A stretch of DNA of 64,000 bases from contig CAMDGV010000001.1 of the NCBI GenBank assembly GCA_945898055.1, forward strand, positions 82,304 through 146,303, read 5' to 3'. Both the position numbers and the translations under genes were made by a program. Below the pieces are notes generated by a model that saw nothing but the letters and a program-made list of their open reading frames with translations, was not told the DNA's origin and did not search any database. The DNA is from Akkermansia muciniphila (GTDB lineage: Bacteria > Verrucomicrobiota > Verrucomicrobiia > Limisphaerales > UBA9464). Shown here in pieces: positions 1 through 64,000 of this stretch; position 1 is the first letter of the stretch; every line of letters starts with the position of its first letter.

Positions 1-1
1 G

Positions 2-1795
2 ATTGAACTTGTGGCGGATCTTTTGGAGGGGGAAAATTCCATAATCCTTCGGTTCAGTCGGTCGGTGATCGACGATAAAGAAGCTCTCTATGGCCGGCCG
101 CTCCCGGAAAATTGTTCCGTTCGATTAGTGGTCAGGGTTGATCTTGAGGACCGTAATTTCCACAATCAAACGGAGTTTAATCACGGGGCGGAGGTCCACT
201 TTGGCACTCATGTGCGGCCTCTGACGGTGGGCGATGGATTGATCGATCAAGCCCCCTTGAACGGCTTTGAGTTTACCCCCGGGGAAGATCGGCGCTTGAG
301 CGTTTATGTGACTAAGGGCGAATACCATTCGGAAGTAGAGTGGTCGCGAGATATCCCTCATTCGGTGGAAGTCACCCGAGGTATGGTAGGTGCGGGCGAT
401 GCGTTCAGTCCGGGTTGGTTTGATATTCCCATTGGGTTGGGGGAAAGAGCTTCAGTTATTGTGTCGGCAGAGAGAGAACCGCTAGGGAAAGAACGGATCG
501 ATGGATTTATCTCGGAGCGCGCGCGGTTGGAGTGGTTGAGTGACTTTGATTCTGACCCCTTTACCCGCGCACTGAGTCGAGCGGCGCGGGCGTTTGTGGT
601 GCGAAGGGACGACGCAAAGACAGTGATCGCTGGTTATCCGTGGTTTTTGGATTGGGGGCGTGACTCCTTGATTGCGGCGCGAGGGTTGATTGCGGCGCGG
701 ATGTTTGAAGAAGTGCGAGGGTTATTGGTGACCTTTGGTCGATTTGAGGAGCAGGGATCATTACCTAATTCGATTCATGGGGAGAATGCGACCAATCGAG
801 AGACCAGCGACGCGCCTCTTTGGTATGGAATTGTTGTGGAAGAATTGGCAGCAGCAGACCCGAGCGGAGCCGATGCTGTTTACGGTTTGTCGACGGGAGA
901 TAAGCGAGGAAGGACCTTGCGCGAGGTTTTGAGATCGATTGCCTGCGGTTATCTGAGAGGTCCTGAGAATGGCATCGAGGTCGATCAAGCCAGTGGTCTA
1001 GTTTGGAGTCCGTCGCATTTTACTTGGATGGATACAAACCATCCAGCGGGAACGCCGAGGCAAGGATATCCGGTGGAGATTCAGGTTCTTTGGATTCGGC
1101 TATTGAGGCAATTGGATCGTTTGGGTGAAACTGGAGGACAGGAAAGTGGAGAGTCATGGGGGGATTTAGCGCGCCGAACCGAGAAGTCGTTTTTGGATCT
1201 ATTTTGGATCGAGGATCGCGGTTGGTTTTCCGATTGCCTGCATGCGGAGAAAGGGAAACCGGCATCAGGTGCAGTGGCGGATGACGCTTTGCGGAGTAAT
1301 GCTTTGCTCGCGGTATCGTTGGATTTGGTGACAGGCGAAAAGGCGAGGCGTTTGGTGGACGCTTGTGCCCGCCATTTGTTGATACCTGGGGCATTGAGAT
1401 CCTTGGCACCCCTCCCGGTTACCCCGCCACAACCCATTTGGCGTCAGGGTCAACTGTTGAACGATCCGAGCCACCCGTATTGGGGTGGTTACGCTGGGGA
1501 CGAGGATACGCGACGAAAACCAGCGTACCATAATGGAACAGGCTGGGTTTGGACGTTTCCCTCTTTTTGCGAGGCACTGGTGAAAGCCCACGCCCATGCG
1601 CCTGAGGCAGTCAGAGCAGCGAGAGCCTATCTCGGTGGAGTCGATCGACTCATGTCTTCAGGGTGTTTAGGGCAACTCCCAGAGATTATAGATGGAGACG
1701 CGCCGCACACGCCACGAGGGTGTGATGCGCAAGCGTGGAGTGTGACAGAAGTTCTACGGGTCTGGCGTTGGTTGAGGCAGGAGGACCGACTTTGA
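2..1795 (+). CDS. Glycogen debranching enzyme, amylo-alpha-1,6-glucosidase type (5' partial)
   Basis: Hydrolyses alpha-1,6 branch points in glycogen or related glucans in the cytoplasm. The N-terminal beta-rich part fits the GDE N-terminal domain. The motif GYPWFLDWGRDS at about residues 208-219, counted from the GTG at 11, and the following alpha/alpha-barrel segments are typical of the GDE_C catalytic domain (GH133-like). The frame stays open to the window edge (codons for I-E-L precede the GTG), so the true start is probably upstream and about 600 residues are visible of a usual 650-700. The family call is secure, the exact substrate is inferred. An O-antigen ligase-like gene follows about 100 bp downstream on the same strand. 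Confidence 0.88.
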   Translation: MELVADLLEGENSIILRFSRSVIDDKEALYGRPLPENCSVRLVVRVDLEDRNFHNQTEFNHGAEVHFGTHVRPLTVGDGLIDQAPLNGFEFTPGEDRRLSVYVTKGEYHSEVEWSRDIPHSVEVTRGMVGAGDAFSPGWFDIPIGLGERASVIVSAEREPLGKERIDGFISERARLEWLSDFDSDPFTRALSRAARAFVVRRDDAKTVIAGYPWFLDWGRDSLIAARGLIAARMFEEVRGLLVTFGRFEEQGSLPNSIHGENATNRETSDAPLWYGIVVEELAAADPSGADAVYGLSTGDKRGRTLREVLRSIACGYLRGPENGIEVDQASGLVWSPSHFTWMDTNHPAGTPRQGYPVEIQVLWIRLLRQLDRLGETGGQESGESWGDLARRTEKSFLDLFWIEDRGWFSDCLHAEKGKPASGAVADDALRSNALLAVSLDLVTGEKARRLVDACARHLLIPGALRSLAPLPVTPPQPIWRQGQLLNDPSHPYWGGYAGDEDTRRKPAYHNGTGWVWTFPSFCEALVKAHAHAPEAVRAARAYLGGVDRLMSSGCLGQLPEIIDGDAPHTPRGCDAQAWSVTEVLRVWRWLRQEDRL

Positions 1796-1892
1796 GCGCA
1801 GAAAAACTTCTGCAAATGGCGTTAGGAATTAAAGGTTGTCAGTGGAATTCCTTCCCTGCGCTTATTGGTATGTCCTAAGCTTTCACCATCGA

Positions 1893-3761
1893 ATGCGATC
1901 TAAGTCTGATTTTGACACGTTACTTGAACGAGCTATTGCGGTTCTTCTTCTCGGGGCGGTTGCTTGGTCCGTGCTTTGGTTTGGCGGGGTTGAAGACAAG
2001 GAATTCTCCTTCGCTGTTGGCGCTCTGGGGATTGCATCGGTCCTTTGGATCGTTCGATTGTGGGTAGTGGAGGCTAGCCGCTTTTTGCTTCCGCCGGTTA
2101 CTTGGATAGTTCCGATATTCTTGGGATATGCCCTCTGGCGCTGTTCCACGGCGGAGGTGCAGTACATGGCTCGGATGGAGTTATTCTTGATCTGTACCTG
2201 TGTCATAACTTTTGTCACGGCGTTGCATACCTTGCATCGGCAGGAGACCGGTTCTTGGTTTGTGCACGGGATCGTATTGATTGGGACCTTGGTCGCGGTT
2301 TACGCCTTGGTCCAATGTCTTCGGCAATCCAATAGCGTGCTGGGCTTGGAGCGTCCGGTGATGTATCTCAAGCGGTATGGTGGGACGTTTGTGAACCCCA
2401 ATCATTTGGCGGGGTTTCTTCTACTGGCAATGCCTTTGGCCTTGGCGAATGGATTTCTATCCCGAGGCAGCGCGATCGCAAAGATTTTCCATGGCTACGC
2501 GGCTTTGGTGATGTTAGCAGCGATTGCCTTCACGATGTCCCGAGGCGGATGGATTGGCACCTTGGTGGCATTGGGAGTGTTCTCCATCTGGCTTATTCGG
2601 CGTCCTCAGTTTCGGATTCCAGTCGCAGTTTTTGCCGCTCTTTTGGTCGCTGCAGCGACCGTATTTGTGAGCTATTCGAGCAAGGCTCGTGCGCGTTTGG
2701 ATGATGTGACTGCCCCTGCGAAGTTTGATAGTGGGCTATCGCGTTTATGGCTCTGGCGACCGGTTTGGCGGATGTGGGAGGACAATCGGTTACTGGGAGT
2801 GGGCCCGGGCCAATTTGACAGCCGATTTCCTGCCTATCGAACGGCGGAGAATCCGCTAAATCCACAGCATGTTCACAACGAATTCTTGGAAGTGCTCGTC
2901 GAATATGGAGCGGTCGGAGGGATGTTGGTTGGGGTCGGTGGAATCCTCTTTATTTATGGACTCTGGCGAACCTCCAAGCACGTCGAACGTGGGGCTTCAG
3001 ATTTGGCGGTTAAAGCCAGTAATCGAACTGCATTTTTTGCCGGGGCGGTGACGGCGTTGACCGGCTTTTCAGTGCATTGCCTGTTTGAATTTAATCTGCA
3101 CATTCCCGCGAGTGCCATCTTGGCGGCAATCTTGCTCGGAATGCTGGCTTCCAATCTTCGTTTCGCGACGGAGCGCTATTGGTTGACGTCGAATATTTTT
3201 ACTCGGCTGGTGGCTACCGCTTTGGTGTTGGGTGCAGGGTACTGGATGCTGCCGATGGCCGTTGCCAGAGCGCGGGAGAGTCGGCATTTAGTGCGGGCGA
3301 CAGCGATGTTGGCTTCAGATGAGGCTTTCTTTGATGAATTAAGAGCTGCCGATACCGCGAATCCGGGTAATCCGCTAACCACCATGTGGTATGGAGAAGA
3401 AAAGCGACGGGTGAGTTGGTTGGGAGCAATGGGTTGGGAGATTCAGGCCACTGAAGCGATCGAGTGGTTGGAGAAAACCTGTCGATTGAATCCGTACAAT
3501 GCGCGGGCACATATGCGATTGGCATTGTGTCACCAATGGCTAGGTGCGATGGACCGAGCTAAGGTTGAAATAGAGAAGGCGGCCGTTCTGGGCCCCAATG
3601 ATATTGAGATCGCCAATGCCCTAGCCTGGAACCGATTGTCCCGTAAAGACTACGCTGGAGCGCGGGAGGCCGTTGTCTTGTCCTTACGGATTAATCCTTG
3701 GAACAACTGGGAAGCACGGTCTTATGAGGCCAAGCTGAAGACGCTTCCGGACGGGCCGTGA
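1893..3761 (+). CDS. O-antigen ligase/polymerase-like membrane protein with C-terminal TPR
   Basis: Multi-pass inner membrane protein of the Wzy/WaaL/RfaL superfamily, which transfers or polymerises glycan on a lipid carrier at the periplasmic face. There are about ten hydrophobic segments, a central NPNHLAGFLLLAMPLALA stretch and the periplasmic-loop motif HNEFLEVLVEYGAVG, both typical of the family. The last about 150 residues lack membrane segments and hold TPR-like helices (for example NPYNARAHMRLALCHQWLGA). I chose the ATG at 1893; an in-frame TTG at 1836 would add 19 residues. Whether it acts on O-antigen, exopolysaccharide or protein cannot be told, and no other glycan genes lie nearby. 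Confidence 0.8.
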   Translation: MRSKSDFDTLLERAIAVLLLGAVAWSVLWFGGVEDKEFSFAVGALGIASVLWIVRLWVVEASRFLLPPVTWIVPIFLGYALWRCSTAEVQYMARMELFLICTCVITFVTALHTLHRQETGSWFVHGIVLIGTLVAVYALVQCLRQSNSVLGLERPVMYLKRYGGTFVNPNHLAGFLLLAMPLALANGFLSRGSAIAKIFHGYAALVMLAAIAFTMSRGGWIGTLVALGVFSIWLIRRPQFRIPVAVFAALLVAAATVFVSYSSKARARLDDVTAPAKFDSGLSRLWLWRPVWRMWEDNRLLGVGPGQFDSRFPAYRTAENPLNPQHVHNEFLEVLVEYGAVGGMLVGVGGILFIYGLWRTSKHVERGASDLAVKASNRTAFFAGAVTALTGFSVHCLFEFNLHIPASAILAAILLGMLASNLRFATERYWLTSNIFTRLVATALVLGAGYWMLPMAVARARESRHLVRATAMLASDEAFFDELRAADTANPGNPLTTMWYGEEKRRVSWLGAMGWEIQATEAIEWLEKTCRLNPYNARAHMRLALCHQWLGAMDRAKVEIEKAAVLGPNDIEIANALAWNRLSRKDYAGAREAVVLSLRINPWNNWEARSYEAKLKTLPDGP

Positions 3762-3852
3762 ACCCTCTGGGGCGATAAAAACAAACACTTCTTGCGCGGG
3801 GTTGATTTTTCCACATTGGCAAGAGATCCCTTTAACGTCAGATTTTCACTTC

Positions 3853-4152
3853 ATGAGTGTCCCTACGGTTTCTAGTTCTGAAGCGGGAGTTTCCCGCGAG
3901 ATAACCATTCTGAATAAGCAGGGTGTTCATGCCCGACCCTCAGCGATGTTTGTTAAACTCGCTGGGCGCTTTCAGTGCGATGTCTTCATTGAAAAAGATG
4001 GGGAAAAGGTCAATGGCAAGAGCATTATGGGCTTGCTGATGTTGGCCGCGGGTCCTGGTAGTCGGATGCGACTTCACTGCCAAGGCACCGACGCAGAAGC
4101 GGCGCTCACTGAGTTGTGTGCGTTGGTAGAGAATCGATTTGGTGAGAGTTGA
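3853..4152 (+). CDS. HPr-family phosphocarrier protein
   Basis: A 99-residue HPr-like protein. In PTS systems HPr receives phosphate from PEP via enzyme I and passes it to sugar permeases or regulators. The active-site histidine is His26 in the motif GVHARPSAMF, and the regulatory serine position is present (Ser57 in VNGKSIMGL), so HPr kinase control is possible. Start at the ATG at 3853, because an upstream TTG at 3802 would add an atypical 17-residue leader. No PTS permease or enzyme I gene is in the window, so a purely regulatory role, as in many PTS-poor bacteria, is plausible. It lies 10 bp before gatC. Confidence 0.88.
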   Translation: MSVPTVSSSEAGVSREITILNKQGVHARPSAMFVKLAGRFQCDVFIEKDGEKVNGKSIMGLLMLAAGPGSRMRLHCQGTDAEAALTELCALVENRFGES

Positions 4153-4162
4153 AAGTGGAGCC

Positions 4163-4444
4163 ATGTCTGACTTTAATATTCGTTATATTTCTCGGTTAGC
4201 TCGAGTGGCGTTAACCCCTGACGAGGAATTGCGACTTGGAGAGCAATTAGGCCCTATTCTGGGCTACATCGAAAAGCTCAAGGAAGTGGACGTGAGCGGG
4301 GTTGAACCGACCGCTCATGCCTTTCCCTTGGTGAATGTGGTGCGGGAAGACACAGTGACTGAGTCCTTATCCAATGAAGAAGCCTTGCGGAATGCGCCTG
4401 CGCGTTCGGGTGGACTTTTTGTGGTTCCCAAGATCGTCGAGTGA
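4163..4444 (+). CDS. gatC: Asp-tRNA(Asn)/Glu-tRNA(Gln) amidotransferase subunit C
   Basis: A small (93 aa) subunit of the GatCAB complex, which amidates misacylated Asp-tRNA(Asn) or Glu-tRNA(Gln) using glutamine. It acts as the clamp between GatA and GatB. The N-terminal helix with RLARVALTPDE, the central motif VDVSGVEPTAHAFPLVNVVRED and the C-terminal GGLFVVPKIVE are characteristic of the family. The ATG at 4163 is preceded by a purine-rich GAAAGTGGAG stretch. gatA and gatB are not adjacent: the next gene is guaB, so the operon is split in this genome. Confidence 0.95.
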   Translation: MSDFNIRYISRLARVALTPDEELRLGEQLGPILGYIEKLKEVDVSGVEPTAHAFPLVNVVREDTVTESLSNEEALRNAPARSGGLFVVPKIVE

Positions 4445-4560
4445 GGGCTTTCTGGGGAGGAGAGAAGGGGTGTCGCTCTCGCATCAACTAGCCTCCATGC
4501 GGCCTTGGCGCATTCGGTCTTCGCGCTTGCCTCGTGGGCCATCCTTCGCCACGGTTTCCT

Positions 4561-6144
4561 ATGGCAGCGAGATTGACATCTGAAACCTTTGATGCCGAGT
4601 TTTACCAACCGGCTGATTCTTTTTTTCGTCTACACCGATCTACGGCGTTGACCTATGACGATGTCACCCTGGCGACCTGTTATAGCGATATTCTTCCCCG
4701 CGAAGCCCAGATAGAGACCCAATTAGCGGAGGGGTTGCATTTGAATATCCCTTTGGTTTCGGCCGATATGGATACAGTGACCGAAGCCCGCATGGCCATC
4801 GCGATGGCCTTGAATGGTGGGTTGGGCTTGATCCACTATAACATGCCAGATAAGGAGCAGTTATCGGAGGTTTCGAGGGTGAAAAATCATGTTCACGGGT
4901 TGATCCAAGATCCCATTCAGGTGGGGCCGGAAATGTACATTGGTGATGTCCTCGAGTTGATTGCCAAGCGGCGGTTTACCTTTAGCACCTTTCCAGTCGT
5001 GGATCTGCAGGGGCGTTTATTGGGGTTGTTATCTGGTCATGTGGTTAAGCCAAGATATGCGCTTCGATTAGTTGCAGAGGCCCTGACCTCGAGATCGCAA
5101 GTGAAGACGATTTTGGAGAGTGAATTGGGGGCAGACCCGATCGCCAGTGCCGACCGGTTTTTCACGGAAAATTTGGGGATTCACAAGTTACTCGTGGTGG
5201 ATGGGGAAGATCGGTTAAAGGGGTTGTTTACCCTGAGCGATATTGAACGAATCACCCAAGAGGCTGGGGCAACCCTCAAGCCGGCGCGAGATTCTCAATT
5301 TCGATTGTTATGCGGTGCCGCGATATCGACCACCCGCCGTGCAGATGGGGCGATCGATAGTGAGCGTTTGGTGGGGCATGTTGGCGCGATGATTGACCGT
5401 GGTTTGGATTGTGTTGCGGTTTCGACCGCACATGGACACAGCAAAGGGGTGGGTGAGGTTGTGCGGTTAATACGTCAGGCTTTTCCAAAATTACCGATTA
5501 TTGCTGGCAACGTGACTAGCGGAGATGGCGTGGATTTTCTGGCGGATGCGGGTGCAAATGTCGTGAAGGTAGGGCAGGGGCCGGGGTCGATTTGCACGAC
5601 ACGGATTGTGGCTGGAGTGGGTGTGCCACAATTGACCGCTCTCCATATAACGGCGAGGGCGGCAGCGAACCGAGGGGTCACTCTGCTCGCAGATGGGGGA
5701 ATCACAAAGTCTGGGGATATCGTGAAGGCTCTCACGTTGGCTCAGGGTGTCATTTGCGGCGGTCTGTTTGCGGGCTGTCCAGAGGCCCCCGGACAGCTCG
5801 TTGAAATCAATGGCAAGGTGTATAAACAGTATCGGGGTATGGGAAGCCACGCAGCGATGAAAGCAGGCTCAGCGGCGCGGTATGGTCATTCATCCGATTC
5901 TAATCGCAAGGCTGCCGCTGAGGGAATTGAAGCTTTAAAGGAAGTCGCTGAGTCGGTGGATGTCGTCTTGGCGCAAATGATGGGCGGAATCCAATCGGGA
6001 ATGGGTTATTTGGGGGCGGCTAATTTACCTGAACTGCGATCTCGCGCTCGGTACATTCGGGTGAGTTCGGCGGGGCAACGCGAGGCGTCACCGCACGACG
6101 TGATCGAGGTCAAGACGGGGACGGCTAATGAGGATAAGGATTAA
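4561..6144 (+). CDS. guaB: Inosine-5'-monophosphate dehydrogenase
   Basis: Oxidises IMP to XMP with NAD+, the first committed step of GMP synthesis, in the cytoplasm. The 527-residue protein has the N-terminal TYDDVTL segment, a tandem CBS (Bateman) insert at about residues 110-235 that usually binds adenine or guanine nucleotides, and the catalytic loop GPGSICTTR, with the nucleophile at Cys345. The C-terminal part keeps the YRGMGS motif and a GMGYLGA segment. I used the ATG at 4561; an upstream GTG at 4534 is possible. No strong ribosome binding site is visible. It follows gatC by about 115 bp. Confidence 0.95.
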
Positions 6145-6184
6145 TTTTGAGGAGATCCCTTCGTTCCGAGAAGAGGCTGGTAGA

Positions 6185-6409
6185 TTAGAAACGAACCGTT
6201 TCATTGGTTCGGCCGCATTGGGGGCAACGAGACCGTTCTACTGTGGCATCGTCGGTGTAGACCGCGGTGCAGCGATTGCAACGGAAGACGCTGTCTTGCG
6301 AAACATCGGCCCCGATTCTGCGGCGACGTAATTCACCTTGGATCGACAATCCGGCTAATGTCGCGAGAGCACCGGTCATCCAGAGAGTAATCAGAGAGAG
6401 AGGTTCCAT
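6185..6409 (-). CDS. Small membrane-anchored zinc-ribbon protein
   Basis: A 74-residue protein with one N-terminal hydrophobic helix (about residues 4-23), then a zinc-ribbon with CxxC pairs at Cys44/Cys47 and Cys62/Cys65 that probably holds one structural Zn2+. It is the last gene of the exbB-exbD-tonB run: its ATG sits 3 bp after the tonB stop, which argues for co-transcription. I do not recognise the family. A role in assembly or regulation of the TonB machinery is only a guess from position. Confidence 0.6.
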   Translation of the reverse strand: MEPLSLITLWMTGALATLAGLSIQGELRRRRIGADVSQDSVFRCNRCTAVYTDDATVERSRCPQCGRTNETVRF

Positions 6410-6412
6410 GGG

Positions 6413-7171
6413 TCAAGGGGCGGTCGACTCCCGAGAGCCTTTGGCTACAGGTTGAAAAGTAACGAGAGACCAGACGAGTTGGGTCGAAGACAGGATATCG
6501 ATCGAAGCGGTTTTTTTGTGGGGAAGAAACCGAGCATCGAGGAGCGCGGCGAGAGAGGCTGCATCGGTGCTGGAGGAACCCGAGGAGAGAACGACGCGGG
6601 CAGTGATGACTTCTCCGGCAGGATTAACCGCAAATTCTATTTTTACAGGTTGCGGTGAACTGGGTTCAGACCATTCGGGAATGACAATAGGACGTTGTAA
6701 TGCTCCGAGTTGTGCGGGGCTGAATAGATCTATTTGTCCTTGGATAGAGGTCATCCGATTGGGTTTTTTTGCTAAGGTAGGGTTTGGAATAGATATCTGG
6801 TTTACGGTGCGCGGCGAGGGGTTCCGCGGTGCCATACCGAGATGGGAACCCTCTGAGTTGGGGGGAAGAAAAACCCAATTAATTTTGGGTTGAGGCAGCG
6901 TGTAGTTGACAGGAGGCAAGCCTGAGTCGGTATCGGTTAAAATCCCGATAGCATCGGGGAGTGCGTATCGTGTTGGGCGAGCGGCTGCATTCGACCAGAG
7001 ATCGGGATCTGACGTAGCCCAGCGGGCGATCAGAGAGCGTGAGCCAGTTTTGAGTGAGGGTCCCTGGGGAGGTTGGATAAATAATCCAGCGAGAACGACG
7101 TGGAGAACCACCGATCCGCTGACGATGAATATCCAGCGCTGGGTTGACCACGGAGTTTCGTCGATTTTCAC
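6413..7171 (-). CDS. TonB-family energy transducer
   Basis: A 252-residue protein with a short cytoplasmic N-terminus, one membrane anchor (about residues 12-32), a Pro/Asn-rich periplasmic linker and a C-terminal TonB-type fold. The conserved stretch PVKIEFAVNPAGEVITARVV near residues 175-195 is the typical beta strand region. TonB couples the proton gradient harvested by ExbBD to outer-membrane receptors. The GTG start at 7171 overlaps the end of exbD by 4 bp, indicating translational coupling. No TonB-dependent receptor is in the window, so the transported substrate is unknown. Confidence 0.75.
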   Translation of the reverse strand: MKIDETPWSTQRWIFIVSGSVVLHVVLAGLFIQPPQGPSLKTGSRSLIARWATSDPDLWSNAAARPTRYALPDAIGILTDTDSGLPPVNYTLPQPKINWVFLPPNSEGSHLGMAPRNPSPRTVNQISIPNPTLAKKPNRMTSIQGQIDLFSPAQLGALQRPIVIPEWSEPSSPQPVKIEFAVNPAGEVITARVVLSSGSSSTDAASLAALLDARFLPHKKTASIDILSSTQLVWSLVTFQPVAKGSRESTAP

Positions 7172-7611
7172 GGGGTTCGTCGGGTGGGATTTCCTCCGAG
7201 AATGATTTCTGTCAGGCCGGCATCCCGGGCGATTCGACTGAGTTCGGAGAGTCGTTCATAGCGAACTCGACGGTCAGCTTCGAGATAGAGTCGGCGAGGG
7301 CCCTTGGGCGGTGCGGTGCGGACTGCAAGACGAGCCTGAAGTGTGGCTAGATCAGGTAGGACCTGATTTTCAAAATAGCATTGTTCGGCGGCATCAACGG
7401 CTACGACCAGAAACGAAGCGCCGTCCCAAGTGAGAGATCGCGAATCAGAGGTAGGTAGTTCGATCCGGCATCCAGCAGGAAGGATGAGTAAATTTCCAAA
7501 CACCATAAAGAAGAGCAGCAGAAAAAGGACGCAGAGGTAAGGAGCGATATCGGCATGTCCAATCAGAGGAAACAAGGTTCGTTTAAAGAGTGGAGAGGGG
7601 GAGTGCTTCAT
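7168..7611 (-). CDS. ExbD/TolR-like protein lacking the proton-relay aspartate
   Basis: A 147-residue ExbD/TolR-type protein: short cytoplasmic tail, one membrane helix (about residues 22-45) and a periplasmic domain ending in a typical RYERLSELSRIARDAGL segment. In canonical ExbD the membrane helix begins TPFIDVM, where the Asp carries protons. Here the aligned motif is APYLCVLF, so the Asp is Cys27 (codon TGC at 7533-7531). The nearest acid is Asp21, six residues earlier. The gene sits 18 bp after exbB and overlaps tonB. It may work with altered coupling or be a structural variant. The family assignment is firm, the consequence is inference. Confidence 0.8.
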   Translation of the reverse strand: MKHSPSPLFKRTLFPLIGHADIAPYLCVLFLLLFFMVFGNLLILPAGCRIELPTSDSRSLTWDGASFLVVAVDAAEQCYFENQVLPDLATLQARLAVRTAPPKGPRRLYLEADRRVRYERLSELSRIARDAGLTEIILGGNPTRRTP

Positions 7612-7629
7612 CGGGGAAAGAGAGGATAA

Positions 7630-8328
7630 TTAAGGCCGAGAGTGCGGCAATTCCGGCGATGAAGAGACCATTTTCATTGCTTCTGCTGAGGCTTTTTCCA
7701 TATCGAGCACGACAGCTTTGACTCGGTTAACCAGATAGTTATAAGCCGCGTAACAAACGACAGCGATGGCGATGCCGAGGGCTGCTGAGTAAAGTGATTG
7801 CCAGATTCCGGCAAAGAGTTCGGTCGGTGCGGCAAAGCCTGAACCCGATTGAAGCTGACGAAAGGCTTCGCCAATCCCGGCGAGAGTGCCGAGCAAGCCG
7901 ATCAGCGGGGCGATCTGAGCACTGGTGGCCAAGAGAGGCAAGCGGGCTTCGAGGCGGGGTATTTCCGTCAGTCCGACTTCCTTAATCGACTCTTCGATGC
8001 GATCCCGACCTGCATCGCGATTGAGAATGACTGCTTTCATCAAACGGGAGACCGGGCCGGGGGTAGCGTCGCAAATCGAAAGGGCTTCGATGACGTTGTC
8101 TCGTTTAAGGACATTGCGCACCCCAACCAAAAACTGAGCGGAGTCAATTTGGACGCGGTGATAGTAGAGAAGACGTTCGATAATGACTGTCACAGTCATT
8201 CCTGCGAAGACGACGAGTAGCCAAAAAAGAAGGCCGTAACCGTTGGCCGCGATGGGGCCGGCGACGGTCTGAGGCGTCAAGATACCATTGGTCGGAAGGC
8301 CTGCGGCGATGAGGGTGGCGATCAACAT
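7630..8328 (-). CDS. MotA/TolQ/ExbB proton channel family protein
   Basis: A 232-residue inner-membrane protein with three hydrophobic segments, forming with ExbD the proton-driven motor that energises TonB. The hallmark motif is present as PLIGLLGTLAGIGEAF near residue 145, with its Thr retained. The third helix reads SLYSAALGIAIAVVCYAAYNYL; where E. coli ExbB has a Thr in ATAIGL there is a Ser here, a conservative change. It is first in the exbB-exbD-tonB-zinc ribbon run, all on the minus strand. ATG start at 8328. Confidence 0.85.
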   Translation of the reverse strand: MLIATLIAAGLPTNGILTPQTVAGPIAANGYGLLFWLLVVFAGMTVTVIIERLLYYHRVQIDSAQFLVGVRNVLKRDNVIEALSICDATPGPVSRLMKAVILNRDAGRDRIEESIKEVGLTEIPRLEARLPLLATSAQIAPLIGLLGTLAGIGEAFRQLQSGSGFAAPTELFAGIWQSLYSAALGIAIAVVCYAAYNYLVNRVKAVVLDMEKASAEAMKMVSSSPELPHSRP

Positions 8329-8389
8329 ACGGCCCTTTATAGAAGGGGGGACCGCTTAGGAGCAATGACCACTTCCCATTTGATACCCT

Positions 8390-8749
8390 CTACTTTTTCG
8401 GATTACAAAAAATTCGGGCCTCTTGTTCAGTGATTATGCCGTTTTGATTGGTGTCACAGGTTTGAACGGCGAGATTAAAATCAACATGTGACCCTCGCAC
8501 AGAGGTGACTTCATGCTCGAAGAATAAAGGGACGGTGATTGCGGTTCGTGTCCCATTGAGGGTGGAAAAAGAGCGGTTACTTTCCAGCTTTTCATAGAAC
8601 AGGCGAGCTGCGGTATCGGTTTCGAAAGCAATAGGAACCCGCGGATCCCGGTGGTCAACCAGCTTGTGGCGATGGATGCAACCGGAGGTCATTACCATTG
8701 GAAGAATTAGGCGGGCGCAGAGAAAGAAAAGAGACGATGAGTTCTTCAT
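8390..8749 (-). CDS. Putative lipoprotein with an EF-hand loop
   Basis: A 119-residue protein with a hydrophobic N-terminus ending in MTSGC, a weak lipobox that would acylate Cys24. Near the C-terminus is a classical 12-residue EF-hand calcium-binding loop, Asp99 to Glu110 (D-T-N-Q-N-G-I-I-T-E-Q-E). Only one EF-hand is visible. It lies 61 bp upstream of exbB on the same strand and may be co-transcribed, but the gap leaves room for a separate promoter. I do not recognise the family. Calcium binding at the periplasmic face is inferred from the loop. Confidence 0.6.
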   Translation of the reverse strand: MKNSSSLFFLCARLILPMVMTSGCIHRHKLVDHRDPRVPIAFETDTAARLFYEKLESNRSFSTLNGTRTAITVPLFFEHEVTSVRGSHVDFNLAVQTCDTNQNGIITEQEARIFCNPKK

Positions 8750-8848
8750 AACCTACGAAAACATAAAGGAAGAATTTTGCGTTCGAAAGTCTTCTCTGAG
8801 TTCTCTGGCTTGAACATCTCTACGGGTAGGTGATTCTCCGTTCACTGA

Positions 8849-10036
8849 ATGATACCGACCCCTTTCGATAGCACTCCCAGTACTAGGCTGATTTTTGGAC
8901 CTGGAACCTTGGACCGTGTTGGACACCTTGCCGCCGAGTTAGGTGGGCGCCGCGTCCTAGTGGTGACGGATCGCGGTATTGAGGCAACAGGCCATGTGGA
9001 TCGCACCGTAAATCTTCTCCGAGCCTGCAGACTGGAAGTGGCCGTCTATGCGGGGGTCCGTGAGAATCCCACCACCTGGGATGTGAATCGATGTTTGGAA
9101 GTCGCTCGAGCCTTTTCGGCTGATTTATTGATTGGGTTAGGTGGAGGGAGTTCAATGGATACAGCGAAGGGAGCTAACTTTTTGCTGACCAATGGGGGTG
9201 AGATGCGCGATTATCAAGGGGTCGGCAAAGCGACTCGACCGATGTTGCCTTTGATAGCGATCCCGACCACCGCCGGAACCGGGAGTGAGTGTCAAAGTGC
9301 AACTTTAATTGCCGACGAGACAACTCATCGCAAGATGGCGTGCCTCGATTCAAAAGCGGCAGCAAAAATTGCCATTTTGGATCCCGTACTTACCGTGTCG
9401 CAGCCGCGTCGGGTGACCGCATTGACGGGTATCGACGCTTTAGTTCATGCGATTGAATCGGCAGTGACTACGCGGCGGACACCTTTGTCGGCGATCTATT
9501 CTCGGGAAGCCTTTCGACTCTGTGTGGGTGGTTTGGAAAAAGTCCTTTTGGAGCCAGACAATCTCGATGCCCGTGGCACCATGCTATTGGGGGCGGCTTT
9601 TGCTGGAATGGCTATTGAGAATTCCATGCTGGGCGCAGCGCATGCAGCTGCGAATCCATTGACGGCTGGTTATGGAGTCCTGCACGGAGCGGCAGTTGGT
9701 CTAATGTTGCCCGCCGTGATTCGCTATAACGCCGTTGACCCAGTGGCCCGAGGGTTGTACGTGCAGTTGGCGGTTTCAGCAGGTTTAGCGGGGGCGAAGG
9801 GAGATCCTGAGATCATTATTTCGGATCTCCTGCGAGTCCTTGCTCGGTTGCAGGTGGCGGCGGGTATTCCCCAAACGCTGGAGGCCGCGGGGGTCGATAT
9901 TGGCGCGATTTCGGAGTTGGCACTGGAGGCCGCGGGGCAGTGGACGGCAGGATTTAATCCGCGCCCCATTGATGCCGAGGCGTTTATAGGTCTTTATCAA
10001 TCGGTGGCGTCCCAAGGCGTTGACTGCAGGAACTGA
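8849..10036 (+). CDS. Iron-containing alcohol dehydrogenase
   Basis: A 395-residue group III (Fe-type) alcohol dehydrogenase, NAD(P)-dependent. The nucleotide-binding GGGSSMDTAKG motif and the metal site are visible: GIDALVHAIE gives Asp and His, and the following AHAAANPLTAGYGVLHGAAVG gives the other two His ligands. Its substrate (short-chain alcohol, aldehyde, lactaldehyde or similar) cannot be read from sequence. It is a single gene, convergent with the ABC-F gene 23 bp downstream. Confidence 0.9.
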   Translation: MIPTPFDSTPSTRLIFGPGTLDRVGHLAAELGGRRVLVVTDRGIEATGHVDRTVNLLRACRLEVAVYAGVRENPTTWDVNRCLEVARAFSADLLIGLGGGSSMDTAKGANFLLTNGGEMRDYQGVGKATRPMLPLIAIPTTAGTGSECQSATLIADETTHRKMACLDSKAAAKIAILDPVLTVSQPRRVTALTGIDALVHAIESAVTTRRTPLSAIYSREAFRLCVGGLEKVLLEPDNLDARGTMLLGAAFAGMAIENSMLGAAHAAANPLTAGYGVLHGAAVGLMLPAVIRYNAVDPVARGLYVQLAVSAGLAGAKGDPEIIISDLLRVLARLQVAAGIPQTLEAAGVDIGAISELALEAAGQWTAGFNPRPIDAEAFIGLYQSVASQGVDCRN

Positions 10037-10059
10037 CCTACCGCATTGGCGATGTCGGG

Positions 10060-11670
10060 TTAGGCCGCGGTTAAGGCCGCGCGAGCATCGTCGCCGGCGC
10101 CCGTCTTTTCTAAGAAGTAGTCATAACCACCGGCATACGGGTTTACTCGGCCAGCGGTGACGTGCAGCACTTTGGTGGCGAGTTGGCGGATAAAGTGAAC
10201 GTCGTGTGAAATAAAGAGAAGAGTCCCCTCGTAACGTTCTAGGGCCAAGGTGAGTGATTCTACCGTGGTGATGTCCAAGTGAGTTGTTGGCTCATCCATG
10301 AGTAGGAGGTTGGGTGGATCCACTAGAAATTTGACCAAGTTTAATCGGCTTTTTTCGCCACCGCTGAGCACTCGAGTCAGCTTATAGATTTCCTCCTTAC
10401 GAAACATAAAGGAGCCAAGAATTGCCCGTGCTTCGTCTTCGCGCAGAGCGGGTGCGCTGGCGAGAAGTTCATCGAGAACCGATTTATTGGGGTCGAGAGT
10501 ACCGGCACGATGTTGGCTGAAATAGCCGAGTTTGGCATTATGACCGAGCTTGAGTTCTCCCTGTTGGAAGGGAACAACGGCGGCAATAATTTTGAGTAGC
10601 GTGGATTTACCCGATCCATTAGGGCCGACCAAAACAGTACGTTCGCCTCGTTCCACCATAAGGTCGAGGCCGGCATAAACCACGTTGGAACCGTAGGCCA
10701 TGTGCAGGTTTTCGACGGTGAGTGCGCGTTGTCCACCACGGGGTGGGGTAGGGATCTGGAAACGAAAGGGTTTCTTGGTCGGAGTCGGTTTCTCGATTAG
10801 TTCCAAGCGCTCGATCTGTTTGAGCTTGGACATAGCTTGGGACGCCTTGGAGGCGACCGAGCGGAAACGGTCAGCGAATTCCTGCAGAGCTTGAATCTCT
10901 TTTTGTTGGTTTTTGTAGGCCGCTGATTGTTGTTCGTAACGTTCCTCGCGCTGTTTAAGAAAAGAAGAATAATTGCCCGTGTAACTGATCAGTTTTTTGT
11001 CCGCGATATCATGGACCTGAGTGATGATTTCATCCATGAACTGGCGGTCGTGGGAAATTAGAAGTAAGGCACCGGAATAATTTTTAAGATAATTCTGCAG
11101 CCAGAGCAGGGATAGGAGGTCGAGGTGATTGGTTGGTTCGTCGAGGAGTAATAGGTCGGGTTCCATCACCAGCAAACGGGCCAAGTGGGCGCGCATCACC
11201 CAACCGCCGCTCATTTCCCGTGCTTTCCTCGCGAAATCGGTATCCTTATAGCCCAGACCCTTGAGCATTTTCTTGGCCTTCGCCTCTACTTGAGGGTCAT
11301 TGAGCGCAGAGTGCTTGGCGTGAGCCTCCATGTAGTCTGCGCTATCGACCGCACCGGCGGCCTCTAAATCCAGTAAGCGTTTTTCCAGTGCGGGCAATTC
11401 ACCCGCTCGACCGGTGGCGACTTCGAGAACCGTTTCCTCTCCGACAACCTCGCCCTCTTGAGGCAAATAGCCGACCATGGTCCAGACATCACGCTCAATC
11501 GCACCTTCGTCTGGGACATTGCGTTTGAGGATGAGGGAAAATAGTGTGGATTTGCCGGCACCATTGGGTCCGACAAGGGCGACACGGTCTCCGTAATTGA
11601 CCTGCATCGACGCGTTTTCAAACAGCGTGCGACCGGCCACCGACATTTTCAGTTCGCGAATCGAGAGCAT
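10060..11670 (-). CDS. ABC-F family ATP-binding protein (ribosome-associated type)
   Basis: A 536-residue soluble protein with two ABC domains joined by a charged linker (about residues 230-310), and no membrane domain. Walker A motifs are GPNGAGKST near residue 35 and GPNGSGKST near 355. The signatures MSGGWVMRAHLARLL and LSGGEKSRLNLVKFL are followed by DEPTNHLD and DEPTTHLD. ABC-F proteins act on the ribosomal E site during translation, not as transporters. The architecture fits the YbiT/Uup branch, but I cannot assign the subfamily. ATG start at 11670. Confidence 0.92.
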   Translation of the reverse strand: MLSIRELKMSVAGRTLFENASMQVNYGDRVALVGPNGAGKSTLFSLILKRNVPDEGAIERDVWTMVGYLPQEGEVVGEETVLEVATGRAGELPALEKRLLDLEAAGAVDSADYMEAHAKHSALNDPQVEAKAKKMLKGLGYKDTDFARKAREMSGGWVMRAHLARLLVMEPDLLLLDEPTNHLDLLSLLWLQNYLKNYSGALLLISHDRQFMDEIITQVHDIADKKLISYTGNYSSFLKQREERYEQQSAAYKNQQKEIQALQEFADRFRSVASKASQAMSKLKQIERLELIEKPTPTKKPFRFQIPTPPRGGQRALTVENLHMAYGSNVVYAGLDLMVERGERTVLVGPNGSGKSTLLKIIAAVVPFQQGELKLGHNAKLGYFSQHRAGTLDPNKSVLDELLASAPALREDEARAILGSFMFRKEEIYKLTRVLSGGEKSRLNLVKFLVDPPNLLLMDEPTTHLDITTVESLTLALERYEGTLLFISHDVHFIRQLATKVLHVTAGRVNPYAGGYDYFLEKTGAGDDARAALTAA

Positions 11671-11830
11671 GAGTCAGAAATAACTGGAGGTGAGTATGAC
11701 GTCTGGCCGACCTTGAATGAACACAATTTGATCCGGAAACCGGTCGTCGAGTCATATTTTTTTATTAAGTCGCCTGTTTAATGGGCAAATCTCTCTTGAT
11801 CCATTCAGAAATCTCTCCTCAGATTACAGA

Positions 11831-13270
11831 ATGAGATTTCCCCGGATCAGTTTGAGAAAAGGTCTTCAGATGCTGGGCTTTTTAGGGGTTGCTCGCCCTT
11901 GGAGCCTGTTAGGAACCGAGGAGACAGTGGAGTTATTTGTAGAGGGGTATACCGGTCGGGTCAGTTATTCGCCGGGGGAAGAACTTTCCCTCCATTTTTC
12001 GACGAGTGCGACGACGGTTGCGGTGGAAATTGTTCGGCTCGGGGTTAAGCCTGAGACGGTTTGGTCTGCGAAAAATATTCCAGGACGTCAGCAAAGTGTC
12101 CCGATAGATGCCTCGTCGCAGGGGTGTAAATGGCCGGTGTCTACCAAAATCCCCCTCCCAAAAACTTGGCGTAGTGGCTACTATCAGGTGCAGTTTAAAG
12201 TGCGCGATGGGGGAGGAGTTTTTACGCGTCGAGGCAGTCGGACGGCGGAAGGAACTTGTTTTTTTATTCTGAAAGCGGAGGTCCCTGGCGCCACATCGAA
12301 GATTTTGCTTCAGCTATCCACCCATACTTACAATGCCTACAATAACTGGGGAGGGTTTAGTTTGTATGCTTTCAACGGACGAGGTGGAAATCAGGGGCAC
12401 CGAGTTTCGTTTGAACGACCTCCGTTGAGCCAGTTTTCTAACTGGGAACAACCCTTTGTTGAATGGGCAGAACGTTCTGGAATTAGCCTTGAGTATGCCT
12501 CGAATGGAGATCTCGAATCCCATCCGGAACTTCTAAAAGCCTATCGACTGGTCTTGAGTGTGGGGCACGATGAGTATTGGTCGGCACCGATGCGGAAAAC
12601 TTTGGAAGGATTCATTGGCGACGGTGGTAATGTAGCCTTTTTCAGTGGCAACACCTGCTGTTGGCAGGTTCGGAGCGAGGAGGGAGGCCGAGCGTTAACC
12701 TGCTGGAAACAGAACTATCATTCCGACCCTGTTTACTCCGAAAGAAAAGGCTACGACACACTCTCTTCGGCTTGGAGTCATCACTTGGTGGGGAACCCGG
12801 AGAACCGATTGACTGGGGTTGGCTTTCTTTGGGGTGGTTATCATAAAAGCCATGGTCAACTGATGGATGCAAGCGGGGCTTTTACAGTGCATCAGCCCGA
12901 TCATTGGCTCTTTGCCGGTACGGGCTTAAAACGGGGTGATACTTTTGGCGCTAAGGATACGATTGTGGGTTATGAATGCGACGGTTGTGAGTTGGATTGG
13001 AAAGACGGGGTGCCATCACCCACTGGTCGCGATGGTACTCCGCCGACTTTCATGGTTCTCGGAACCGCCCCAGCGCAATGGCATCCCGATGATTGCCAAT
13101 GGTATGATCGTTGGGAGAATGGCCGTAAGGGAAACGCTGTCCTAGGCACCTACACCCGAGGTGGCACTGTCGTGACCTGCGGCACCACGGATTGGGCCCA
13201 TGGATTACGGGGGACAGATCCGATTGTGGAGAGCATTACTCGAACCATTGTGACGCGTTTATCCAAGTAA
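11831..13270 (+). CDS. N,N-dimethylformamidase beta-subunit-like C-terminal domain protein
   Basis: A 479-residue protein resembling the C-terminal part of the large subunit of N,N-dimethylformamidase. Key stretches are LLQLSTHTYNAYNNWGG, VLSVGHDEYWSAPMRKTLE and GGNVAFFSGNTCCWQVR, which belong to a glutamine amidotransferase-like fold. A beta-sandwich region precedes it (residues 30-150). The N-terminus (residues 5-28) is weakly hydrophobic with basic residues and could be an export signal. Real dimethylformamidase activity is unlikely to be certain, since the family is broad in Verrucomicrobia and Planctomycetes, and there is no small subunit gene beside it. Confidence 0.72.
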   Translation: MRFPRISLRKGLQMLGFLGVARPWSLLGTEETVELFVEGYTGRVSYSPGEELSLHFSTSATTVAVEIVRLGVKPETVWSAKNIPGRQQSVPIDASSQGCKWPVSTKIPLPKTWRSGYYQVQFKVRDGGGVFTRRGSRTAEGTCFFILKAEVPGATSKILLQLSTHTYNAYNNWGGFSLYAFNGRGGNQGHRVSFERPPLSQFSNWEQPFVEWAERSGISLEYASNGDLESHPELLKAYRLVLSVGHDEYWSAPMRKTLEGFIGDGGNVAFFSGNTCCWQVRSEEGGRALTCWKQNYHSDPVYSERKGYDTLSSAWSHHLVGNPENRLTGVGFLWGGYHKSHGQLMDASGAFTVHQPDHWLFAGTGLKRGDTFGAKDTIVGYECDGCELDWKDGVPSPTGRDGTPPTFMVLGTAPAQWHPDDCQWYDRWENGRKGNAVLGTYTRGGTVVTCGTTDWAHGLRGTDPIVESITRTIVTRLSK

Positions 13271-13309
13271 AACAGGGAAAGATCTTGCCGGTGACACCGG
13301 CGACTGTTT
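13269..13309. terminator. Hairpin between convergent genes
   Basis: The stem GCCGGT/ACCGGC (13287-13292, 13296-13301) with a 3-base loop is flanked by a further pairing AAACAG/CTGTTT (13270-13275, 13304-13309). It lies in the 56-bp gap between the ends of the dimethylformamidase-like gene and rlmN, the expected place for a bidirectional terminator. There is no clear T-run. Confidence 0.35.
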
Positions 13310-13326
13310 CCGCTGCTGAGAACGTT

Positions 13327-14520
13327 TTAGGCAGTGGCTAGTTCGATGGGCTGGCTCAGGGCGCTCAGGGCCGTTGTGGTTAATTCTTTTTCTGTTTTTA
13401 GCCGCAACTGGCCGCAGGCGGCATCGATGTCGTGTCCTTTTTCCATACGGAGGGTGACACTCGTTCCGTCGCGACGCACCGCTTCAGCGAAGGTGATACA
13501 ACGTTTTTCGTCGGGTCGTTTCCAAGTGAGTCCTTCGACCGTGTTGTAGGGGATCAGGTTCACTTTAGCATGAAGTTTCCAAGCGAGGTCAGCGAGGATT
13601 TTAGCTTCAGGTAAGGCGTCATTGACCCCCTGAATAAGGATGTATTCGAGGGTGATCATTTTACCCTTTCGAGAGACGTAGTAGTGGCAAGCGGCAGACA
13701 GTTCTGCGACCGGGTATTTACGATTAACCGGCATGATCTGATCTCGAACGGCATCGGTGGCACCGTGGAGCGAAATCGCGAGACGAAACTGTTCTGGTTC
13801 TTCGGCGAGTTGGCGAATTTTTGGCACGAGTCCGCTCGTGGAGATGGTGATTTTACGCGCTCCAATATTACCCCCCCAAGGGGCGTTAAGAATGCGCAGA
13901 GCGATCATCAAGTTGTCATAGTTAGCCAAAGGCTCACCCATACCCATAATCACCAAGTTATTGATCAAACGATCCCCGGTAAGGGTAGACTGTTCTTCTT
14001 TAGGTAGAGAGGCATGCCACCGTTCAATCTCCAAAATTTGACCGGCAATTTCCCAAGGCTGAAGATTGCGTTTCCAACCGTCTAGACCACTGGCGCAAAA
14101 GCGGCACCCGTAAGCGCAGCCCACTTGAGTGGAAACGCAGAGAGTATGCCGGTCGGCGGTTTCCCCGTAGAGCGCTGGGTTGGCTGGAATCAGGACGCTC
14201 TCGATCAGGGAGCCGTCGCTGAGTCGCCAGAGGAATTTTTGAGTCGCCTCTTTAGTTCCCTGCTTGAGGACCAAGGTGAAGGATCCGAGAGACCATGTTT
14301 GGGCGAGTTGATCTCTGAGACTCTTGGGCAGGTTGGTCATCGCATCCCAAGAAGAGGCGCGGCGTTCGTAGAGCCATTGAAGAAGTTGAGTGAGACGGTA
14401 AGCAGGCACCTTCCAACCGTTGAAGGCGGAGGTAAGAGTTTCCCGTGATTGATCCCGGATATCGGGCAGGACAGGGGGCGCCGAAAGGGGCGGAGTTAGG
14501 GCAGATAGCGGAGCAGTCAT
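13327..14520 (-). CDS. rlmN: Dual-specificity RNA methyltransferase RlmN (23S A2503 / tRNA A37)
   Basis: Radical SAM enzyme that methylates C2 of A2503 in 23S rRNA and A37 in some tRNAs. The radical SAM cluster motif CAYGCRFCASG binds the [4Fe-4S] cluster; VIMGMGEPLANYDN and the HGATDAVRDQIMP segment are typical. The second catalytic Cys lies near the C-terminus in GHDIDAACGQLR. I chose the ATG at 14520 (protein 397 aa); a TTG at 14541 would add seven residues. It is 37 bp downstream of rex on the same strand. Confidence 0.95.
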   Translation of the reverse strand: MTAPLSALTPPLSAPPVLPDIRDQSRETLTSAFNGWKVPAYRLTQLLQWLYERRASSWDAMTNLPKSLRDQLAQTWSLGSFTLVLKQGTKEATQKFLWRLSDGSLIESVLIPANPALYGETADRHTLCVSTQVGCAYGCRFCASGLDGWKRNLQPWEIAGQILEIERWHASLPKEEQSTLTGDRLINNLVIMGMGEPLANYDNLMIALRILNAPWGGNIGARKITISTSGLVPKIRQLAEEPEQFRLAISLHGATDAVRDQIMPVNRKYPVAELSAACHYYVSRKGKMITLEYILIQGVNDALPEAKILADLAWKLHAKVNLIPYNTVEGLTWKRPDEKRCITFAEAVRRDGTSVTLRMEKGHDIDAACGQLRLKTEKELTTTALSALSQPIELATA

Positions 14521-14557
14521 GAGGGCTGGACAAACAAGCAAGTGAACAAACGCGCGG

Positions 14558-15190
14558 CTATTCTTGAAGGAAGTAGCTAAGGTTTTCGAGCTCGATAGCG
14601 AGGTTAACGTTATTCAGTGCGACGTGTTCAGGGACAGCGGGGACAATGGGTGCGAAGTTAAGAATACCGAGGATACCGGCGTCGATAAGGGCATTGGCCA
14701 CCTCTTGAGCCGCAGCGGCAGGGACGGCGAGAATCGCCATTCGCACTCTAAATTCCTGAACAATATGGGGGAGCTTGGACATCGGGTGTAGGGGAATGCG
14801 GAGAATTTTATCCCGCTGCCGCTGAGGATCCTGGTCGAAAGCAGCGATTATTTCAAAACCTTCGGGCTCGAATCCATGGTACTGAAGAAGTGCATTTCCG
14901 AGATTTCCAGCTCCGACAAGGATCACCGGTTGAAGTCGATTGGTACCCAGATGCACTGTGATCATTTGGGATAATTGTTCCACATCGTAGCCCAGACCAC
15001 GGACACCGAACTGCCCTAGATAAGTCAGATCCTTTCGTAATTGGGTCGGTTTGACCCCAGCGGCGCGCGCGAGAGCTTCGCTACTAACCGTCACGATTCT
15101 ATTCGATTTTAATTTGTGAAGGCATCGAAGATAGACCGATAACCGATAGACGGTCTTGCGAGGAATCTCGGTTTTAGTGGCTTTTTTCAC
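14558..15190 (-). CDS. rex: Redox-sensing transcriptional repressor Rex
   Basis: A 210-residue regulator that senses the NADH/NAD+ ratio and represses fermentation and respiration genes. The N-terminal winged helix (about 1-80) includes VKPTQLRKDLTYLGQFGVRGLGY, a very conserved Rex DNA-binding segment (VRGLGY ends it). The Rossmann domain begins with VILVGAGNLGNALL, and the C-terminal helix that swaps between subunits ends in ELENLSYFLQE. The start is a GTG at 15190. I found no clear Rex operator (TTGTGAA-type palindrome) in the divergent region upstream. rlmN follows. Confidence 0.95.
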   Translation of the reverse strand: MKKATKTEIPRKTVYRLSVYLRCLHKLKSNRIVTVSSEALARAAGVKPTQLRKDLTYLGQFGVRGLGYDVEQLSQMITVHLGTNRLQPVILVGAGNLGNALLQYHGFEPEGFEIIAAFDQDPQRQRDKILRIPLHPMSKLPHIVQEFRVRMAILAVPAAAAQEVANALIDAGILGILNFAPIVPAVPEHVALNNVNLAIELENLSYFLQE

Positions 15191-15312
15191 AGTAATAAAG
15201 AGAAGGGGGCGTTTGTCGCATCTATAAACGGGCCAGACGAGAACAGAAGAACTGCGCTCTCTTTGAAAATAGGGCTTTATCGTCCTCCCACGTTTGTCAC
15301 CCTGTAATAATT

Positions 15313-16251
15313 ATGCGCCTCAATCAAGTCGCACTCGTTGCGTGCTTATGTGTTCTGACCTCTTGGGCAGCTGAGTTCCGAACTATCAACGGTGATGTTT
15401 ACTCGGGTGAAATTGCCGCCGCAGATCCTGAGGGACTGTTGGTTCGCCTAAAAATCGGCGGCTTTTCTCCGCGGATCGATTGGGCTAAATTGGACGATCC
15501 CACCTTGAAACAGTTAGTCGACGATAAGCGGGCTCGTCGGTTTGTAGAGCCGATGATTGAGCCGCCCATTGAGGAAGTAACACGAATAGAGGCGCGCAAG
15601 ATCGAGGTGCGTCAACCGGTTCGAGCGGAGCGGTTGGCGGTCGGCTTACCGAATCGTGGATTGATTGCCGCTTTGACCACGCCCAGCGGGTTACTTTTTC
15701 TTGGGTTACTTTTTCTTTCAAATCTTTACGCCGGATATGAGATCGCACGGTTCAAGTGGCGGTCGGTTCCTTTGGTTTGTGGATTTGCGGCCGTGTTCCC
15801 CATTTTCGGACCACTCATTTTCCTGATTTTGCCTCGACGAGAACTCCAGGAAGAAGTCAATGCGACCGAAGAGGCAGCCTCGGCTCAACAGTTGAATGTA
15901 CCGTCGACCTCTGCGGGGTCTGGTGCGTCGAGCGGTGGGGCAACTTCACTGGCTCGGCAAGCTTCAGGAGGAGGCGGAGAACCGGAAGGACCGAAGGTTT
16001 TCCGACGAGGCGAGACGACCTTTAATCGGCGTTTCTTCGAGACACAGTTCCCCTCCTTTTTCCGAGTGATTGCCACTGAAGCGGACAAGGATCTACTGAT
16101 CGAAGTGACTCTAGCGAAAGGGAAGGTTCTAGGAAGCAGAGTGAGTCGAATCAGCAGCACAGAGGTTCATTTTAGAACGCCAGAATCGGCTGAGGTCGGA
16201 GTGGAATTTTCTCAGATGATTGAGGTTAAATTACGCAATAAAATGGGCTGA
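15313..16251 (+). CDS. Hypothetical membrane protein with signal peptide
   Basis: A 312-residue protein I do not recognise. Residues 1-20 look like a signal peptide. Next is a segment (FRTINGDVYSGEIAAADPEG...) that resembles the short SH3-like or LSM-type repeat seen in many verrucomicrobial envelope proteins. Two membrane helices lie around residues 113-175, then a Ser/Gly/Ala-rich linker. The C-terminal about 90 residues begin with RRGETTFNRRFFETQFPSFF. It is divergently transcribed from rex, and the next gene (adenylate kinase-like) begins 28 bp after its stop. Confidence 0.65.
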   Translation: MRLNQVALVACLCVLTSWAAEFRTINGDVYSGEIAAADPEGLLVRLKIGGFSPRIDWAKLDDPTLKQLVDDKRARRFVEPMIEPPIEEVTRIEARKIEVRQPVRAERLAVGLPNRGLIAALTTPSGLLFLGLLFLSNLYAGYEIARFKWRSVPLVCGFAAVFPIFGPLIFLILPRRELQEEVNATEEAASAQQLNVPSTSAGSGASSGGATSLARQASGGGGEPEGPKVFRRGETTFNRRFFETQFPSFFRVIATEADKDLLIEVTLAKGKVLGSRVSRISSTEVHFRTPESAEVGVEFSQMIEVKLRNKMG

Positions 16252-16279
16252 GTTAGGGTTAGATTTCACACTCATCAAG

Positions 16280-16921
16280 ATGAAATATAGGGCCATTTTG
16301 CTTTTCGGGGCGCCAGGTGCAGGCAAGGGAACGCAAGGGAAAATATTAGGGCAGATTCCTAATTTTGTTCATTTCTCTTGCGGCGACGCTTTCCGGAATT
16401 TGCGGGTTGATACCCAACTAGGTCGGGTGTTTATGGATTATGCATCCAACGGGAGACTGGTGCCCGATGAACCGACCATCGAGCTTTGGACTCGGTCGGT
16501 GGAAGGAATGATTGTTACTGGCCGATTTAATCCTGAGGCAGACACCTTGCTGTTGGATGGCATTCCGAGAAATCCGCGACAGGCTGAAATCATGCGGGAA
16601 TTACTCGACGTAAAAGCGATTTTAAATTTGTTCTGCCCGGTGATGGATAAGTTGGTGATTCGCTTACAACGAAGAGCTTTGAAAGAAAATCGGTTGGATG
16701 ATGCCAACATTGAAACGATCCGAAATCGTTTGGAAACCTACCGTCGTGAGACCCGAGCCGTGTTGGAATGTTATTCAGAGGATTTGATCCACCAGATTGA
16801 CTCAACCCAGGAACCGTTGCTCGTTCTGCTAGATGTTTTGAAAGTGGTCGCCGCTCTCCCGAAGCCAGCGATTAGCGATGGAGGGACAACATTTTCTGGG
16901 GCTAACCTGATTCGGTCTTAG
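16280..16921 (+). CDS. Adenylate kinase-like nucleoside monophosphate kinase
   Basis: A 213-residue P-loop NMP kinase, probably interconverting ATP + AMP and 2 ADP. Visible are the P-loop GAPGAGKGTQGK, the AMP-binding HFSCGDAFRN, the motif LLLDGIPRNPRQAE (family: DGFPR, here Ile in place of Phe) and the arginine-rich LID region RRALKENRLDDANIETIRNRL, without a zinc-binding LID, so it is the short type. It is not beside secY as adk often is, and it may be a paralogue. I used the ATG at 16280 rather than the GTG/ATG upstream, which lies inside the preceding gene. Confidence 0.82.
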   Translation: MKYRAILLFGAPGAGKGTQGKILGQIPNFVHFSCGDAFRNLRVDTQLGRVFMDYASNGRLVPDEPTIELWTRSVEGMIVTGRFNPEADTLLLDGIPRNPRQAEIMRELLDVKAILNLFCPVMDKLVIRLQRRALKENRLDDANIETIRNRLETYRRETRAVLECYSEDLIHQIDSTQEPLLVLLDVLKVVAALPKPAISDGGTTFSGANLIRS

Positions 16922-17230
16922 GATGAGGGGGGGCTTTGCTGTGGAGAGTTGCCGTGGCAAAGGTGTTATTCTGGATCTTTCATTGGAGAATAGCCTACTT
17001 TCGCCGTTTAAAGCGGATTGGAAAGTTCGAGAATTTAAGGGAGAGATCAGTGGGTGCACGGAGTCCAAAAACATTTTTTTTCCAGAAACGGGTTGACACT
17101 TTTGCTCCTGATTTCTAAAAAGAACGACTCAATTCAAGAGTTGCTAGCCCGAAGGCTGGTTCTGATCTCCTGATGGAGTCGGAAGCTTGTCTTTTGTCGT
17201 CGAGAGATGACTGGGTGTCTTTTTATTTTT
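16922..17230. other. Intergenic region ahead of tRNA-Thr/tuf
   Basis: About 310 bp with no gene I can support. Short open frames here have no recognisable content. The only signal I see is a promoter-like pair near 17093-17121, reported separately. Confidence 0.6.
17093..17121 (+). promoter_or_regulatory. Sigma-70-type promoter candidate for tRNA-Thr-tuf
   Basis: A perfect -35 TTGACA (17093-17098) is followed after 17 bp by TAAAAA (17116-17121), which matches the -10 consensus at four of six positions. It lies about 110 bp upstream of the tRNA-Thr gene, the first gene of the block. The call rests on sequence match and position only. Confidence 0.4.
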
Positions 17231-17306
<76 letters not shown>

Positions 17307-17392
17307 TTTAAAATGGGGCTAGGGTGAAAAGACATTAGAGGTAGGAGTAGCTTGGTTTGACATAAAAACGAGAACAGTAAAAGACACGACAC

Positions 17393-18583
17393 ATGGCCAA
17401 AGACACCTTCAAACGGACGAAGCCCCACATGAATGTGGGCACGATCGGTCACGTTGATCATGGAAAGTCCACACTCACCGCTGCGATTGTAGCAGTCCAA
17501 AACCGCAAGGGGTTGGCTGAGCTGATTGAGTACAAGGACATTACCAAGGGCGGAACCGTCCGTGATGACACGAAGACCGTAACAATTGCGGTATCGCACG
17601 TCGAATACGAGAGCCCAAATCGTCACTATGCTCACGTCGACTGTCCGGGCCATGCGGATTACGTGAAGAATATGATCACGGGTGCTGCCCAGATGGATGG
17701 CGCTGTGCTGGTGGTCAGTGCTGCCGATGGGCCGATGCCTCAAACCCGCGAGCACATTCTGCTGGCGCGTCAGGTCGGCGTCCCGAGCATTGTGGTTTTC
17801 CTTAACAAGGTGGATCTTGCTGATGCCGATTTGCTCGAGTTGATCGAGATGGAAATCCGCGAGCTACTTACCAAGTATGGTTTCCCTGGCGATACCACCC
17901 CGATTATTCGAGGATCTGCTACGGCGGCGATCGAGGGAACACCCGAAGGCGAGAAGGCGATTGCTGATCTTCTCGAGTCTTTGGATACCTTTATCCCTGA
18001 ACCTCCGCGGGAATCCGACAAGCCCTTTTTGATGTGCATTGAAGATGTGTTCAACATTGAAGGTCGTGGCACGGTTGTGACTGGCCGAGTTGAACGGGGT
18101 GTCCTCAAGAAGATGGAAGAAGTCGAGATCGTTGGGTTGCGCGATACACGCAAGACCACCGCGACTGATATGGAAATGTTCCGTAAGTTGCTCGATAGCG
18201 TTCAAGCGGGCGACAACTGCGGTATTCTTCTTCGGGGGATTAAGAAGGAAGACGTGGAGCGCGGAATGGTGCTGGCGAAGCCGGCTTCTATTAAGCCCCA
18301 TACCCGTTTCATGGCTGAGATTTATGTTCTCACCAAGGATGAAGGTGGGCGTCATACCCCCTTCTTTACTAACTATCGTCCTCAGTTCTATTTCCGTACC
18401 TCCGATGTCACCGGTACTGTCAGCCTTCCGGCCGGCATTGAAATGGTGATGCCCGGCGATAACGTGAGTGCAGAGATCAAATTGATGGCACCTGTGGCTA
18501 TGGAAAAGGGTCTTCGCTTTGCGATTCGAGAAGGCGGTCGCACGATCGGTGCAGGTCGTGTTTCCGAAGTTCTTCCGGAATAA
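17393..18583 (+). CDS. tuf: Elongation factor Tu
   Basis: GTPase delivering aminoacyl-tRNA to the ribosomal A site. The 396-residue protein has the P-loop [10 protein letters not shown], the switch [14 protein letters not shown] and the guanine motif NKVD, and domains 2 and 3 end with [17 protein letters not shown]. Switch I differs from the usual EEKARGITI: here it reads [21 protein letters not shown]. The Mg2+-binding Thr is kept, but the preceding Arg-Gly is replaced. I believe related variants occur in other Verrucomicrobia, so this is likely a lineage trait. It is preceded by tRNA-Thr and followed by a strong hairpin. Confidence 0.97.
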
Positions 18584-18589
18584 AATTTT

Positions 18590-18623
18590 CCCAGAGGAAA
18601 CAGTGGTTTCTGTTTCCTCTGGG
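18590..18623 (+). terminator. Rho-independent terminator-like hairpin after tuf
   Basis: A perfect 14-bp stem, CCCAGAGGAAACAG (18590-18603) with its complement (18610-18623) and a 6-base loop, begins 7 bp after the tuf stop. The following T-tract is short (TTCTCGG), so it could act as an attenuating or processing hairpin as well as a terminator. Confidence 0.7.
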
Positions 18624-18658
18624 TTCTCGGTTCGGCTATTTGTCATCCGGCAGTCGAC

Positions 18659-18734
18659 AGGGCGTTAGCTCAATTGGTAGAGTAGCGGTCTCCAAAACCG
18701 TTGGTTGAAGGTTCAAGTCCCTCACGCCCTGCCA
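18659..18734 (+). tRNA. tRNA-Trp (CCA)
   Basis: Acceptor stem AGGGCGT/ACGCCCT, D-arm TAGCTCAATTGGTAGAGTA, anticodon loop CTCCAAA with anticodon CCA, T-arm GGTTCAAGTCC, encoded CCA end. It sits ahead of secE-nusG, as is common in bacteria. Confidence 0.95.
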
Positions 18735-18750
18735 ATCTGCTGGAACTATT

Positions 18751-18840
18751 GGAGGGGTGGCAGAGTGGTCGAATGCGGCGGTCTTGAAAACCGCTGTGGG
18801 TTAACGCTCACCGGGGGTTCGAATCCCTCCCCCTCCGCCA
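18751..18840 (+). tRNA. tRNA-Ser (TGA)
   Basis: A 90-base class II tRNA with acceptor stem GGAGGGG/CCCCTCC, anticodon loop CTTGAAA with anticodon TGA, and a long variable arm (around TGTGGGTTAACGCTCACC), followed by T-arm GGTTCGAATCC and CCA. It lies 16 bp after tRNA-Trp and 12 bp before secE. Confidence 0.95.
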
Positions 18841-18852
18841 GTTTGTTTTATT

Positions 18853-19119
18853 GTGAAAGACTATTTTCCGATCTTTGTTGCCGTTATCGGCGTCGTCCTC
18901 TTTATGGTTGCGTGGAAGTTGGGGTATGTGGCCAAGTTGTCCACCTACGTTGGCGAGACGCAGCAGGAGCTTAAGAAATGCAACTGGCCTACCCGCGATG
19001 AGTTAATGGATTCAACGCTGCTAATTTTTGTGATTATCGCTCTTCTGGGACTCTTCACGATGGGGGTAGATCAAATGATGATCCTGTCTCTTAAGGCGTT
19101 GCTAAAGGGTGTCTCCTAA
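18853..19119 (+). CDS. secE: Preprotein translocase subunit SecE
   Basis: Essential small subunit of the SecYEG channel. The 88-residue protein has an N-terminal hydrophobic segment (residues 5-22), the conserved amphipathic motif QQELKKCNWPTRDEL, and a C-terminal membrane helix STLLIFVIIALLGLFTMGVD. The additional N-terminal helix is not found in the minimal SecE but occurs in several phyla. Start is a GTG at 18853, 12 bp after tRNA-Ser. The stop overlaps the nusG start (TAATG). Confidence 0.93.
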   Translation: MKDYFPIFVAVIGVVLFMVAWKLGYVAKLSTYVGETQQELKKCNWPTRDELMDSTLLIFVIIALLGLFTMGVDQMMILSLKALLKGVS

Positions 19120-19667
19120 TGAAATTTCAATGGTTTGTCCTTCATACCCTCGCTGGTCAGGAGCAAAAGGTGCGGGACACCATCAATCGTCGGATCAAGA
19201 CCGATGAAATGGAGTCCCATATCAAAGAGGTCCTTCTTCCGATGGAGAAGGTTGTGGAGGTTCGCGGTGGTAAAAAGACGGTAACCAACCGCAAGCTTCA
19301 TCCAGGCTATGTCTATGTCGAGATGGCCCTCCTTGACGACGGTGGTCGCCCCATGGAAAAACCGTGGTACTTTGCCAAAGACATTCAGGGTGTCATTGGT
19401 TTTGTCGGGGGCGGGCGACCTGTTGAAGTCACGGCGGATGAGATTGCCGTGATCAAAGATCAGATCTCCGGTAGTGAGGATTCGGAGAGGCCTAAGGTCA
19501 GCTTTGATGTTGGCGAAAATGTCAAAATCAATGATGGACCGTTTATCAGCTTTACTGGAGTCATCGAAGAAGTGGAACCCGAACGGGGCAAACTGAAGGT
19601 GACCGTAGATATTTTCGGGCGTAAAACGCCCGTTGAACTCGAATATTGGCAGGTCGATAAGTCGTGA
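19119..19667 (+). CDS. nusG: Transcription termination/antitermination protein NusG
   Basis: Binds RNA polymerase and couples it to Rho or the ribosome. The 182-residue protein has the NGN domain (WFVLHTLAGQEQKVRDTI at the start, HPGYVYVEMAL in the middle) and the C-terminal KOW domain (GENVKINDGPFISFTGVIEEV). The length is typical for non-inserted NusG. The start codon overlaps the secE stop by one base, so the two are translationally coupled, and rplK follows 48 bp later. Confidence 0.96.
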   Translation: MKFQWFVLHTLAGQEQKVRDTINRRIKTDEMESHIKEVLLPMEKVVEVRGGKKTVTNRKLHPGYVYVEMALLDDGGRPMEKPWYFAKDIQGVIGFVGGGRPVEVTADEIAVIKDQISGSEDSERPKVSFDVGENVKINDGPFISFTGVIEEVEPERGKLKVTVDIFGRKTPVELEYWQVDKS

Positions 19668-19715
19668 TGCCTCTCAGCGACATAGTACACCTCCAAAACC
19701 GATAGAAAGTTAATC

Positions 19716-20141
19716 ATGGCAAAGAAAGTCACAGGCATCGTTAAGCTGCAGATTACGGCCGGTCAGGCCAATCCAGCCCCCCCAGTCGGTCCAGCGTTGG
19801 GCTCTCAAGGCATCAACATCATGGCCTTCTGCAAAGAGTTCAATGCAGCAACCAAGGATAAGGCCGGTCTGGTTATTCCGGTGATCATCACCGTTTATCA
19901 GGACAAGTCATTCACTTGCGTTTACAAGACTCCCCCTGCTTCAGTTCTTCTGAAGAAGGCCGCCGGTATCGCTTCGGGATCGAAGGTTCCCAATAAGGAC
20001 AAAGTTGGTAAAGTAACCCGCAAACAGGTTCTTGAAATTGTTAAGACCAAGTTGGTGGACATGAATGCCAATGATGAGGAAGCTGCCTTTCGCTCCATCT
20101 GCGGTACTGCGCGCAATATGGGTATCGAAGTCATTGGCTGA
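19716..20141 (+). CDS. rplK: 50S ribosomal protein L11
   Basis: Binds the GTPase-associated region of 23S rRNA. The 141-residue protein starts [20 protein letters not shown] and contains [22 protein letters not shown], both diagnostic, and the C-terminal RNA-binding domain ends [12 protein letters not shown]. Normally rplA, rplJ, rplL and rpoBC follow, but here a terminator lies 19 bp after the stop and unrelated genes follow. Confidence 0.97.
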
Positions 20142-20159
20142 TTTTTAGCTTTTGTAGAT

Positions 20160-20193
20160 AAACGTCCTCCTTCCTTGAAGGTGGACGTTTTTT
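20160..20193 (+). terminator. Rho-independent terminator after rplK
   Basis: The stem AACGTCC/GGACGTT (20161-20167, 20183-20189), with further pairing CCTT/AAGG inside, runs into TTTTTT. It ends the secE-nusG-rplK unit and so separates L11 from the rest of the usual L11-rpoBC gene string. Confidence 0.8.
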
Positions 20194-20271
20194 GCTGTCG
20201 TTTTGGCAAAAGTTGGGTTTCTCCTTCAAGCAGTTAGAAGTGGGCGGTCTCAGTCTATCTCTTTCCCAAAT

Positions 20272-20853
20272 ATGCCCTCCTTTCTTGCATCGAAGCAACG
20301 TCGCGAAGGCGCTTCCGCTGGCGTTATTTTGCTGATTTTTCTCGCCGCCAGTCTTTGTTGCCTAGTTGCTTTTCAATGGTATCGCGACGCTGCCCTGCGG
20401 CAGGAAATTGCTGAGTGTTACCAACAATTGACAGGGTTGAATAACCAGAAAAACGAGATGGAAAGAGCAGGGAAACGGGTTGAAGAGGAACTCAAGCGAG
20501 TGGAGTCACTCCGAGAGCGTCTGACCGAGTTGGATAAAACCAACAAAATGGAGTTGAGTCGTTCTAAAAAAGAGTTGGCCGAAACCAGCCTTAAGTTAAC
20601 GCGGGCGATTCAGGAAGGGAATAGTTACGAGATCGCCTATCGTAAGATGACCAACGATATCGTTGTGCAGAATGAAAGTTTACGTCGACTCAATGAGGCC
20701 TATCTAAAAGGGATCGCACTTCAGAAGGATACAGTTGAAAAGTATTTTAAGTTGGCCACCGATTGTGAGGCGTTGAGTCTCAAATATAACACCCTGTTCG
20801 CCCAAGCGGAAAAACTGCAGCAAGCGTTAAATGCACCGTCGGAAAAGAAATAA
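20272..20853 (+). CDS. Hypothetical coiled-coil protein with an N-terminal membrane anchor
   Basis: A 193-residue protein I do not recognise. A single hydrophobic helix (about residues 16-36, ASAGVILLIFLAASLCCLVAF) is followed by a long charged coiled coil to the end (E/K/L-rich heptads, for example NEMERAGKRVEEELKRVESL). I chose the ATG at 20272 (MPSFLASKQRREG) rather than a TTG at 20203. It lies between the rplK terminator and a minus-strand tRNA. A periplasmic coiled-coil role is inferred only from topology. Confidence 0.6.
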   Translation: MPSFLASKQRREGASAGVILLIFLAASLCCLVAFQWYRDAALRQEIAECYQQLTGLNNQKNEMERAGKRVEEELKRVESLRERLTELDKTNKMELSRSKKELAETSLKLTRAIQEGNSYEIAYRKMTNDIVVQNESLRRLNEAYLKGIALQKDTVEKYFKLATDCEALSLKYNTLFAQAEKLQQALNAPSEKK

Positions 20854-20921
20854 AGCGAATCCGAAGGTGCCGACTGGGGGTATCCTCTTTAAGCCGAGCA
20901 AGGCTTAATTTACTGAAGAAT

Positions 20922-20997
<76 letters not shown>

Positions 20998-21193
20998 TAC
21001 CGTAGGATCCGGTTAACCGCTCGGCAGCAGCACTTATGGCACTCCCTCTAAGTCAGAAGAGAATGTCAGTAACTACGCTCGACTCTAGAGCAACCCGGCA
21101 ACTGACCACGAGTTCTCTACACCAAAGTCACTTAGGTTCGCAAGCAAGACGTCGGATGTCTGGAAAAAGACGGGGCTAAAAAATCAAGGAGAG

Positions 21194-22615
21194 TTAACGA
21201 CCTGGGATTTCCACGGTGTCGATCTTAAGTCGCCAGTCGGCAAAAGTCGGGCCGATCTCGAGCAGAATGACTGTCGCAAAGTTAAAACCATTCCCTTGCC
21301 CGTAGACACTATCGGGCGAGACATTCAGCGTCCAGACTGAGCCTTCTGGAAGCGGTCGCGCGAGTCCGGTTTCGATGGATCCAGCAGCGATCGATGGATC
21401 TTCGGAGATCTTGGCTTCTTGCCAATGCCGAAATATTCCGCGACTTGCGATGAGACGTCGCATCAGTGGATTCGGAGCCGCAGCGTGTTGATGGGCACGG
21501 ATCACCGCCTGAATTTTGGCGGTGGAACTACTTTGTGTTTTAAGGAGGTGAGCCACGGCGGGCTGTCCGTAAACAGCCGCACGACCGGGGTTGTCTGCGA
21601 AAGCCGGTTCGGCTCCGAAGACAGTGAAATCATTCCACATGAAGCCGATGACAAAGGGCGTGGTTGGAGCGGTGGGACGAAAGTTATGGAGCAGTCCACC
21701 GGCAGCTGAGGCTGAGATGGGATCGGTCAGTAACCAATTTGGATGAGATTTGACGAGTTCGGTTTGGTGGAGATCGCCCAGTAGTTGAAAGCGGTTCGTC
21801 CCACTGCTATTCAGGAGTGATCGAGGGTCGAATCCGGGCTCCATCCCTCCGTGACACATTTGGACAAAATCAGTACTAGATCCGAGGTAAAGTGCGACCG
21901 GTAAAAAATCGTAAGCGCGGAGCACTTTGGCCGCATCAAAGTCGGGTCCGTATTTGCCACGACCTTCCGCTAAAAATCCATAGCGTGAAACGAGAGCCAC
22001 ATCTTCGTGATTACCTCGCACTAGCAAGATGCGGCCAGGATTGGCGGTGGCGAGTCGGAGCAGGGTATAGATCACCTCGACGCCATAGACCCCTCGATCA
22101 GTGTAATCCCCGAGGAACGCCATGTGAAAGGAAGGGTTGGTCAGAGTGAAGCCATTGAGAAATCCTGACTCCTGAAGACGTCCGAGAATCGCCATAAGGG
22201 AGTGGATATCTCCATGAAGATCACCTTGAAGAAGGACTTTAGAGCCGGGGGGTAAGAGTCGTTTTTGAACGAAGGGCTCGAAGGAGGGGTTGGGGGCAGG
22301 AAGGCGGTTACCAGCCACCGACCAAAACTGGGGTGTGGGTCCAGGACCAGTCCAAGCAAGGTTCGCCGCCATTGCGCCATTGGTGGATAAGGAGAAGAAG
22401 CGATCGAGTTCTGCACTGAGGGTGGCAAACCGTTTGAGCGGGAGCAGGCCTTGAGGAGGAAGGCGTCCTCCTAGGATGCGATTCTTAGGGAGTTTTAGGC
22501 AAGCAGCGTGCCATTCAGCAAAGGACGGAGTTGCGTCTCCTGAACCTTGTGCGGCCAGCGAGCCACCTAGGAAGAGAGGCAGCAGCAGAAGGAAGAGGCG
22601 GATTTGGAGGGGCAT
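21194..22615 (-). CDS. Secreted PPP-family metallophosphoesterase
   Basis: A 473-residue protein with a clear signal peptide (MPLQIRLFLLLLPLFLGGSLAAQ), so it is periplasmic or secreted. Catalytic motifs of Ser/Thr phosphatase-like calcineurin enzymes are present in order: GDLHGDIHS (near residue 130), GDYTDRG (near 168) and RGNHE (near 200), with a later histidine in IRAHQHA. The metal-binding residues are intact. It may act on phosphoproteins or other phosphoesters. No neighbour suggests a substrate; an Lrp-type regulator is divergently oriented 127 bp away. Confidence 0.85.
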   Translation of the reverse strand: MPLQIRLFLLLLPLFLGGSLAAQGSGDATPSFAEWHAACLKLPKNRILGGRLPPQGLLPLKRFATLSAELDRFFSLSTNGAMAANLAWTGPGPTPQFWSVAGNRLPAPNPSFEPFVQKRLLPPGSKVLLQGDLHGDIHSLMAILGRLQESGFLNGFTLTNPSFHMAFLGDYTDRGVYGVEVIYTLLRLATANPGRILLVRGNHEDVALVSRYGFLAEGRGKYGPDFDAAKVLRAYDFLPVALYLGSSTDFVQMCHGGMEPGFDPRSLLNSSGTNRFQLLGDLHQTELVKSHPNWLLTDPISASAAGGLLHNFRPTAPTTPFVIGFMWNDFTVFGAEPAFADNPGRAAVYGQPAVAHLLKTQSSSTAKIQAVIRAHQHAAAPNPLMRRLIASRGIFRHWQEAKISEDPSIAAGSIETGLARPLPEGSVWTLNVSPDSVYGQGNGFNFATVILLEIGPTFADWRLKIDTVEIPGR

Positions 22616-22742
22616 TGTTATGGGTTCTAGTGCTCAAAAGTAGCCCGAAGAGAGGCGACGAGGCTACCTTTCTATCATCGCTTAGAGAAAGTTAGATAAT
22701 TTCTCTCTTCAAACGGAGCTCAACCTCCGCTTACCTCGCTCT

Positions 22743-23222
22743 ATGGATTTGCTTATTAAGTTACTACGCCAAAATTCCTCACTCAGTCCTGCCACCATGG
22801 GAGCGATGCTTTGCCAAAGCGAAGCAGAGGTTCGCACGGCGATTGCTCAGATGGAGAAGGACGGAATTTTGCTCGGTTACCGAGCGATTATTAACGAGGA
22901 GAAGTTGGGTCAAGAGAGAGTTCGTGCGGTGATTGAAGTAAAGATTACCCCGGAACGCGGGGGCGGTTTTGATAAATTAGCAGGACGGATTTCTAAGTAT
23001 GAGGAGGTACGTTCCTGTCATTTGATGTCGGGCGGTTATGATCTGATGGTGGAGGTGGAAGGATCCAATTTGAGGGAAGTGGCAACCTTTGTTTCGGAGA
23101 AGTTATCGACGATCCAAGGGGTGCTTTCCACAGCGACACACTTTGTTTTGCGAGCTTATAAAGAGCAGGGAGTCTTGATGAGACGCGACGCGACAGACGA
23201 GCGACTTTCTGTGACGCCCTGA
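22743..23222 (+). CDS. Lrp/AsnC-family transcriptional regulator
   Basis: A 159-residue protein with an N-terminal winged-helix (about 1-60, with LLRQNSSLSPATMGAMLCQSEAEVRTAIAQMEKDGILLGY) and a C-terminal RAM ligand-binding domain, including EEVRSCHLMSGGYDLMVEVEG. The RAM domain senses amino acids or similar small molecules. Lrp-like genes often sit beside an aminotransferase, but none is here. A short gap to a DUF4230 gene suggests possible co-transcription. Confidence 0.88.
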   Translation: MDLLIKLLRQNSSLSPATMGAMLCQSEAEVRTAIAQMEKDGILLGYRAIINEEKLGQERVRAVIEVKITPERGGGFDKLAGRISKYEEVRSCHLMSGGYDLMVEVEGSNLREVATFVSEKLSTIQGVLSTATHFVLRAYKEQGVLMRRDATDERLSVTP

Positions 23223-23299
23223 GTGCGTGGCGATTCGGAAGGATCGTGATGGTTAAAGATCGCGGATGGTTAGCGGAGAGATCGAATTAAAAGTTTACT

Positions 23300-23881
23300 A
23301 TGCAACAGAGAATTTTCCTCTCGTTCGGGTTGGGTTTAGCGTTGGCTTTTGCCGTGAGTCTTGGGGTCATATTGGGCCGCAGACTGCCGATGAGCGACCG
23401 ATCATCGGTCATCGCCGTCACCTCAGAGCTGCTGCGGAGAGTTCAGGATCTGAACCAATTGGTGACGGTCCGGTACGTGATCGAAAAGGTTGTTTTGTTA
23501 GAAGATGTGAAGTGGTACGGGGAGAATCGAGTATTGATGGTCGTTCATGGCCACGCTAACGCAGGGATTGATTTGTCGCGGGTTCAACCACAGCACCTCG
23601 AAGTGAAGGGACGTTCGATTCTTTTGCGACTGCCTTCGGCCCGGTTGTTAGACGTCTATTTGGATGATCGACGTTCGCAAGTGGTGGAGCGTAGCACTGG
23701 GCTTTTGAGGGAGTTTGACAAGGACTTGGAACAGAACGCTCGAAGGCAGGCTTTAGACACCATTCGAGTTGCCGTGCGTGACAGCGGAATTCTACGGGAA
23801 GCGGAGGAGCGTGCCCGTCGGCAGTTGGAGACTTTGTTTCGTGCCGCCGGTTTTGAATCGGTGACCTTCAAGGGCGAGTAA
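23300..23881 (+). CDS. DUF4230 domain protein
   Basis: A 193-residue protein with an N-terminal membrane helix (about 6-27) and a DUF4230-type domain. The identifying pattern is LVTVRYVIEKVVLLED, then VLMVVHGHANAGIDLSRV. Function of the family is not known. The protein probably faces the periplasm or cytoplasmic membrane surface. Its stop is 19 bp from the end of the convergent ECF sigma gene. Confidence 0.8.
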   Translation: MQQRIFLSFGLGLALAFAVSLGVILGRRLPMSDRSSVIAVTSELLRRVQDLNQLVTVRYVIEKVVLLEDVKWYGENRVLMVVHGHANAGIDLSRVQPQHLEVKGRSILLRLPSARLLDVYLDDRRSQVVERSTGLLREFDKDLEQNARRQALDTIRVAVRDSGILREAEERARRQLETLFRAAGFESVTFKGE

Positions 23882-23900
23882 ACGACGAGAGAATTGGGCG

Positions 23901-24503
23901 TCAGTTCCATTCTCCGCTATCGAGATAAGGTTTGAGACGTGCCTTGAGGACTTCACGGGCCCGATGGATCAGGGACTTGGTGGCCTGCAGAGAGGTGCCG
24001 AGCACCGCAGCGATTTCGTCATAACTGAGTTCCCCTTCGCGGCAGAGGAAAAGTGCTGTTCGTTGTTTTTCAGGGAGATCCTTCAGCGCCTCTTCCACTT
24101 TGAGAAAGAGCTCTTCGCGAACGATCTCTGTATTGGCAGGCAGTTGCCGAGCATCCTCGATTTGACGCAGCGCCTGTGACTCATCATCGGGCGCTGTTTC
24201 ATCGAGAGAGGAAGCGGGATGCCGAGAGCGTCGTCGGATTTCGTTGAGGCAGAGGTTTCGAGCAATGGTGAAGAGGAAGGAAGCGAAGCGGGCGTTGGGT
24301 TGGTAGCGATCGGCTGTTTTCCAAAGTTGCACGAAGGTTGCTTGGGCAAGGTCTTCGGATTCATCTGGGTCGGGAAGTGTCCGATAAACAAAGCCGATGA
24401 CCGGATGCCGCCATTTTTGGACCAGTTCGGTGAAAGCCGAACGGTCACCGCATTTAACCCTCAGCATCAGGTCGACATCCGGATCAGTAGGAATGTCAGC
24501 CAT
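23901..24503 (-). CDS. ECF RNA polymerase sigma factor
   Basis: A 200-residue sigma-70 family protein with region 2 (GFVYRTLPDPDESEDLAQATF and FASFLFTIARNLCLNEIRRR) and region 4 (LPEKQRTALFLCREGELSYDEIAAVLGTSLQATKSLIHRAREVL). No anti-sigma gene is adjacent, so the signal that controls it is unknown. Start is the ATG at 24503. Confidence 0.93.
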   Translation of the reverse strand: MADIPTDPDVDLMLRVKCGDRSAFTELVQKWRHPVIGFVYRTLPDPDESEDLAQATFVQLWKTADRYQPNARFASFLFTIARNLCLNEIRRRSRHPASSLDETAPDDESQALRQIEDARQLPANTEIVREELFLKVEEALKDLPEKQRTALFLCREGELSYDEIAAVLGTSLQATKSLIHRAREVLKARLKPYLDSGEWN

Positions 24504-24567
24504 CGTTTGGTGAACTGTCTTTTAATCAGGTAACCGAAACAAGAATTGTCGCCCGAAATTCTACGGT

Positions 24568-25386
24568 TTAGTTGGAGCTCGATTTCCCATTGGCAGCGAC
24601 GAAGGACTTGGCTTTGGTGACAAATTCATTGGGATCACGGGCAAAGTCAGCACTATCAGTTTCAATGGCAAGGCGGCCCTTGTAGCCCGATTTTTGCAGT
24701 TCAGCGAAGAGCCCTTTGAAGTTACTTTTACCCTCGCCAATGTGGGTATCAAAGGAGACATCCGCCCCCTGAGTCTTCTCAATTCGCTTGTCTTTGAGAT
24801 GCAGATCAAAGACGCGCCCACCGTATTCCTGATAAACTCGGGCGGCGTCGAATCCGGCGCTGGTTACCCAACCGATATCCATGCAGACGCCGATACGTTT
24901 ATCGCGATGGGAGATGATTTGTTTCACCACGGCAGGATTGCCGTAGAGCGAGGTGATACCGTGATTATGAACAGCCACCTTGATGTCATATTCCTTGGCG
25001 AGTTCCTCGAGGTTATCCCAGATGCGGAAGTCGCTGGGTTCAACAATAATGAGTTGGATCCCCATAAATTTAGCGAAAGTGAAGAGTCGTCGGTTTTTTT
25101 CTTTGTCCATTGAAGTTCCAGCGACGCCAAATGTGTAGGCACGGAGTCCGGCGGTATCAAGAGCCGCCTTCTTTTTCCCCCACTCTTCCTGTGTGGCGGC
25201 AGGATCAATATGGCTGTTAATTACCTGTAAATCTTTGATGCCGTGCTTTGTAGCGAACTCAATGACTTGTTCAAACTTCAGATTGCGGAGAGTCCAAGTC
25301 TGGAGTGCGAGTTGGTCAGATAGATCGGCCGCAGGAGAGGACAGAGCTAGAGCGACCACGAGTGACACAAAGAGAAAGCGCTTCAT
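24568..25386 (-). CDS. Secreted sugar phosphate isomerase/epimerase-like TIM barrel protein
   Basis: A 272-residue protein of the xylose isomerase-like AP endonuclease 2 superfamily. A signal peptide is clear (MKRFLFVSLVVALALSSPAA), placing it in the periplasm. The barrel motifs VEPSDFRIWDNLEELAKEYDIKV, CMDIGWVTSAGFD and VFDLHLKD hold the usual metal-binding Glu, Asp and His. Similar secreted proteins are frequent in Planctomycetes and Verrucomicrobia, in sugar or inositol metabolism. Start at the ATG at 25386, since the longer frame would place residues before the signal peptide. Confidence 0.83.
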   Translation of the reverse strand: MKRFLFVSLVVALALSSPAADLSDQLALQTWTLRNLKFEQVIEFATKHGIKDLQVINSHIDPAATQEEWGKKKAALDTAGLRAYTFGVAGTSMDKEKNRRLFTFAKFMGIQLIIVEPSDFRIWDNLEELAKEYDIKVAVHNHGITSLYGNPAVVKQIISHRDKRIGVCMDIGWVTSAGFDAARVYQEYGGRVFDLHLKDKRIEKTQGADVSFDTHIGEGKSNFKGLFAELQKSGYKGRLAIETDSADFARDPNEFVTKAKSFVAANGKSSSN

Positions 25387-25506
25387 AGGGTAAGGAGAGA
25401 TAAACAGATTAGGGGCCATCGATCAAATAAGAAGAACGATGGAAGTAGGGGGGTGGGCGCCACTCGCCCATTGTGTCGGGTTCTCAGAAATGTTGGATAG
25501 GAGGTG

Positions 25507-26271
25507 ATGAAACGAACTAAGTCAGAAATGACGCCCCAACTCTTAAGACGGCTGCCCGAATCTCTTCCCGGAGCGCGTATGTCTGAAATGTCAGCGGAGG
25601 ATCGTCCTCGAGAGCGATTGGTTCGCGAAGGAGTTACTGTACTTCGTTCAGGTGAACTCTTGGGAATCCTTTTACGGACCGGATTTCGAGGAGCTAACGC
25701 GGTGATGGTCGGTGACGAATTGCTGCGACATTTCGGGAGTCTGGAAGGATTAGCCCGTTCGTCATTGGATGAATTGCGCCAAGTGAAAGGGGTGGGAACG
25801 GATAAAGCGGCGACCCTACTCGCCGCCTTAGAATTGGTTCGAAGAATGTCTCGTGAGCGGCGACCGGACGCCCCAGAAATGGATACCCCAGCCAAGGTCG
25901 CGGATTTGTTGCGGGACGATGCATTGGCTTGGAGCACAGAGCGAATGATCGTTCTCTTATTAAACACCCGTTGCCGATTGATCCGGATGGAAACCATTTC
26001 AGAGGGCCTTTTAGATCAAGTCTTGGTGCATGCACGTGAAGTCTTCCGGCCCGCGATTGCCGCAGGGGCTTTCTCGGTGGTCTTAGTTCACAATCATCCC
26101 AGTGGGGATCCAACCCCATCGGAAGCGGATATTCGAGTGACCCGAGATTTGATCCGTGCTGGATCGTTACTTCGCATTGAGGTTCTTGATCACGTCGTCT
26201 TGGGACGTTCAACTGCGAGTCGTCCACTCGACTTTTGCTCCATGCGCGAATTGGGCTATTTTCATAAATAA
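25507..26271 (+). CDS. radC: RadC-family JAB domain protein
   Basis: A 254-residue RadC/YeeS type protein. The N-terminal half has a helix-hairpin-helix-like segment (VKGVGTDKAATLLAALELVRR), and the C-terminal half has the JAB/MPN+ metalloprotease-like motif HNHPSGDPTPSEAD. RadC was named for DNA repair, but its role there has been questioned. The start is uncertain: GTG 25504, ATG 25507, or ATG 25579 if the first 24 residues are not translated. Confidence 0.88.
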   Translation: MKRTKSEMTPQLLRRLPESLPGARMSEMSAEDRPRERLVREGVTVLRSGELLGILLRTGFRGANAVMVGDELLRHFGSLEGLARSSLDELRQVKGVGTDKAATLLAALELVRRMSRERRPDAPEMDTPAKVADLLRDDALAWSTERMIVLLLNTRCRLIRMETISEGLLDQVLVHAREVFRPAIAAGAFSVVLVHNHPSGDPTPSEADIRVTRDLIRAGSLLRIEVLDHVVLGRSTASRPLDFCSMRELGYFHK

Positions 26272-26549
26272 AAAAAGGGTGCCCGTCTTATAACTCGCGT
26301 TGCGTCCTCAGCGAGGGACAAGCAAGGGGCCCAAGACGTCGCCCGGAGAGAACTGCGGGAAGGGACAGGCTCACTGATTTAGGGCGGTACTTTAAATCGA
26401 ACAGGTAAACCTCTCAATCGTGGATTACAATTGAGGTTTTTTCGCAAAAACGTGGTCGCCTGAAATCTCGTGTGATTCCCTGTTCGCCAAAGGCGGGTCA
26501 AAACGGCTTCAATAAGCCTGATGCGACACGCGATTTCCAGAGCTCTGCT
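26272..26549. other. Intergenic region, no gene supported
   Basis: Nearly 280 bp between radC and the flavoprotein gene. Only short shadow frames are present, and I see no recognisable RNA or repeat. Confidence 0.5.
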
Positions 26550-27734
26550 ATGAACGATCCTGAGGTACTTATAATTGGAGGCGGGGCGGCCGGTCTTTTT
26601 TGCGCTCGGACCGCAGCTTTGCGAGGTTTGCGTGTGGAATTGCTCGAGCATACTTCTCGGCCCGGTACTAAAATCCTGATCTCTGGTGGTGGACGTTGCA
26701 ATTTTACAAATATGGGGGCGACCGCAGCCAATTACCTCACTTCTGGGAGTCCTCATTTTGTGAAGTCCTCTTTGGCCCGCTATTCTTCTGCCGATTTTCT
26801 CAGTCTGGTTGAAAGGCATGGAATTGCTTGGCACGAAAAAAAACTCGGTCAACTTTTCTGCGACGTCAGTTCCAAACAGATTCTTCGTTTACTCGAGGAC
26901 GAATGCGCCGATTCAGGGGTAACGATTACTGTCGCCTGTCAGGTGACTTCGGTGGTTCGGAATCCCGATGGCAACTGGGTTGTCACGACCTCTCTCGGAG
27001 TTAAAACCGCTCGATCATTGGTCATAGCCACAGGAGGCCTTTCTTTTTCAAAACTAGGGGCGACGCCCTTTGGTTACGACATCGCTAAGCAGTTCGGGGT
27101 ACCACTGGTACCAACCCGACCCGGTTTAGTTCCCTTGACTCTTTCGCAGACTGCCTACAGTGCGTTTATTGCGTTAAGTGGGCTATCGGTGGATTGTGAA
27201 ACCTACGGCGGACGAGGGGGCCCGCGCTTTCGCGAAAACGTTCTATTCACGCACCGTGGACTGAGTGGGCCTTCCATTCTGCAAATCTCCAATTACCTGA
27301 AACCCGGCGAATCGTTTCGGATTAATCTTTTACCTGGTGTCGATGCCCTCGAGTTTCTGCGGGCGAATCGGGCCGGCGGTAAAGAGTTAAAAACCATTTT
27401 AAAGCAGATTTTCCCTGAACGATTTATCCAAGCTTGGTTACCCGAAGAGGTTCGCTCGCGACAATTGGCTCAGCTTCCGCAAAAGGACCTTGAATTACTG
27501 GCTGCACGGTTGAATGCATGGGAAGTCACGCCAAATGGTGAGGAAGGCTATCCAAAAGCTGAGGTCACCCTTGGAGGAATTGCTACGTCGGCTCTTTCTT
27601 CTAAAACTTTGGAATGTCGGGAGGTCCCAGGATTATTTTTTATTGGTGAAGTTGTGGATATAACTGGCTGGCTAGGGGGGTATAATTTCCAGTGGGCGTG
27701 GTCCAGCGGTTACGCCAGCGGACAGGCTGTGTGA
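26550..27734 (+). CDS. BaiN/RdsA-like NAD(P)/FAD-dependent oxidoreductase (HI0933 family)
   Basis: A 394-residue flavoprotein. The FAD-binding Rossmann motif VLIIGGGAAGLFCARTAALRG is at the N-terminus (residues about 6-26), followed by the family signature ISGGGRCNFTN. The middle has VIATGGLSFSKLGATPFGYDIAKQFGV and the C-terminus LFFIGEVVDITGWLGGYNFQWAWSSG, both typical of the HI0933 family. Substrate is not known for most members. I used the ATG at 26550 (MNDPEVL); an ATT-type start at 26472 would add 26 atypical residues. Confidence 0.88.
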   Translation: MNDPEVLIIGGGAAGLFCARTAALRGLRVELLEHTSRPGTKILISGGGRCNFTNMGATAANYLTSGSPHFVKSSLARYSSADFLSLVERHGIAWHEKKLGQLFCDVSSKQILRLLEDECADSGVTITVACQVTSVVRNPDGNWVVTTSLGVKTARSLVIATGGLSFSKLGATPFGYDIAKQFGVPLVPTRPGLVPLTLSQTAYSAFIALSGLSVDCETYGGRGGPRFRENVLFTHRGLSGPSILQISNYLKPGESFRINLLPGVDALEFLRANRAGGKELKTILKQIFPERFIQAWLPEEVRSRQLAQLPQKDLELLAARLNAWEVTPNGEEGYPKAEVTLGGIATSALSSKTLECREVPGLFFIGEVVDITGWLGGYNFQWAWSSGYASGQAV

Positions 27735-28010
27735 ACGACCTCGGTGAAACGACCTGAGTCAACGGCACAAAATTTGAATCGCGCTTCGGAGTGTTTCTAA
27801 CTTATGGGGTTTCATTCGTATTTTTTGGGCAGGCAGGCGCAGCGTGATCCAGCGTAAATACCCCAAACTCGCTCTCTTGTTTCAGCCGAGATTCACCTTA
27901 AAACAGACTGATTAACCGCTGTTCAGTTGAGGTGAAAGTGGCTATTTTTTTTGATCCCCGAACTTAAACTCAAACTGCTGAGAAAGTGTGGAGGTGCCTT
28001 TTTTACTTTT
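27735..28010. other. Intergenic region with a hairpin
   Basis: About 275 bp without a convincing gene. An imperfect inverted repeat lies at 27892-27936: TTCACCT (27892-27898) with AGGTGAA (27930-27936), and AACAG/CTGTT inside. A run of eight T residues follows a few bases after it (27945-27952). It may terminate the preceding transcript. Confidence 0.4.
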
Positions 28011-29270
28011 GTGAAAATCAGACTTACCCACCCCAATTGTTCGATCCTAATTCTCCTAGTATGGACTCTCCCGACGATGGCGGCTTCAGCAGGGATTGGA
28101 GTCCGACGGGTGGCGGCATTGACCACTGTGTACCGACACAATTCCCATGCCGATGTCATCCTCAGTCGGTTGTTGTTGACCGATATGCTTGATGGAACGG
28201 GAAAAGAATCGCCGCTTAAGCTAGTGTCCCTCTATACGGACCAGCGTCCAGCCAATGACATCAGTCGACTCTTGGCGGCTTCACATCGCTTTCCTATTTA
28301 CACGAATATTGCCGACACACTGACTTTGGGGACAGGGACACTGGCCGTCGACGGAGTACTTTTGGTCGCCGAGCACGGTGATTATCCGAAATCTGACTCG
28401 GGCAATACACGTTATCCGAAGCGGCGCTTTTGGGATGAAACACTGCGTGTTTTTAAAGCCAGCGGACGAGTGGTACCCGTGTTTATTGATAAGCACCTCG
28501 CCGATAACTGGGAAGATGCAAAGCACATTTATGATACGGCCCGTGAAATGAACATCCCCTTAATGGCAGGGTCCTCCGTCCCGGGTTCATGGAGACATCC
28601 TGCTGCCGATGTGGAACGAGGGGCGGTCTTGGACGAAATCGTTGTCTTGAGTTTTGGATCAACCGATCATTATGGGTTTCATGCCTTGGAATGTCTTCAG
28701 GCAACCGTGGAACAACGGCACGGCGGTGAAACTGGAGTCCGAGCAGTCCACTGTTTAACTGGATCGGCGGTTTGGACAGCACGGCTGAAAAAGCAGTTTG
28801 ATCCTGAACTCTTTGAGGCGGCTTTAGATCGTTTACCCATTCGCCCGGAGAGTGGGCGAGGGTTGGCACGGAAAGTTCCCAATCCAATACTTTGGCAAAT
28901 CGAGTATCTTGACGGCCTTCGAGCCACAGTTTTGGAGTTAAATGGAGCTGTGGGAGGATGGACCGCCGCTTGGAAATATCGAGACGGGCGCCGAATTGAA
29001 TCGACTCAGTTTTGGACACAAGAAGCGAGGCCCGCCGCTCATTTTACACTTTTGCTCAATGGAATTGAACGGATGATGCTCACTGGCAAGCCTTCTTGGA
29101 CTGCGGACCGGACTCTTTTATCGAGCGGTTTGTTGGATTCATTGCTGCTTTCGCGTGCAAGAGGTGAATTAAGACTACTGACGCCGCACCTGCAACTGAG
29201 CTACCAACCCGATTGGCGTTGGGAGCAACCGCCGCTCCCACCGCCCAGTCGCCCATGGAGTGAACAATAA
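28011..29270 (+). CDS. Conserved secreted Gfo/Idh-like hypothetical protein
   Basis: A 419-residue protein of a family I have met in Planctomycetes and Verrucomicrobia but cannot name. A signal-peptide-like N-terminus (MKIRLTHPNCSILILLVWTL) is followed by an oxidoreductase-like Rossmann segment: VAALTTVYRHNSHADVILSR, then TLGTGTLAVDGVLLVAEHGDYP and RVVPVFIDKHLADNWEDAKHIYD. I chose the GTG at 28011, which gives the best signal peptide; a TTG at 27951 adds 20 residues. No catalytic residue can be assigned. Confidence 0.62.
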   Translation: MKIRLTHPNCSILILLVWTLPTMAASAGIGVRRVAALTTVYRHNSHADVILSRLLLTDMLDGTGKESPLKLVSLYTDQRPANDISRLLAASHRFPIYTNIADTLTLGTGTLAVDGVLLVAEHGDYPKSDSGNTRYPKRRFWDETLRVFKASGRVVPVFIDKHLADNWEDAKHIYDTAREMNIPLMAGSSVPGSWRHPAADVERGAVLDEIVVLSFGSTDHYGFHALECLQATVEQRHGGETGVRAVHCLTGSAVWTARLKKQFDPELFEAALDRLPIRPESGRGLARKVPNPILWQIEYLDGLRATVLELNGAVGGWTAAWKYRDGRRIESTQFWTQEARPAAHFTLLLNGIERMMLTGKPSWTADRTLLSSGLLDSLLLSRARGELRLLTPHLQLSYQPDWRWEQPPLPPPSRPWSEQ

Positions 29271-29327
29271 GCTCAGCCTAATTCGCCGCTTGCCGTAACG
29301 GCCCTCGAATCGTTATTTCAATCTCCG

Positions 29328-30065
29328 ATGTCTAAACCTGCGCGTACTTCCATGCCTACTTTCTGGAGTCTACCCGAAATTCCGCGCGTTCTGCCCTTCA
29401 CTGTTTTTCTCATTCTAACCAGCTTTCAGGGCAAGTATTTTGCTGGCTCCGAATACTGGATTTATGGACTAAAAACAATCGTTGCCACTGGCTTAATTTG
29501 GCACTTTAAGTCCCGTCTCTCCGAGCTAAAATGGGCGATCAGTGTTCCTGCGGTGGTTACCGGAATCCTTATCGCACTGCTTTGGTTGGGACTCGATAGT
29601 CGCATCCCCTCTCTCGGTCAGATTTACGATTTCTTGAACCAACAAATCACCGGAACTTTACCCGTACCAGAAAAACCGGAAGCCCCCTGGAATCCACTCG
29701 TCTTTTTTAAGGATACACCTTCTCTTGCTTGGACATTTTTGGCTCTTAGAGTCCTCGGGCGTTCCCTGATTGTCCCGGTCGTCGAAGAAGTTTTTTACCG
29801 CTCCTTTTTCTACCGCTACATCGTCAATCCGGATTTCTCATCGGTCGCTCATCGTGTCTGGCACTTAAGGGCTTTCATCCTGACCTCCCTAGCTTTCGGT
29901 TTGTCACATCCTGGCCAATGGATCCCCGCGATTCTCTGCGGAACCGCTTATCAGGCGCTGGTGATCCGTCAGGATCGAATGGGTGACGCTATGGTTGCTC
30001 ACGGCGTCACCAACGCCGTGATCAGTGCCTATGCCATCTACACCGGACAGTGGCAATTCACCTGA
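29328..30065 (+). CDS. CAAX protease-related (CPBP-type) membrane endopeptidase
   Basis: A 245-residue multi-pass protein of the CPBP/CAAX intramembrane glutamic protease superfamily. The catalytic motifs are EEVFYRSFFYR (near 155), FGLSHPGQW (near 195) and HGVTN (near 225), giving Glu-Glu, His and His-Asn. The overall pattern resembles the CAAX prenyl protease-related family associated with exosortase systems (TIGR03008). I see no exosortase or PEP-CTERM protein in the window. Start ATG at 29328; the next gene begins 34 bp after its stop. Confidence 0.82.
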   Translation: MSKPARTSMPTFWSLPEIPRVLPFTVFLILTSFQGKYFAGSEYWIYGLKTIVATGLIWHFKSRLSELKWAISVPAVVTGILIALLWLGLDSRIPSLGQIYDFLNQQITGTLPVPEKPEAPWNPLVFFKDTPSLAWTFLALRVLGRSLIVPVVEEVFYRSFFYRYIVNPDFSSVAHRVWHLRAFILTSLAFGLSHPGQWIPAILCGTAYQALVIRQDRMGDAMVAHGVTNAVISAYAIYTGQWQFT

Positions 30066-30099
30066 TCCACCAGCCGCACTTGTGATTCCAATCCCAATC

Positions 30100-31683
30100 A
30101 TGCAAACCCGCACTCCTTGCGTGATTTTTGAAGATGATCAACTTCTCGTAGTACATAAACCGCCCGGTTGGAATACCCACGCTCCGTCGCCTTACGCCGG
30201 CGAAGGTCTCTACGAATGGCTGAAGCATCGCGAACCAAGGTGGTCTAGCCTCTCTATTCTTCACCGACTCGATAAGGAAACCTCTGGCTTGATAGTCTTT
30301 GGTAAATCACCCGAGGCTAATCGCTCACTCACTCAACAATTTGAACGTCGAGCGGTGGATAAAACTTATCGCCTTCTGACCGATCGTCCGATCGCGAAAG
30401 AACGCTTTGTCGTCGTATCGTCCATCGTTCGCAATGGCGATCATTACCTGGCCCGCCCGACCAACGGTGCGGTCGATCTAGCTGAAACTGAATTTCAGGT
30501 TCTCTCTCGCCAAGGTCCAATCACCGAACTAGAAGCTCGCCCAAAGACCGGGCGCACTCATCAAATCCGGGTCCATGCTGCGCACCAAGGAATTCCAATT
30601 CTAGGGGACTCCCTCTACGGTGGAACCTCTCATTCACGACTTCATTTGGCAGCTATTACCTTGCGCTTCCAACATCCGGAATCTGCCAAGACTGTCGCAT
30701 TTTCGGTCCCAAACGGATTCGATATTTCACCCTTTACCCTGCTGCGACGTGCGGTCATTAACTCCGAGGACACGGATGCCTTTCGACTCCAAAATGGGGA
30801 AGGGAATACCGGGGCGGCTGGTTGTTATCGGGATGCCTTAGGCCCTTATCAATTAGTCCAATCAGAGGTCCCGCCGACGCTGTCGCTTGATCCCGACTTT
30901 CCTCCGGCTCAAGGGGTCTTTTATAAGCGGCTCAATCGTCATTTACGCAGCGCCACGACCGACACCGTAAACCCCAGCCTCCTCGCAGGAGTTGCAGCGC
31001 CCGATCGGTTTACAGTCCGTGAAAACGGGGTGGCTTACGAACTCAGCTTTAACGAAGGCTACAGCGTAGGCCTGTTTCTCGATCAACGGGATAATCGCCG
31101 ACGTCTCTTGACTCACCATATCGGCGCAGATTTTCCACTCTTTCCTAGCGGCATCCAAGGGCGCGAAGTCCTAAACTGTTTTTCTTACACCTGTGCTTTC
31201 AGCGTTTGTGCAGCGCTCGGCGGAGCACGCACCACTAGCCTTGATCTTTCAAAAAAATATCTAGAATGGGGCCGTCGCAATTTCAAACTCAATTCGCTCG
31301 ATCCAACAGGCCACGATTTCATCTTTGGCGATGTTTTCGACTGGTTACGGCGGTTCGAAAAAAAAGGCAGGGCTTTCGATGTTGTCCTCTTAGATCCCCC
31401 CACTTTTTCACGTTCAAAAGAGCATGGCGATTTTCGAGCTGAAGGGGATTATCGAAGCCTGATCACTTCCTCTTTGGGCGTCCTGAAGCCTGGCGGAATT
31501 CTCTTTGCTTCCACTAATGCGGCCCGCCTTGAGCCTGAGCGGTTCCTTGAGGATATCCGTGAGGCTGTCAAGGACTCGGGGCGGCGGATTCAGTCCCAGC
31601 TTTATGTACCTCAGCCACCCGATTTCCCAATCAGTCGGGCCGAACCTGCCTATCTGAAAACAGTGTGGCTCCGAGTTTTATAA
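30100..31683 (+). CDS. Fusion of RluA-type pseudouridine synthase and SAM methyltransferase
   Basis: A 527-residue protein. Residues about 1-220 are an RluA-family pseudouridine synthase with the catalytic HRLDKETSGLIVFGKS motif (Asp) and the later ARPKTGRTHQIRVHAAHQGIPI. Residues about 240-527 are a class I methyltransferase of the RlmI/RlmL type, with LNCFSYTCAFSVCAALGGA (SAM loop), VVLLDPPTFSRSK (the Asp-Pro-Pro-Thr catalytic motif) and a C-terminal PEYLKTV-like end. Both targets are probably rRNA, so a single polypeptide could make two modifications. I used ATG 30100; a frame starting at 30025 overlaps the preceding gene. Confidence 0.85.
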   Translation: MQTRTPCVIFEDDQLLVVHKPPGWNTHAPSPYAGEGLYEWLKHREPRWSSLSILHRLDKETSGLIVFGKSPEANRSLTQQFERRAVDKTYRLLTDRPIAKERFVVVSSIVRNGDHYLARPTNGAVDLAETEFQVLSRQGPITELEARPKTGRTHQIRVHAAHQGIPILGDSLYGGTSHSRLHLAAITLRFQHPESAKTVAFSVPNGFDISPFTLLRRAVINSEDTDAFRLQNGEGNTGAAGCYRDALGPYQLVQSEVPPTLSLDPDFPPAQGVFYKRLNRHLRSATTDTVNPSLLAGVAAPDRFTVRENGVAYELSFNEGYSVGLFLDQRDNRRRLLTHHIGADFPLFPSGIQGREVLNCFSYTCAFSVCAALGGARTTSLDLSKKYLEWGRRNFKLNSLDPTGHDFIFGDVFDWLRRFEKKGRAFDVVLLDPPTFSRSKEHGDFRAEGDYRSLITSSLGVLKPGGILFASTNAARLEPERFLEDIREAVKDSGRRIQSQLYVPQPPDFPISRAEPAYLKTVWLRVL

Positions 31684-31728
31684 TTATTGATAGGAAATCG
31701 TTTTTTTGAGGTGGATCGGAAAAGATTT

Positions 31729-32115
31729 TCAATTCTCAAAGAAGTCAAAATCACTTCTACCTCTGGGAGGAATATCAAGAATGGACCGGAAGGTTAAGGA
31801 ATCCAAGTCTGGGGGTAGTCGAAGTGCCCAACCGGATGGGGTCACACTTTCCGGTCCGTCGGCAGAACTCGCCGAGGCTGACGGCATGCAGAGCACGGGA
31901 ACAAAGGCCGGACTGTTTTGGGAGGCGATGGACTGGGTGGGCTGCGGTGACTGGGTTGGATGAGTGATCCGTAGCCAACGACCCATCGAGAGACGATGAA
32001 CACCCAATCTCCCAGCAAACTCAGTCTTCGAGAGTCCCGAGTTTTTAAATTCAGCGATCCGCAGTTGGATTTCAGCAAGACCACAACGCTTCTTAGACGA
32101 TACCATTGAGTTCAT
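31729..32115 (-). mobile_element. IS66-family accessory protein TnpA remnant
   Basis: A 128-residue frame resembling IS66 TnpA. The N-terminal helix-turn-helix reads LRIAEFKNSGLSKTEFAGRL and VHRLSMGRWLRI; the C-terminal strand reads PSGWALRLPPDLDSL. It ends RSDFDFFEN, unlike the usual TnpA end. No TnpB or transposase TnpC follows (left of it is the fusion gene), so the element is incomplete. A GTAAGCG-type IS66 outer end lies 60 bp upstream (see that entry). Confidence 0.62.
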
Positions 32116-32334
32116 CCGCGCAGTCTATCCCCAAGCAGGACGAATTGGGAACCCTGGGCTTGGGCGTACGCTTACATTTATTCACCCTGAGCCACGAGTT
32201 TGTCCACCTACTCTTTCATTTGGGCCGCGCCGCGCACGGCGGCAAAAGGTCGGATGCTTCTGCGCCGACCGACACCGTCGCGATCCTCCTCTTTTCCAGT
32301 GCCGCCTTTCACCTTAAGGCCCGTGATAAGTGGA
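32116..32334. other. GC-rich region beyond the IS66 relic
   Basis: About 220 bp between the IS66 TnpA start and the receiver fragment. It is more GC-rich than its flanks around 32208-32300, and open frames exist on both strands but none has a recognisable domain. The IS66 outer end falls inside it. Confidence 0.4.
32161..32175 (-). repeat. Candidate IS66 outer inverted-repeat end
   Basis: On the minus strand the sequence GTAAGCGTACGCCCA begins at 32175 and reads towards the TnpA gene, whose ATG lies about 60 bp further on. IS66 elements typically start with GTAAGCG. The matching right end is not visible near 31684-31730, consistent with a truncated element. Confidence 0.5.
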
Positions 32335-32472
32335 TCAGCGGGTCCCCGCGCCAGCGCGCCCGTCGGCCGTAGTGAGAGCGTGGAAACCATTGAGCGTCAT
32401 TAGATCCACCAAGGTTTCGCGGCCAGCCGCGTTGTCCTCAATGATCAGAAGGGTGGTCTGACGGGGCGGTTT
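32335..32472 (-). pseudogene. Truncated response-regulator receiver domain fragment
   Basis: A 45-residue frame directly after the stop of the 1065-residue kinase, in the frame +2 relative to it. It reads through TTLLIIEDNAAGRETLVDLM and LNGFHALTTADG, the first beta strand, acidic pocket (Glu-Asp) and second strand of a receiver domain, then stops at 32335-32337 before the phosphoacceptor Asp. The preceding kinase ends in TFTVVLPRV, the normal end of an ATPase domain that is often joined to a receiver. No start codon is obvious, so it looks like a broken former hybrid kinase or lost partner regulator. Confidence 0.68.
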
Positions 32473-35400
32473 CAGCGTTGGGTCACCCGCGGAAGCACCA
32501 CGGTGAAAGTTGTACCGCCAGCGGTGCGGCTGCTCACCTCTATCGTGCCTTGCAGTAAACCAACCATCCGCTGCGCAATATTCAGACCCAAACCGGTGCC
32601 GGCGATCTGCCCGATGTTGGAACCTCGTTCAAAGGGCTCAAAGATGCGGGCCTGATCAGCGAGGGGGATGCCGATGCCTTGGTCATCAAGCTCCACGATA
32701 GCCGCCTCGACCGTGAAACGGAGGCGCAGGGTGATCACGGTGCCGGCGGGTGAGTAACGCACGGCGTTGCTCAAAAGATTGGAGAAAATATGCTGCAGCA
32801 AATTCGGATCACTCAGAAGTGTAGGATCCGCCGTCGTGGAGGCTAGGTGGAATGTATGCTGCTCACGATCGACCAATTTACTTTCGTCCAGAATGGCCTG
32901 CAGCCTCTCCTCCAAATTCACCGCGCACCATTGAAGCTTGAGCCGGCCAGCATCGGCTTGATTTAACACTAAGATATCATCCAGCATCCGGTTCATTTGC
33001 TGCAAGGAGGCCGTGATACGCCCCAATAGGGCCTGCCGCTTGACTTGATCAAGCCGGTCGAGATGGTACGTGAGAATCTCCACCGATCCCAGGGCCGCCG
33101 CCATCGGCGTGCGAAATTCATGGGAGGTCACAGAAATAAACTGGGTCTTCATCTGTGAAATGTTCTTTTCCTGTTCCAGCATGGACGCCATCTGGATGGA
33201 GGCTGTCCGATTGGCAGAGACGTCGCGGACCACACAGATCGCCTGAGGGCCCTGAGGTGATTGGATGGGCCTCAAGGAAACTTCAGCCGGAAATTCGCTT
33301 CCATTCTTGCGGCGAACCTTAAAATCCACAGCACCTTCCGTCATCGGATGTTGGAGGAGCGACTGCGGGTACGACGATTGCAAGACCGCAGGGTCCTTCG
33401 CCTTTAGAAAAGGAATGAGCAACTCGATCGGCTGGTCGAGGAGTTCGTTGGCGGCGTAACCGAAGAGCAATGCAGTGGCGGGATTAACCAGTTCGATGTT
33501 ACCCGAGGGGGCCACGACGATAATAGCATCAGGCGAAGCATCCACCAACGAGCGGTAACGATTTTCGCTCAATTGAAATTGCGTCTGACGATCCTGAGCG
33601 AGTTGCTGCAAATCAGAGGTTGCCCGTTGCTGAGTTTCTTCAGCCGCTTTTTGCTGCGTCAGGTCGCGGACCGTGGCCAAAATAAATGAAGCTCCGCGAC
33701 CATTTATGGAGTTAAGCGTGAATAGGGCTATAAAATTACTGCCATTCGTCCGCTGAAAAAGCCATTCATTAGATTGATAATTCTGAGTGAGCATCTGCGT
33801 AAATATCCGCTTCCTTTTTACCCTTGAAAGTTCCCCATTGGGTTGGAATGCCGGCGATATTTCTCCAGGCCCTAGGGCTAGAAATTCGGCTTCACTTGAT
33901 ATGCCAAACAGGGCGAGGGCGGCAGGGTTACACGATGTAAAACGCCCCGTGTGTGGATCAATCGTTCCCACCGGCCCCGCGGAATGTTCAAAAATTGCGC
34001 GATAGCGCGCTTCGCTCATCTTCAACTCTTCCGCAATTCTGCCTAATTCTTCAGCTTGCGTCTCGAGGTGCTTCTTAGTTGCCAGTTCCCGCGCAGCCTC
34101 AGCCCTTTCCTGCGTCAGGTCACGAGTGGTAGCCACAATCACCCAGACTCCATCAACTATAATTCGAATCTGCGTGATCCGTGCCGGAAAAACACTGCCA
34201 TCGGCTCTTTTATGAAACCACTCGATGCTACTGTACGGAGCCTCATTCATCTGCCGATGGAGTTCACGCACTGCTTCTACCGAAGACCTTCCATCCGGCT
34301 GGAACTCGGGCGACAAATCTTCAATCGACAGGCGAATGAAGGGCGGTAAACCGGGCAGCCCAAACATTTTAAGCAGAGCTGCGTTTGCCGTTTGATAGAG
34401 GAATGTTGCCGGATCGATCGTTCCGATCGCATCAACACTATGTTCAAAAAGAGCGCGGTAATAAGCTTCCCTCTTTTCGAGGCGTTTCCCCGCTGCGACC
34501 AACTGGTCTTGATGCACTTGGCGCTGGCGGGTAACTTCGCGCTCATCCGTGAGATCGTGCAGGGTACAAAGCAGGAAAAATCGTTCTCCGGTTTGTAAGC
34601 GGTCGAGCGAGGTAAGCCCCAAAAAGCCAGTGCCATCGCCTCTAGTCCAAAGCCATTCAAACGTCTCCGAGCCTTTCTCTAAAGCCTCGGTAATTTTCTG
34701 AATGAAGAGCTCAGAAGATCTTCGATCATCCGTTTGCTGTTTGGGCGGCAAAATGCCCGGGATTTCCTTGCAAAATTCAGCTTCCGTGGAAATGCCGAAC
34801 AACACGAGCGCCGCCGCGTTGCAGGTGGTAAATCTCTTAGTGTCCGGATCAATGGTCGCGATCGCATCCCGACTGCCCTGATAAATAAGCTTTAAATATT
34901 CAGCCTGTTCTATCCGCGCCTGACTTTGTGCTTGGATCTGGCGGGTCTGCTGCTCGACCGCTTGTCGGAGACTTATCTCCAGTTTAAGTCCAAATCTCTT
35001 AAATCCTTTGTACCAATAACTCATCACAAAAATAGACACCACAAGGAGCCCAGACCTGATTAAGGTGGTCCTTTTGATTTGTGAATTCTGTTGCTCACGA
35101 AGAGTGTCGAGATACGTTTCGTAAGTCGCCAGCAGAGAGTGGATTTTTAAAAGGACGACCTCCGAATTCAAGGTAGGCTTCCGCCCAGCCCAGAGCTGTT
35201 CCACAAGCTCGTAATCTTGTGCTAGAACTGCCGCCATCTCGACTGCGAATTTCCCCCGGATATTGAGGTCTTCTTCACGATTGATTAGGAGGAAAGCACT
35301 GCGGCCGGCCGACCTGATCCGCAGGAGCGGAGCGGCCATAGTCTCAAGCTTATCGAGCACTGCCTTTTTTCTGGATGGGTTGAGAGGAAGCTGGAAGAGG

Positions 35401-35669
35401 TAAGCTTCCTCTGCTTGCTTGATCTCCAATTGAAGGGTCTCAGCGGTATGTTTTAGCTGCAGGACTGCCCTCGCCTCAGCGTCCAGATTCTGACCGATGC
35501 TCGGATAAATAAATATGGCAATCGTGAATAGAGCAAATAAACAAAAAAAAACCAAAATAACGTACACCCATTTGGCCCAACCCATGTGGAAATTGTGAAA
35601 TGACTTGAACTGCGGCGATTGGTTGGGGTTAGTCGACGACCAATCAGTGGCGGGCAAAGCAGGCGTCAT
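32472..35669 (-). CDS. Multi-PAS sensor histidine kinase with CHASE3-like sensor
   Basis: A 1065-residue membrane-bound kinase. Order: membrane helix (about 30-58), periplasmic CHASE3-like helical region (about 60-205), second membrane helix (about 208-225), four PAS domains (about 265-370, 405-515, 560-670, 700-810, each opening with a DAI- or GTIDP-type motif), HisKA with TSHEFRTPMAA (His near 850) and an ATPase with DDQGIGIP and GTGLGLNIA. The cognate receiver is missing: only a broken fragment follows. It is downstream of a second kinase gene with a 71-bp gap and shares its upstream element. Confidence 0.9.
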   Translation of the reverse strand: MTPALPATDWSSTNPNQSPQFKSFHNFHMGWAKWVYVILVFFCLFALFTIAIFIYPSIGQNLDAEARAVLQLKHTAETLQLEIKQAEEAYLFQLPLNPSRKKAVLDKLETMAAPLLRIRSAGRSAFLLINREEDLNIRGKFAVEMAAVLAQDYELVEQLWAGRKPTLNSEVVLLKIHSLLATYETYLDTLREQQNSQIKRTTLIRSGLLVVSIFVMSYWYKGFKRFGLKLEISLRQAVEQQTRQIQAQSQARIEQAEYLKLIYQGSRDAIATIDPDTKRFTTCNAAALVLFGISTEAEFCKEIPGILPPKQQTDDRRSSELFIQKITEALEKGSETFEWLWTRGDGTGFLGLTSLDRLQTGERFFLLCTLHDLTDEREVTRQRQVHQDQLVAAGKRLEKREAYYRALFEHSVDAIGTIDPATFLYQTANAALLKMFGLPGLPPFIRLSIEDLSPEFQPDGRSSVEAVRELHRQMNEAPYSSIEWFHKRADGSVFPARITQIRIIVDGVWVIVATTRDLTQERAEAARELATKKHLETQAEELGRIAEELKMSEARYRAIFEHSAGPVGTIDPHTGRFTSCNPAALALFGISSEAEFLALGPGEISPAFQPNGELSRVKRKRIFTQMLTQNYQSNEWLFQRTNGSNFIALFTLNSINGRGASFILATVRDLTQQKAAEETQQRATSDLQQLAQDRQTQFQLSENRYRSLVDASPDAIIVVAPSGNIELVNPATALLFGYAANELLDQPIELLIPFLKAKDPAVLQSSYPQSLLQHPMTEGAVDFKVRRKNGSEFPAEVSLRPIQSPQGPQAICVVRDVSANRTASIQMASMLEQEKNISQMKTQFISVTSHEFRTPMAAALGSVEILTYHLDRLDQVKRQALLGRITASLQQMNRMLDDILVLNQADAGRLKLQWCAVNLEERLQAILDESKLVDREQHTFHLASTTADPTLLSDPNLLQHIFSNLLSNAVRYSPAGTVITLRLRFTVEAAIVELDDQGIGIPLADQARIFEPFERGSNIGQIAGTGLGLNIAQRMVGLLQGTIEVSSRTAGGTTFTVVLPRVTQR

Positions 35670-35690
35670 AGCAAGGTAGCGATCGAATTC

Positions 35691-35705
35691 AAGCGGCTAG
35701 TGCAA
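35691..35705 (-). promoter_or_regulatory. 15-bp element upstream of the 1065-aa kinase gene
   Basis: AAGCGGCTAGTGCAA on the plus strand, 21 bp before the kinase start codon. A near-identical copy (one base different) lies 23 bp before the start of the neighbouring kinase gene. The conserved spacing suggests an operator, a promoter part or a duplicated leader. Confidence 0.5.
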
Positions 35706-35740
35706 GGGCGTGGCGTGGCTGGATGATTAAACCTGGATGT

Positions 35741-37306
35741 TTAAACCTTGAGTTCCGCTGGATCGGCTAGAGTGGCCTCAAGTCCCCACATCGGAATCCG
35801 CACGCGGACAAGCGTGACGCCCGCTTGCGAGACAATCGTCGGTTTGGATCGCACCAAGGCACACAAGTGAAAGACGATGGCCAAGCCGATTCCGAGGCCC
35901 TGTTGAGCGAAGTCGGCGCGGCCAAATTGGCAGAAGGCCGCGATCCCGCAGACCTGTTCAGGGGTGAAAGCGAGGCCCTCATTCTGGACAGTGAGCTCAT
36001 ACTCGGCTGCCGTTAAACGCCGGCCGTTGACTTTGACCGGCGTTCCCTTCGTTGAAAATTTAAAAGCGTTTTCCAATAATTCGAGAACTAAGGTGGAGAC
36101 ATAGCTCGCGGCCATTTGCAGGCCAGCGGGCTCTAATTGGAGGGAAAAGTCGCCCGTACGATCCTGCTCGGAAGCAAGGTTACGGCATTTTGCGCTCGTC
36201 GCGGAGGTCCAAGCGGTGGCGGGATTTGCCTGAAAATGCGCCGTCACTTTCGCGGGTTGGGTGATGATTTCGACCCACATGGTAAGCAGTTGAATTTGTT
36301 TATGCAGGCGGCGAGTCGAGTCACCAATGCGCCCGCAGGATTCGAGCACTGTATGTGACGACAGGGTCGGTTGGCCGCGAGCATCTGCCGCCAGCAAGTC
36401 AACAAAGCAGCTAATCCCGCAGAGTGGCGTGCGGAGTTCATGCGGCAAGGACTCGGCAATTTGCAGACGCAGTTGGGTAAATTGAGCTAAATGGCGGCGG
36501 GAATTTTTCAGTTGGCACGAGATCGCCTCGCGGAGGTCTTTCAACGTGAAAGGTTTGGTCAAATAATCATTAGCTCCGGTGCTCATCCCGGTGCGCACAT
36601 CAGATTTGTCGGCCCGCGCGCTGATGAAAATGAGCGGTATAGCCTGTAGATGCTGGTGCGTCTGAGTGTGGGCCAGCAGGAGGTAACCATCGCCCTGCGC
36701 CATCATAATATCCGACAAAATTAAATCCGGCAGTTCCTCGGTGTTGGTGAGATATTGGACTGCTTCATCCCCGCCACTGGCACAATCAACCACATAGCCA
36801 TCGAGGATTAGCAAATCGGCCGTGGTTTCACGAATCGCTTCATCATCCTCAACGAGCAGAATGCGAGCTACGGGTTTGGTCTTATTAGTCATAAGAAATT
36901 GGTTTTTGGACGTGGAAGGAAGGAGGCGTTCAGTCTGCTTACGAGTGAGTTCATCAAGACGCACCGGCGGCCCCGATTCGTCGCGACTGGGAAAGTAGTT
37001 CGTAAAGAAGCGACAACTGAGTTCAGTGATGCCATTGCGTCGATAAAAAGTAGCTTGGATCTGACCGCTAACCGCATGGTGGATCGACAAACAGAGTTGC
37101 CAGTCTTGCTCCAATCTCTGCTGTTGAGTCTCGTTTAGAAGGGACAGAGACATCGCATTACACTCTTGCTGGGAGAGGTCGTCTTGATCGGCGAGAATAA
37201 TTTCACCAGCCACATGAAATGCCGGTGGAGACCCCGCCATCAACTGGAGATCAGAAGCTCCCAATTCAGCGGCGCAGGCAAGGAGTCCATTCAACCTTGA
37301 GTTCAT
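35741..37306 (-). CDS. PilT-type N-terminal domain fused to receiver and histidine kinase
   Basis: A 521-residue cytoplasmic protein with no membrane helix. Residues 1-105 resemble the N-terminal domain of the pilus retraction ATPase PilT (LLACAAELGASDLQLMAGSPP, then VAGEI, then LSIHHAVSGQIQATFYRR), but the ATPase core is absent. Residues 147-262 form a receiver with VEDDE, phosphoacceptor Asp199 in DLILSDIMM and Lys251 in TKPF. HisKA follows with SLPHELRTP (His289), then an ATPase with ELLENAFKFS (Asn413) and GLGIGLAIV (470-478). The architecture suggests a sensor that reports on pilus-like or self-assembly state. The PilT-N call is from motifs only. Confidence 0.78.
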   Translation of the reverse strand: MNSRLNGLLACAAELGASDLQLMAGSPPAFHVAGEIILADQDDLSQQECNAMSLSLLNETQQQRLEQDWQLCLSIHHAVSGQIQATFYRRNGITELSCRFFTNYFPSRDESGPPVRLDELTRKQTERLLPSTSKNQFLMTNKTKPVARILLVEDDEAIRETTADLLILDGYVVDCASGGDEAVQYLTNTEELPDLILSDIMMAQGDGYLLLAHTQTHQHLQAIPLIFISARADKSDVRTGMSTGANDYLTKPFTLKDLREAISCQLKNSRRHLAQFTQLRLQIAESLPHELRTPLCGISCFVDLLAADARGQPTLSSHTVLESCGRIGDSTRRLHKQIQLLTMWVEIITQPAKVTAHFQANPATAWTSATSAKCRNLASEQDRTGDFSLQLEPAGLQMAASYVSTLVLELLENAFKFSTKGTPVKVNGRRLTAAEYELTVQNEGLAFTPEQVCGIAAFCQFGRADFAQQGLGIGLAIVFHLCALVRSKPTIVSQAGVTLVRVRIPMWGLEATLADPAELKV

Positions 37307-37329
37307 AAATTTATTAATCGGGCGGATTT

Positions 37330-37344
37330 AAGCGGCTAGCGCAA
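37330..37344 (-). promoter_or_regulatory. 15-bp element upstream of the PilT-N kinase gene
   Basis: AAGCGGCTAGCGCAA on the plus strand, 23 bp before the kinase start codon. It matches the copy at 35691-35705 at 14 of 15 positions. On the coding strand it reads TTGCGCTAGCCGCTT. The function is unknown. Confidence 0.5.
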
Positions 37345-37371
37345 AATCATTAGATGATTAGCTTATTACAC

Positions 37372-37419
37372 GATTTGATGATTTTATGATTTTATGATTT
37401 TATGATTTTATGATACGAT
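37372..37419. repeat. 8-bp tandem repeat GATTTTAT
   Basis: Four perfect GATTTTAT units (37380-37411) flanked by two degenerate ones (GATTTGAT before, GATACGAT after). Six units in total with no interruption. Such short repeats mutate by slippage, so copy number may vary between strains and tune expression from the adjacent promoters. Confidence 0.85.
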
Positions 37420-37660
37420 GTTTAGAGGCTACTTTACCAACCAAAAATTATGGCTATAAAATTAGCTGATCCATTGATTAAAAAAAGTTTATAATGCGAA
37501 CAACTTTTAAAAATATTTTTTAAATTTTGAATCGAGAATTCGTTTCTCCGGCAGTTCTGGTCGTTCCATTCCCGTTTGAATCCAGCCTCCATCCCGTGGT
37601 GACACGACGATATCAATTCGACTTGTTTAACTTAGTGCCTGAAGCAACGTTTGTAAAAAA

Positions 37661-39331
37661 ATGAATCTTTGCTTTGGTTGCTTTGTAACGGTGCCGGCTT
37701 TGGCTCGTGAAGTTGCGAGAGTCACTCTTCCGCTTTTGCTGCTCGCGGGTACTTCTGTGGCTTTGGGTCAGGGAAAACCATTAGAGGGTGAAATGTCAGG
37801 ATACCTTCTCGTACCTCACGAAAAGGTTCCGGACACTTTCAATGCTGGTTTTTCTCTCTATGTTGCCGCGTGGCCATTGCTGAATAAATACCCCGGCGAC
37901 CGATTTCAGACCGGGCTCTTTGGGACTTGGATGTTTGCCCAATATGCTCAACCGAAGCCGAAGGATCTCTATTCCGATATCGAGGGTGGCTTAGGCTGGT
38001 GGCGAGATACCCGCTTTGCTACTGAGACGCCGAAATTCATTATGGGCGGAGTCACCCTTAATTTTAATGAATGGGCTAATGGACCTGGTGCTGGCAAAAG
38101 TCGGGATTGGGAAAAACCTCTCGGTGTTTATGGGATAGCGCAACTCAGTCCTTGGGTCCTATGGCCTCCCGATGGACTTAACCTCAAGCAAGGAACTTGC
38201 GGTGACCTGTTTGGCTATGGCTATTTGCCACTACCACTGACCGAGTCCAAGACAACCACTGCCGGACAACCGGTGCCAACCGGTGATCAGTCTTGGACTC
38301 TTTTTCTCAACACCGGCAATTTCAAAGGGCCGGTTTCCTTTTTTACTCCTTATTACTGGTCTGGTGTCACCGCCAAAAAAGTTGAGCATGCTGGTAAATT
38401 TCTCGACTCGCGTCCGTCGGAGCCTAATAAGGCCTTACAGATGGAGACTCAGTATGTGCCTAGTTTTCAGGCCGTCGACTCTCAGGGAGTCACTTGGGCG
38501 CGCATTGCTCCAGCCGCGTTTCCCAATAATGCCAAGGGTGACTCGATGCTCGTCCATCAGGTCACCGCCTATGACCGGTCCGCTCTCTGGAATTCGGTAA
38601 AAGCATGGTTTCAAGAGGGCAGTCCGGCCTCTGGCACCGTGGATCAAAAGGGGGCGGCTGTGCATACTTTTACCAGCAAGGGCGGATCTACTTGGCGGAT
38701 TTATTCACCCAAGACTCCCAAAGAAAAGAAAGTGCCGATCGCTTGGAAATCTTTTGCCACTCCTGTCGCTCTCGATGCACATACCTATGGGTATCGTTGG
38801 GACGAAAAATGTGTTACAAAAGCCCAGTCTAAAGACGGGCCATTAGTTATTTTACCCCAATACTTTCGTCTTCGTCAGGAAGGGGAGCAAAAACCGGAAT
38901 GGGTGGTCGTTCAGGAAAAAGAGGTACCCCTTGAGACCGGGCTTTCTCAGGTTGAATTTTATCGTCGAAAAAAAGAGCGACCAGAACCGTATGTCACCCC
39001 AGATGCGCCACAAAGCCCTTGGAAATCGCCCGGACCTGCGGCCGGCCCCTTTCGGGTGAACCTCGGCGATGGCAGCGTTCTTACTTATTATTGGTACCGA
39101 TTTGCTGATCAACCCGCCTTGCTTCACGCAGACCTCTCGAAGAGCGAACGTGAAGTCCTCCAAAAGCGGGTCGAAAAAATTCATAGCCTCTGGACGAAGG
39201 AACGTGAGTATCTCCCGCCTCCCGCCGTTGGTAAACTCGCCAATCTAGATCCAGCGTTACTGGTGGTCCCACCCCGGGGGATGGAGGTAGGTTATGTTCC
39301 AATTGTAACTCGGCAAGCCGCCGGAGACTAG
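37661..39331 (+). CDS. Secreted protein of unknown function
   Basis: A 556-residue protein. Residues 1-36 look like a signal peptide (LPLLLLAGTSVALGQ), so it is exported. The rest is rich in Trp, Tyr, Gly and Pro and mostly beta, with segments such as GYLLVPHEKVPDTFNAGF, LNTGNFKGPVSFFTPYYWSG and VLTYYWYRFADQPALLHADL. I do not recognise the family. No catalytic motif stands out. It starts with ATG at 37661, preceded by an AT-rich region. A short gap separates it from the SurA-like gene, a possible folding partner for exported proteins. Confidence 0.7.
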   Translation: MNLCFGCFVTVPALAREVARVTLPLLLLAGTSVALGQGKPLEGEMSGYLLVPHEKVPDTFNAGFSLYVAAWPLLNKYPGDRFQTGLFGTWMFAQYAQPKPKDLYSDIEGGLGWWRDTRFATETPKFIMGGVTLNFNEWANGPGAGKSRDWEKPLGVYGIAQLSPWVLWPPDGLNLKQGTCGDLFGYGYLPLPLTESKTTTAGQPVPTGDQSWTLFLNTGNFKGPVSFFTPYYWSGVTAKKVEHAGKFLDSRPSEPNKALQMETQYVPSFQAVDSQGVTWARIAPAAFPNNAKGDSMLVHQVTAYDRSALWNSVKAWFQEGSPASGTVDQKGAAVHTFTSKGGSTWRIYSPKTPKEKKVPIAWKSFATPVALDAHTYGYRWDEKCVTKAQSKDGPLVILPQYFRLRQEGEQKPEWVVVQEKEVPLETGLSQVEFYRRKKERPEPYVTPDAPQSPWKSPGPAAGPFRVNLGDGSVLTYYWYRFADQPALLHADLSKSEREVLQKRVEKIHSLWTKEREYLPPPAVGKLANLDPALLVVPPRGMEVGYVPIVTRQAAGD

Positions 39332-39399
39332 GTCTACAGACTTTTGAACTCAAAAGCACTCAAGAGGGTACGCCGATCCGCCTTGAACCCCAGACCCAA

Positions 39400-39546
39400 A
39401 TGTTGCTTCACCTATTTCCCCGAGTGCTCCTGCTGGTTGTCCTTCTTCATCCATTGGTTGCGGAACAACCAGTTTCGGCCTCATCTGAGTCTTCTGCCAC
39501 TGATGTTGCAAAGGTGTTTCATTGTCCGAAATTTAGACGAGGATAA
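39400..39546 (+). CDS. Possible small secreted peptide
   Basis: A 48-residue frame, absent from simple ORF lists because of its size: ATG at 39400, then a strong hydrophobic signal-like segment (LFPRVLLLVVLLHPLVAEQ) and a short Ser/Ala-rich and basic tail with one Cys. Stop TAA at 39544. It lies between the secreted protein and the SurA-like gene. No Shine-Dalgarno is evident, so it may be a chance frame or a gene fragment. Confidence 0.3.
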   Translation: MLLHLFPRVLLLVVLLHPLVAEQPVSASSESSATDVAKVFHCPKFRRG

Positions 39547-39606
39547 AGTGAGAAGAAGTTGAAGCTCGAATTGACCCTTTGGGCTTTGGTTCCTAGTGTC
39601 CTTCGA

Positions 39607-40572
39607 ATGATGAGGGACAATCTGTTTAGGCTAGGAATCTTGTTGGTTCTTTTGAACTGGAGGGCGCTAGGGCAGCAAGATGTTCAGTTCAATTCAATTA
39701 ATGCCATCGTCAATCGGACAGTAATTACCCGAGATCATGTTTTAGGGGTATCACAGCGTGAGATTATGGCTGCGAATCGAATCACCGATAACGATGCTGA
39801 ATTTGTTCTTCGTCGGGCCAAGATTGTGGAAGATCAGTTGGAGCAAATGATTGATCGCCAATTGATTGTCGATGAGTTCCGCGAAAAGGGCTATCGATTC
39901 CCAGATTCGTTGATTGATGACCTAATTAAGGCTCGCATAAAGCAAGAATTTGGCGGGGATCGAGTTGCTTTGACCAAGACATTGCGTGCGCAGAATCGGA
40001 CTTTTGAGGAGTTTAAGAGGGAGATAAACGAAGATTTCATCGTGTCGCAGATGGTGCGTCAGAATATCCAAGAAGAATTGATAATTTCCCCGAAAAAGAT
40101 AGTGGGTTATTATGCGACTAATTTGGCAAAGTTTAAGGTCGGCAACCGAGTGAAACTTCAGATGATTGTGATTGATCGTTCGAGGCATAGCCTTGATGAA
40201 AACCGGCAACTCGCAACCAAGGCATTGGAACGTTTGAAGGCAGGTGAGAACTTTGCAATAGTAGCCAATGAGCTGTCCGATGATGCGCGGCGTTTTAAGG
40301 GAGGTGACCGTGGGTGGGTTGATCTGGCTGGATTGGCTGAGTCTCTCCGTTCGGTGGTATTGAAAATTCCTTTAGGTGAGATAAGTGAGGTTATTGAAAA
40401 TCAGGGGAGTCGTTTTCTTTTGAAGGTAGTGGAAAAACAGGAGGCTGGAATCAAGCCGTTGACTGAGGTGCGACAAGATATTGAGGCATTGCTTAAGGAT
40501 TCTGAGCGGCAGCGACTTAAAAACCACTGGTTAGCTAAACTTCGCAAAAAAGCTTTTGTTCGCTATTTCTGA
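39607..40572 (+). CDS. SurA-like periplasmic peptidylprolyl isomerase/chaperone
   Basis: A 321-residue protein with a signal peptide (MMRDNLFRLGILLVLLNWRALGQQ), an N-terminal SurA-type chaperone domain (INAIVNRTVITRDHV to KYIQNI region) and one parvulin PpiC domain in the C-terminal half (LSDDARRFKGGDRGWVDLAGL, then EVIENQGSRFLLKV). It helps fold outer-membrane proteins in the periplasm. E. coli SurA has two parvulin domains, this one has one. I chose ATG 39607 because it starts the signal peptide; the frame from 39559 uses TTG. It is followed 47 bp later by pdxA, as surA-pdxA are adjacent in many Gram-negatives. Confidence 0.85.
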   Translation: MMRDNLFRLGILLVLLNWRALGQQDVQFNSINAIVNRTVITRDHVLGVSQREIMAANRITDNDAEFVLRRAKIVEDQLEQMIDRQLIVDEFREKGYRFPDSLIDDLIKARIKQEFGGDRVALTKTLRAQNRTFEEFKREINEDFIVSQMVRQNIQEELIISPKKIVGYYATNLAKFKVGNRVKLQMIVIDRSRHSLDENRQLATKALERLKAGENFAIVANELSDDARRFKGGDRGWVDLAGLAESLRSVVLKIPLGEISEVIENQGSRFLLKVVEKQEAGIKPLTEVRQDIEALLKDSERQRLKNHWLAKLRKKAFVRYF

Positions 40573-40619
40573 CCGAGGTAAGCAATGGGTTTAATCGATT
40601 TTTCTAGAGGTATTTCAAA

Positions 40620-41636
40620 ATGATTTTAGGTGTCACCTTGGGCGACAGCACTGGAATTGGACCAGAAGTCGCCTTGCGTGCTGTGGCACGTCGGGTTGGG
40701 GACGATGATGGCGTTGGCTATGTGCTCTTGGGGGATGCAGGGGTGATTCGCCGTCTGTGTGGTTGTTTGGGTTTAGAATCGGAATTACCCCTCTGGAAGG
40801 GGGCGGATTCTGAGGAGGCACGAGTGTATGCGTTGCCGTTAGGAGATGGCATGTTACCAGAAGACTTAGGGCCTGGAGATGCTCAGGCGGCTCGTTTGGC
40901 CCTGCTGGCTTTGGAGGAAGGGGCGCGGCGCTGTTTGAAAGGTGAGTTTGTTGGATTAGTGACGGCGCCAGTGAACAAAGAGGCGATTCTGTCGGCGGGC
41001 ATCTCCTTTGCGGGTCAGACAGAATTTCTTGCCGAAGTGTCCAAGACGCCCCGTTTTGCGATGATGCTTTTGGGGCAGGATGACCGGCAAAGATGGTTGA
41101 GGGTCGCTTTAGCGACAATTCATCTTCCCTTGGTCGGGGTTTCAGCCGCTCTGGATGCGGACCGGATTCTCGAAATTATTGGATTAGCTTCGGAGGCCTG
41201 CACGTTGCTTGGCTTGGAGCGTCGCAGAATAGGGGTGTGTGGTCTAAATCCGCATGCGGGCGAGGGCGGGTATCTTGGTAGAGAAGAAATTGATACTATT
41301 CGACCAGCGGTCGTGCGTGCGGTGGAGGCCGGTTGGAATGTGGTCGGTCCCCTGGCGGCTGACACCCTCTTTCATCAGGTCTTCTGCGGTCGCTACGACG
41401 CCGTGGTGGCGATGTATCATGATCAAGGGTTAGTGCCGCTGAAAATGGTGGCCTTTGCCACAGGTGTAAACTGGACCTTGGGGCTGCCTTTTGTGCGGAC
41501 ATCACCGGATCACGGCACAGCCTACGATATTGCAGGTCGAGGATTGGCAGATCCATCGAGTATGGAAGCGGCGATTCAATTGGCCGTGCAGATAGCCAAG
41601 ACTGGAATTCCCTGTTGGAAACGGTCGTTTACTTGA
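40620..41636 (+). CDS. pdxA: 4-hydroxythreonine-4-phosphate dehydrogenase
   Basis: Catalyses an NAD-dependent step of DXP-dependent pyridoxal 5'-phosphate synthesis. The 338-residue protein has GDSTGIGPEVALRA at the start, VTAPVNKEAI, the metal-binding His residues in IHLPLVGVSA and YHDQGLVPLKM, and DHGTAYDIAGRGLADPSSM near the end. The cofactor site is complete. surA-like gene upstream matches the common surA-pdxA neighbourhood. Confidence 0.94.
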   Translation: MILGVTLGDSTGIGPEVALRAVARRVGDDDGVGYVLLGDAGVIRRLCGCLGLESELPLWKGADSEEARVYALPLGDGMLPEDLGPGDAQAARLALLALEEGARRCLKGEFVGLVTAPVNKEAILSAGISFAGQTEFLAEVSKTPRFAMMLLGQDDRQRWLRVALATIHLPLVGVSAALDADRILEIIGLASEACTLLGLERRRIGVCGLNPHAGEGGYLGREEIDTIRPAVVRAVEAGWNVVGPLAADTLFHQVFCGRYDAVVAMYHDQGLVPLKMVAFATGVNWTLGLPFVRTSPDHGTAYDIAGRGLADPSSMEAAIQLAVQIAKTGIPCWKRSFT

Positions 41637-41684
41637 CCGCTGGACTTGAAGCGAGATTCCTTGGGCCGATCAGGATGGAAATCA

Positions 41685-42203
41685 TCAAGTATGCCGAGGT
41701 TCGATCGCTTTTTTGACTAATTCCAAGAGAAGCTCGGCTTCTCGGGTTGTTTTGGCAGTTTCGAGCAAAGCATCGATGGCTGAGGAACGAGCTTTGGACG
41801 AGAGAGACGCCAATCGACGTATGGCGTCGGCGGAGCGGCTTGCGAGTTCGGTCGGGTTTAATTCGATATAAATTGCGACTTTTTCGATCCCCTTCAGCAG
41901 TGTGGCTGCGCGTTTAAGAGCGGATTGAATGTCTTCGACCGCTTCTTCTTCTTCCTCAGCGTCTTTGGCAGATTCTAAGGTTTCGCAGCCCAGTTCTAAG
42001 TCGTCGAGAAAACCGGTTAATTCGTCGCGAACAGCATCAAAGTCTCGGATAAGAGTCGCTGAAGTTCCCTTTGCGGCGAGCGAATCTCCCAGGTCAATTA
42101 AACTTTTGAGAAGAATATGAAGTGAGGGAAGTGACTTTTGGCTGAGACGACCTGAGGCGAGTTTAAGGAGTGAATCGTAGGCGGACTGGAGTGGTGGAGT
42201 CAT
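41685..42203 (-). CDS. Hypothetical helical protein
   Basis: A 172-residue soluble protein predicted to be mainly helical, with a Glu-rich stretch (DAEEEEEAVEDIQSALKRAATLLKGI) and no Cys- or metal-binding motif. I do not recognise it. ATG start at 42203; 90 bp upstream lies the GNAT-like gene on the same strand. Confidence 0.5.
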   Translation of the reverse strand: MTPPLQSAYDSLLKLASGRLSQKSLPSLHILLKSLIDLGDSLAAKGTSATLIRDFDAVRDELTGFLDDLELGCETLESAKDAEEEEEAVEDIQSALKRAATLLKGIEKVAIYIELNPTELASRSADAIRRLASLSSKARSSAIDALLETAKTTREAELLLELVKKAIEPRHT

Positions 42204-42293
42204 TCGAAGCAGGGGGTCTGGTCAAGGATATCTAAAAAGAATTAAACTTGTCGATTAAGGAGCGGTCAGATTTTGTTTTTGCTGAAAGATTAA

Positions 42294-42920
42294 TTAGCGA
42301 AGTAGGCGGCCGAGAATATTTGTCTTTATAGATGCCCAGAGAAAAATCGAGGTGAGAAGGAGTGCCACACTGAACATCAGAAAGGCAATAGTTCGGAATT
42401 TTTTAATTTTACGTTGAAGTGCTGCATTTTCTTCGGATCGAGTCGCTTGCCAGATCCCCATTTGTTCTTCGGCAAGTGCCTTGGCCCGATCGGTATCGAG
42501 TAATTTGACGAGGGTCCAACCTTCAGTCGCTTGAAGAAAAGAGGGGGACTCGGCCTGTTCTTCCTGAACCGACCTCGCAATGAAACCGCAGGTTCGCCAG
42601 TAGTCAGCATCTTCTTGAGTCCAAATCCGGTGAACACCTTGATTACGGGTCATAATTTGGATTCGTTGCCAAAGAGAGGCGCGTAGGTTGTCAGCGTCGG
42701 TTTCCATCGCCAGGGCCTCTGAGTGGAGGAGGGCATCATCGAACTCAATCATTAGACCAATAGCTGCGAGGAGTTGTTGGTCAGCACCCGGAACAACAAT
42801 AAATTCAGTAATAAAAGACTCCAATTGCTCCCAAGGGAGTCCTGCATTGAGCCATAATCCTTTCAGCGCGGGAATATCTTCGAGCGTGGCACGTCGAGCG
42901 GTTAGGTCGGAAGTTTCCAC
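42294..42920 (-). CDS. GNAT-like domain with C-terminal membrane anchor
   Basis: A 208-residue protein. The N-terminal part opens like a GNAT acetyltransferase (ARRATLEDIPALKGLWLNAGLPWEQLE) and contains a matching DADYWRTCGFIARSVQEEQ segment, but the acetyl-CoA-binding Arg/Gln-x-x-Gly-x-Gly/Ala loop is not visible, so activity is doubtful. A C-terminal hydrophobic helix (FRTIAFLMFSVALLLTSIFLWAS) would anchor it in the membrane. GTG start at 42920, 44 bp after the ftsZ stop, so it may be transcribed with the dcw cluster. Confidence 0.6.
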   Translation of the reverse strand: METSDLTARRATLEDIPALKGLWLNAGLPWEQLESFITEFIVVPGADQQLLAAIGLMIEFDDALLHSEALAMETDADNLRASLWQRIQIMTRNQGVHRIWTQEDADYWRTCGFIARSVQEEQAESPSFLQATEGWTLVKLLDTDRAKALAEEQMGIWQATRSEENAALQRKIKKFRTIAFLMFSVALLLTSIFLWASIKTNILGRLLR

Positions 42921-42964
42921 GATGAGACAAGGAGTAGAGCGGCTTGGAGAGCGCGTGAGAATGG

Positions 42965-44287
42965 TTAGTTTAAAACGAGACCGTGGCGAAGGTAGGTAGG
43001 GACATCGAGATCAATCCCTTTGTGCCGGTTCTTCTCGGTATTGTCGAACCGACCGAGAGGAGCAATATCCAGATTCATGATCATTTGGGAGTCAGGTTTA
43101 CCGCGAGTGATGCGTTTTTTTTGACTTATCAAGACTCGATGACGTTGCTCGACGGAGAGTTCAGGAGCGGTGGGAACCAAGCGAGAATTGGAAAAAGTAG
43201 AGGCGGTAGCCTCGGTGGAATTAAAGATCTCGCCCGTGTCAGTCGAGGGAGTGCGATCGGTAGATTTGGGGTCGGAGGAGGGGGTGTCCAGTCGAGAGTC
43301 GATCTTTGTTGGCGGTTGCAGTGGCGTGTTAAGAGAGGACTGCGGGGAGTGGGCAGCGATGGTGGTGACGTGCAGGTGACCGGTCAGAGACGGATCGGTC
43401 GAGGCGCCGACAATGAAATCAGCTTCGGGACAGGCTGTTTCGAGTTCTTTGATGAGTTGTTCAACTTCACCTATTTGGAGGTCATCGCCACCGGCGATAC
43501 TGATGAGCACCTGACCTGCAGTGGCAAGGGCAGTACCGGTATCAAGGAAGGGATGGTTTAGTAGGAGGTTGACGGCGAGGTGAGCTCGGTCGTTACCGGA
43601 GGCTTGGACAGTAGCGAAAGCACTTTCGCAATGGCGACCACGGAGGAGTCGTTGGACATGAGAAAAGTCGAGTTGAATAAGTCCTGGCGCATTGAGAAGT
43701 CGCCAGAGGCCTTGCAGAGTGTGGACTAAAAAGCTGTTGGTGAATTTGTAGATTTCATGCGGATGTGTCTTGTCATAGTGCATACGTCGGACCCGTTCGT
43801 TTGAAACGGTCAGAACAGCATCGGCTGCGGCTTTGAGTTGTTCGATTGCCTCAGCAGCAAAGGCCAGTCGGCGACGTTCGAAAGCGAGTGGAGTGGTCGC
43901 GATAGCGAGGACAAGAGCGCCAGATTCGCGAGCGATACGGGCGACGACTGGGGCCGCCCCGGAACCAGTGCCACCGCCGAGACCCGCCAAAACGAAGACG
44001 ATCCGCGCTCCAGCAACGAAGTCACGCAGAGCGGGCAAATCTGATTCAGCGCTGAGTCGACCGATATCGGGATCACCGCCAGCGCCGAGGCCGTGGTTAA
44101 TCGAGAAGCCGAGAAGGATATGGCGAGTTAGAGGTGAGTTGCGAAGAGAATCCGGATCGGTATCTGCATGAGCGGTAGGAAACTGAGTTGTGGAAATCTG
44201 GTTGAACTCTGCGAGGATCCGTGCCCCTGCAGTACCGACAGCGATGCAGTGGATAGGAGCTGAGTGGGGAGATTCTGTGGTGTTCAT
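42965..44287 (-). CDS. ftsZ: Divergent cell division protein FtsZ
   Basis: Tubulin-like GTPase of the division ring, last gene of the dcw run. The GTP-binding motif GLGGGTGSGAAPVVA (residues 102-116) is intact. The first nucleotide loop reads AVGTAGARIL instead of the usual GGGGGN pattern, and the T7 loop reads GLIQLDFSHVQ where the canonical form is NVDFADVR: Asp207 remains but the second catalytic Asp is His210. A long Ser/Thr/Pro-rich linker (about 310-400) precedes a C-terminal conserved peptide LDVPTYLRHG. It may need a partner for GTPase activity. It overlaps no gene but follows ftsA after 2 bp. Confidence 0.88.
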   Translation of the reverse strand: MNTTESPHSAPIHCIAVGTAGARILAEFNQISTTQFPTAHADTDPDSLRNSPLTRHILLGFSINHGLGAGGDPDIGRLSAESDLPALRDFVAGARIVFVLAGLGGGTGSGAAPVVARIARESGALVLAIATTPLAFERRRLAFAAEAIEQLKAAADAVLTVSNERVRRMHYDKTHPHEIYKFTNSFLVHTLQGLWRLLNAPGLIQLDFSHVQRLLRGRHCESAFATVQASGNDRAHLAVNLLLNHPFLDTGTALATAGQVLISIAGGDDLQIGEVEQLIKELETACPEADFIVGASTDPSLTGHLHVTTIAAHSPQSSLNTPLQPPTKIDSRLDTPSSDPKSTDRTPSTDTGEIFNSTEATASTFSNSRLVPTAPELSVEQRHRVLISQKKRITRGKPDSQMIMNLDIAPLGRFDNTEKNRHKGIDLDVPTYLRHGLVLN

Positions 44288-44289
44288 AA

Positions 44290-45504
44290 TCAGCGGAAGA
44301 AACCTAAAAAATCGCTAAGACGCAGGCTGGGGCTACGAGGAGATTTCCCTCGGAGCCGCATACCACCATAGCGAGCGATGCCAATAGCCGTCGCGAATTC
44401 GGGATGAGCGAGCGTGGCTGCATTGCCGGTTATATTATTGCAAGAAGCGATTTTTGTCGGGACTTGAAAGAGATGTTGCGCGAGGACTGCGATCCCAGGG
44501 ATGAGAGCACTACCGCCGCAGAGAAAAACTCCAGCTTTGGCTTCGTCGAGGAAACATCCCTCCGAACAACGTTCCAAGATAAGTTCGAACAGTTCTTGGA
44601 TACGAACCGCCATAATTCGACGCAGGTGTTCGAGGCTGACGTGGCGCGGAGTTAGGCCCGAGTCGTTTTCACCCACTTGAACCTGACGCCCGAGAATCGC
44701 GGCGTCGACCAATGCACTACCGTGGTTGATTTTGAGAAGTTCCGCATTGGCGAGACTGAGTTTGAGGCCGATGGCAATATCGTTGCTAATATGATCACCG
44801 CCCACGGCGAAGACTCCAGCTTGACGGATCGCTTGGCCTTGCTGAAAAACAAATTCGGTGGTGCCGCCCCCAATATCAATGACCAAGGCACCCTTCTCTT
44901 TGTCTTCCGGAGTCAGAATAGCTTGAGCGGTGGCGAGACCATTAAAAACCGGTTGGTTGACTCGGATGGAGAGTGCCCCAATCAGGTTGGTCGGATTCTG
45001 AATACGAAAGGCGTTTCCATGGATGACATGAAGATGAGCCTCTACCTTATGGCCGAGGAGACCCGAGGTGAAATTGGAGACTTCCGTTCCATCGATACAG
45101 ACTTTTTGGCGAATTGTATGCAGGATAGTATGTTCTGGGGGGAGAGTGATTGCCTTGGCATTGGAGGCTGCATCGGCGATATCCTGTTCAGTTACTAAGC
45201 GATCATTCGAAGCGACAGGATGCATGCCCACACTATTGAAGCAGGCGATGTGACGTCCGGTGACTCCGAGGAAGAGATTTTTGATCATCACTCCGGTTTT
45301 TTCCTCTGCATCGCCAAGAGCGGCGCGGATATCTTCTTGAGCCCTTTGGCTGTCGACGATTTCGCCCTTTCTAACGCCCCGTGATTTAGATTGTCCGATG
45401 CCGAGCAGGGTAAATTCGCCCCGTTCATTTTCCTCGCCGACAGCGGCGCAGATTTTTGAGGTGCCTATTTCCAGTCCGACGAGAAGAGGTGCTTCGCTAA
45501 ACAT
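44290..45504 (-). CDS. ftsA: Cell division protein FtsA
   Basis: Actin-like ATPase that tethers FtsZ to the membrane. The 404-residue protein has VGLEIGTSKICAAVGE at the N-terminus, VIDIGGGTTEFVFQQG and VGGDHISNDIAIGL as phosphate loops, FLCGGSALIPGIAVLA, and a C-terminal amphipathic helix SLRLSDFLGFFR that would act as the membrane-targeting sequence. It starts 8 bp inside the end of ftsQ. Confidence 0.94.
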   Translation of the reverse strand: MFSEAPLLVGLEIGTSKICAAVGEENERGEFTLLGIGQSKSRGVRKGEIVDSQRAQEDIRAALGDAEEKTGVMIKNLFLGVTGRHIACFNSVGMHPVASNDRLVTEQDIADAASNAKAITLPPEHTILHTIRQKVCIDGTEVSNFTSGLLGHKVEAHLHVIHGNAFRIQNPTNLIGALSIRVNQPVFNGLATAQAILTPEDKEKGALVIDIGGGTTEFVFQQGQAIRQAGVFAVGGDHISNDIAIGLKLSLANAELLKINHGSALVDAAILGRQVQVGENDSGLTPRHVSLEHLRRIMAVRIQELFELILERCSEGCFLDEAKAGVFLCGGSALIPGIAVLAQHLFQVPTKIASCNNITGNAATLAHPEFATAIGIARYGGMRLRGKSPRSPSLRLSDFLGFFR

Positions 45505-46441
45505 GGGAGATTTTGGGTGGGTATTTAGGGCGGACCGATGGCTTTAGATCTTTGAGAGCTTGGCCGGGGGCCGTTTCCTTCCAGCGGATTGGGGCATTGC
45601 GCGAAACACTTAAATCGAGAGTCTGAATAATGCGGATGTCACTGGTTTCCTTCATATGACGACGAAGTTCTTTCCATCGGTGGAGTTGGGTCTCGAGCTC
45701 TGGGGCGGCGAAGGTAATTTCTGAACCTTCAGCGGTGGTGACCACGAGAATCCGAGAGATAGAGATAGAAACGGAGGTGATTTCTGGCAGGAGATTAGTT
45801 GCTTGCAGTCGGTAGTATTGAAGAAATTTTAAGGCGGTTAGAGTATCTTCGGCGACGGTTAATGATCCGCTGGTCCGACCGGTAATTTTTGGGAGAGCGA
45901 GTTCTTTGCTGACCGTTTCAGCGGGGGAAAAAGCCGGATTCAGGGGCCAAAGAATATGTCCTTCTTTATCGAGCAGGTAACGTGCTGAGAGACCGTTTCG
46001 GGCCAGCGGTTCAACCACCGCCAAAGGGAATCGTTCTTGGATAGAGATGAAAATTGTACCCGGAAATTCCACCATAATTTGCGCATAAGCAACACGAGGA
46101 TGTTGTTCGAGACGGTCGCGCAATTGAGGGAGATCGACATCGAGAATATTTCGACCTTGAGTGAGGCCGGAGATCCGCAGCACTTCTTCTGAAGGAAGGG
46201 ATCCATTGACCTTGATCAGAATTTTCTGAATTGCCAGAGAGGGAATGTGGTAGGCCCAGTTTTTTTGAAGGTATTGAGCACCAAAGAGAAGGCCGGCGAC
46301 AAAGGCTGAAAGCATTAGGCAACGACCTAGGAGACGCACGATCCATGGGCGACCTGACTCTGAAGATTGACTGCGCAGTCGAGCCATTAAGGTGAGATGC
46401 CTGGGGCGTCGTCGTCGATTCTGGTTTGGATCACCAAACAT
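45497..46441 (-). CDS. ftsQ: Cell division protein FtsQ (POTRA-type)
   Basis: Bitopic divisome protein. The 314-residue protein has a basic N-terminal tail, a membrane helix (about 38-58), a POTRA domain (LAIQKILIKVNGSLPSEEVLRISGLTQGRNILDVDL) and a FtsQ-type beta domain (VEFPGTIFISIQERFPLAVVEP, LDKEGHILWPLN). It links early and late division proteins. ATG at 46441; overlaps ftsA by 8 bp. Confidence 0.9.
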   Translation of the reverse strand: MFGDPNQNRRRRPRHLTLMARLRSQSSESGRPWIVRLLGRCLMLSAFVAGLLFGAQYLQKNWAYHIPSLAIQKILIKVNGSLPSEEVLRISGLTQGRNILDVDLPQLRDRLEQHPRVAYAQIMVEFPGTIFISIQERFPLAVVEPLARNGLSARYLLDKEGHILWPLNPAFSPAETVSKELALPKITGRTSGSLTVAEDTLTALKFLQYYRLQATNLLPEITSVSISISRILVVTTAEGSEITFAAPELETQLHRWKELRRHMKETSDIRIIQTLDLSVSRNAPIRWKETAPGQALKDLKPSVRPKYPPKISHV

Positions 46442-46449
46442 AATAGTCT

Positions 46450-47376
46450 TTAAAGAGGTTTAATCGATCGGTTAACAGATCGATTGAGAGCCATTTCTAG
46501 CATTTGTTGGCAGAGGCTAGGAAAATCGATTCCGGCAGCCGCAGCGGCCTTGGGAAAGAGGCTGGTCTCGGTCATCCCGGGGAGGGTATTAACCTCTAAA
46601 ATAACGGGGGAGCCGTCGGTCTGAACGATCATATCGATCCGCCCATAATCTCGACCGCCGATCGCTGAAAACGCCCGCAGAGCCATCTCTTGGATAGTTC
46701 GTAGGCTCTGGGTATCAAAGTCAGCCGGGCAGAAATAGTCGGTACAGCCTGGGGTGTATTTGTTGGAATAATCGTATGAACCCGTTTTGGGACGAACTTC
46801 GACAATAGGGAGCGCTGTTTCACCCAAGACAGCGACGGTTATTTCGCGCCCGAGAATCCGTTCCTCGAGCAGGGCTTCGCCCCCGTGATGCAGAGTGCTC
46901 GCTAAAGCGTGGGGAAACTCCGATGGAATGTTTATGAAGTGGAGACCGACACTCGAGCCTTGTCGGGTGGGTTTGAGAATAGCGGGCAGGTGCCACTCCA
47001 AGGGCCATAAAGCGGTGTTCGTATTAAAAACTTCAAAGCGAGCGGTGGGCAAGCCGGCGTTTAAGCACCGGCGTTTAGTAATAACCTTATCGAAAGCGAA
47101 GATCGAAGCGGCAACCCCGCACCCGGTATAGGGCAGTCCGAGTTCTTCCAACTCACTTTGGACAGAGCCGTCTTCGCCATAGGTTCCGTGTAAAGCGAGA
47201 AAGACCGCCTGAGTTCCTTTGGGAATGCGGAGGTCACCGGGCAAGGGATCCACTTCGTGGACTAGGTAGCCGAGGGAGCGGAGGGCGCGCGTGACGGCGG
47301 CGCCTGAGCGCAGTGAAACATCACGTTCGGCCGATGGGCCGCCCTTTAAGACAGTAATTATTTGAGGAGAACTCAT
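46450..47376 (-). CDS. ddl: D-alanine--D-alanine ligase
   Basis: Joins two D-alanines for the peptidoglycan stem peptide. The 308-residue ATP-grasp protein has LKGGPSAERDVSLRSG at the N-terminus, LHGTYGEDGSVQSELEELG, PAILKPTRQGSSVGLHFI, and the Mg2+-binding region RIDMIVQTDGSPVILEVNTLPGMTETS. Length and motifs are normal. It overlaps the end of murB by 4 bp. Confidence 0.95.
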   Translation of the reverse strand: MSSPQIITVLKGGPSAERDVSLRSGAAVTRALRSLGYLVHEVDPLPGDLRIPKGTQAVFLALHGTYGEDGSVQSELEELGLPYTGCGVAASIFAFDKVITKRRCLNAGLPTARFEVFNTNTALWPLEWHLPAILKPTRQGSSVGLHFINIPSEFPHALASTLHHGGEALLEERILGREITVAVLGETALPIVEVRPKTGSYDYSNKYTPGCTDYFCPADFDTQSLRTIQEMALRAFSAIGGRDYGRIDMIVQTDGSPVILEVNTLPGMTETSLFPKAAAAAGIDFPSLCQQMLEMALNRSVNRSIKPL

Positions 47377-48362
47377 GCGTCTTCTCCGAGAATTTCGACC
47401 TCGGTTTCCAGTTCGATCTGATGCACAGAACGGGCTTTTTCTTGGACTAAAGAGATGAGACTCAAGACATCATTGGATGTCGCGTTGCCTAAATTAACTA
47501 AGAAATTACCGTGGACCGTGCTGATCTCTGCATTTCCGATTCGAGTTCCTTTCAGGCCTAATTCATCAATGAGCCGGCCAGCGGGAAGTGTGGGCAGAGG
47601 GTTTTTGAAGGTGCATCCGGCACTGGACTCCTTGGGTTGGGTTGCCCAGCGTTTGTCGGTGTAGGTCTTCATCCGAGATTGAATCGCTTCCGAAGCGTCA
47701 GGCTTGCCTCGAAGAGAGGCACTCAAAGCAATACGCGAGCGCAGAAGCGGGCAAGCTCGATATTCCACGGGTATCTGATCGACCGAGAGATCGTGGATTT
47801 CACCTGTACCATCCATGCAGCGGAGTCGCTCAACAGCGTCAAAAGTCCAAGCATTCATGGCACCCGCATTCATGCGGAGTGCGCCACCCAAAGATCCTGG
47901 GATACCCTCGAAAAATTCGAGCCCACTGAGTTCGGCTTTCCGGGCTTCATGAGCGATATCCTTTAGCCGAGCCCCAGCACCCGCGGTGATGAGTTGGCCC
48001 TCGATGGTAATGCGTGAAAAGTGAGGGTGAGCTAGTGAAACGACCACCCCGCGAATACCGCCATCGCGGATCAGCAGATTAGAACCACGACCGAGGAAGA
48101 CGAGGGGAAGGCCCCGAAGCCGAGTTGTTTCGAAGATAAGAGCGAGCGAGCTTTCGTTACTTGGTTCGACATAAAGATCAGCAGGTCCACCGACGCGGAG
48201 TGTGGTACGTTTAGCTAGCGGTTCATCGCGGCGAATGACTGTCCCTTTTGGTAAGAGAAGCTCAAAATCACGAAAGAGATTCGAAAGGGTCTCGGCATGG
48301 TTCAATGCAGCCTCTGAAGCTGGATCGAGACTGATTTGGGCTAATCGCAGAGGGGGATTCAT
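47373..48362 (-). CDS. murB: UDP-N-acetylmuramate dehydrogenase (MurB)
   Basis: Reduces UDP-GlcNAc-enolpyruvate with NADPH and FAD to UDP-MurNAc. Visible are TTLRVGGPADLYVEP, FLGRGSNLLIRDGGIRG, EFFEGIPGSLGGALRMNAGA, EYRACPLL, SSAGCTFKNP (active-site Ser-Ser-Ala-Gly-Cys) and GNAEISTVHGNFLVNLGNA. The N-terminal about 40 residues are extra but are not a fused MurC. I used the ATG at 48362, which overlaps the murG stop (TGATG); a TTG at 48365 is also possible. Confidence 0.94.
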   Translation of the reverse strand: MNPPLRLAQISLDPASEAALNHAETLSNLFRDFELLLPKGTVIRRDEPLAKRTTLRVGGPADLYVEPSNESSLALIFETTRLRGLPLVFLGRGSNLLIRDGGIRGVVVSLAHPHFSRITIEGQLITAGAGARLKDIAHEARKAELSGLEFFEGIPGSLGGALRMNAGAMNAWTFDAVERLRCMDGTGEIHDLSVDQIPVEYRACPLLRSRIALSASLRGKPDASEAIQSRMKTYTDKRWATQPKESSAGCTFKNPLPTLPAGRLIDELGLKGTRIGNAEISTVHGNFLVNLGNATSNDVLSLISLVQEKARSVHQIELETEVEILGEDA

Positions 48363-49588
48363 CAAACTTTAGAGGTAAAAAGCCCGAGAAACTCCGAGCG
48401 AATAGACCTAGTCACACGAGCTTGAAGACGAACTGTCGGAGAGTTGGATTGGAAGGTTTGCGTAAAGGGTTCGCGGAGATGCTGGAGAATCGAAGCCGCG
48501 ACATCAGCGGCTGCAGTGGGAGTATCGAGACGAGCGAGGGCTTCGCGCATGGATATTCGGGCTGGAGTGGGGGATTGGAGTGAGCGAAGAGCCTGAACCA
48601 AGTCGTTCGAGGTTGACTGAGATTGATCCAATCGAAGAGCCGCCCCGGCACGTTCGAAGGACCGAGCATTATGGAATTGATGATTATCCTGAGAGGACGG
48701 CAAGGGGACTAAAATGGAGGGAAGCCGTAGAGCAGCGAGTTCAGCCATCGATGAAGCCCCTGATCGACTGATGACAACTTCAGCCGCTTCGAGAGCGAGG
48801 TTCATTTCCGAGAGGAAAGGGAGAACCAGAGCACGATTGCCGAGAGGCGCATAAGCGGCACGGACTTCCTCAAGGTCTGCCCTCCCGGCGAGGTGGATAA
48901 ACTGCCAAGGGGGCTCTGATCGAGCGATTTCTGTGAGTGCGGCTAAGACGAGGCGATTCAGGCCCCGAGCGCCTTGGCTTCCGCCGGTAATGAGGAGGAC
49001 AGGGTGCAGAGGATGAAGTCCGAGAGCAGTCCGTGCGGCGGCGGCGTCATGGTGAACGCGAAGTCGGGCAATGGAGTCACGAACAGGTGTCCCGAGGCAG
49101 AGACAGTGAGAAGGGCGGAGGAGGCGGTTCGTTTCGGCAAACCCGGTGAACGAACGACGAGCCCATCGGGTTAAGAAACGGTTAGCACGACCCGGAATTG
49201 AATTGGATTCATGCAGAAAAGTGAGAGCTCCCGATTGTCGTGCGGCGAGGAAAGGAGGTGCGGCGGTAAATCCACCCATTGCTAAAAGGGCATCGGGCCG
49301 GAGGGCCGGCGTTTTGAAGAGGCGTCGAGAAACCCTCCATGCTTTGAGGAAAGCGAAAAGAAAAGCGGTATAGTTCCGATTTTGTAATCCCACTGCCGGT
49401 AGAGTGGCGACAGTAAATTCGGACAAGCCGGCGATAGCCGTTTGATCAATTTCTTTAGGAGAGACAAGGAGCAAGACCCTGCATCCTTCAGCGAGTAATT
49501 CGCGGCCGACAGCGATCCCTGGGAAGAGGTGCCCCCCAGTACCGCCGCAGGCGATCGAGAGAGTCAATCTGGAACAGGGTGAGGTCAT
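48362..49588 (-). CDS. murG: UDP-N-acetylglucosamine--undecaprenyl-PP-MurNAc-pentapeptide GlcNAc transferase
   Basis: Makes lipid II at the inner face of the membrane. The 408-residue GT-B protein begins IACGGTGGHLFPGIAVGREL (the G-G-T-G-G-H motif) and has HESNSIPGRANRFL, LLITGGSQGARGLNR and VISRSGASSMAELAALRLPSI. Start ATG at 49588 overlaps the ftsW stop (ATGA). The expected murC between murG and murB is missing. Confidence 0.95.
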   Translation of the reverse strand: MTSPCSRLTLSIACGGTGGHLFPGIAVGRELLAEGCRVLLLVSPKEIDQTAIAGLSEFTVATLPAVGLQNRNYTAFLFAFLKAWRVSRRLFKTPALRPDALLAMGGFTAAPPFLAARQSGALTFLHESNSIPGRANRFLTRWARRSFTGFAETNRLLRPSHCLCLGTPVRDSIARLRVHHDAAAARTALGLHPLHPVLLITGGSQGARGLNRLVLAALTEIARSEPPWQFIHLAGRADLEEVRAAYAPLGNRALVLPFLSEMNLALEAAEVVISRSGASSMAELAALRLPSILVPLPSSQDNHQFHNARSFERAGAALRLDQSQSTSNDLVQALRSLQSPTPARISMREALARLDTPTAAADVAASILQHLREPFTQTFQSNSPTVRLQARVTRSIRSEFLGLFTSKV

Positions 49589-50730
49589 CGGGTCGGGAGT
49601 GTTTCAAGATCTGGACCGGTGAAAGGATTGGATCGTTTGCCTGAAGCTGGGGTGGGCTGATCGGTGGTTTGGCGAGCGATAGAGAGAAGAAGTCCAATCA
49701 GAGCGAGCATCGTAATCATGCAGGAGCCTCCTCTGCTAACGAAAGGTAAGGGCATTCCTTTATTGATTATCGAATTGGTGACCACGGCAATATTGATGGT
49801 GGCTTGACCCGCGATCAGAAAGCCGATGCCGCCGGCGAGAAGTCGTCCGAGTGAATCTGTGGATCGGGAAGCAATCTGAGCGGCGCAAAGAAGAATGACC
49901 ACAAAAGCAAGAATGATCGCCAAAGTGAATCTGAGTCCCATTTCTTCCCCAATGACCGGAAGAATAAAATCAGTCTGTTGTTCGGGGATGCTATGTTTGA
50001 TAATACCTGCTCCTAGTCCAACTCCGCTGATTCCACCCTCTCGCAGGGCAGCCAAGGATTTTAGGGCCTGGACTCCGGTCGTTTCTTTGTAAAGTTCGGG
50101 ATGAAGATAAGCAGTGGCGCGGCGGCGCACCATTTCGCTCGAGTTGTAGAAGTGAACGCAGAGAAGGAATCCGAGGATGAGGGGGATGGACACATAGACT
50201 AAGCGCATTCCGGATAAAAGGAGGACGATCACCGTAACAGTTCCAAATAGAATCATGGTGCCGCGATCGGGTTGTTGGTAAAGGAGCCCGAGTAGTGGCA
50301 TAATAATCAAACTGGGGTAGATCAATCCCCAGAGGAAGCGAGTGAGAGGGCGGCCAAAGCGAATGCGGGCTTGGTGCTGGGAACCCCAAGCAGCGAGAGT
50401 CAATAAAAGGGGAATCTTGGCGAACTCACCTGGTTGCGTACTAAATAACCACCGCTGGGCTCCATTTTGCGTAGTGCCGAGTGGAGAAAGAACCAAAACC
50501 AAAACCACTAGAGTGAGCCCGTAGAACCACCAATGGAGAGAGGCAAAGCGAAGATAATTACATCGCCATAAGAAGCTCATTATCCCTAAGCCACCGACGA
50601 TGGCGATGACTTGAGTGGACATCGTCGACTCAAAGCTCGATTTGAGCATTACCGCGCTTGAAAGCATCGTAACGCTCAAAGCGAGAAGAAGACTGACGGT
50701 CAGCAGTAGTATAAGAGAGGTGGTCCGCAT
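49585..50730 (-). CDS. ftsW: SEDS-family glycosyltransferase FtsW
   Basis: Peptidoglycan polymerase of the SEDS family, working with the FtsI transpeptidase at the septum. The 381-residue protein has about ten membrane helices. Motifs are QRWLFSTQPGEFAKIPLLL, LLGLLYQQPDRGTMILFG, IPEQQTDFILPVIGEEMGL and PLPFVSRGGSCMI. The last one is normally SYGGS, here SRGGS, and the first has STQPGEFAK for the usual FQPSEFAK. Overlaps murG by 4 bp. Confidence 0.9.
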   Translation of the reverse strand: MRTTSLILLLTVSLLLALSVTMLSSAVMLKSSFESTMSTQVIAIVGGLGIMSFLWRCNYLRFASLHWWFYGLTLVVLVLVLSPLGTTQNGAQRWLFSTQPGEFAKIPLLLTLAAWGSQHQARIRFGRPLTRFLWGLIYPSLIIMPLLGLLYQQPDRGTMILFGTVTVIVLLLSGMRLVYVSIPLILGFLLCVHFYNSSEMVRRRATAYLHPELYKETTGVQALKSLAALREGGISGVGLGAGIIKHSIPEQQTDFILPVIGEEMGLRFTLAIILAFVVILLCAAQIASRSTDSLGRLLAGGIGFLIAGQATINIAVVTNSIINKGMPLPFVSRGGSCMITMLALIGLLLSIARQTTDQPTPASGKRSNPFTGPDLETLPTR

Positions 50731-50806
50731 CGGGTAATGAGGCGAGTCAGGTAAGGCGAAGAGGGCTGCACCCGATGCGGTTCGAATGCACCCTAGGAGT
50801 GTTTAT

Positions 50807-51640
50807 TTACAGTTTTATAGCTGGGCTAGGGGCCGCTGTTGCTTCCGGAGAAGCGCCCGCTTTGGAGGAAATCTTCAACTTCTGACCCACCTTAATGACG
50901 TCACTCGCCAATTCATTGGAAGCACGCAGAGCCTTGGTAGTAGTGCCGTGTTTTTTGGCGATTTTGCTTAAGGTATCGCCCCCTTTCACTGTGTAGGAAA
51001 CGGTACTTGAAGTCGAAACAGTCGGGCCTTTGACCTCCGTGGCGGTCTCGTTTTTCTCATTGGCTAGAGCGTTTGATTGCGAGGGAAGATTAATTTTCTG
51101 GCCCACCTTGAGGCGTCCGATATCAACGGTGAGGTTAGCCTCCTTGAGTGCTTTCAGCGTAAAGCCGTTTTTCTTGGCAATATTGAAAGCGATATCACCG
51201 CTTTTAACTGTGTATTCCGAGCCAGCGGCGGTGGAGCTTTCAGTTGGTATTTGACCCGGCTGAACTAGGCCCCCCTGCCCGACTAGATCGCCGACAATCT
51301 TTGGTTCGGTCGGACCGGGAGTGGGACGGATATTAGTGTTGGCCACGAGAGGTGGGGCGACCGGGGGCACGTAAACAGCCGGGTCATTTGGGGCAATCGG
51401 AGCTGTTAAGTTCGTCGAGTTGATCGGAGCGGCCTGTTGGACAGCGACATCTGTCGTCAAAGGATTGGTGGCGAGCGGTTCCGTTTTAACCGTCTCCTTG
51501 TTGCAGCCGATGGCTAAAAGGCCAAGAAAGACGGCGGCATGTGCGCCAATAATAAAGGTGGCAATGCTCAAGGTGGATTTGCTCCGTGCGGCACGCTCAA
51601 GTTTGGAATCGAGTGGGGTCAGAGGGTTATGGGTGATCAT
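50807..51640 (-). CDS. LysM-domain membrane-anchored protein
   Basis: A 277-residue protein with one N-terminal membrane helix (about 22-45), a long Pro/Thr/Asn/Gln-rich linker and two LysM repeats. The repeats read YTVKSGDIAFNIAKKNGFTL (about 145-190) and YTVKGGDTLSKIAKKHGTTT (about 220-260), which bind GlcNAc-containing glycan. It sits in the dcw cluster between ftsW and mraY, where murD is usually found. It is probably a divisome- or wall-binding protein, but its function is unproven. Confidence 0.85.
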   Translation of the reverse strand: MITHNPLTPLDSKLERAARSKSTLSIATFIIGAHAAVFLGLLAIGCNKETVKTEPLATNPLTTDVAVQQAAPINSTNLTAPIAPNDPAVYVPPVAPPLVANTNIRPTPGPTEPKIVGDLVGQGGLVQPGQIPTESSTAAGSEYTVKSGDIAFNIAKKNGFTLKALKEANLTVDIGRLKVGQKINLPSQSNALANEKNETATEVKGPTVSTSSTVSYTVKGGDTLSKIAKKHGTTTKALRASNELASDVIKVGQKLKISSKAGASPEATAAPSPAIKL

Positions 51641-52033
51641 GGGTCAAGATTATCGATGAGGAAGGGCGAATTCTGAGTGGGAGTGGGTTTAGTGGGATCT
51701 AAGTTATCTGAGTGTTTGGTTCAGAGAAGAATGAATAAACAGAGGCAAGTTAAGAGATTTTTAAAAGGTTGATCCTAGGTTAGAATTATCGGCGAGCCGG
51801 GGTGAGCGATAGCCTTAAAAAAGGTCTAAACCCAGTGCTGAAAGATTGAGAAAATCGGAAAGTCAAAGCCTTGATTAAAGCGAAGAATGTTAAATCACCT
51901 CGGGCGACCGAATTCGATGTAAAGGTCTATTAAACTCGAGAGATTCTGTGTCGCAAGACTGATCCGAGGACGCGACGCAGAATTTTTCAAAAAAATCCTT
52001 ACTTGAGAAGAAATGGACGGAGGGAGCTTCATT
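51641..52033. other. 393-bp intergenic gap inside the dcw cluster
   Basis: The largest gap in an otherwise tightly packed cluster, between mraY and the LysM gene, where murD would be expected. I see no MurD remnant in any frame. It holds an inverted repeat (next entry) and is AT-rich. The promoter for the LysM-ftsW-murG half could lie here. Confidence 0.55.
51943..51983. terminator. Inverted repeat downstream of mraY
   Basis: ATTCTGTGTCGC (51943-51954) pairs with GCGACGCAGAAT (51972-51983) over 12 positions, with one G-U pair and a 17-base loop. On the plus side a T-run follows, while for mraY transcription (minus) the tail is not T-rich. It could be a terminator or an RNA processing site separating mraY from the LysM gene. 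Confidence 0.5.
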
Positions 52034-53158
52034 TTAGCGGATTTTAAGGCTGCTGAGGGCGACGACGGCGCAAAGAATCCCGACAATATAGAAGCGAGTG
52101 ACCACTTTGGACTCTTTCCAGCCTAGTTTTTGAAAATGATGATGGAGAGGGGCCATACGAAAAAGGCGGCGACCCTCCCCGTATTTGCGCCGAGTGTATT
52201 TAAACCAACTTACCTGAAGCATGACGCTCACCGCTTCGGCTACGAAGACTCCGCCCGCGAGCACGAGCACGAGAGGTTGATGGATGAGCACCGCCATAAT
52301 CCCGAGTGTCCCACCCAGTGCGAGACTGCCGGTATCGCCCATAAAGACCTCAGCTGGGTGACAATTAAACCAGAGAAAACCAAGGCAGGTCCCGATCAAC
52401 GCGGCACAAACGACCGTGAGTTCGCTGGTCCCGCGGACATGCGGGATTTGGAGATAGGCAGCTATTTTTACACTATCGGCGAGATAAGTCAGAATAAGCA
52501 TGACGACGGCGACAATAAGAGTGCAGCCAGTGGCTAATCCGTCCATTCCGTCGGTTAAATTCACGGCATTAGAACTGCCGATAATGGTAAAAGCGGCAAG
52601 GAGGATACCCAGAAGAGGGACCCCAATGAGGACAGGCTCTTTAAAGAAAGGAATCTGGATATCGGTCACTAAAATCCGAGTTGAGGGAAGTCGCCAAAGA
52701 TAAAATCCAATGAGCAAAGCCAGTAAGACTTGCACGCAGATTTTGAGATAAGAACTGGCACCAGCCGAGTTCTGTTTGGAGATTTTAAGCCAGTCATCAT
52801 AAAAACCGAGGCAGGTAAGAACGAGCATGGAGAGCATAGTCAAGAGGACCATGACGTTCGGTTGAGCCCAGAGCAGAACCGTTATATCGAGGACCAAAAA
52901 GATGAGAAGTCCCCCCATTGTTGGAGTGCCCCGTTTGGCCAGATCGGCGGCAGCGGCAGAGGGATCAGAGGCTTCGCGAACATCCTTGGGTTGATAATAC
53001 TGTCGAAATCGGAGCCGAGTGAGCCACTGGATCACGCTTGGGCCAAGGAGCCAACTCAGGAGCAAAGCCGTTACAGCAGCACCGGCACTTCGAAAAGTGA
53101 CATAACGAAACACTGACCAAGGAGTGTAGGGGAAAAATTCTGAAAGTTGATAAAGCAT
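52034..53158 (-). CDS. mraY: Phospho-N-acetylmuramoyl-pentapeptide transferase
   Basis: Transfers phospho-MurNAc-pentapeptide to undecaprenyl phosphate, making lipid I. The 374-residue protein has about ten membrane helices and the motifs KRGTPTMGGLLI, GFYDDWLKIS, NAVNLTDGMDGLATG, MGDTGSLALGG and MAPLHHHFQKLGWKESKVVTRF. All match active MraY. It follows murF by 11 bp. Confidence 0.96.
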   Translation of the reverse strand: MLYQLSEFFPYTPWSVFRYVTFRSAGAAVTALLLSWLLGPSVIQWLTRLRFRQYYQPKDVREASDPSAAAADLAKRGTPTMGGLLIFLVLDITVLLWAQPNVMVLLTMLSMLVLTCLGFYDDWLKISKQNSAGASSYLKICVQVLLALLIGFYLWRLPSTRILVTDIQIPFFKEPVLIGVPLLGILLAAFTIIGSSNAVNLTDGMDGLATGCTLIVAVVMLILTYLADSVKIAAYLQIPHVRGTSELTVVCAALIGTCLGFLWFNCHPAEVFMGDTGSLALGGTLGIMAVLIHQPLVLVLAGGVFVAEAVSVMLQVSWFKYTRRKYGEGRRLFRMAPLHHHFQKLGWKESKVVTRFYIVGILCAVVALSSLKIR

Positions 53159-53169
53159 CAGCAGTTAGC

Positions 53170-54555
53170 TTATTTTTGTTGTAGATCACAGCGAAGCGAT
53201 TCCAGAACTCGTTCGAGTTGACTGCTGCGGGAGGCTTTGGCGAGGACAAGATCTCCACTTTGGACAAGTCGATGGATGTCAGGGAGAGCGGATTCAATCG
53301 AGTCGAATGCGAGACAAAGCGCGGAGCCTCGAGCGGCCTGAGCGGTGATGGAGGCAAACTGGCCAATAGCGATCACCATATTGACGTAGAGGTCGGCAGC
53401 TGCTGCACCGATTTCTCGATGTGACTCTGCAGAATTGGACCCTAATTCTGCCATGTCGCCGAGGATTGCGATGCGACGCCCGAAGCAGGGGATATCGGCG
53501 AGAGTTTGAAGTGCGGCCAACATGGAATCGGTGTTGGCATTGTAAGTATCATCGATCAGTCGCACCCCTTTAATCTCGGAGCAGTGTAGCCTTTGTTTTA
53601 CACCGTGGAATCCGGCCAATGCCTGACGCGCCTCTTCCGGACTGACCCCCATTTCGGCAGCAGCGGCGAGAGCGAGTACGGCATTGCCCACCATGTGGCG
53701 CCCGTTCATTCCGAGTTCAAATTCCCCTGTCCAAGCACTTTTTGGAGCGATCAGGTGGAACCGAGTTGACTTCCAGCGTGTCTCGATGAGCCGGATTATC
53801 CAATCATTCTGAGGGCCGAATCCGACGCGGACCACGGAAGCTTTGGTTCGTTGGGCGAGGATATCAGACTCGAGCAAGTCGCCGTTGAGAAATAAGGTTC
53901 CGCTCGATGGCAGGGCCTCACCGAGGGCAGATTCCTCGTCGATCACCCCCTGTAGATTGAGGAAATGTTCTAAGTGTTCGCGCCCGATGTTTGGGACGAG
54001 TCCCACCGTTGGAGCGATCATTCGGATAAGCGGAGCCAGTTCGCCTGGATGATTGGTACCCGCCTCGATGACTGCGGCCGCGTGTGAGGAATCGAGGCGG
54101 AGCAAACTTAGAGGCACGCCGACATCGTTGTTAAAGCTAGCCTCTGAGTGCAGGGTTTTGAATCGTGTTGAAAGAAGAGCAGCAAGCCATTCTTTGGTGG
54201 TCGTTTTGCCATTAGATCCAGCGATACAAACCATCTGGACCCAATGTCGAGCACGATAGGCTGCTGCTATTTGGCCGAGGGCGATGCGGGTGTCTCGGAC
54301 CCAGAGAGTCGGAAGGTTTAGTGGAGGGCTGTGAATGTTGGATTCGGAACAGAGAACCGCTGATGCACCGCCGTCGATTGCTTCGGAGATAAAGTCGTGG
54401 GCGTCAAACCTATCTCCCCTTAAAGCCACGAAGAGATCGCCGGGGCGGGTTGTTCGTGAGTCGGTGACAACCCGCTCGATTTCAATGTCACCGAGGTCAT
54501 TAACAAGGCGTCCGTGTGAGGCCTCGGAAAAAAAATGGAGAGGGAGAGGTTCCAT
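53170..54555 (-). CDS. murF: UDP-N-acetylmuramoyl-tripeptide--D-alanyl-D-alanine ligase
   Basis: Adds D-Ala-D-Ala to the UDP-MurNAc-tripeptide. The 461-residue Mur ligase has the N-terminal VVTDSRTTRPGDLFVALRGDRFDAHDF segment, an intact P-loop IAGSNGKTTTKEWLAALL (around residue 110), GTNHPGELAPL, and the C-terminal DDTYNANTDSMLAALQTL. Start ATG at 54555 overlaps the SIMPL stop (TAATG). Contrast with the P-loop-less MurE homologue in the same cluster. Confidence 0.94.
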   Translation of the reverse strand: MEPLPLHFFSEASHGRLVNDLGDIEIERVVTDSRTTRPGDLFVALRGDRFDAHDFISEAIDGGASAVLCSESNIHSPPLNLPTLWVRDTRIALGQIAAAYRARHWVQMVCIAGSNGKTTTKEWLAALLSTRFKTLHSEASFNNDVGVPLSLLRLDSSHAAAVIEAGTNHPGELAPLIRMIAPTVGLVPNIGREHLEHFLNLQGVIDEESALGEALPSSGTLFLNGDLLESDILAQRTKASVVRVGFGPQNDWIIRLIETRWKSTRFHLIAPKSAWTGEFELGMNGRHMVGNAVLALAAAAEMGVSPEEARQALAGFHGVKQRLHCSEIKGVRLIDDTYNANTDSMLAALQTLADIPCFGRRIAILGDMAELGSNSAESHREIGAAAADLYVNMVIAIGQFASITAQAARGSALCLAFDSIESALPDIHRLVQSGDLVLAKASRSSQLERVLESLRCDLQQK

Positions 54556-55289
54556 TAGTTGAGAGCGAAGTTCGCGTGAATGACCGCCGTCACCGTCTTT
54601 TCCCGACTGCCAGTATCATTCATACCATCCCAAGCATTTTGGGTTGAGAAAAGAGGCGTAATTTGGAAGACCCCCATCCGTGCCGACTTGAGGCGAGAGA
54701 GAGTTCGGTTTCCTTGAGACGCGATCTGCAAGGCACGTTCCTTTGCATCACGGGTGGCATCGGCCAGCATTTCTACTTTGGCTTCGCCCGCCTTAGTCCA
54801 GATAAATTCGGGTGGTGCAGAGCTGAATTCGATTCCTTCTTGGACTAGATTTCCAGTCGTAGCATCCATCGCCAGAACCGTATCAATATTGGCTGAGCGT
54901 ATGACTGCTGTGCGACTCAATCGGAACCCCCTATTAGTGGTATAAGTACGCTGGCCTTGATCGATCTGCCCTGAAAGACGAGTAATTAAAATAGGCTGAA
55001 GAGCCGCGTTCGTGACTTTGTTTGCTTTGAAGAAAGCCAATAGAGTATCGGTGTGCTCCCGAAGAGTGGACTGAGCTTGCAGCAGAGAGGATCCTTCCAC
55101 CGTCACTGTACCCTGCCAAACGACGAGGTCTGATGAGACATTTCGCCGAGCTGAACCGGTCACCGAGATGGATTCTGAATCGGCTACTTTCATCCAAGTG
55201 CGAGTTAGAAGAGCCGATGAAAGAACCAGAGCACCTGAGAGGAGGAGTCCGGCAAAGAGACCGAGAAGATGGGGGCGAGGTGTTGTCAC
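54555..55289 (-). CDS. SIMPL-domain (DUF541) protein inserted in the dcw cluster
   Basis: A 244-residue protein with an N-terminal membrane helix (about 8-30) followed by a periplasmic SIMPL domain: ESISVTGSARRNVSSDLVVWQGTVTVEG, then the middle repeat TTNRGFRLSRTAVIRSANID, and AKVEMLADATRDAKERALQIA. Function of SIMPL proteins is poorly understood. It is translationally linked on both sides: its GTG start overlaps the end of the MurE-like gene, and its stop overlaps the murF start. I know of no standard dcw cluster with it here. Confidence 0.82.
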   Translation of the reverse strand: MTTPRPHLLGLFAGLLLSGALVLSSALLTRTWMKVADSESISVTGSARRNVSSDLVVWQGTVTVEGSSLLQAQSTLREHTDTLLAFFKANKVTNAALQPILITRLSGQIDQGQRTYTTNRGFRLSRTAVIRSANIDTVLAMDATTGNLVQEGIEFSSAPPEFIWTKAGEAKVEMLADATRDAKERALQIASQGNRTLSRLKSARMGVFQITPLFSTQNAWDGMNDTGSREKTVTAVIHANFALN

Positions 55290-56584
55290 GGAAGGTCTCC
55301 TACCCAGCCGCAGGCAGCGAGTCCGTTACGAGCATGGATGCGGTCATCCCAAGGAAGAATTGTGCCGTTGATCTCCTGAATCGGATGAGTGCCCTTGCCC
55401 GCAAGGAGAACTATATCACCGGAACGAGCCATCCGGATGGCGTCGCTAATTGCGCGCCGACGGTCTGGTTGAAGGTGCGCTCTTTGGTTTAGGCCGTGCT
55501 GGATATCGCGACTGAGAGAGTCAACCTCGATCGATCGAGGGTTGTCAGAAGTCAGGATGACTCGGTCAGCGAGGTTGGCGGCTTCGCCGAGTTGACCTCG
55601 TTGTTCGAGTGTCGATCGAGCAGAAGCTCCGGTAAGTAAAATGACTGAACCTTGGGTCATTTCGCGCGCCTCTCTGATCAACTGTGCCAGGGCGGTTGCT
55701 TCAGTAGCAGGGTCGACGAAGACCCCGAAGGATTGACCCGCGCGGATTGGTTCCATAAAGCCTGTATCGCAATCGAAAGAGGGGAGAAGAGCGGCGAGCC
55801 TTGAAGGATCGGCACCCGCGGCGATGGCGGCCACGAAAGCAGCATCGAGAGCTGTGAGCGCGCTTCGCCCCGCCACAGGTGTGTGAGCCAAGCGCTCTGA
55901 AGAACCGACACGAATACGGATGCGACTACCCCGCCAATTCAGAGCAAGGGGTTCAATCAGAGATTTCGATGGCAAGGAGACGATCGATTCGGAGAGAGGA
56001 GGTACTTGTCCCAGCACATTTCGCACGCCCGAGACATCTTCAATAACCAAGAGTCGCCCCCCAGTCCGGACATGAGCTGCAAGAAAGCATTGCCATTCAT
56101 GACAATCCGTTTCCGAGGGGGATTGAAGGAAATGACGTCCGGCGATACAGCCTCCGTGGCTGGTGAGTAGAGCCGAGCGATGATCTGAGGCTTCGAGGAG
56201 GCGGTGGAGAAGAGTCGCAGTTTGTGCGCTGAGATTCTCTGGTAAGCGGACGCGAAAGAGATGGAGATGGGAGACTGGATTATTGTTTAAGGCAGTGGCA
56301 GCGGTAACGAAAGTGAGTGAGGGTTGATCGGCGAAGATCCGGCGGGTTCGGCGGGGCAGTGTTGTCTCTGGGGGGCAAATTATCGCGGGAATTCCACGCT
56401 TGAGACCGGTCTGTATACCCACAGGGTCGGCAGGAAGAGTGCTAGGCAAAACGGCAAAGCTCGTATTGGGACCGGCCCGGTCTGGGTGGGTGGGGACACC
56501 CCGAAGCGTGAGATCGGCACTCTGGGAGTGTTTGCCATCGTGGAGATCGCCCGGTAACCGTGCGAGCAATGAGTCGAGAAGCAT
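55286..56584 (-). CDS. MurE-like Mur ligase homologue without the ATP-binding P-loop
   Basis: In the murE position, between ftsI and SIMPL-murF. The 432-residue protein is clearly MurE-derived at the C-terminus: TSDNPRSIEVDSLSRDIQHG (DNPR at 347-350, the meso-DAP specificity motif) and LLAGKGTHPIQEING (usual GKGHE-x-x-Q, at 396-403). However, where MurE has GTNGKTT the aligned segment is RVRLPENLSAQ (residues 111-121), and the NLSRDHLDYHG motif and carbamylated-Lys segment are not found. GCGGDRDKGKRP becomes GASARSTLEQRG. It cannot be an ordinary ATP-dependent ligase. It could be a scaffold, or the true MurE may be elsewhere. Confidence 0.82.
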   Translation of the reverse strand: MLLDSLLARLPGDLHDGKHSQSADLTLRGVPTHPDRAGPNTSFAVLPSTLPADPVGIQTGLKRGIPAIICPPETTLPRRTRRIFADQPSLTFVTAATALNNNPVSHLHLFRVRLPENLSAQTATLLHRLLEASDHRSALLTSHGGCIAGRHFLQSPSETDCHEWQCFLAAHVRTGGRLLVIEDVSGVRNVLGQVPPLSESIVSLPSKSLIEPLALNWRGSRIRIRVGSSERLAHTPVAGRSALTALDAAFVAAIAAGADPSRLAALLPSFDCDTGFMEPIRAGQSFGVFVDPATEATALAQLIREAREMTQGSVILLTGASARSTLEQRGQLGEAANLADRVILTSDNPRSIEVDSLSRDIQHGLNQRAHLQPDRRRAISDAIRMARSGDIVLLAGKGTHPIQEINGTILPWDDRIHARNGLAACGWVGDLP

Positions 56585-56586
56585 GG

Positions 56587-58722
56587 TTAAGGAGGTGTGA
56601 TCGATGGTTGGCCGATGTGGGTAGCCACTACCGGCGAGGAAAAGGGGATGGTCAGGTAGCTAGCCGTACTAATGGCAATTTGCTTAAAGGTCGGAATGCA
56701 AGCAGCCCCATAAGCGGCCCGACCGTCCATATTGGTTGGTTCATCGGCGCAGACGAGGAGGCAGAACTTGGGTCTTTCAGCCGGTAAAAATCCGACAAAA
56801 GTGCTGAAGTGCGCATTAACACCGGAGGCGAGGTGTTCCTTCGTCATTTTATTGGCTGTACCCGTCTTACCCGCCACGGTGTAACCTTCGAGTATTGCAT
56901 CTTTGCCGGTGCCCTTAGGACTGACCACAGCGGTGAGGAGGCGCAGTAACTGGCGGGCCGTTTCGGGGCGAACCACCTGACCCACTTGTTTGGGTGGAAA
57001 GGTTCGAATGATGCTACCAGTCGCGTGCTCGATGGATTTCACCAACATCGGTTCCATGAGGAAGCCATCATTGGCAATGGCGGCATAAGCCATACAAACT
57101 TGGAGCGGGGTGACATAAATTCCGTAGCCATAAGATAAGATAATTTGAGTGCCGATACCGTCCCAAGCGGGGATTCGGGTGATCGGTTCTCCACCGCAAA
57201 GAATGCCCGTTCGACGATTGAAGCCGAAGGCATTGGCATAGAAGCAAAGAGGCGACTGGAACGAGGGCGCTTTGGGATCCCATAGTTCGTAGTAGGCGAT
57301 TTTGGCCGCGCCGACGTTGGATGAAGTAGCGAAAGCCTCTTCGACCGAGACCGTTTTGAGATGATGCCCACGAGAGTCGACCACCGGTTTTCGACGCCCA
57401 GCAGGAGGTCGCCAAGAGCCCCCTTCACAATCGATGAGGGAGTCAGGTGTAATCCGCCCTAAATCCAAAGCTGCCGCGTACGTGACTAGTTTGAAAGTGG
57501 AACCTGGTTCGATCAGATCCGAGACGGCGTGATTCCGAGGGGGTTGTTGACGGAGAAGCGCTTTATTGGTGACTCCGAGCGGCAGGTAGTTGGGATCTGT
57601 CGCATTAGCGAGAGCGAGGATTTCACCTGAGGCAACCTCCACCACTATAGCCGACATCCAGTTAGGTTTGAGCCGTTCCATTCCAGTGCGGAGTGCGTCT
57701 TCGGCCACGGACTGGAGATTGGCATCCAAAGTGAGCCGGACGGCTGTTCCCTGTTTGGATTTAATTTCCAACTCCTGAGTGTTTGCAAATTCACGTGACC
57801 CACGGACCCGCATGATTGCTTTCCCCGGCACCCCAGGAAGTTCGGTATCAAATTGCCGTTCGATTCCAGAAGCTCCCTTGAGGGCGGGTGGCAGTTCTTT
57901 GGCCGGTAATTGGAGGGTGGACAGAGAGGTGCGGTATTCGACCAAGGGGATAGCTCCATTGGTGGTCGAACCGAGAATCGGGAGAGCGAGGCTGTCATGG
58001 GTATAGATCCGACGCTCGACAATTTCCCGAGTAATAGCGGTGTTTCGGACGATATTATTAGTCAATCGCTCAACTTTGAGTGGCCCAGCAATTTGACGAC
58101 GGTCTTTGGCTAATGCCCTCTGAAAGGCATAGCGAGCGGGGAGTTCCCACAGCTTAAATTTCGGACTATGAATTCGGCGTAATTCAAGGGCTGCCCAAGC
58201 CTGTTTTAGTTCCCGTTCTCGGGCCGGTACATAGGTGAGTAAGTTAGAGTGGACTAAAGTCCAGTCATCGAGAGTGAGGTTGGTGGCGATAAGAACACTT
58301 TGATTCGTGTAGAGCGTGCGGGACCAATTAGTGAGGAGGAGTCCGGTCGCGTTTGTTTGGGAAGATTGTTTCCAGCGCCATTCAGGTTGGCTGCGAAACT
58401 TTGCGGTAAGGTGTGCCACTGGGACACCCAGCGAGGGGGCTAAATGAGCGGCGAGTGCGGGGCCTTGTTCGCCAATGAGAGCAGGGTTGGCGCGTAGATT
58501 GAAAAGAAACTGAGAATGAACCAAGCGCTGTCCACGTGAGTCGAGGATCTCCCCCCGGAGTGCTGGGGTGTAGGAGATTTGGGGCGGAGCAGAGCCGAGA
58601 GTGTAGCGCGGGGATTCGGGTTGAAAGCCCTGGATATAGATCAACCGAGCCGCGAGGAGCGCAAAACAAAAACAACTCCCCCCGGTCAGATATTTCAGCG
58701 CAACATTACTCTGATTTTTCAT
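56587..58722 (-). CDS. ftsI: Septum transpeptidase (class B PBP, FtsI/PBP3-like)
   Basis: Cross-links septal peptidoglycan. The 711-residue protein has an N-terminal membrane anchor (about 9-29), a PBP dimerisation domain extended to about 300 residues and a transpeptidase domain with SxxK in EPGSTFKLVTYAAALDLG (Ser near 410), SSN in ATSSNVGAAK and the AGKTGTANK motif. It is longer than the usual 580-600 residues because of Trp/Asn/Thr-rich inserts around 110-230. It starts 5 bp after ftsL's stop; the MurE-like start is 2 bp beyond its stop. Confidence 0.93.
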   Translation of the reverse strand: MKNQSNVALKYLTGGSCFCFALLAARLIYIQGFQPESPRYTLGSAPPQISYTPALRGEILDSRGQRLVHSQFLFNLRANPALIGEQGPALAAHLAPSLGVPVAHLTAKFRSQPEWRWKQSSQTNATGLLLTNWSRTLYTNQSVLIATNLTLDDWTLVHSNLLTYVPARERELKQAWAALELRRIHSPKFKLWELPARYAFQRALAKDRRQIAGPLKVERLTNNIVRNTAITREIVERRIYTHDSLALPILGSTTNGAIPLVEYRTSLSTLQLPAKELPPALKGASGIERQFDTELPGVPGKAIMRVRGSREFANTQELEIKSKQGTAVRLTLDANLQSVAEDALRTGMERLKPNWMSAIVVEVASGEILALANATDPNYLPLGVTNKALLRQQPPRNHAVSDLIEPGSTFKLVTYAAALDLGRITPDSLIDCEGGSWRPPAGRRKPVVDSRGHHLKTVSVEEAFATSSNVGAAKIAYYELWDPKAPSFQSPLCFYANAFGFNRRTGILCGGEPITRIPAWDGIGTQIILSYGYGIYVTPLQVCMAYAAIANDGFLMEPMLVKSIEHATGSIIRTFPPKQVGQVVRPETARQLLRLLTAVVSPKGTGKDAILEGYTVAGKTGTANKMTKEHLASGVNAHFSTFVGFLPAERPKFCLLVCADEPTNMDGRAAYGAACIPTFKQIAISTASYLTIPFSSPVVATHIGQPSITPP

Positions 58723-58727
58723 TTGTA

Positions 58728-59123
58728 CTATCGGGCCGACGCTGTCGCCAATGCGGGAATTGGGGCGCTGTGTAGTGGGACTCTTGGGTTAGGGGAGGGG
58801 ACGATAGCAGGGTATGGATTGGTGACTCGTAGTACCTGCCCAGCAACAATGTTAGAAAGGCCCAGATTAAACTTTCCAATTTGGCGCATTAGAGACGGAC
58901 GAGTTAGAAGAGAATCCAAGTTGCGCTGGTCTTGGCGAATCAGGTGCGTCAGTGCGATGCAGTTTGATTTCGACAGAGTGATTTGGTCCTGAAGGCTTTG
59001 GTGTTCTCGGCTTTGCAAGACCCAGAGGAAGCCGAGAACCGCAATGCAAGCGGATCCGGAGACGGCCTGAACCACAGTGCCGATACTAATTTCGGAGAGA
59101 GAGTTTTTGGAAGGTGAGGCCAT
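58728..59123 (-). CDS. ftsL: FtsL-like bitopic divisome protein
   Basis: A 131-residue protein with a short cytoplasmic tail, one membrane helix (about 18-40), a helical/coiled segment (REHQSLQDQITLSKSNCIAL to LIRQDQRNL) and a Pro-rich tail. FtsL sequences are poorly conserved; the call rests on topology and location between rsmH and ftsI, as in other dcw clusters. ATG at 59123, 3 bp after the rsmH stop. Confidence 0.7.
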   Translation of the reverse strand: MASPSKNSLSEISIGTVVQAVSGSACIAVLGFLWVLQSREHQSLQDQITLSKSNCIALTHLIRQDQRNLDSLLTRPSLMRQIGKFNLGLSNIVAGQVLRVTNPYPAIVPSPNPRVPLHSAPIPALATASAR

Positions 59124-59126
59124 AGT

Positions 59127-60056
59127 TCAGAGGCGTTCAATCACTCGGAGTCGTGCGCTTCGCGACCGTGGGTTAAGGGCTATTTCTGAGTCAGAGGCAG
59201 CCCAGCCTTTGCGTTGAAGCTCGATGCCTCGAGGACGGCGTGGTTGGCGGAAGTCAGGATGATCAAAATCGCCAGTAATATCGTACTCTCTCGCCTCTGT
59301 GCGGACGAAAGTTTTGACGATCCGGTCCTCAAGCGATTGAAAGGTAATCACCGCGAGTCGCCCGCCGGGTCGGAGCATTTGAAAAAGGACTCCGATCGAT
59401 TTCCCGATGACATCTAATTCGTTGTTGACCGAAATTCGGAGGGCTTGAAAGACCCGGGTAGCCGGATGAATTCGAGCCCCGTTGCGAGGAACGATTTTTT
59501 CCACGAAGGAAGCCAATTGAAGCGTCGAGACAAAGGGACGAAGTCTTCTTTCGGTCTCGAGCGCACGAGCGATCCGCCGCGAATTACGTTCGTCACCCAA
59601 ACGCCAAAAGAGGTCAGCCAATTCTTCAGCGGACAGACTGTTCACCAGATTTGCCGCGGTCAGTCCTACCCGCCGATCCATTCGCATATCGAGGGGGCCA
59701 TCAAGTTGCAGAGAAAACCCGCGCTCCGGGCAGTCGAGTTGATGCGAACTGACGCCGAGATCGAGTAAGATGCCATCGAGACTGTTCGGTTTTATCCACT
59801 CTCCCATTTCTGAATAGTTGACCTGTCGCAGTTCAACGCGGTGAGTGAAGGCGGCTAATCGTTCCGTCGATGTCTGCACTGCGTCTGCGTCCTGATCGCA
59901 GCCAAAAAGAAAGCCGTCGGGTCCACTTGCCTCGAGAATAGCCCGAGCATGCCCCGCCCCGCCCAGAGTGCCGTCCAGATACTGTCCACCAGCGCGTGGG
60001 CGCAAGGCGGTCAGTGTTTCACTCAGTAAAACAGGCGTGTGTGAAAAGGAGAGCAC
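59127..60056 (-). CDS. rsmH: 16S rRNA (cytosine1402-N4)-methyltransferase
   Basis: Methylates N4 of C1402 in 16S rRNA (formerly mraW). The 309-residue protein begins HTPVLLSETLTALRPRAGG, has YLDGTLGGAGHARAILEA (SAM loop), DGILLDLGVSSHQLDCPERGFS and LRPGGRLAVITFQSLEDRIVK, and ends with the family-typical SARLRVIERL. GTG start at 60056. Preceded by a hypothetical gene at a 16-bp gap. Confidence 0.95.
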   Translation of the reverse strand: MLSFSHTPVLLSETLTALRPRAGGQYLDGTLGGAGHARAILEASGPDGFLFGCDQDADAVQTSTERLAAFTHRVELRQVNYSEMGEWIKPNSLDGILLDLGVSSHQLDCPERGFSLQLDGPLDMRMDRRVGLTAANLVNSLSAEELADLFWRLGDERNSRRIARALETERRLRPFVSTLQLASFVEKIVPRNGARIHPATRVFQALRISVNNELDVIGKSIGVLFQMLRPGGRLAVITFQSLEDRIVKTFVRTEAREYDITGDFDHPDFRQPRRPRGIELQRKGWAASDSEIALNPRSRSARLRVIERL

Positions 60057-60072
60057 CAGGCATGCGGGTTGA

Positions 60073-60483
60073 TTAGTCTTGGTGAACGGGTTGAAACTCG
60101 AATGAGTTGTGCTTTCGAAGGCGGTTGAGGGCTAATTCCGGATCGTGATATCCAGGGGTCGAAGAGGTTGGGCGTGTCTCATGGATGAGTCGGGATGATT
60201 TTCGTCGACGGATCAATTCAACATCGTCCTCCAGTAAATTGCTTCGTACGGGTCTCGCCTCCGGAAGAGGGAGTTCGTTTTGGGCGAGGGCGTGACCGGG
60301 GCGGCGTTGATTTTCTGAGGAGAAAAGTCGGCTAACCAGTTGGCTTGGGATCGTCTTAATTGCGCCCATAGGAACACCCGCGTTAGATCGGCCGCCGGGT
60401 CTCCAAAGCGGAATTAACTCAGTCGCCTCAGACCTTCGTGACTTAAACCAGTGAAAAGGATTGAGGCTAGAGACTATTTTCAT
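60073..60483 (-). CDS. Hypothetical protein between mraZ and rsmH
   Basis: A 136-residue basic protein, rich in Arg, Ser and Pro, with no membrane helix and no motif I recognise. It starts MKIVSSLNPFHWFKSRRSEA. It lies between mraZ and rsmH, which are adjacent in most bacteria, and it is codirectional with both. It may be a lineage-specific dcw gene. The low complexity and lack of a domain keep confidence moderate. Confidence 0.55.
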   Translation of the reverse strand: MKIVSSLNPFHWFKSRRSEATELIPLWRPGGRSNAGVPMGAIKTIPSQLVSRLFSSENQRRPGHALAQNELPLPEARPVRSNLLEDDVELIRRRKSSRLIHETRPTSSTPGYHDPELALNRLRKHNSFEFQPVHQD

Positions 60484-60531
60484 CAGTGGTTGGAGGATTG
60501 AATTTTTCTCGGAGGCTGGATCGAGAGTTTA

Positions 60532-61029
60532 TTAAATTTTGATAAAACGTTCTGCCGCACGGGCTGTTTCGTAGGCCTTGGGATTCCAGACTTCGAATCG
60601 GTCGATGCATCCGACAAACAAAATGGATCCCTCTAGTTTTGCGGCGCTGAGAATTTCATCAGGTAGAGTAATCCGGCCGTTATTATCTAATTCCAGTTCG
60701 ATTATGCGATCAACGTAGTCATGTCGTTCGGCTAATTTTCGAGGTTGGGTGAAATCGCCATCGCAGATTCCCTGACTAAATCGATTAAATTGCTCCATTG
60801 GCAGCACCATCACAAACTCCGCTTTGGTCGGATGTGTGATCATTACCGCCATGAAGGAGACCCCTTTGGGCGACTCTGGACGCCATTTGCTTGGAAGCGG
60901 GACTCGACCTTGGCCATCGATCTTGTTCTCGTAGCGCCAAGTGAAACGCGGACGATCCAAACTAGCCCCCATAGACCCCACCGTTATCGGCGGTGTTGCT
61001 TCTGAATCTATGGGTTTATGCGCTGTCAC
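60532..61029 (-). CDS. mraZ: Transcriptional regulator MraZ
   Basis: First gene of the dcw cluster and, where studied, a repressor of its own operon that binds GGG repeats. The 165-residue protein has two SpoVT/AbrB-like beta-hairpin modules: YENKIDGQGRVPLPSKWRPE and ELDNNGRITLPDEILSAAKLEG. The GTG start at 61029 is preceded by TTTAGGAAC at a suitable distance. An ATG at 60972 would remove 19 residues. Upstream direct repeats match the expected MraZ operator. Confidence 0.92.
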   Translation of the reverse strand: MTAHKPIDSEATPPITVGSMGASLDRPRFTWRYENKIDGQGRVPLPSKWRPESPKGVSFMAVMITHPTKAEFVMVLPMEQFNRFSQGICDGDFTQPRKLAERHDYVDRIIELELDNNGRITLPDEILSAAKLEGSILFVGCIDRFEVWNPKAYETARAAERFIKI

Positions 61030-61087
61030 AAATTGTTCCTAAAGTTTACTTTTATGCCCTTTAATAAACTAATTCTCGACTGAACGT

Positions 61088-61111
61088 CCCTTTATTACCC
61101 TTTTTAACCCT
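61088..61111 (-). promoter_or_regulatory. MraZ operator: three 10-bp-spaced GGG repeats
   Basis: On the minus strand the sequence runs AGGGTTAAAAAGGGTAATAA then AGGGA, i.e. three GGG triplets at exactly 10-bp intervals (61110-61108, 61100-61098, 61090-61088). MraZ boxes in E. coli and Mycoplasma are TGGGN repeats with 10-bp period. They lie 59 bp upstream of the mraZ start. A TTGCAC -35-like box (61116-61121 on the plus strand as GTGCAA) lies just beyond them, followed by TAATAA, so binding would block RNA polymerase. Confidence 0.75.
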
Positions 61112-61236
61112 AGTTGTGCAACTGTCTGATTCAAAAATTTGTGCGTTTTTTTTTGAGGCTTTTTTACCGGGAGGGGGTGGATGAATAAATTAGTTGGGTA
61201 GTTAGCTAAACTTTGGTGTGGATTGGGCCTTTCTTC

Positions 61237-62316
61237 TTGAAGACATCTGATTTTGATTTTGATTTACCGCCGGAATTGATTGCAACCGCGCCCGCGGCCG
61301 AGCGTGACGGATCGAGACTCTTGCATGTCGACCGAACCGCGAGGTGTGTTTCGCATTTAATGTTTGCCGAAATTATCGACTTCCTACACTCGGGTGATGT
61401 GTTGGTCTTGAATGACTCTCGGGTGCTACCGGCTCGACTGCGGGGCGTGAAGGCGGAGACCGAGGGTGGAATTGAGATTTTGTTGTTGGAGGAAGTTTCA
61501 GACGGTGTCTGGTGGGTTTTATTAAAGCCCGGTAAACGGGTGAGGAAAGGAACCCGGGTTATTTTTTCGTCTAAGAAGTTGAACGAAGAAAAAGAGTGGG
61601 GAGCAGAAGTCTTGGAGAAGAACCAGGAGGGCCATTGCCTGTTGCGATTTGATTCTGTGTCTGACTTTTTTCAACAGCTGGGCCAAATGGGAGAAATACC
61701 CTTACCGCCCTACATTGAAGCAGCCCGAAGAGGAGAATTGATTGATGATATGAACCGTTACCAAACGGTGTACGCCGCCGCTGAAGGGTCGATCGCAGCA
61801 CCGACGGCGGGGTTGCATTTTACTAAAGATCTTTTGCACCGGATCGGTGAAAAAGGAGTCGAAATCTGTTTTTTGACCCTACACGTCGGCGCTGGAACCT
61901 TTTTGCCGGTAAAAACGATCGAACTAAAAGAGCATCGGATGCATTTTGAACGCTTTTATGTCTCACCGGACACCGCTGAAAAAGTCACTCGAGCGAAGCA
62001 AGACGGACGACGGGTCATCGCGGTAGGCACGACGACGACCCGGGTTCTCGAAGCGGTTGCCGCACGCTCTGTTGGCAAGCTTCAAGCGGGGAGTGGGAGC
62101 ACCGATATTTTTATTCATCCGCCCTTTCGGTTTCAGATTGTGGATGGGCTGATCACCAACTTTCATCTTCCTCAGAGTACATTGTTGATGTTGGTGAGTG
62201 CTTTTGCCGAAGCAGGCGGAGTGACAGGCCGAGAACTAATATTGGCCGCTTATAAGGAGGCAATCCGTTTAAAATACCGTTTTTATTCCTACGGCGATGC
62301 ACTGTTTCTCGTTTGA
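61237..62316 (+). CDS. queA: tRNA preQ1(34) S-adenosylmethionine ribosyltransferase-isomerase
   Basis: Transfers and rearranges the ribosyl moiety of SAM to preQ1 at tRNA position 34, giving epoxyqueuosine. The protein starts (M)KTSDFDFDLPPELIATAPAAERDGSRLL, close to the classical QueA N-terminus, and has NDSRVLPARL, MGEIPLPPYI, YQTVYAAAEGSIAAPTAGLHFT and NFHLPQSTLLMLVSAFAG-type ends. I prefer the TTG at 61237; TTG 61213 is possible. It is divergent from mraZ. Confidence 0.93.
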   Translation: MKTSDFDFDLPPELIATAPAAERDGSRLLHVDRTARCVSHLMFAEIIDFLHSGDVLVLNDSRVLPARLRGVKAETEGGIEILLLEEVSDGVWWVLLKPGKRVRKGTRVIFSSKKLNEEKEWGAEVLEKNQEGHCLLRFDSVSDFFQQLGQMGEIPLPPYIEAARRGELIDDMNRYQTVYAAAEGSIAAPTAGLHFTKDLLHRIGEKGVEICFLTLHVGAGTFLPVKTIELKEHRMHFERFYVSPDTAEKVTRAKQDGRRVIAVGTTTTRVLEAVAARSVGKLQAGSGSTDIFIHPPFRFQIVDGLITNFHLPQSTLLMLVSAFAEAGGVTGRELILAAYKEAIRLKYRFYSYGDALFLV

Positions 62317-62324
62317 GGCTAACC

Positions 62325-63080
62325 ATGAAAAACGAAGTTTACCCTGCGGCAAAGCGTCCTTGGACGGTGGTTAATATGGCGATGACCGCGGATGGCAAGA
62401 TAGCGACGGCTGGGCGTGAAGTTACCAGCTTTGGGAGTGCGAGAGATCTGGCAGAATTATATGGACTTAGGGCGACCGTGGACGCGGTTCTTTGCGGAGC
62501 GCGAACGGTGGAAGAGACCGGCGCAACCCTTGGAAACGGGGGAGAAAAATATGGACTTCGACGCCTTTCTGCGGGGCTGTCGGCTGCCCCATTGCGGATT
62601 TTAGTGAGTGGGTCAGCATCGATCAGTCTCACCGCACCTTTGTGGGAGCAGAGGTCGGCGCCGGTGGTGGTGTTAGTTTCTGGAGATGCCCCGATGGATC
62701 GGGTACGACGTCTGCGGGAGCGCGCTGACGCGGTGTGGGAATCTCCCGGGGCGGAGATTGATTTTCAGAGCGCGTGGGAATGGATTGCTTCGAAGTGGCA
62801 GGTTAAGCGGATGGCCTGTGAGGGAGGTGGTGTTCTGAATGCGACGCTCTTTCAGGCTGATTTGGTGGACGAATTACGAGTGACACTCTGTCCGCGAATC
62901 TTTGCTGGAGTGGAGAGTCCGAGTCTTGCCGACGGGCCAGCTCAGCAGCTGTGGCAAGCGCGCCGTTTTCAGCCAGTGGGCCTGAAACGAGTTGGTGAAG
63001 AGCTTTTCCTAAAATTTCTTAGAGTTCCTTCGGCGGCGGCGACGACTGAAAGGGGCGCGAGGGATCCGATTGGCTGCTAA
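62325..63080 (+). CDS. RibD C-terminal-type pyrimidine reductase
   Basis: A 251-residue single-domain protein like the reductase half of RibD, which reduces 5-amino-6-(phosphoribosylamino)uracil with NADPH in riboflavin synthesis. Motifs: VNMAMTADGKIATAGREVT, VDAVLCGARTVEETGA, and MACEGGGVLNATLFQADLVDEL. The deaminase half is absent, so the partner may be a separate gene. I used the ATG at 62325 (MKNEVYPAAKRPW); a TTG at 62313 overlaps the queA stop and would add four residues. Confidence 0.85.
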   Translation: MKNEVYPAAKRPWTVVNMAMTADGKIATAGREVTSFGSARDLAELYGLRATVDAVLCGARTVEETGATLGNGGEKYGLRRLSAGLSAAPLRILVSGSASISLTAPLWEQRSAPVVVLVSGDAPMDRVRRLRERADAVWESPGAEIDFQSAWEWIASKWQVKRMACEGGGVLNATLFQADLVDELRVTLCPRIFAGVESPSLADGPAQQLWQARRFQPVGLKRVGEELFLKFLRVPSAAATTERGARDPIGC

Positions 63081-63800
63081 CTAATGAGCTCCCTGTCGGA
63101 TCCAAGTCTGAAGCAGTTGTACCTGTTTTTCAGAGAGTCGATGTTTTTCAGGCTTGGGAATATCTTCGTCCTTGCCGCTCACAATCGCCAAGAGCGGTGA
63201 TTTTTCTGGGGTACTTGGATTTACCGCTTTTCCGTAGGTGTCGCCGCCGGCGAGGAGCTCGGCGAGGGAATCAATACGAAAGCCACCCACGGCAGATTTT
63301 CCCGAATGGCATTGGCTGCAGGCCGTGGTTAGGAGCGGTTGGACGTCGTGGACGAAAGTCAGCAGTTGGACGGTTTCGATAATAGGCCCCTCCGGCCAAA
63401 GAGCGCCCTGATCGACCCAAGCCCGCACCAACCCGATTTGTTGTGGGGTGAGAGGATCACTTTCCCCAGGTTTTCCGCCAGGGGGAGGCATGAGCATTTC
63501 GTCAATAAGACCAGCCATCATTAGGAGAGCCGCGCTCTTTTTACTATCGCCCGGTTGGAAGGAAGGACCGTGATTTTCGGTCGTCTTAAAGGCCCCCTCG
63601 CGAGTGTCGATCCGGTATTTTCCCTTTTGTTTTTCGGCTCCGTGACACCGGAAGCAAGCCGCCTTAAAGATGGGGTAAACTTCCGTCTTAAAATCGATCG
63701 GTCGAGTTGCGGCCAGAGGGAGGTTGCCTGAGAGTGTTTTTGTCTCAGCAACCAGATGGGTGCATAGGGCGGTGGCGAGCAGAAATCGATAAAGGTGCAT
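63081..63800 (-). CDS. PSCyt-type dihaem cytochrome c
   Basis: A 239-residue exported protein. Residues 1-18 are a signal peptide (MHLYRFLLATALCTHLVA). Two CxxCH haem sites are present: CFRCH at Cys49-His53 and CSQCH at Cys161-His165, each followed by the spaced motif seen in planctomycete cytochrome C repeats (FKTEVYPIFKAACFRCHGAE, VHDVQPLLTTACSQCHSG). Such domains are common in PVC bacteria, often beside DUF1549/DUF1553 proteins; none is visible here. The 3' end of an IS3 element lies just upstream of its start. Confidence 0.87.
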   Translation of the reverse strand: MHLYRFLLATALCTHLVAETKTLSGNLPLAATRPIDFKTEVYPIFKAACFRCHGAEKQKGKYRIDTREGAFKTTENHGPSFQPGDSKKSAALLMMAGLIDEMLMPPPGGKPGESDPLTPQQIGLVRAWVDQGALWPEGPIIETVQLLTFVHDVQPLLTTACSQCHSGKSAVGGFRIDSLAELLAGGDTYGKAVNPSTPEKSPLLAIVSGKDEDIPKPEKHRLSEKQVQLLQTWIRQGAH

Positions 63801-63840
63801 AAGTGGGCTTTTCCGATAAAACGTACCGTGAACAGTGGGT

Positions 63841-64000
63841 TTATAGTTTGTTGTTTTGGGTTTCGAAAGTGGCGGGAAAAAGGACTCCGAGGGAGGAGTG
63901 GCGATGCTGGCGGCTGTAGAAGACTTCGATGAAATCGACGAGTTGGGATTGTGCTTGGGCCCGCGAACTGAAGCGGGTGCGAGAGTACTGCTTAAGTTTG
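63841..64000 (-). mobile_element. IS3-family transposase, C-terminal end (cut by window edge)
   Basis: The minus strand encodes 52 residues up to the stop TAA at 63843-63841, beginning at 63999 and open beyond the window edge. The segment DFIEVFYSRQHRHSSLGVLF is the diagnostic IS3/IS150-type orfB C-terminus (usual DYIE-x-YN-x-RRxHSSLGY-x-xP). It lies about 40 bp upstream of the cytochrome gene; the sequence TACCGTGAACAGTGG at 63821-63835 may be the element's end. Confidence 0.85.

Follow-up and report, generated by a model that had tools for sequence, protein, structure and literature searches.

The window (the whole 64,000-nt stretch of DNA that was analysed) carries two adjacent kinase genes on its minus strand, the upstream one preceded in frame by PilT-like coding sequence (Table 1). 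An ORF check of the window found the 521-codon frame unbroken from ATG to stop. Pfam recognized in it Response_reg (residues 149–262), HisKA (281–339, just below the cut-off, at 24.7 bits against 26.9) and HATPase_c (404–506, E = 1.5e-9). The receiver (PF00072, E = 5.7e-24) has its phosphoacceptor Asp at residue 199 and the conserved Lys within the motif LTKPF, which is placed at 249; the H-box PHELRTPL, with its His at 289, and the N box are intact. No PilT-N hit for the N-terminal stretch was returned by Pfam, and the N-terminal fragment alone matched PAS_4 below cut-off (E 0.007), which simply fits the PAS-like fold of the PilT N-domain. A phmmer search against solved structures aligned residues 9–125 with PilT (2ewv/2gsz, E = 1.7e-9), and the PilU structure 9n32 was also matched by the N-terminus (2e-6). 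Upstream of the chimera lies a divergent gene for a 556-aa protein (37661–39331, plus strand) with no Pfam match at E 0.01.

Table 1. Features at the chimeric locus, in window coordinates
Feature	Coordinates	Strand	Basis or remarks
Long chimeric ORF, 521 aa	35741..37306	minus	ATG at 37306, stop at 35741
Internal pilT fragment, duplicated, frame open	36931..37309	minus	DNA match to the genome's own pilT, and phmmer
Junction/linker, ~13 codons (RLLPSTSKNQFL region)	36893..36930	minus	Between duplication edge and conserved start
Receiver-histidine kinase (REC-HisKA-HATPase_c), 383 aa	35741..36892	minus	Pfam and standalone relatives; probable native ATG is M139
Multi-PAS sensor histidine kinase, 1065 aa	32472..35669	minus	Pfam; ~70 bp downstream of the chimera
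Presumed IS66-type left-end remnant	31763..32176	minus	Edge of lineage-specific segment; dispersed matches

The first-pass annotation had described this ORF as a PilT N-terminal domain without its ATPase, fused to receiver and kinase domains, and had called the architecture unusual. Both statements hold. GASDLQL (residue 16), VAGEI (residue 32), Asp199 and His289 all lie where it had placed them; its assignment of residues 1–105 to PilT agrees with the phmmer match; Pfam, phmmer and the DNA match described below confirm the in-frame fusion; and REC-HK proteins are normally without PilT-N. Structure prediction modelled the chimera as a confident REC-HK, with residues 1–142 below 50 pLDDT nearly throughout. 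Because a genuine PilT given an equally shallow alignment was also poorly modelled (mean 35), the prediction is uninformative on the folding of the PilT fragment.

The source of the N-terminal part was found in the same genome. Window 37309..36931 gives a single ungapped 379-bp match, with sharp edges and 91.3% DNA identity, to a stretch (G000:C14:8752-9130; L002 1495-1873) inside a gene for a 361-aa PilT on contig C14; identity of this degree to a pilT of the same genome means that the PilT resemblance is not due to chance. The donor surpasses the curated TIGR01420 cut-off (363.7 bits against 319.1), also matches T2SSE, and is by these sequence criteria a bona fide PilT. The copied part spans donor codons ~8–134, the PAS-like N-terminal domain, and ends just before Walker A, which in the donor reads GPTGAGKTT. 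ORF residues 1–125 are thus a 91% DNA-identical copy of the N-domain of a PilT/PilU retraction ATPase. Compared with that family, the ORF is missing the first ~7–8 codons and the RecA-like ATPase domain, with Walker A/B and the Asp and His boxes, and has lost conserved His and Arg residues (H29Q, R39H, R84H, R90Q and R92Q relative to the donor). A PilT match extending beyond the N-domain (67% over 2–175) was discarded as alignment overrun; the DNA match stops at 36931. The genome contains no third pilT copy and no flank shared between the two copies.

At 109 N-domain columns that are invariant among the PilTs of seven congeners, fragment and donor have 34 differences in common, which places the copying within this lineage; private changes at those columns number 13 in the fragment and one in the donor. 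Between fragment and donor dS is 0.17, slightly below the 0.20–0.38 obtained for four genes when this genome is compared with G008, the nearest relative sampled. G008 itself has no close ortholog of the donor PilT (best match 37%, in an assembly that is 86% complete).

The kinase half has an independent existence elsewhere. In a collection scan, the same kinase turned up as a standalone gene on two contigs from MAGs of uncultured Verrucomicrobia, L032 (381 aa) and L033 (382 aa), at 80% amino acid and 81–86% DNA identity. Residues 139–521 of the window ORF align end to end with both, including Asp199, His289, the N box and G2, and the start Met of both aligns with M139. Both also have a TAA in frame, one codon before the ATG, which rules out any N-terminal extension there. 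The G1 box at residues 442–446 (window 35969–35983) reads NEGLA/NEGRA rather than DxGxG in all three genes, so kinase activity in this subgroup may be reduced. Dozens of REC-HKs about 35% identical to the window kinase occur in the order, with the receiver at their N-terminus. Standalone proteins of the order (for example L032, L033, L009-L019 and L039-L055) have the same receiver-first, kinase-output layout, but in-frame coding sequence upstream is found solely in the window gene. Receiver domains are also present in 22.8% of histidine kinase genes (PMC3018481). As in hybrid kinases generally, receiver and transmitter lie within one protein; here the receiver is ahead of the kinase, the usual order within this REC-HK group. 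By DNA comparison, none of the 18 further genomes in the genus has the kinase gene, and the rest of the family shows no more of it than one 67-bp piece.

The fusion was found in one genome only. Among the matches listed for the full-length query against 320 genomes of the order, none spans both PilT-N and REC-HK; each covers one half or the other. A true relative of the whole chimera would head such a list. Recurrence in Verrucomicrobiota, to which the first-pass annotation had looked for support, therefore has no second case at the order level.

That annotation had also named a frame error joining two genes near 36965 as something that would speak against its reading. A junction is indeed present, at 36931, but it is an evolutionary in-frame join, and no sequencing error is evident. 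The linker between the duplication edge and M139 has no match to pilT and probably once served as the 5′ leader of the kinase. The ATG that opens the ORF sits right at the upstream duplication edge. A Shine-Dalgarno sequence was recognizable at neither start (37306 or 36892), and promoter-like matches were weak and not decisive between the two (three found, against 1.2 ± 1.2 in shuffles). L032 and L033 share a conserved leader, which is missing here. A 14-nt element, CTAGCCGCTT(A/G)AAT, occurs on the minus strand at 37339 and 35700, ~35 nt upstream of the chimera and of the PAS kinase gene, and nowhere else in the window; it is possibly a promoter element shared by the two genes. A ATAAAATC tandem repeat of 4–5 units (minus strand, about 37366–37408) lies in the AT-rich leader that precedes the chimeric ORF.

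The two halves of the ORF differ in how they have evolved. With changes polarized by the congeners' PilTs, 16 amino acid changes fall to the fragment and two to the parental PilT (Tajima relative-rate p = 0.001), or 13 and two when junction codons are excluded (p = 0.0045). The nonsynonymous fraction in the fragment lies inside the range of neutral simulations. In the fragment core, 13 of 16 amino acid differences fall at columns invariant in all eight PilTs, against a background of 61% invariant columns, so conserved sites have not been avoided; changed invariant residues include the H of GASDLHL, several R (to H or Q) and an L to P. The N:S contrast between the two PilT copies was no more than suggestive (Fisher p = 0.08–0.11). 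In the kinase half, pairwise dN/dS is 0.29 against L032 and 0.14 against L033, indicating constraint, with the window lineage faster than the L032 and L033 lineages and its dN somewhat raised. On these comparisons, whose numbers are small, the PilT fragment is seen to drift without detectable constraint and the kinase to stay constrained.

We interpret the ORF as a recent, lineage-specific chimera generated by partial pilT duplication, with the kinase probably still made from its own ATG and the PilT part a drifting passenger, and we put the probability of this explanation at about 0.82. Duplication of a pilT piece upstream of the kinase is shown by the donor match and its edges; passenger status is what we infer for the fragment. 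The 379-bp internal piece was copied directly upstream of a pre-existing standalone REC-HK gene, its frame happening to run on through the kinase 5′ leader into the kinase ATG. On the small numbers above, the fragment has drifted since, the kinase remaining constrained. The working product would be an ordinary REC-HK begun at M139 (36892), and the PilT part either untranslated leader or an unselected N-terminal tail. From domain content and gene order, Asp199 would be phosphorylated by a partner, for which the downstream multi-PAS kinase is a plausible candidate, and the phosphorylated receiver would control its own kinase domain; a homolog of the multi-PAS kinase (67% DNA match) lies near the REC-HK gene of L033 as well. 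Counting against this explanation are the frame itself, still open with no stop or frameshift in the fragment, the ATG at the duplication edge, the no more than suggestive N:S contrast, the lack of a recognizable Shine-Dalgarno at either start, the somewhat raised dN of the window's kinase lineage and the occurrence of the chimera in a single genome; as to the open frame, neutral simulations with 20–30 substitutions gave odds of 34–49% for zero stop codons. Most likely, the chimera arose by evolutionary accident and does not represent a new type of sensor.

The insertion might matter through regulation alone, the fragment having replaced the kinase promoter and leader and so changed how the REC-HK gene and the kinase gene behind it are expressed, with the peptide irrelevant. 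Loss of the leader conserved in L032 and L033, and the placement of CTAGCCGCTT(A/G)AAT before both minus-strand genes, speak for such rewiring, and the weakness of the promoter-like matches speaks against it. We regard this as possible but less likely than not; it is compatible with the passenger explanation.

A functional fusion is improbable. The whole 521-aa protein would be made, and its PAS-like domain would dock or sense, for example in PilT rings, coupling retraction to the receiver-kinase. Such a role would draw on an uninterrupted frame that opens with an ATG, on the full PilT partner encoded in the same genome, and on the behaviour of PilT/PilU N-terminal domains, which are PAS-like and bind the C-terminal (catalytic) domain of the neighbouring subunit (PMC13142100). 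Against this, the matches listed from the 320 genomes hold no second case, the fragment evolves neutrally with invariant PilT residues changed, the join lies within former leader sequence, and close relatives work without a PilT part. The first-pass proposals of a link from pili to phosphorelay, or of a reused binding module, are not supported either: the fragment is a recent pilT duplicate that evolves as if unconstrained, and the relatives' REC-HKs are without it. A variant of the idea restricted to this lineage, in which a newborn, translated copy of the PilT N-domain enters PilT rings, poisons them or acts as a sensor of PilT and so couples pilus retraction to the receiver-kinase, is equally doubtful, although contact between a translated fragment and such rings is conceivable in principle. 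An assembly or binning artefact, in which the kinase was wrongly linked to pilT sequence from a different strain, could be suggested by a draft genome in 136 contigs and a chimera seen once, but is very improbable: a contig of 153 kb would have to be misjoined twice to take in a mere 379 bp, a sequence that matches its donor at 91% is no collapsed repeat, and the fragment combines 34 lineage-specific residues common with its own PilT and 13 changes of its own.

Under the passenger explanation, the locus shows that a striking "new domain architecture" can be a by-product of partial gene duplication. The example is a clear one: the donor is known, as are the two edges of the copied piece, and congeners serve to polarize the changes. 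It also cautions that domain fusions should not be named from single draft genomes. Were the fusion in fact translated and selected, it would represent a new two-component architecture caught at birth.

Both kinase genes lie in a lineage-specific segment, since its flanks match G008 and its interior does not. The match to G008, at about 87–92% DNA identity, ends at window 31684 and resumes at 39512, on two different contigs of that assembly, and the ~7 kb from about 32180 to 39511 have no DNA match on these two flanking contigs. The insertion sequence remnant at the edge of the segment contains a tnpA-like ORF (31729–32115) and has about 49 matches dispersed through the genome at 75–93% identity (most at 84–90%), many of them truncated. 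Most share a common end, GTAAGCGTACGCC... / GTAAGCGTACGCCCAACCCCATGGTTCCC; from the form of this end and the tnpA-like ORF we take the remnant to be of IS66 type.
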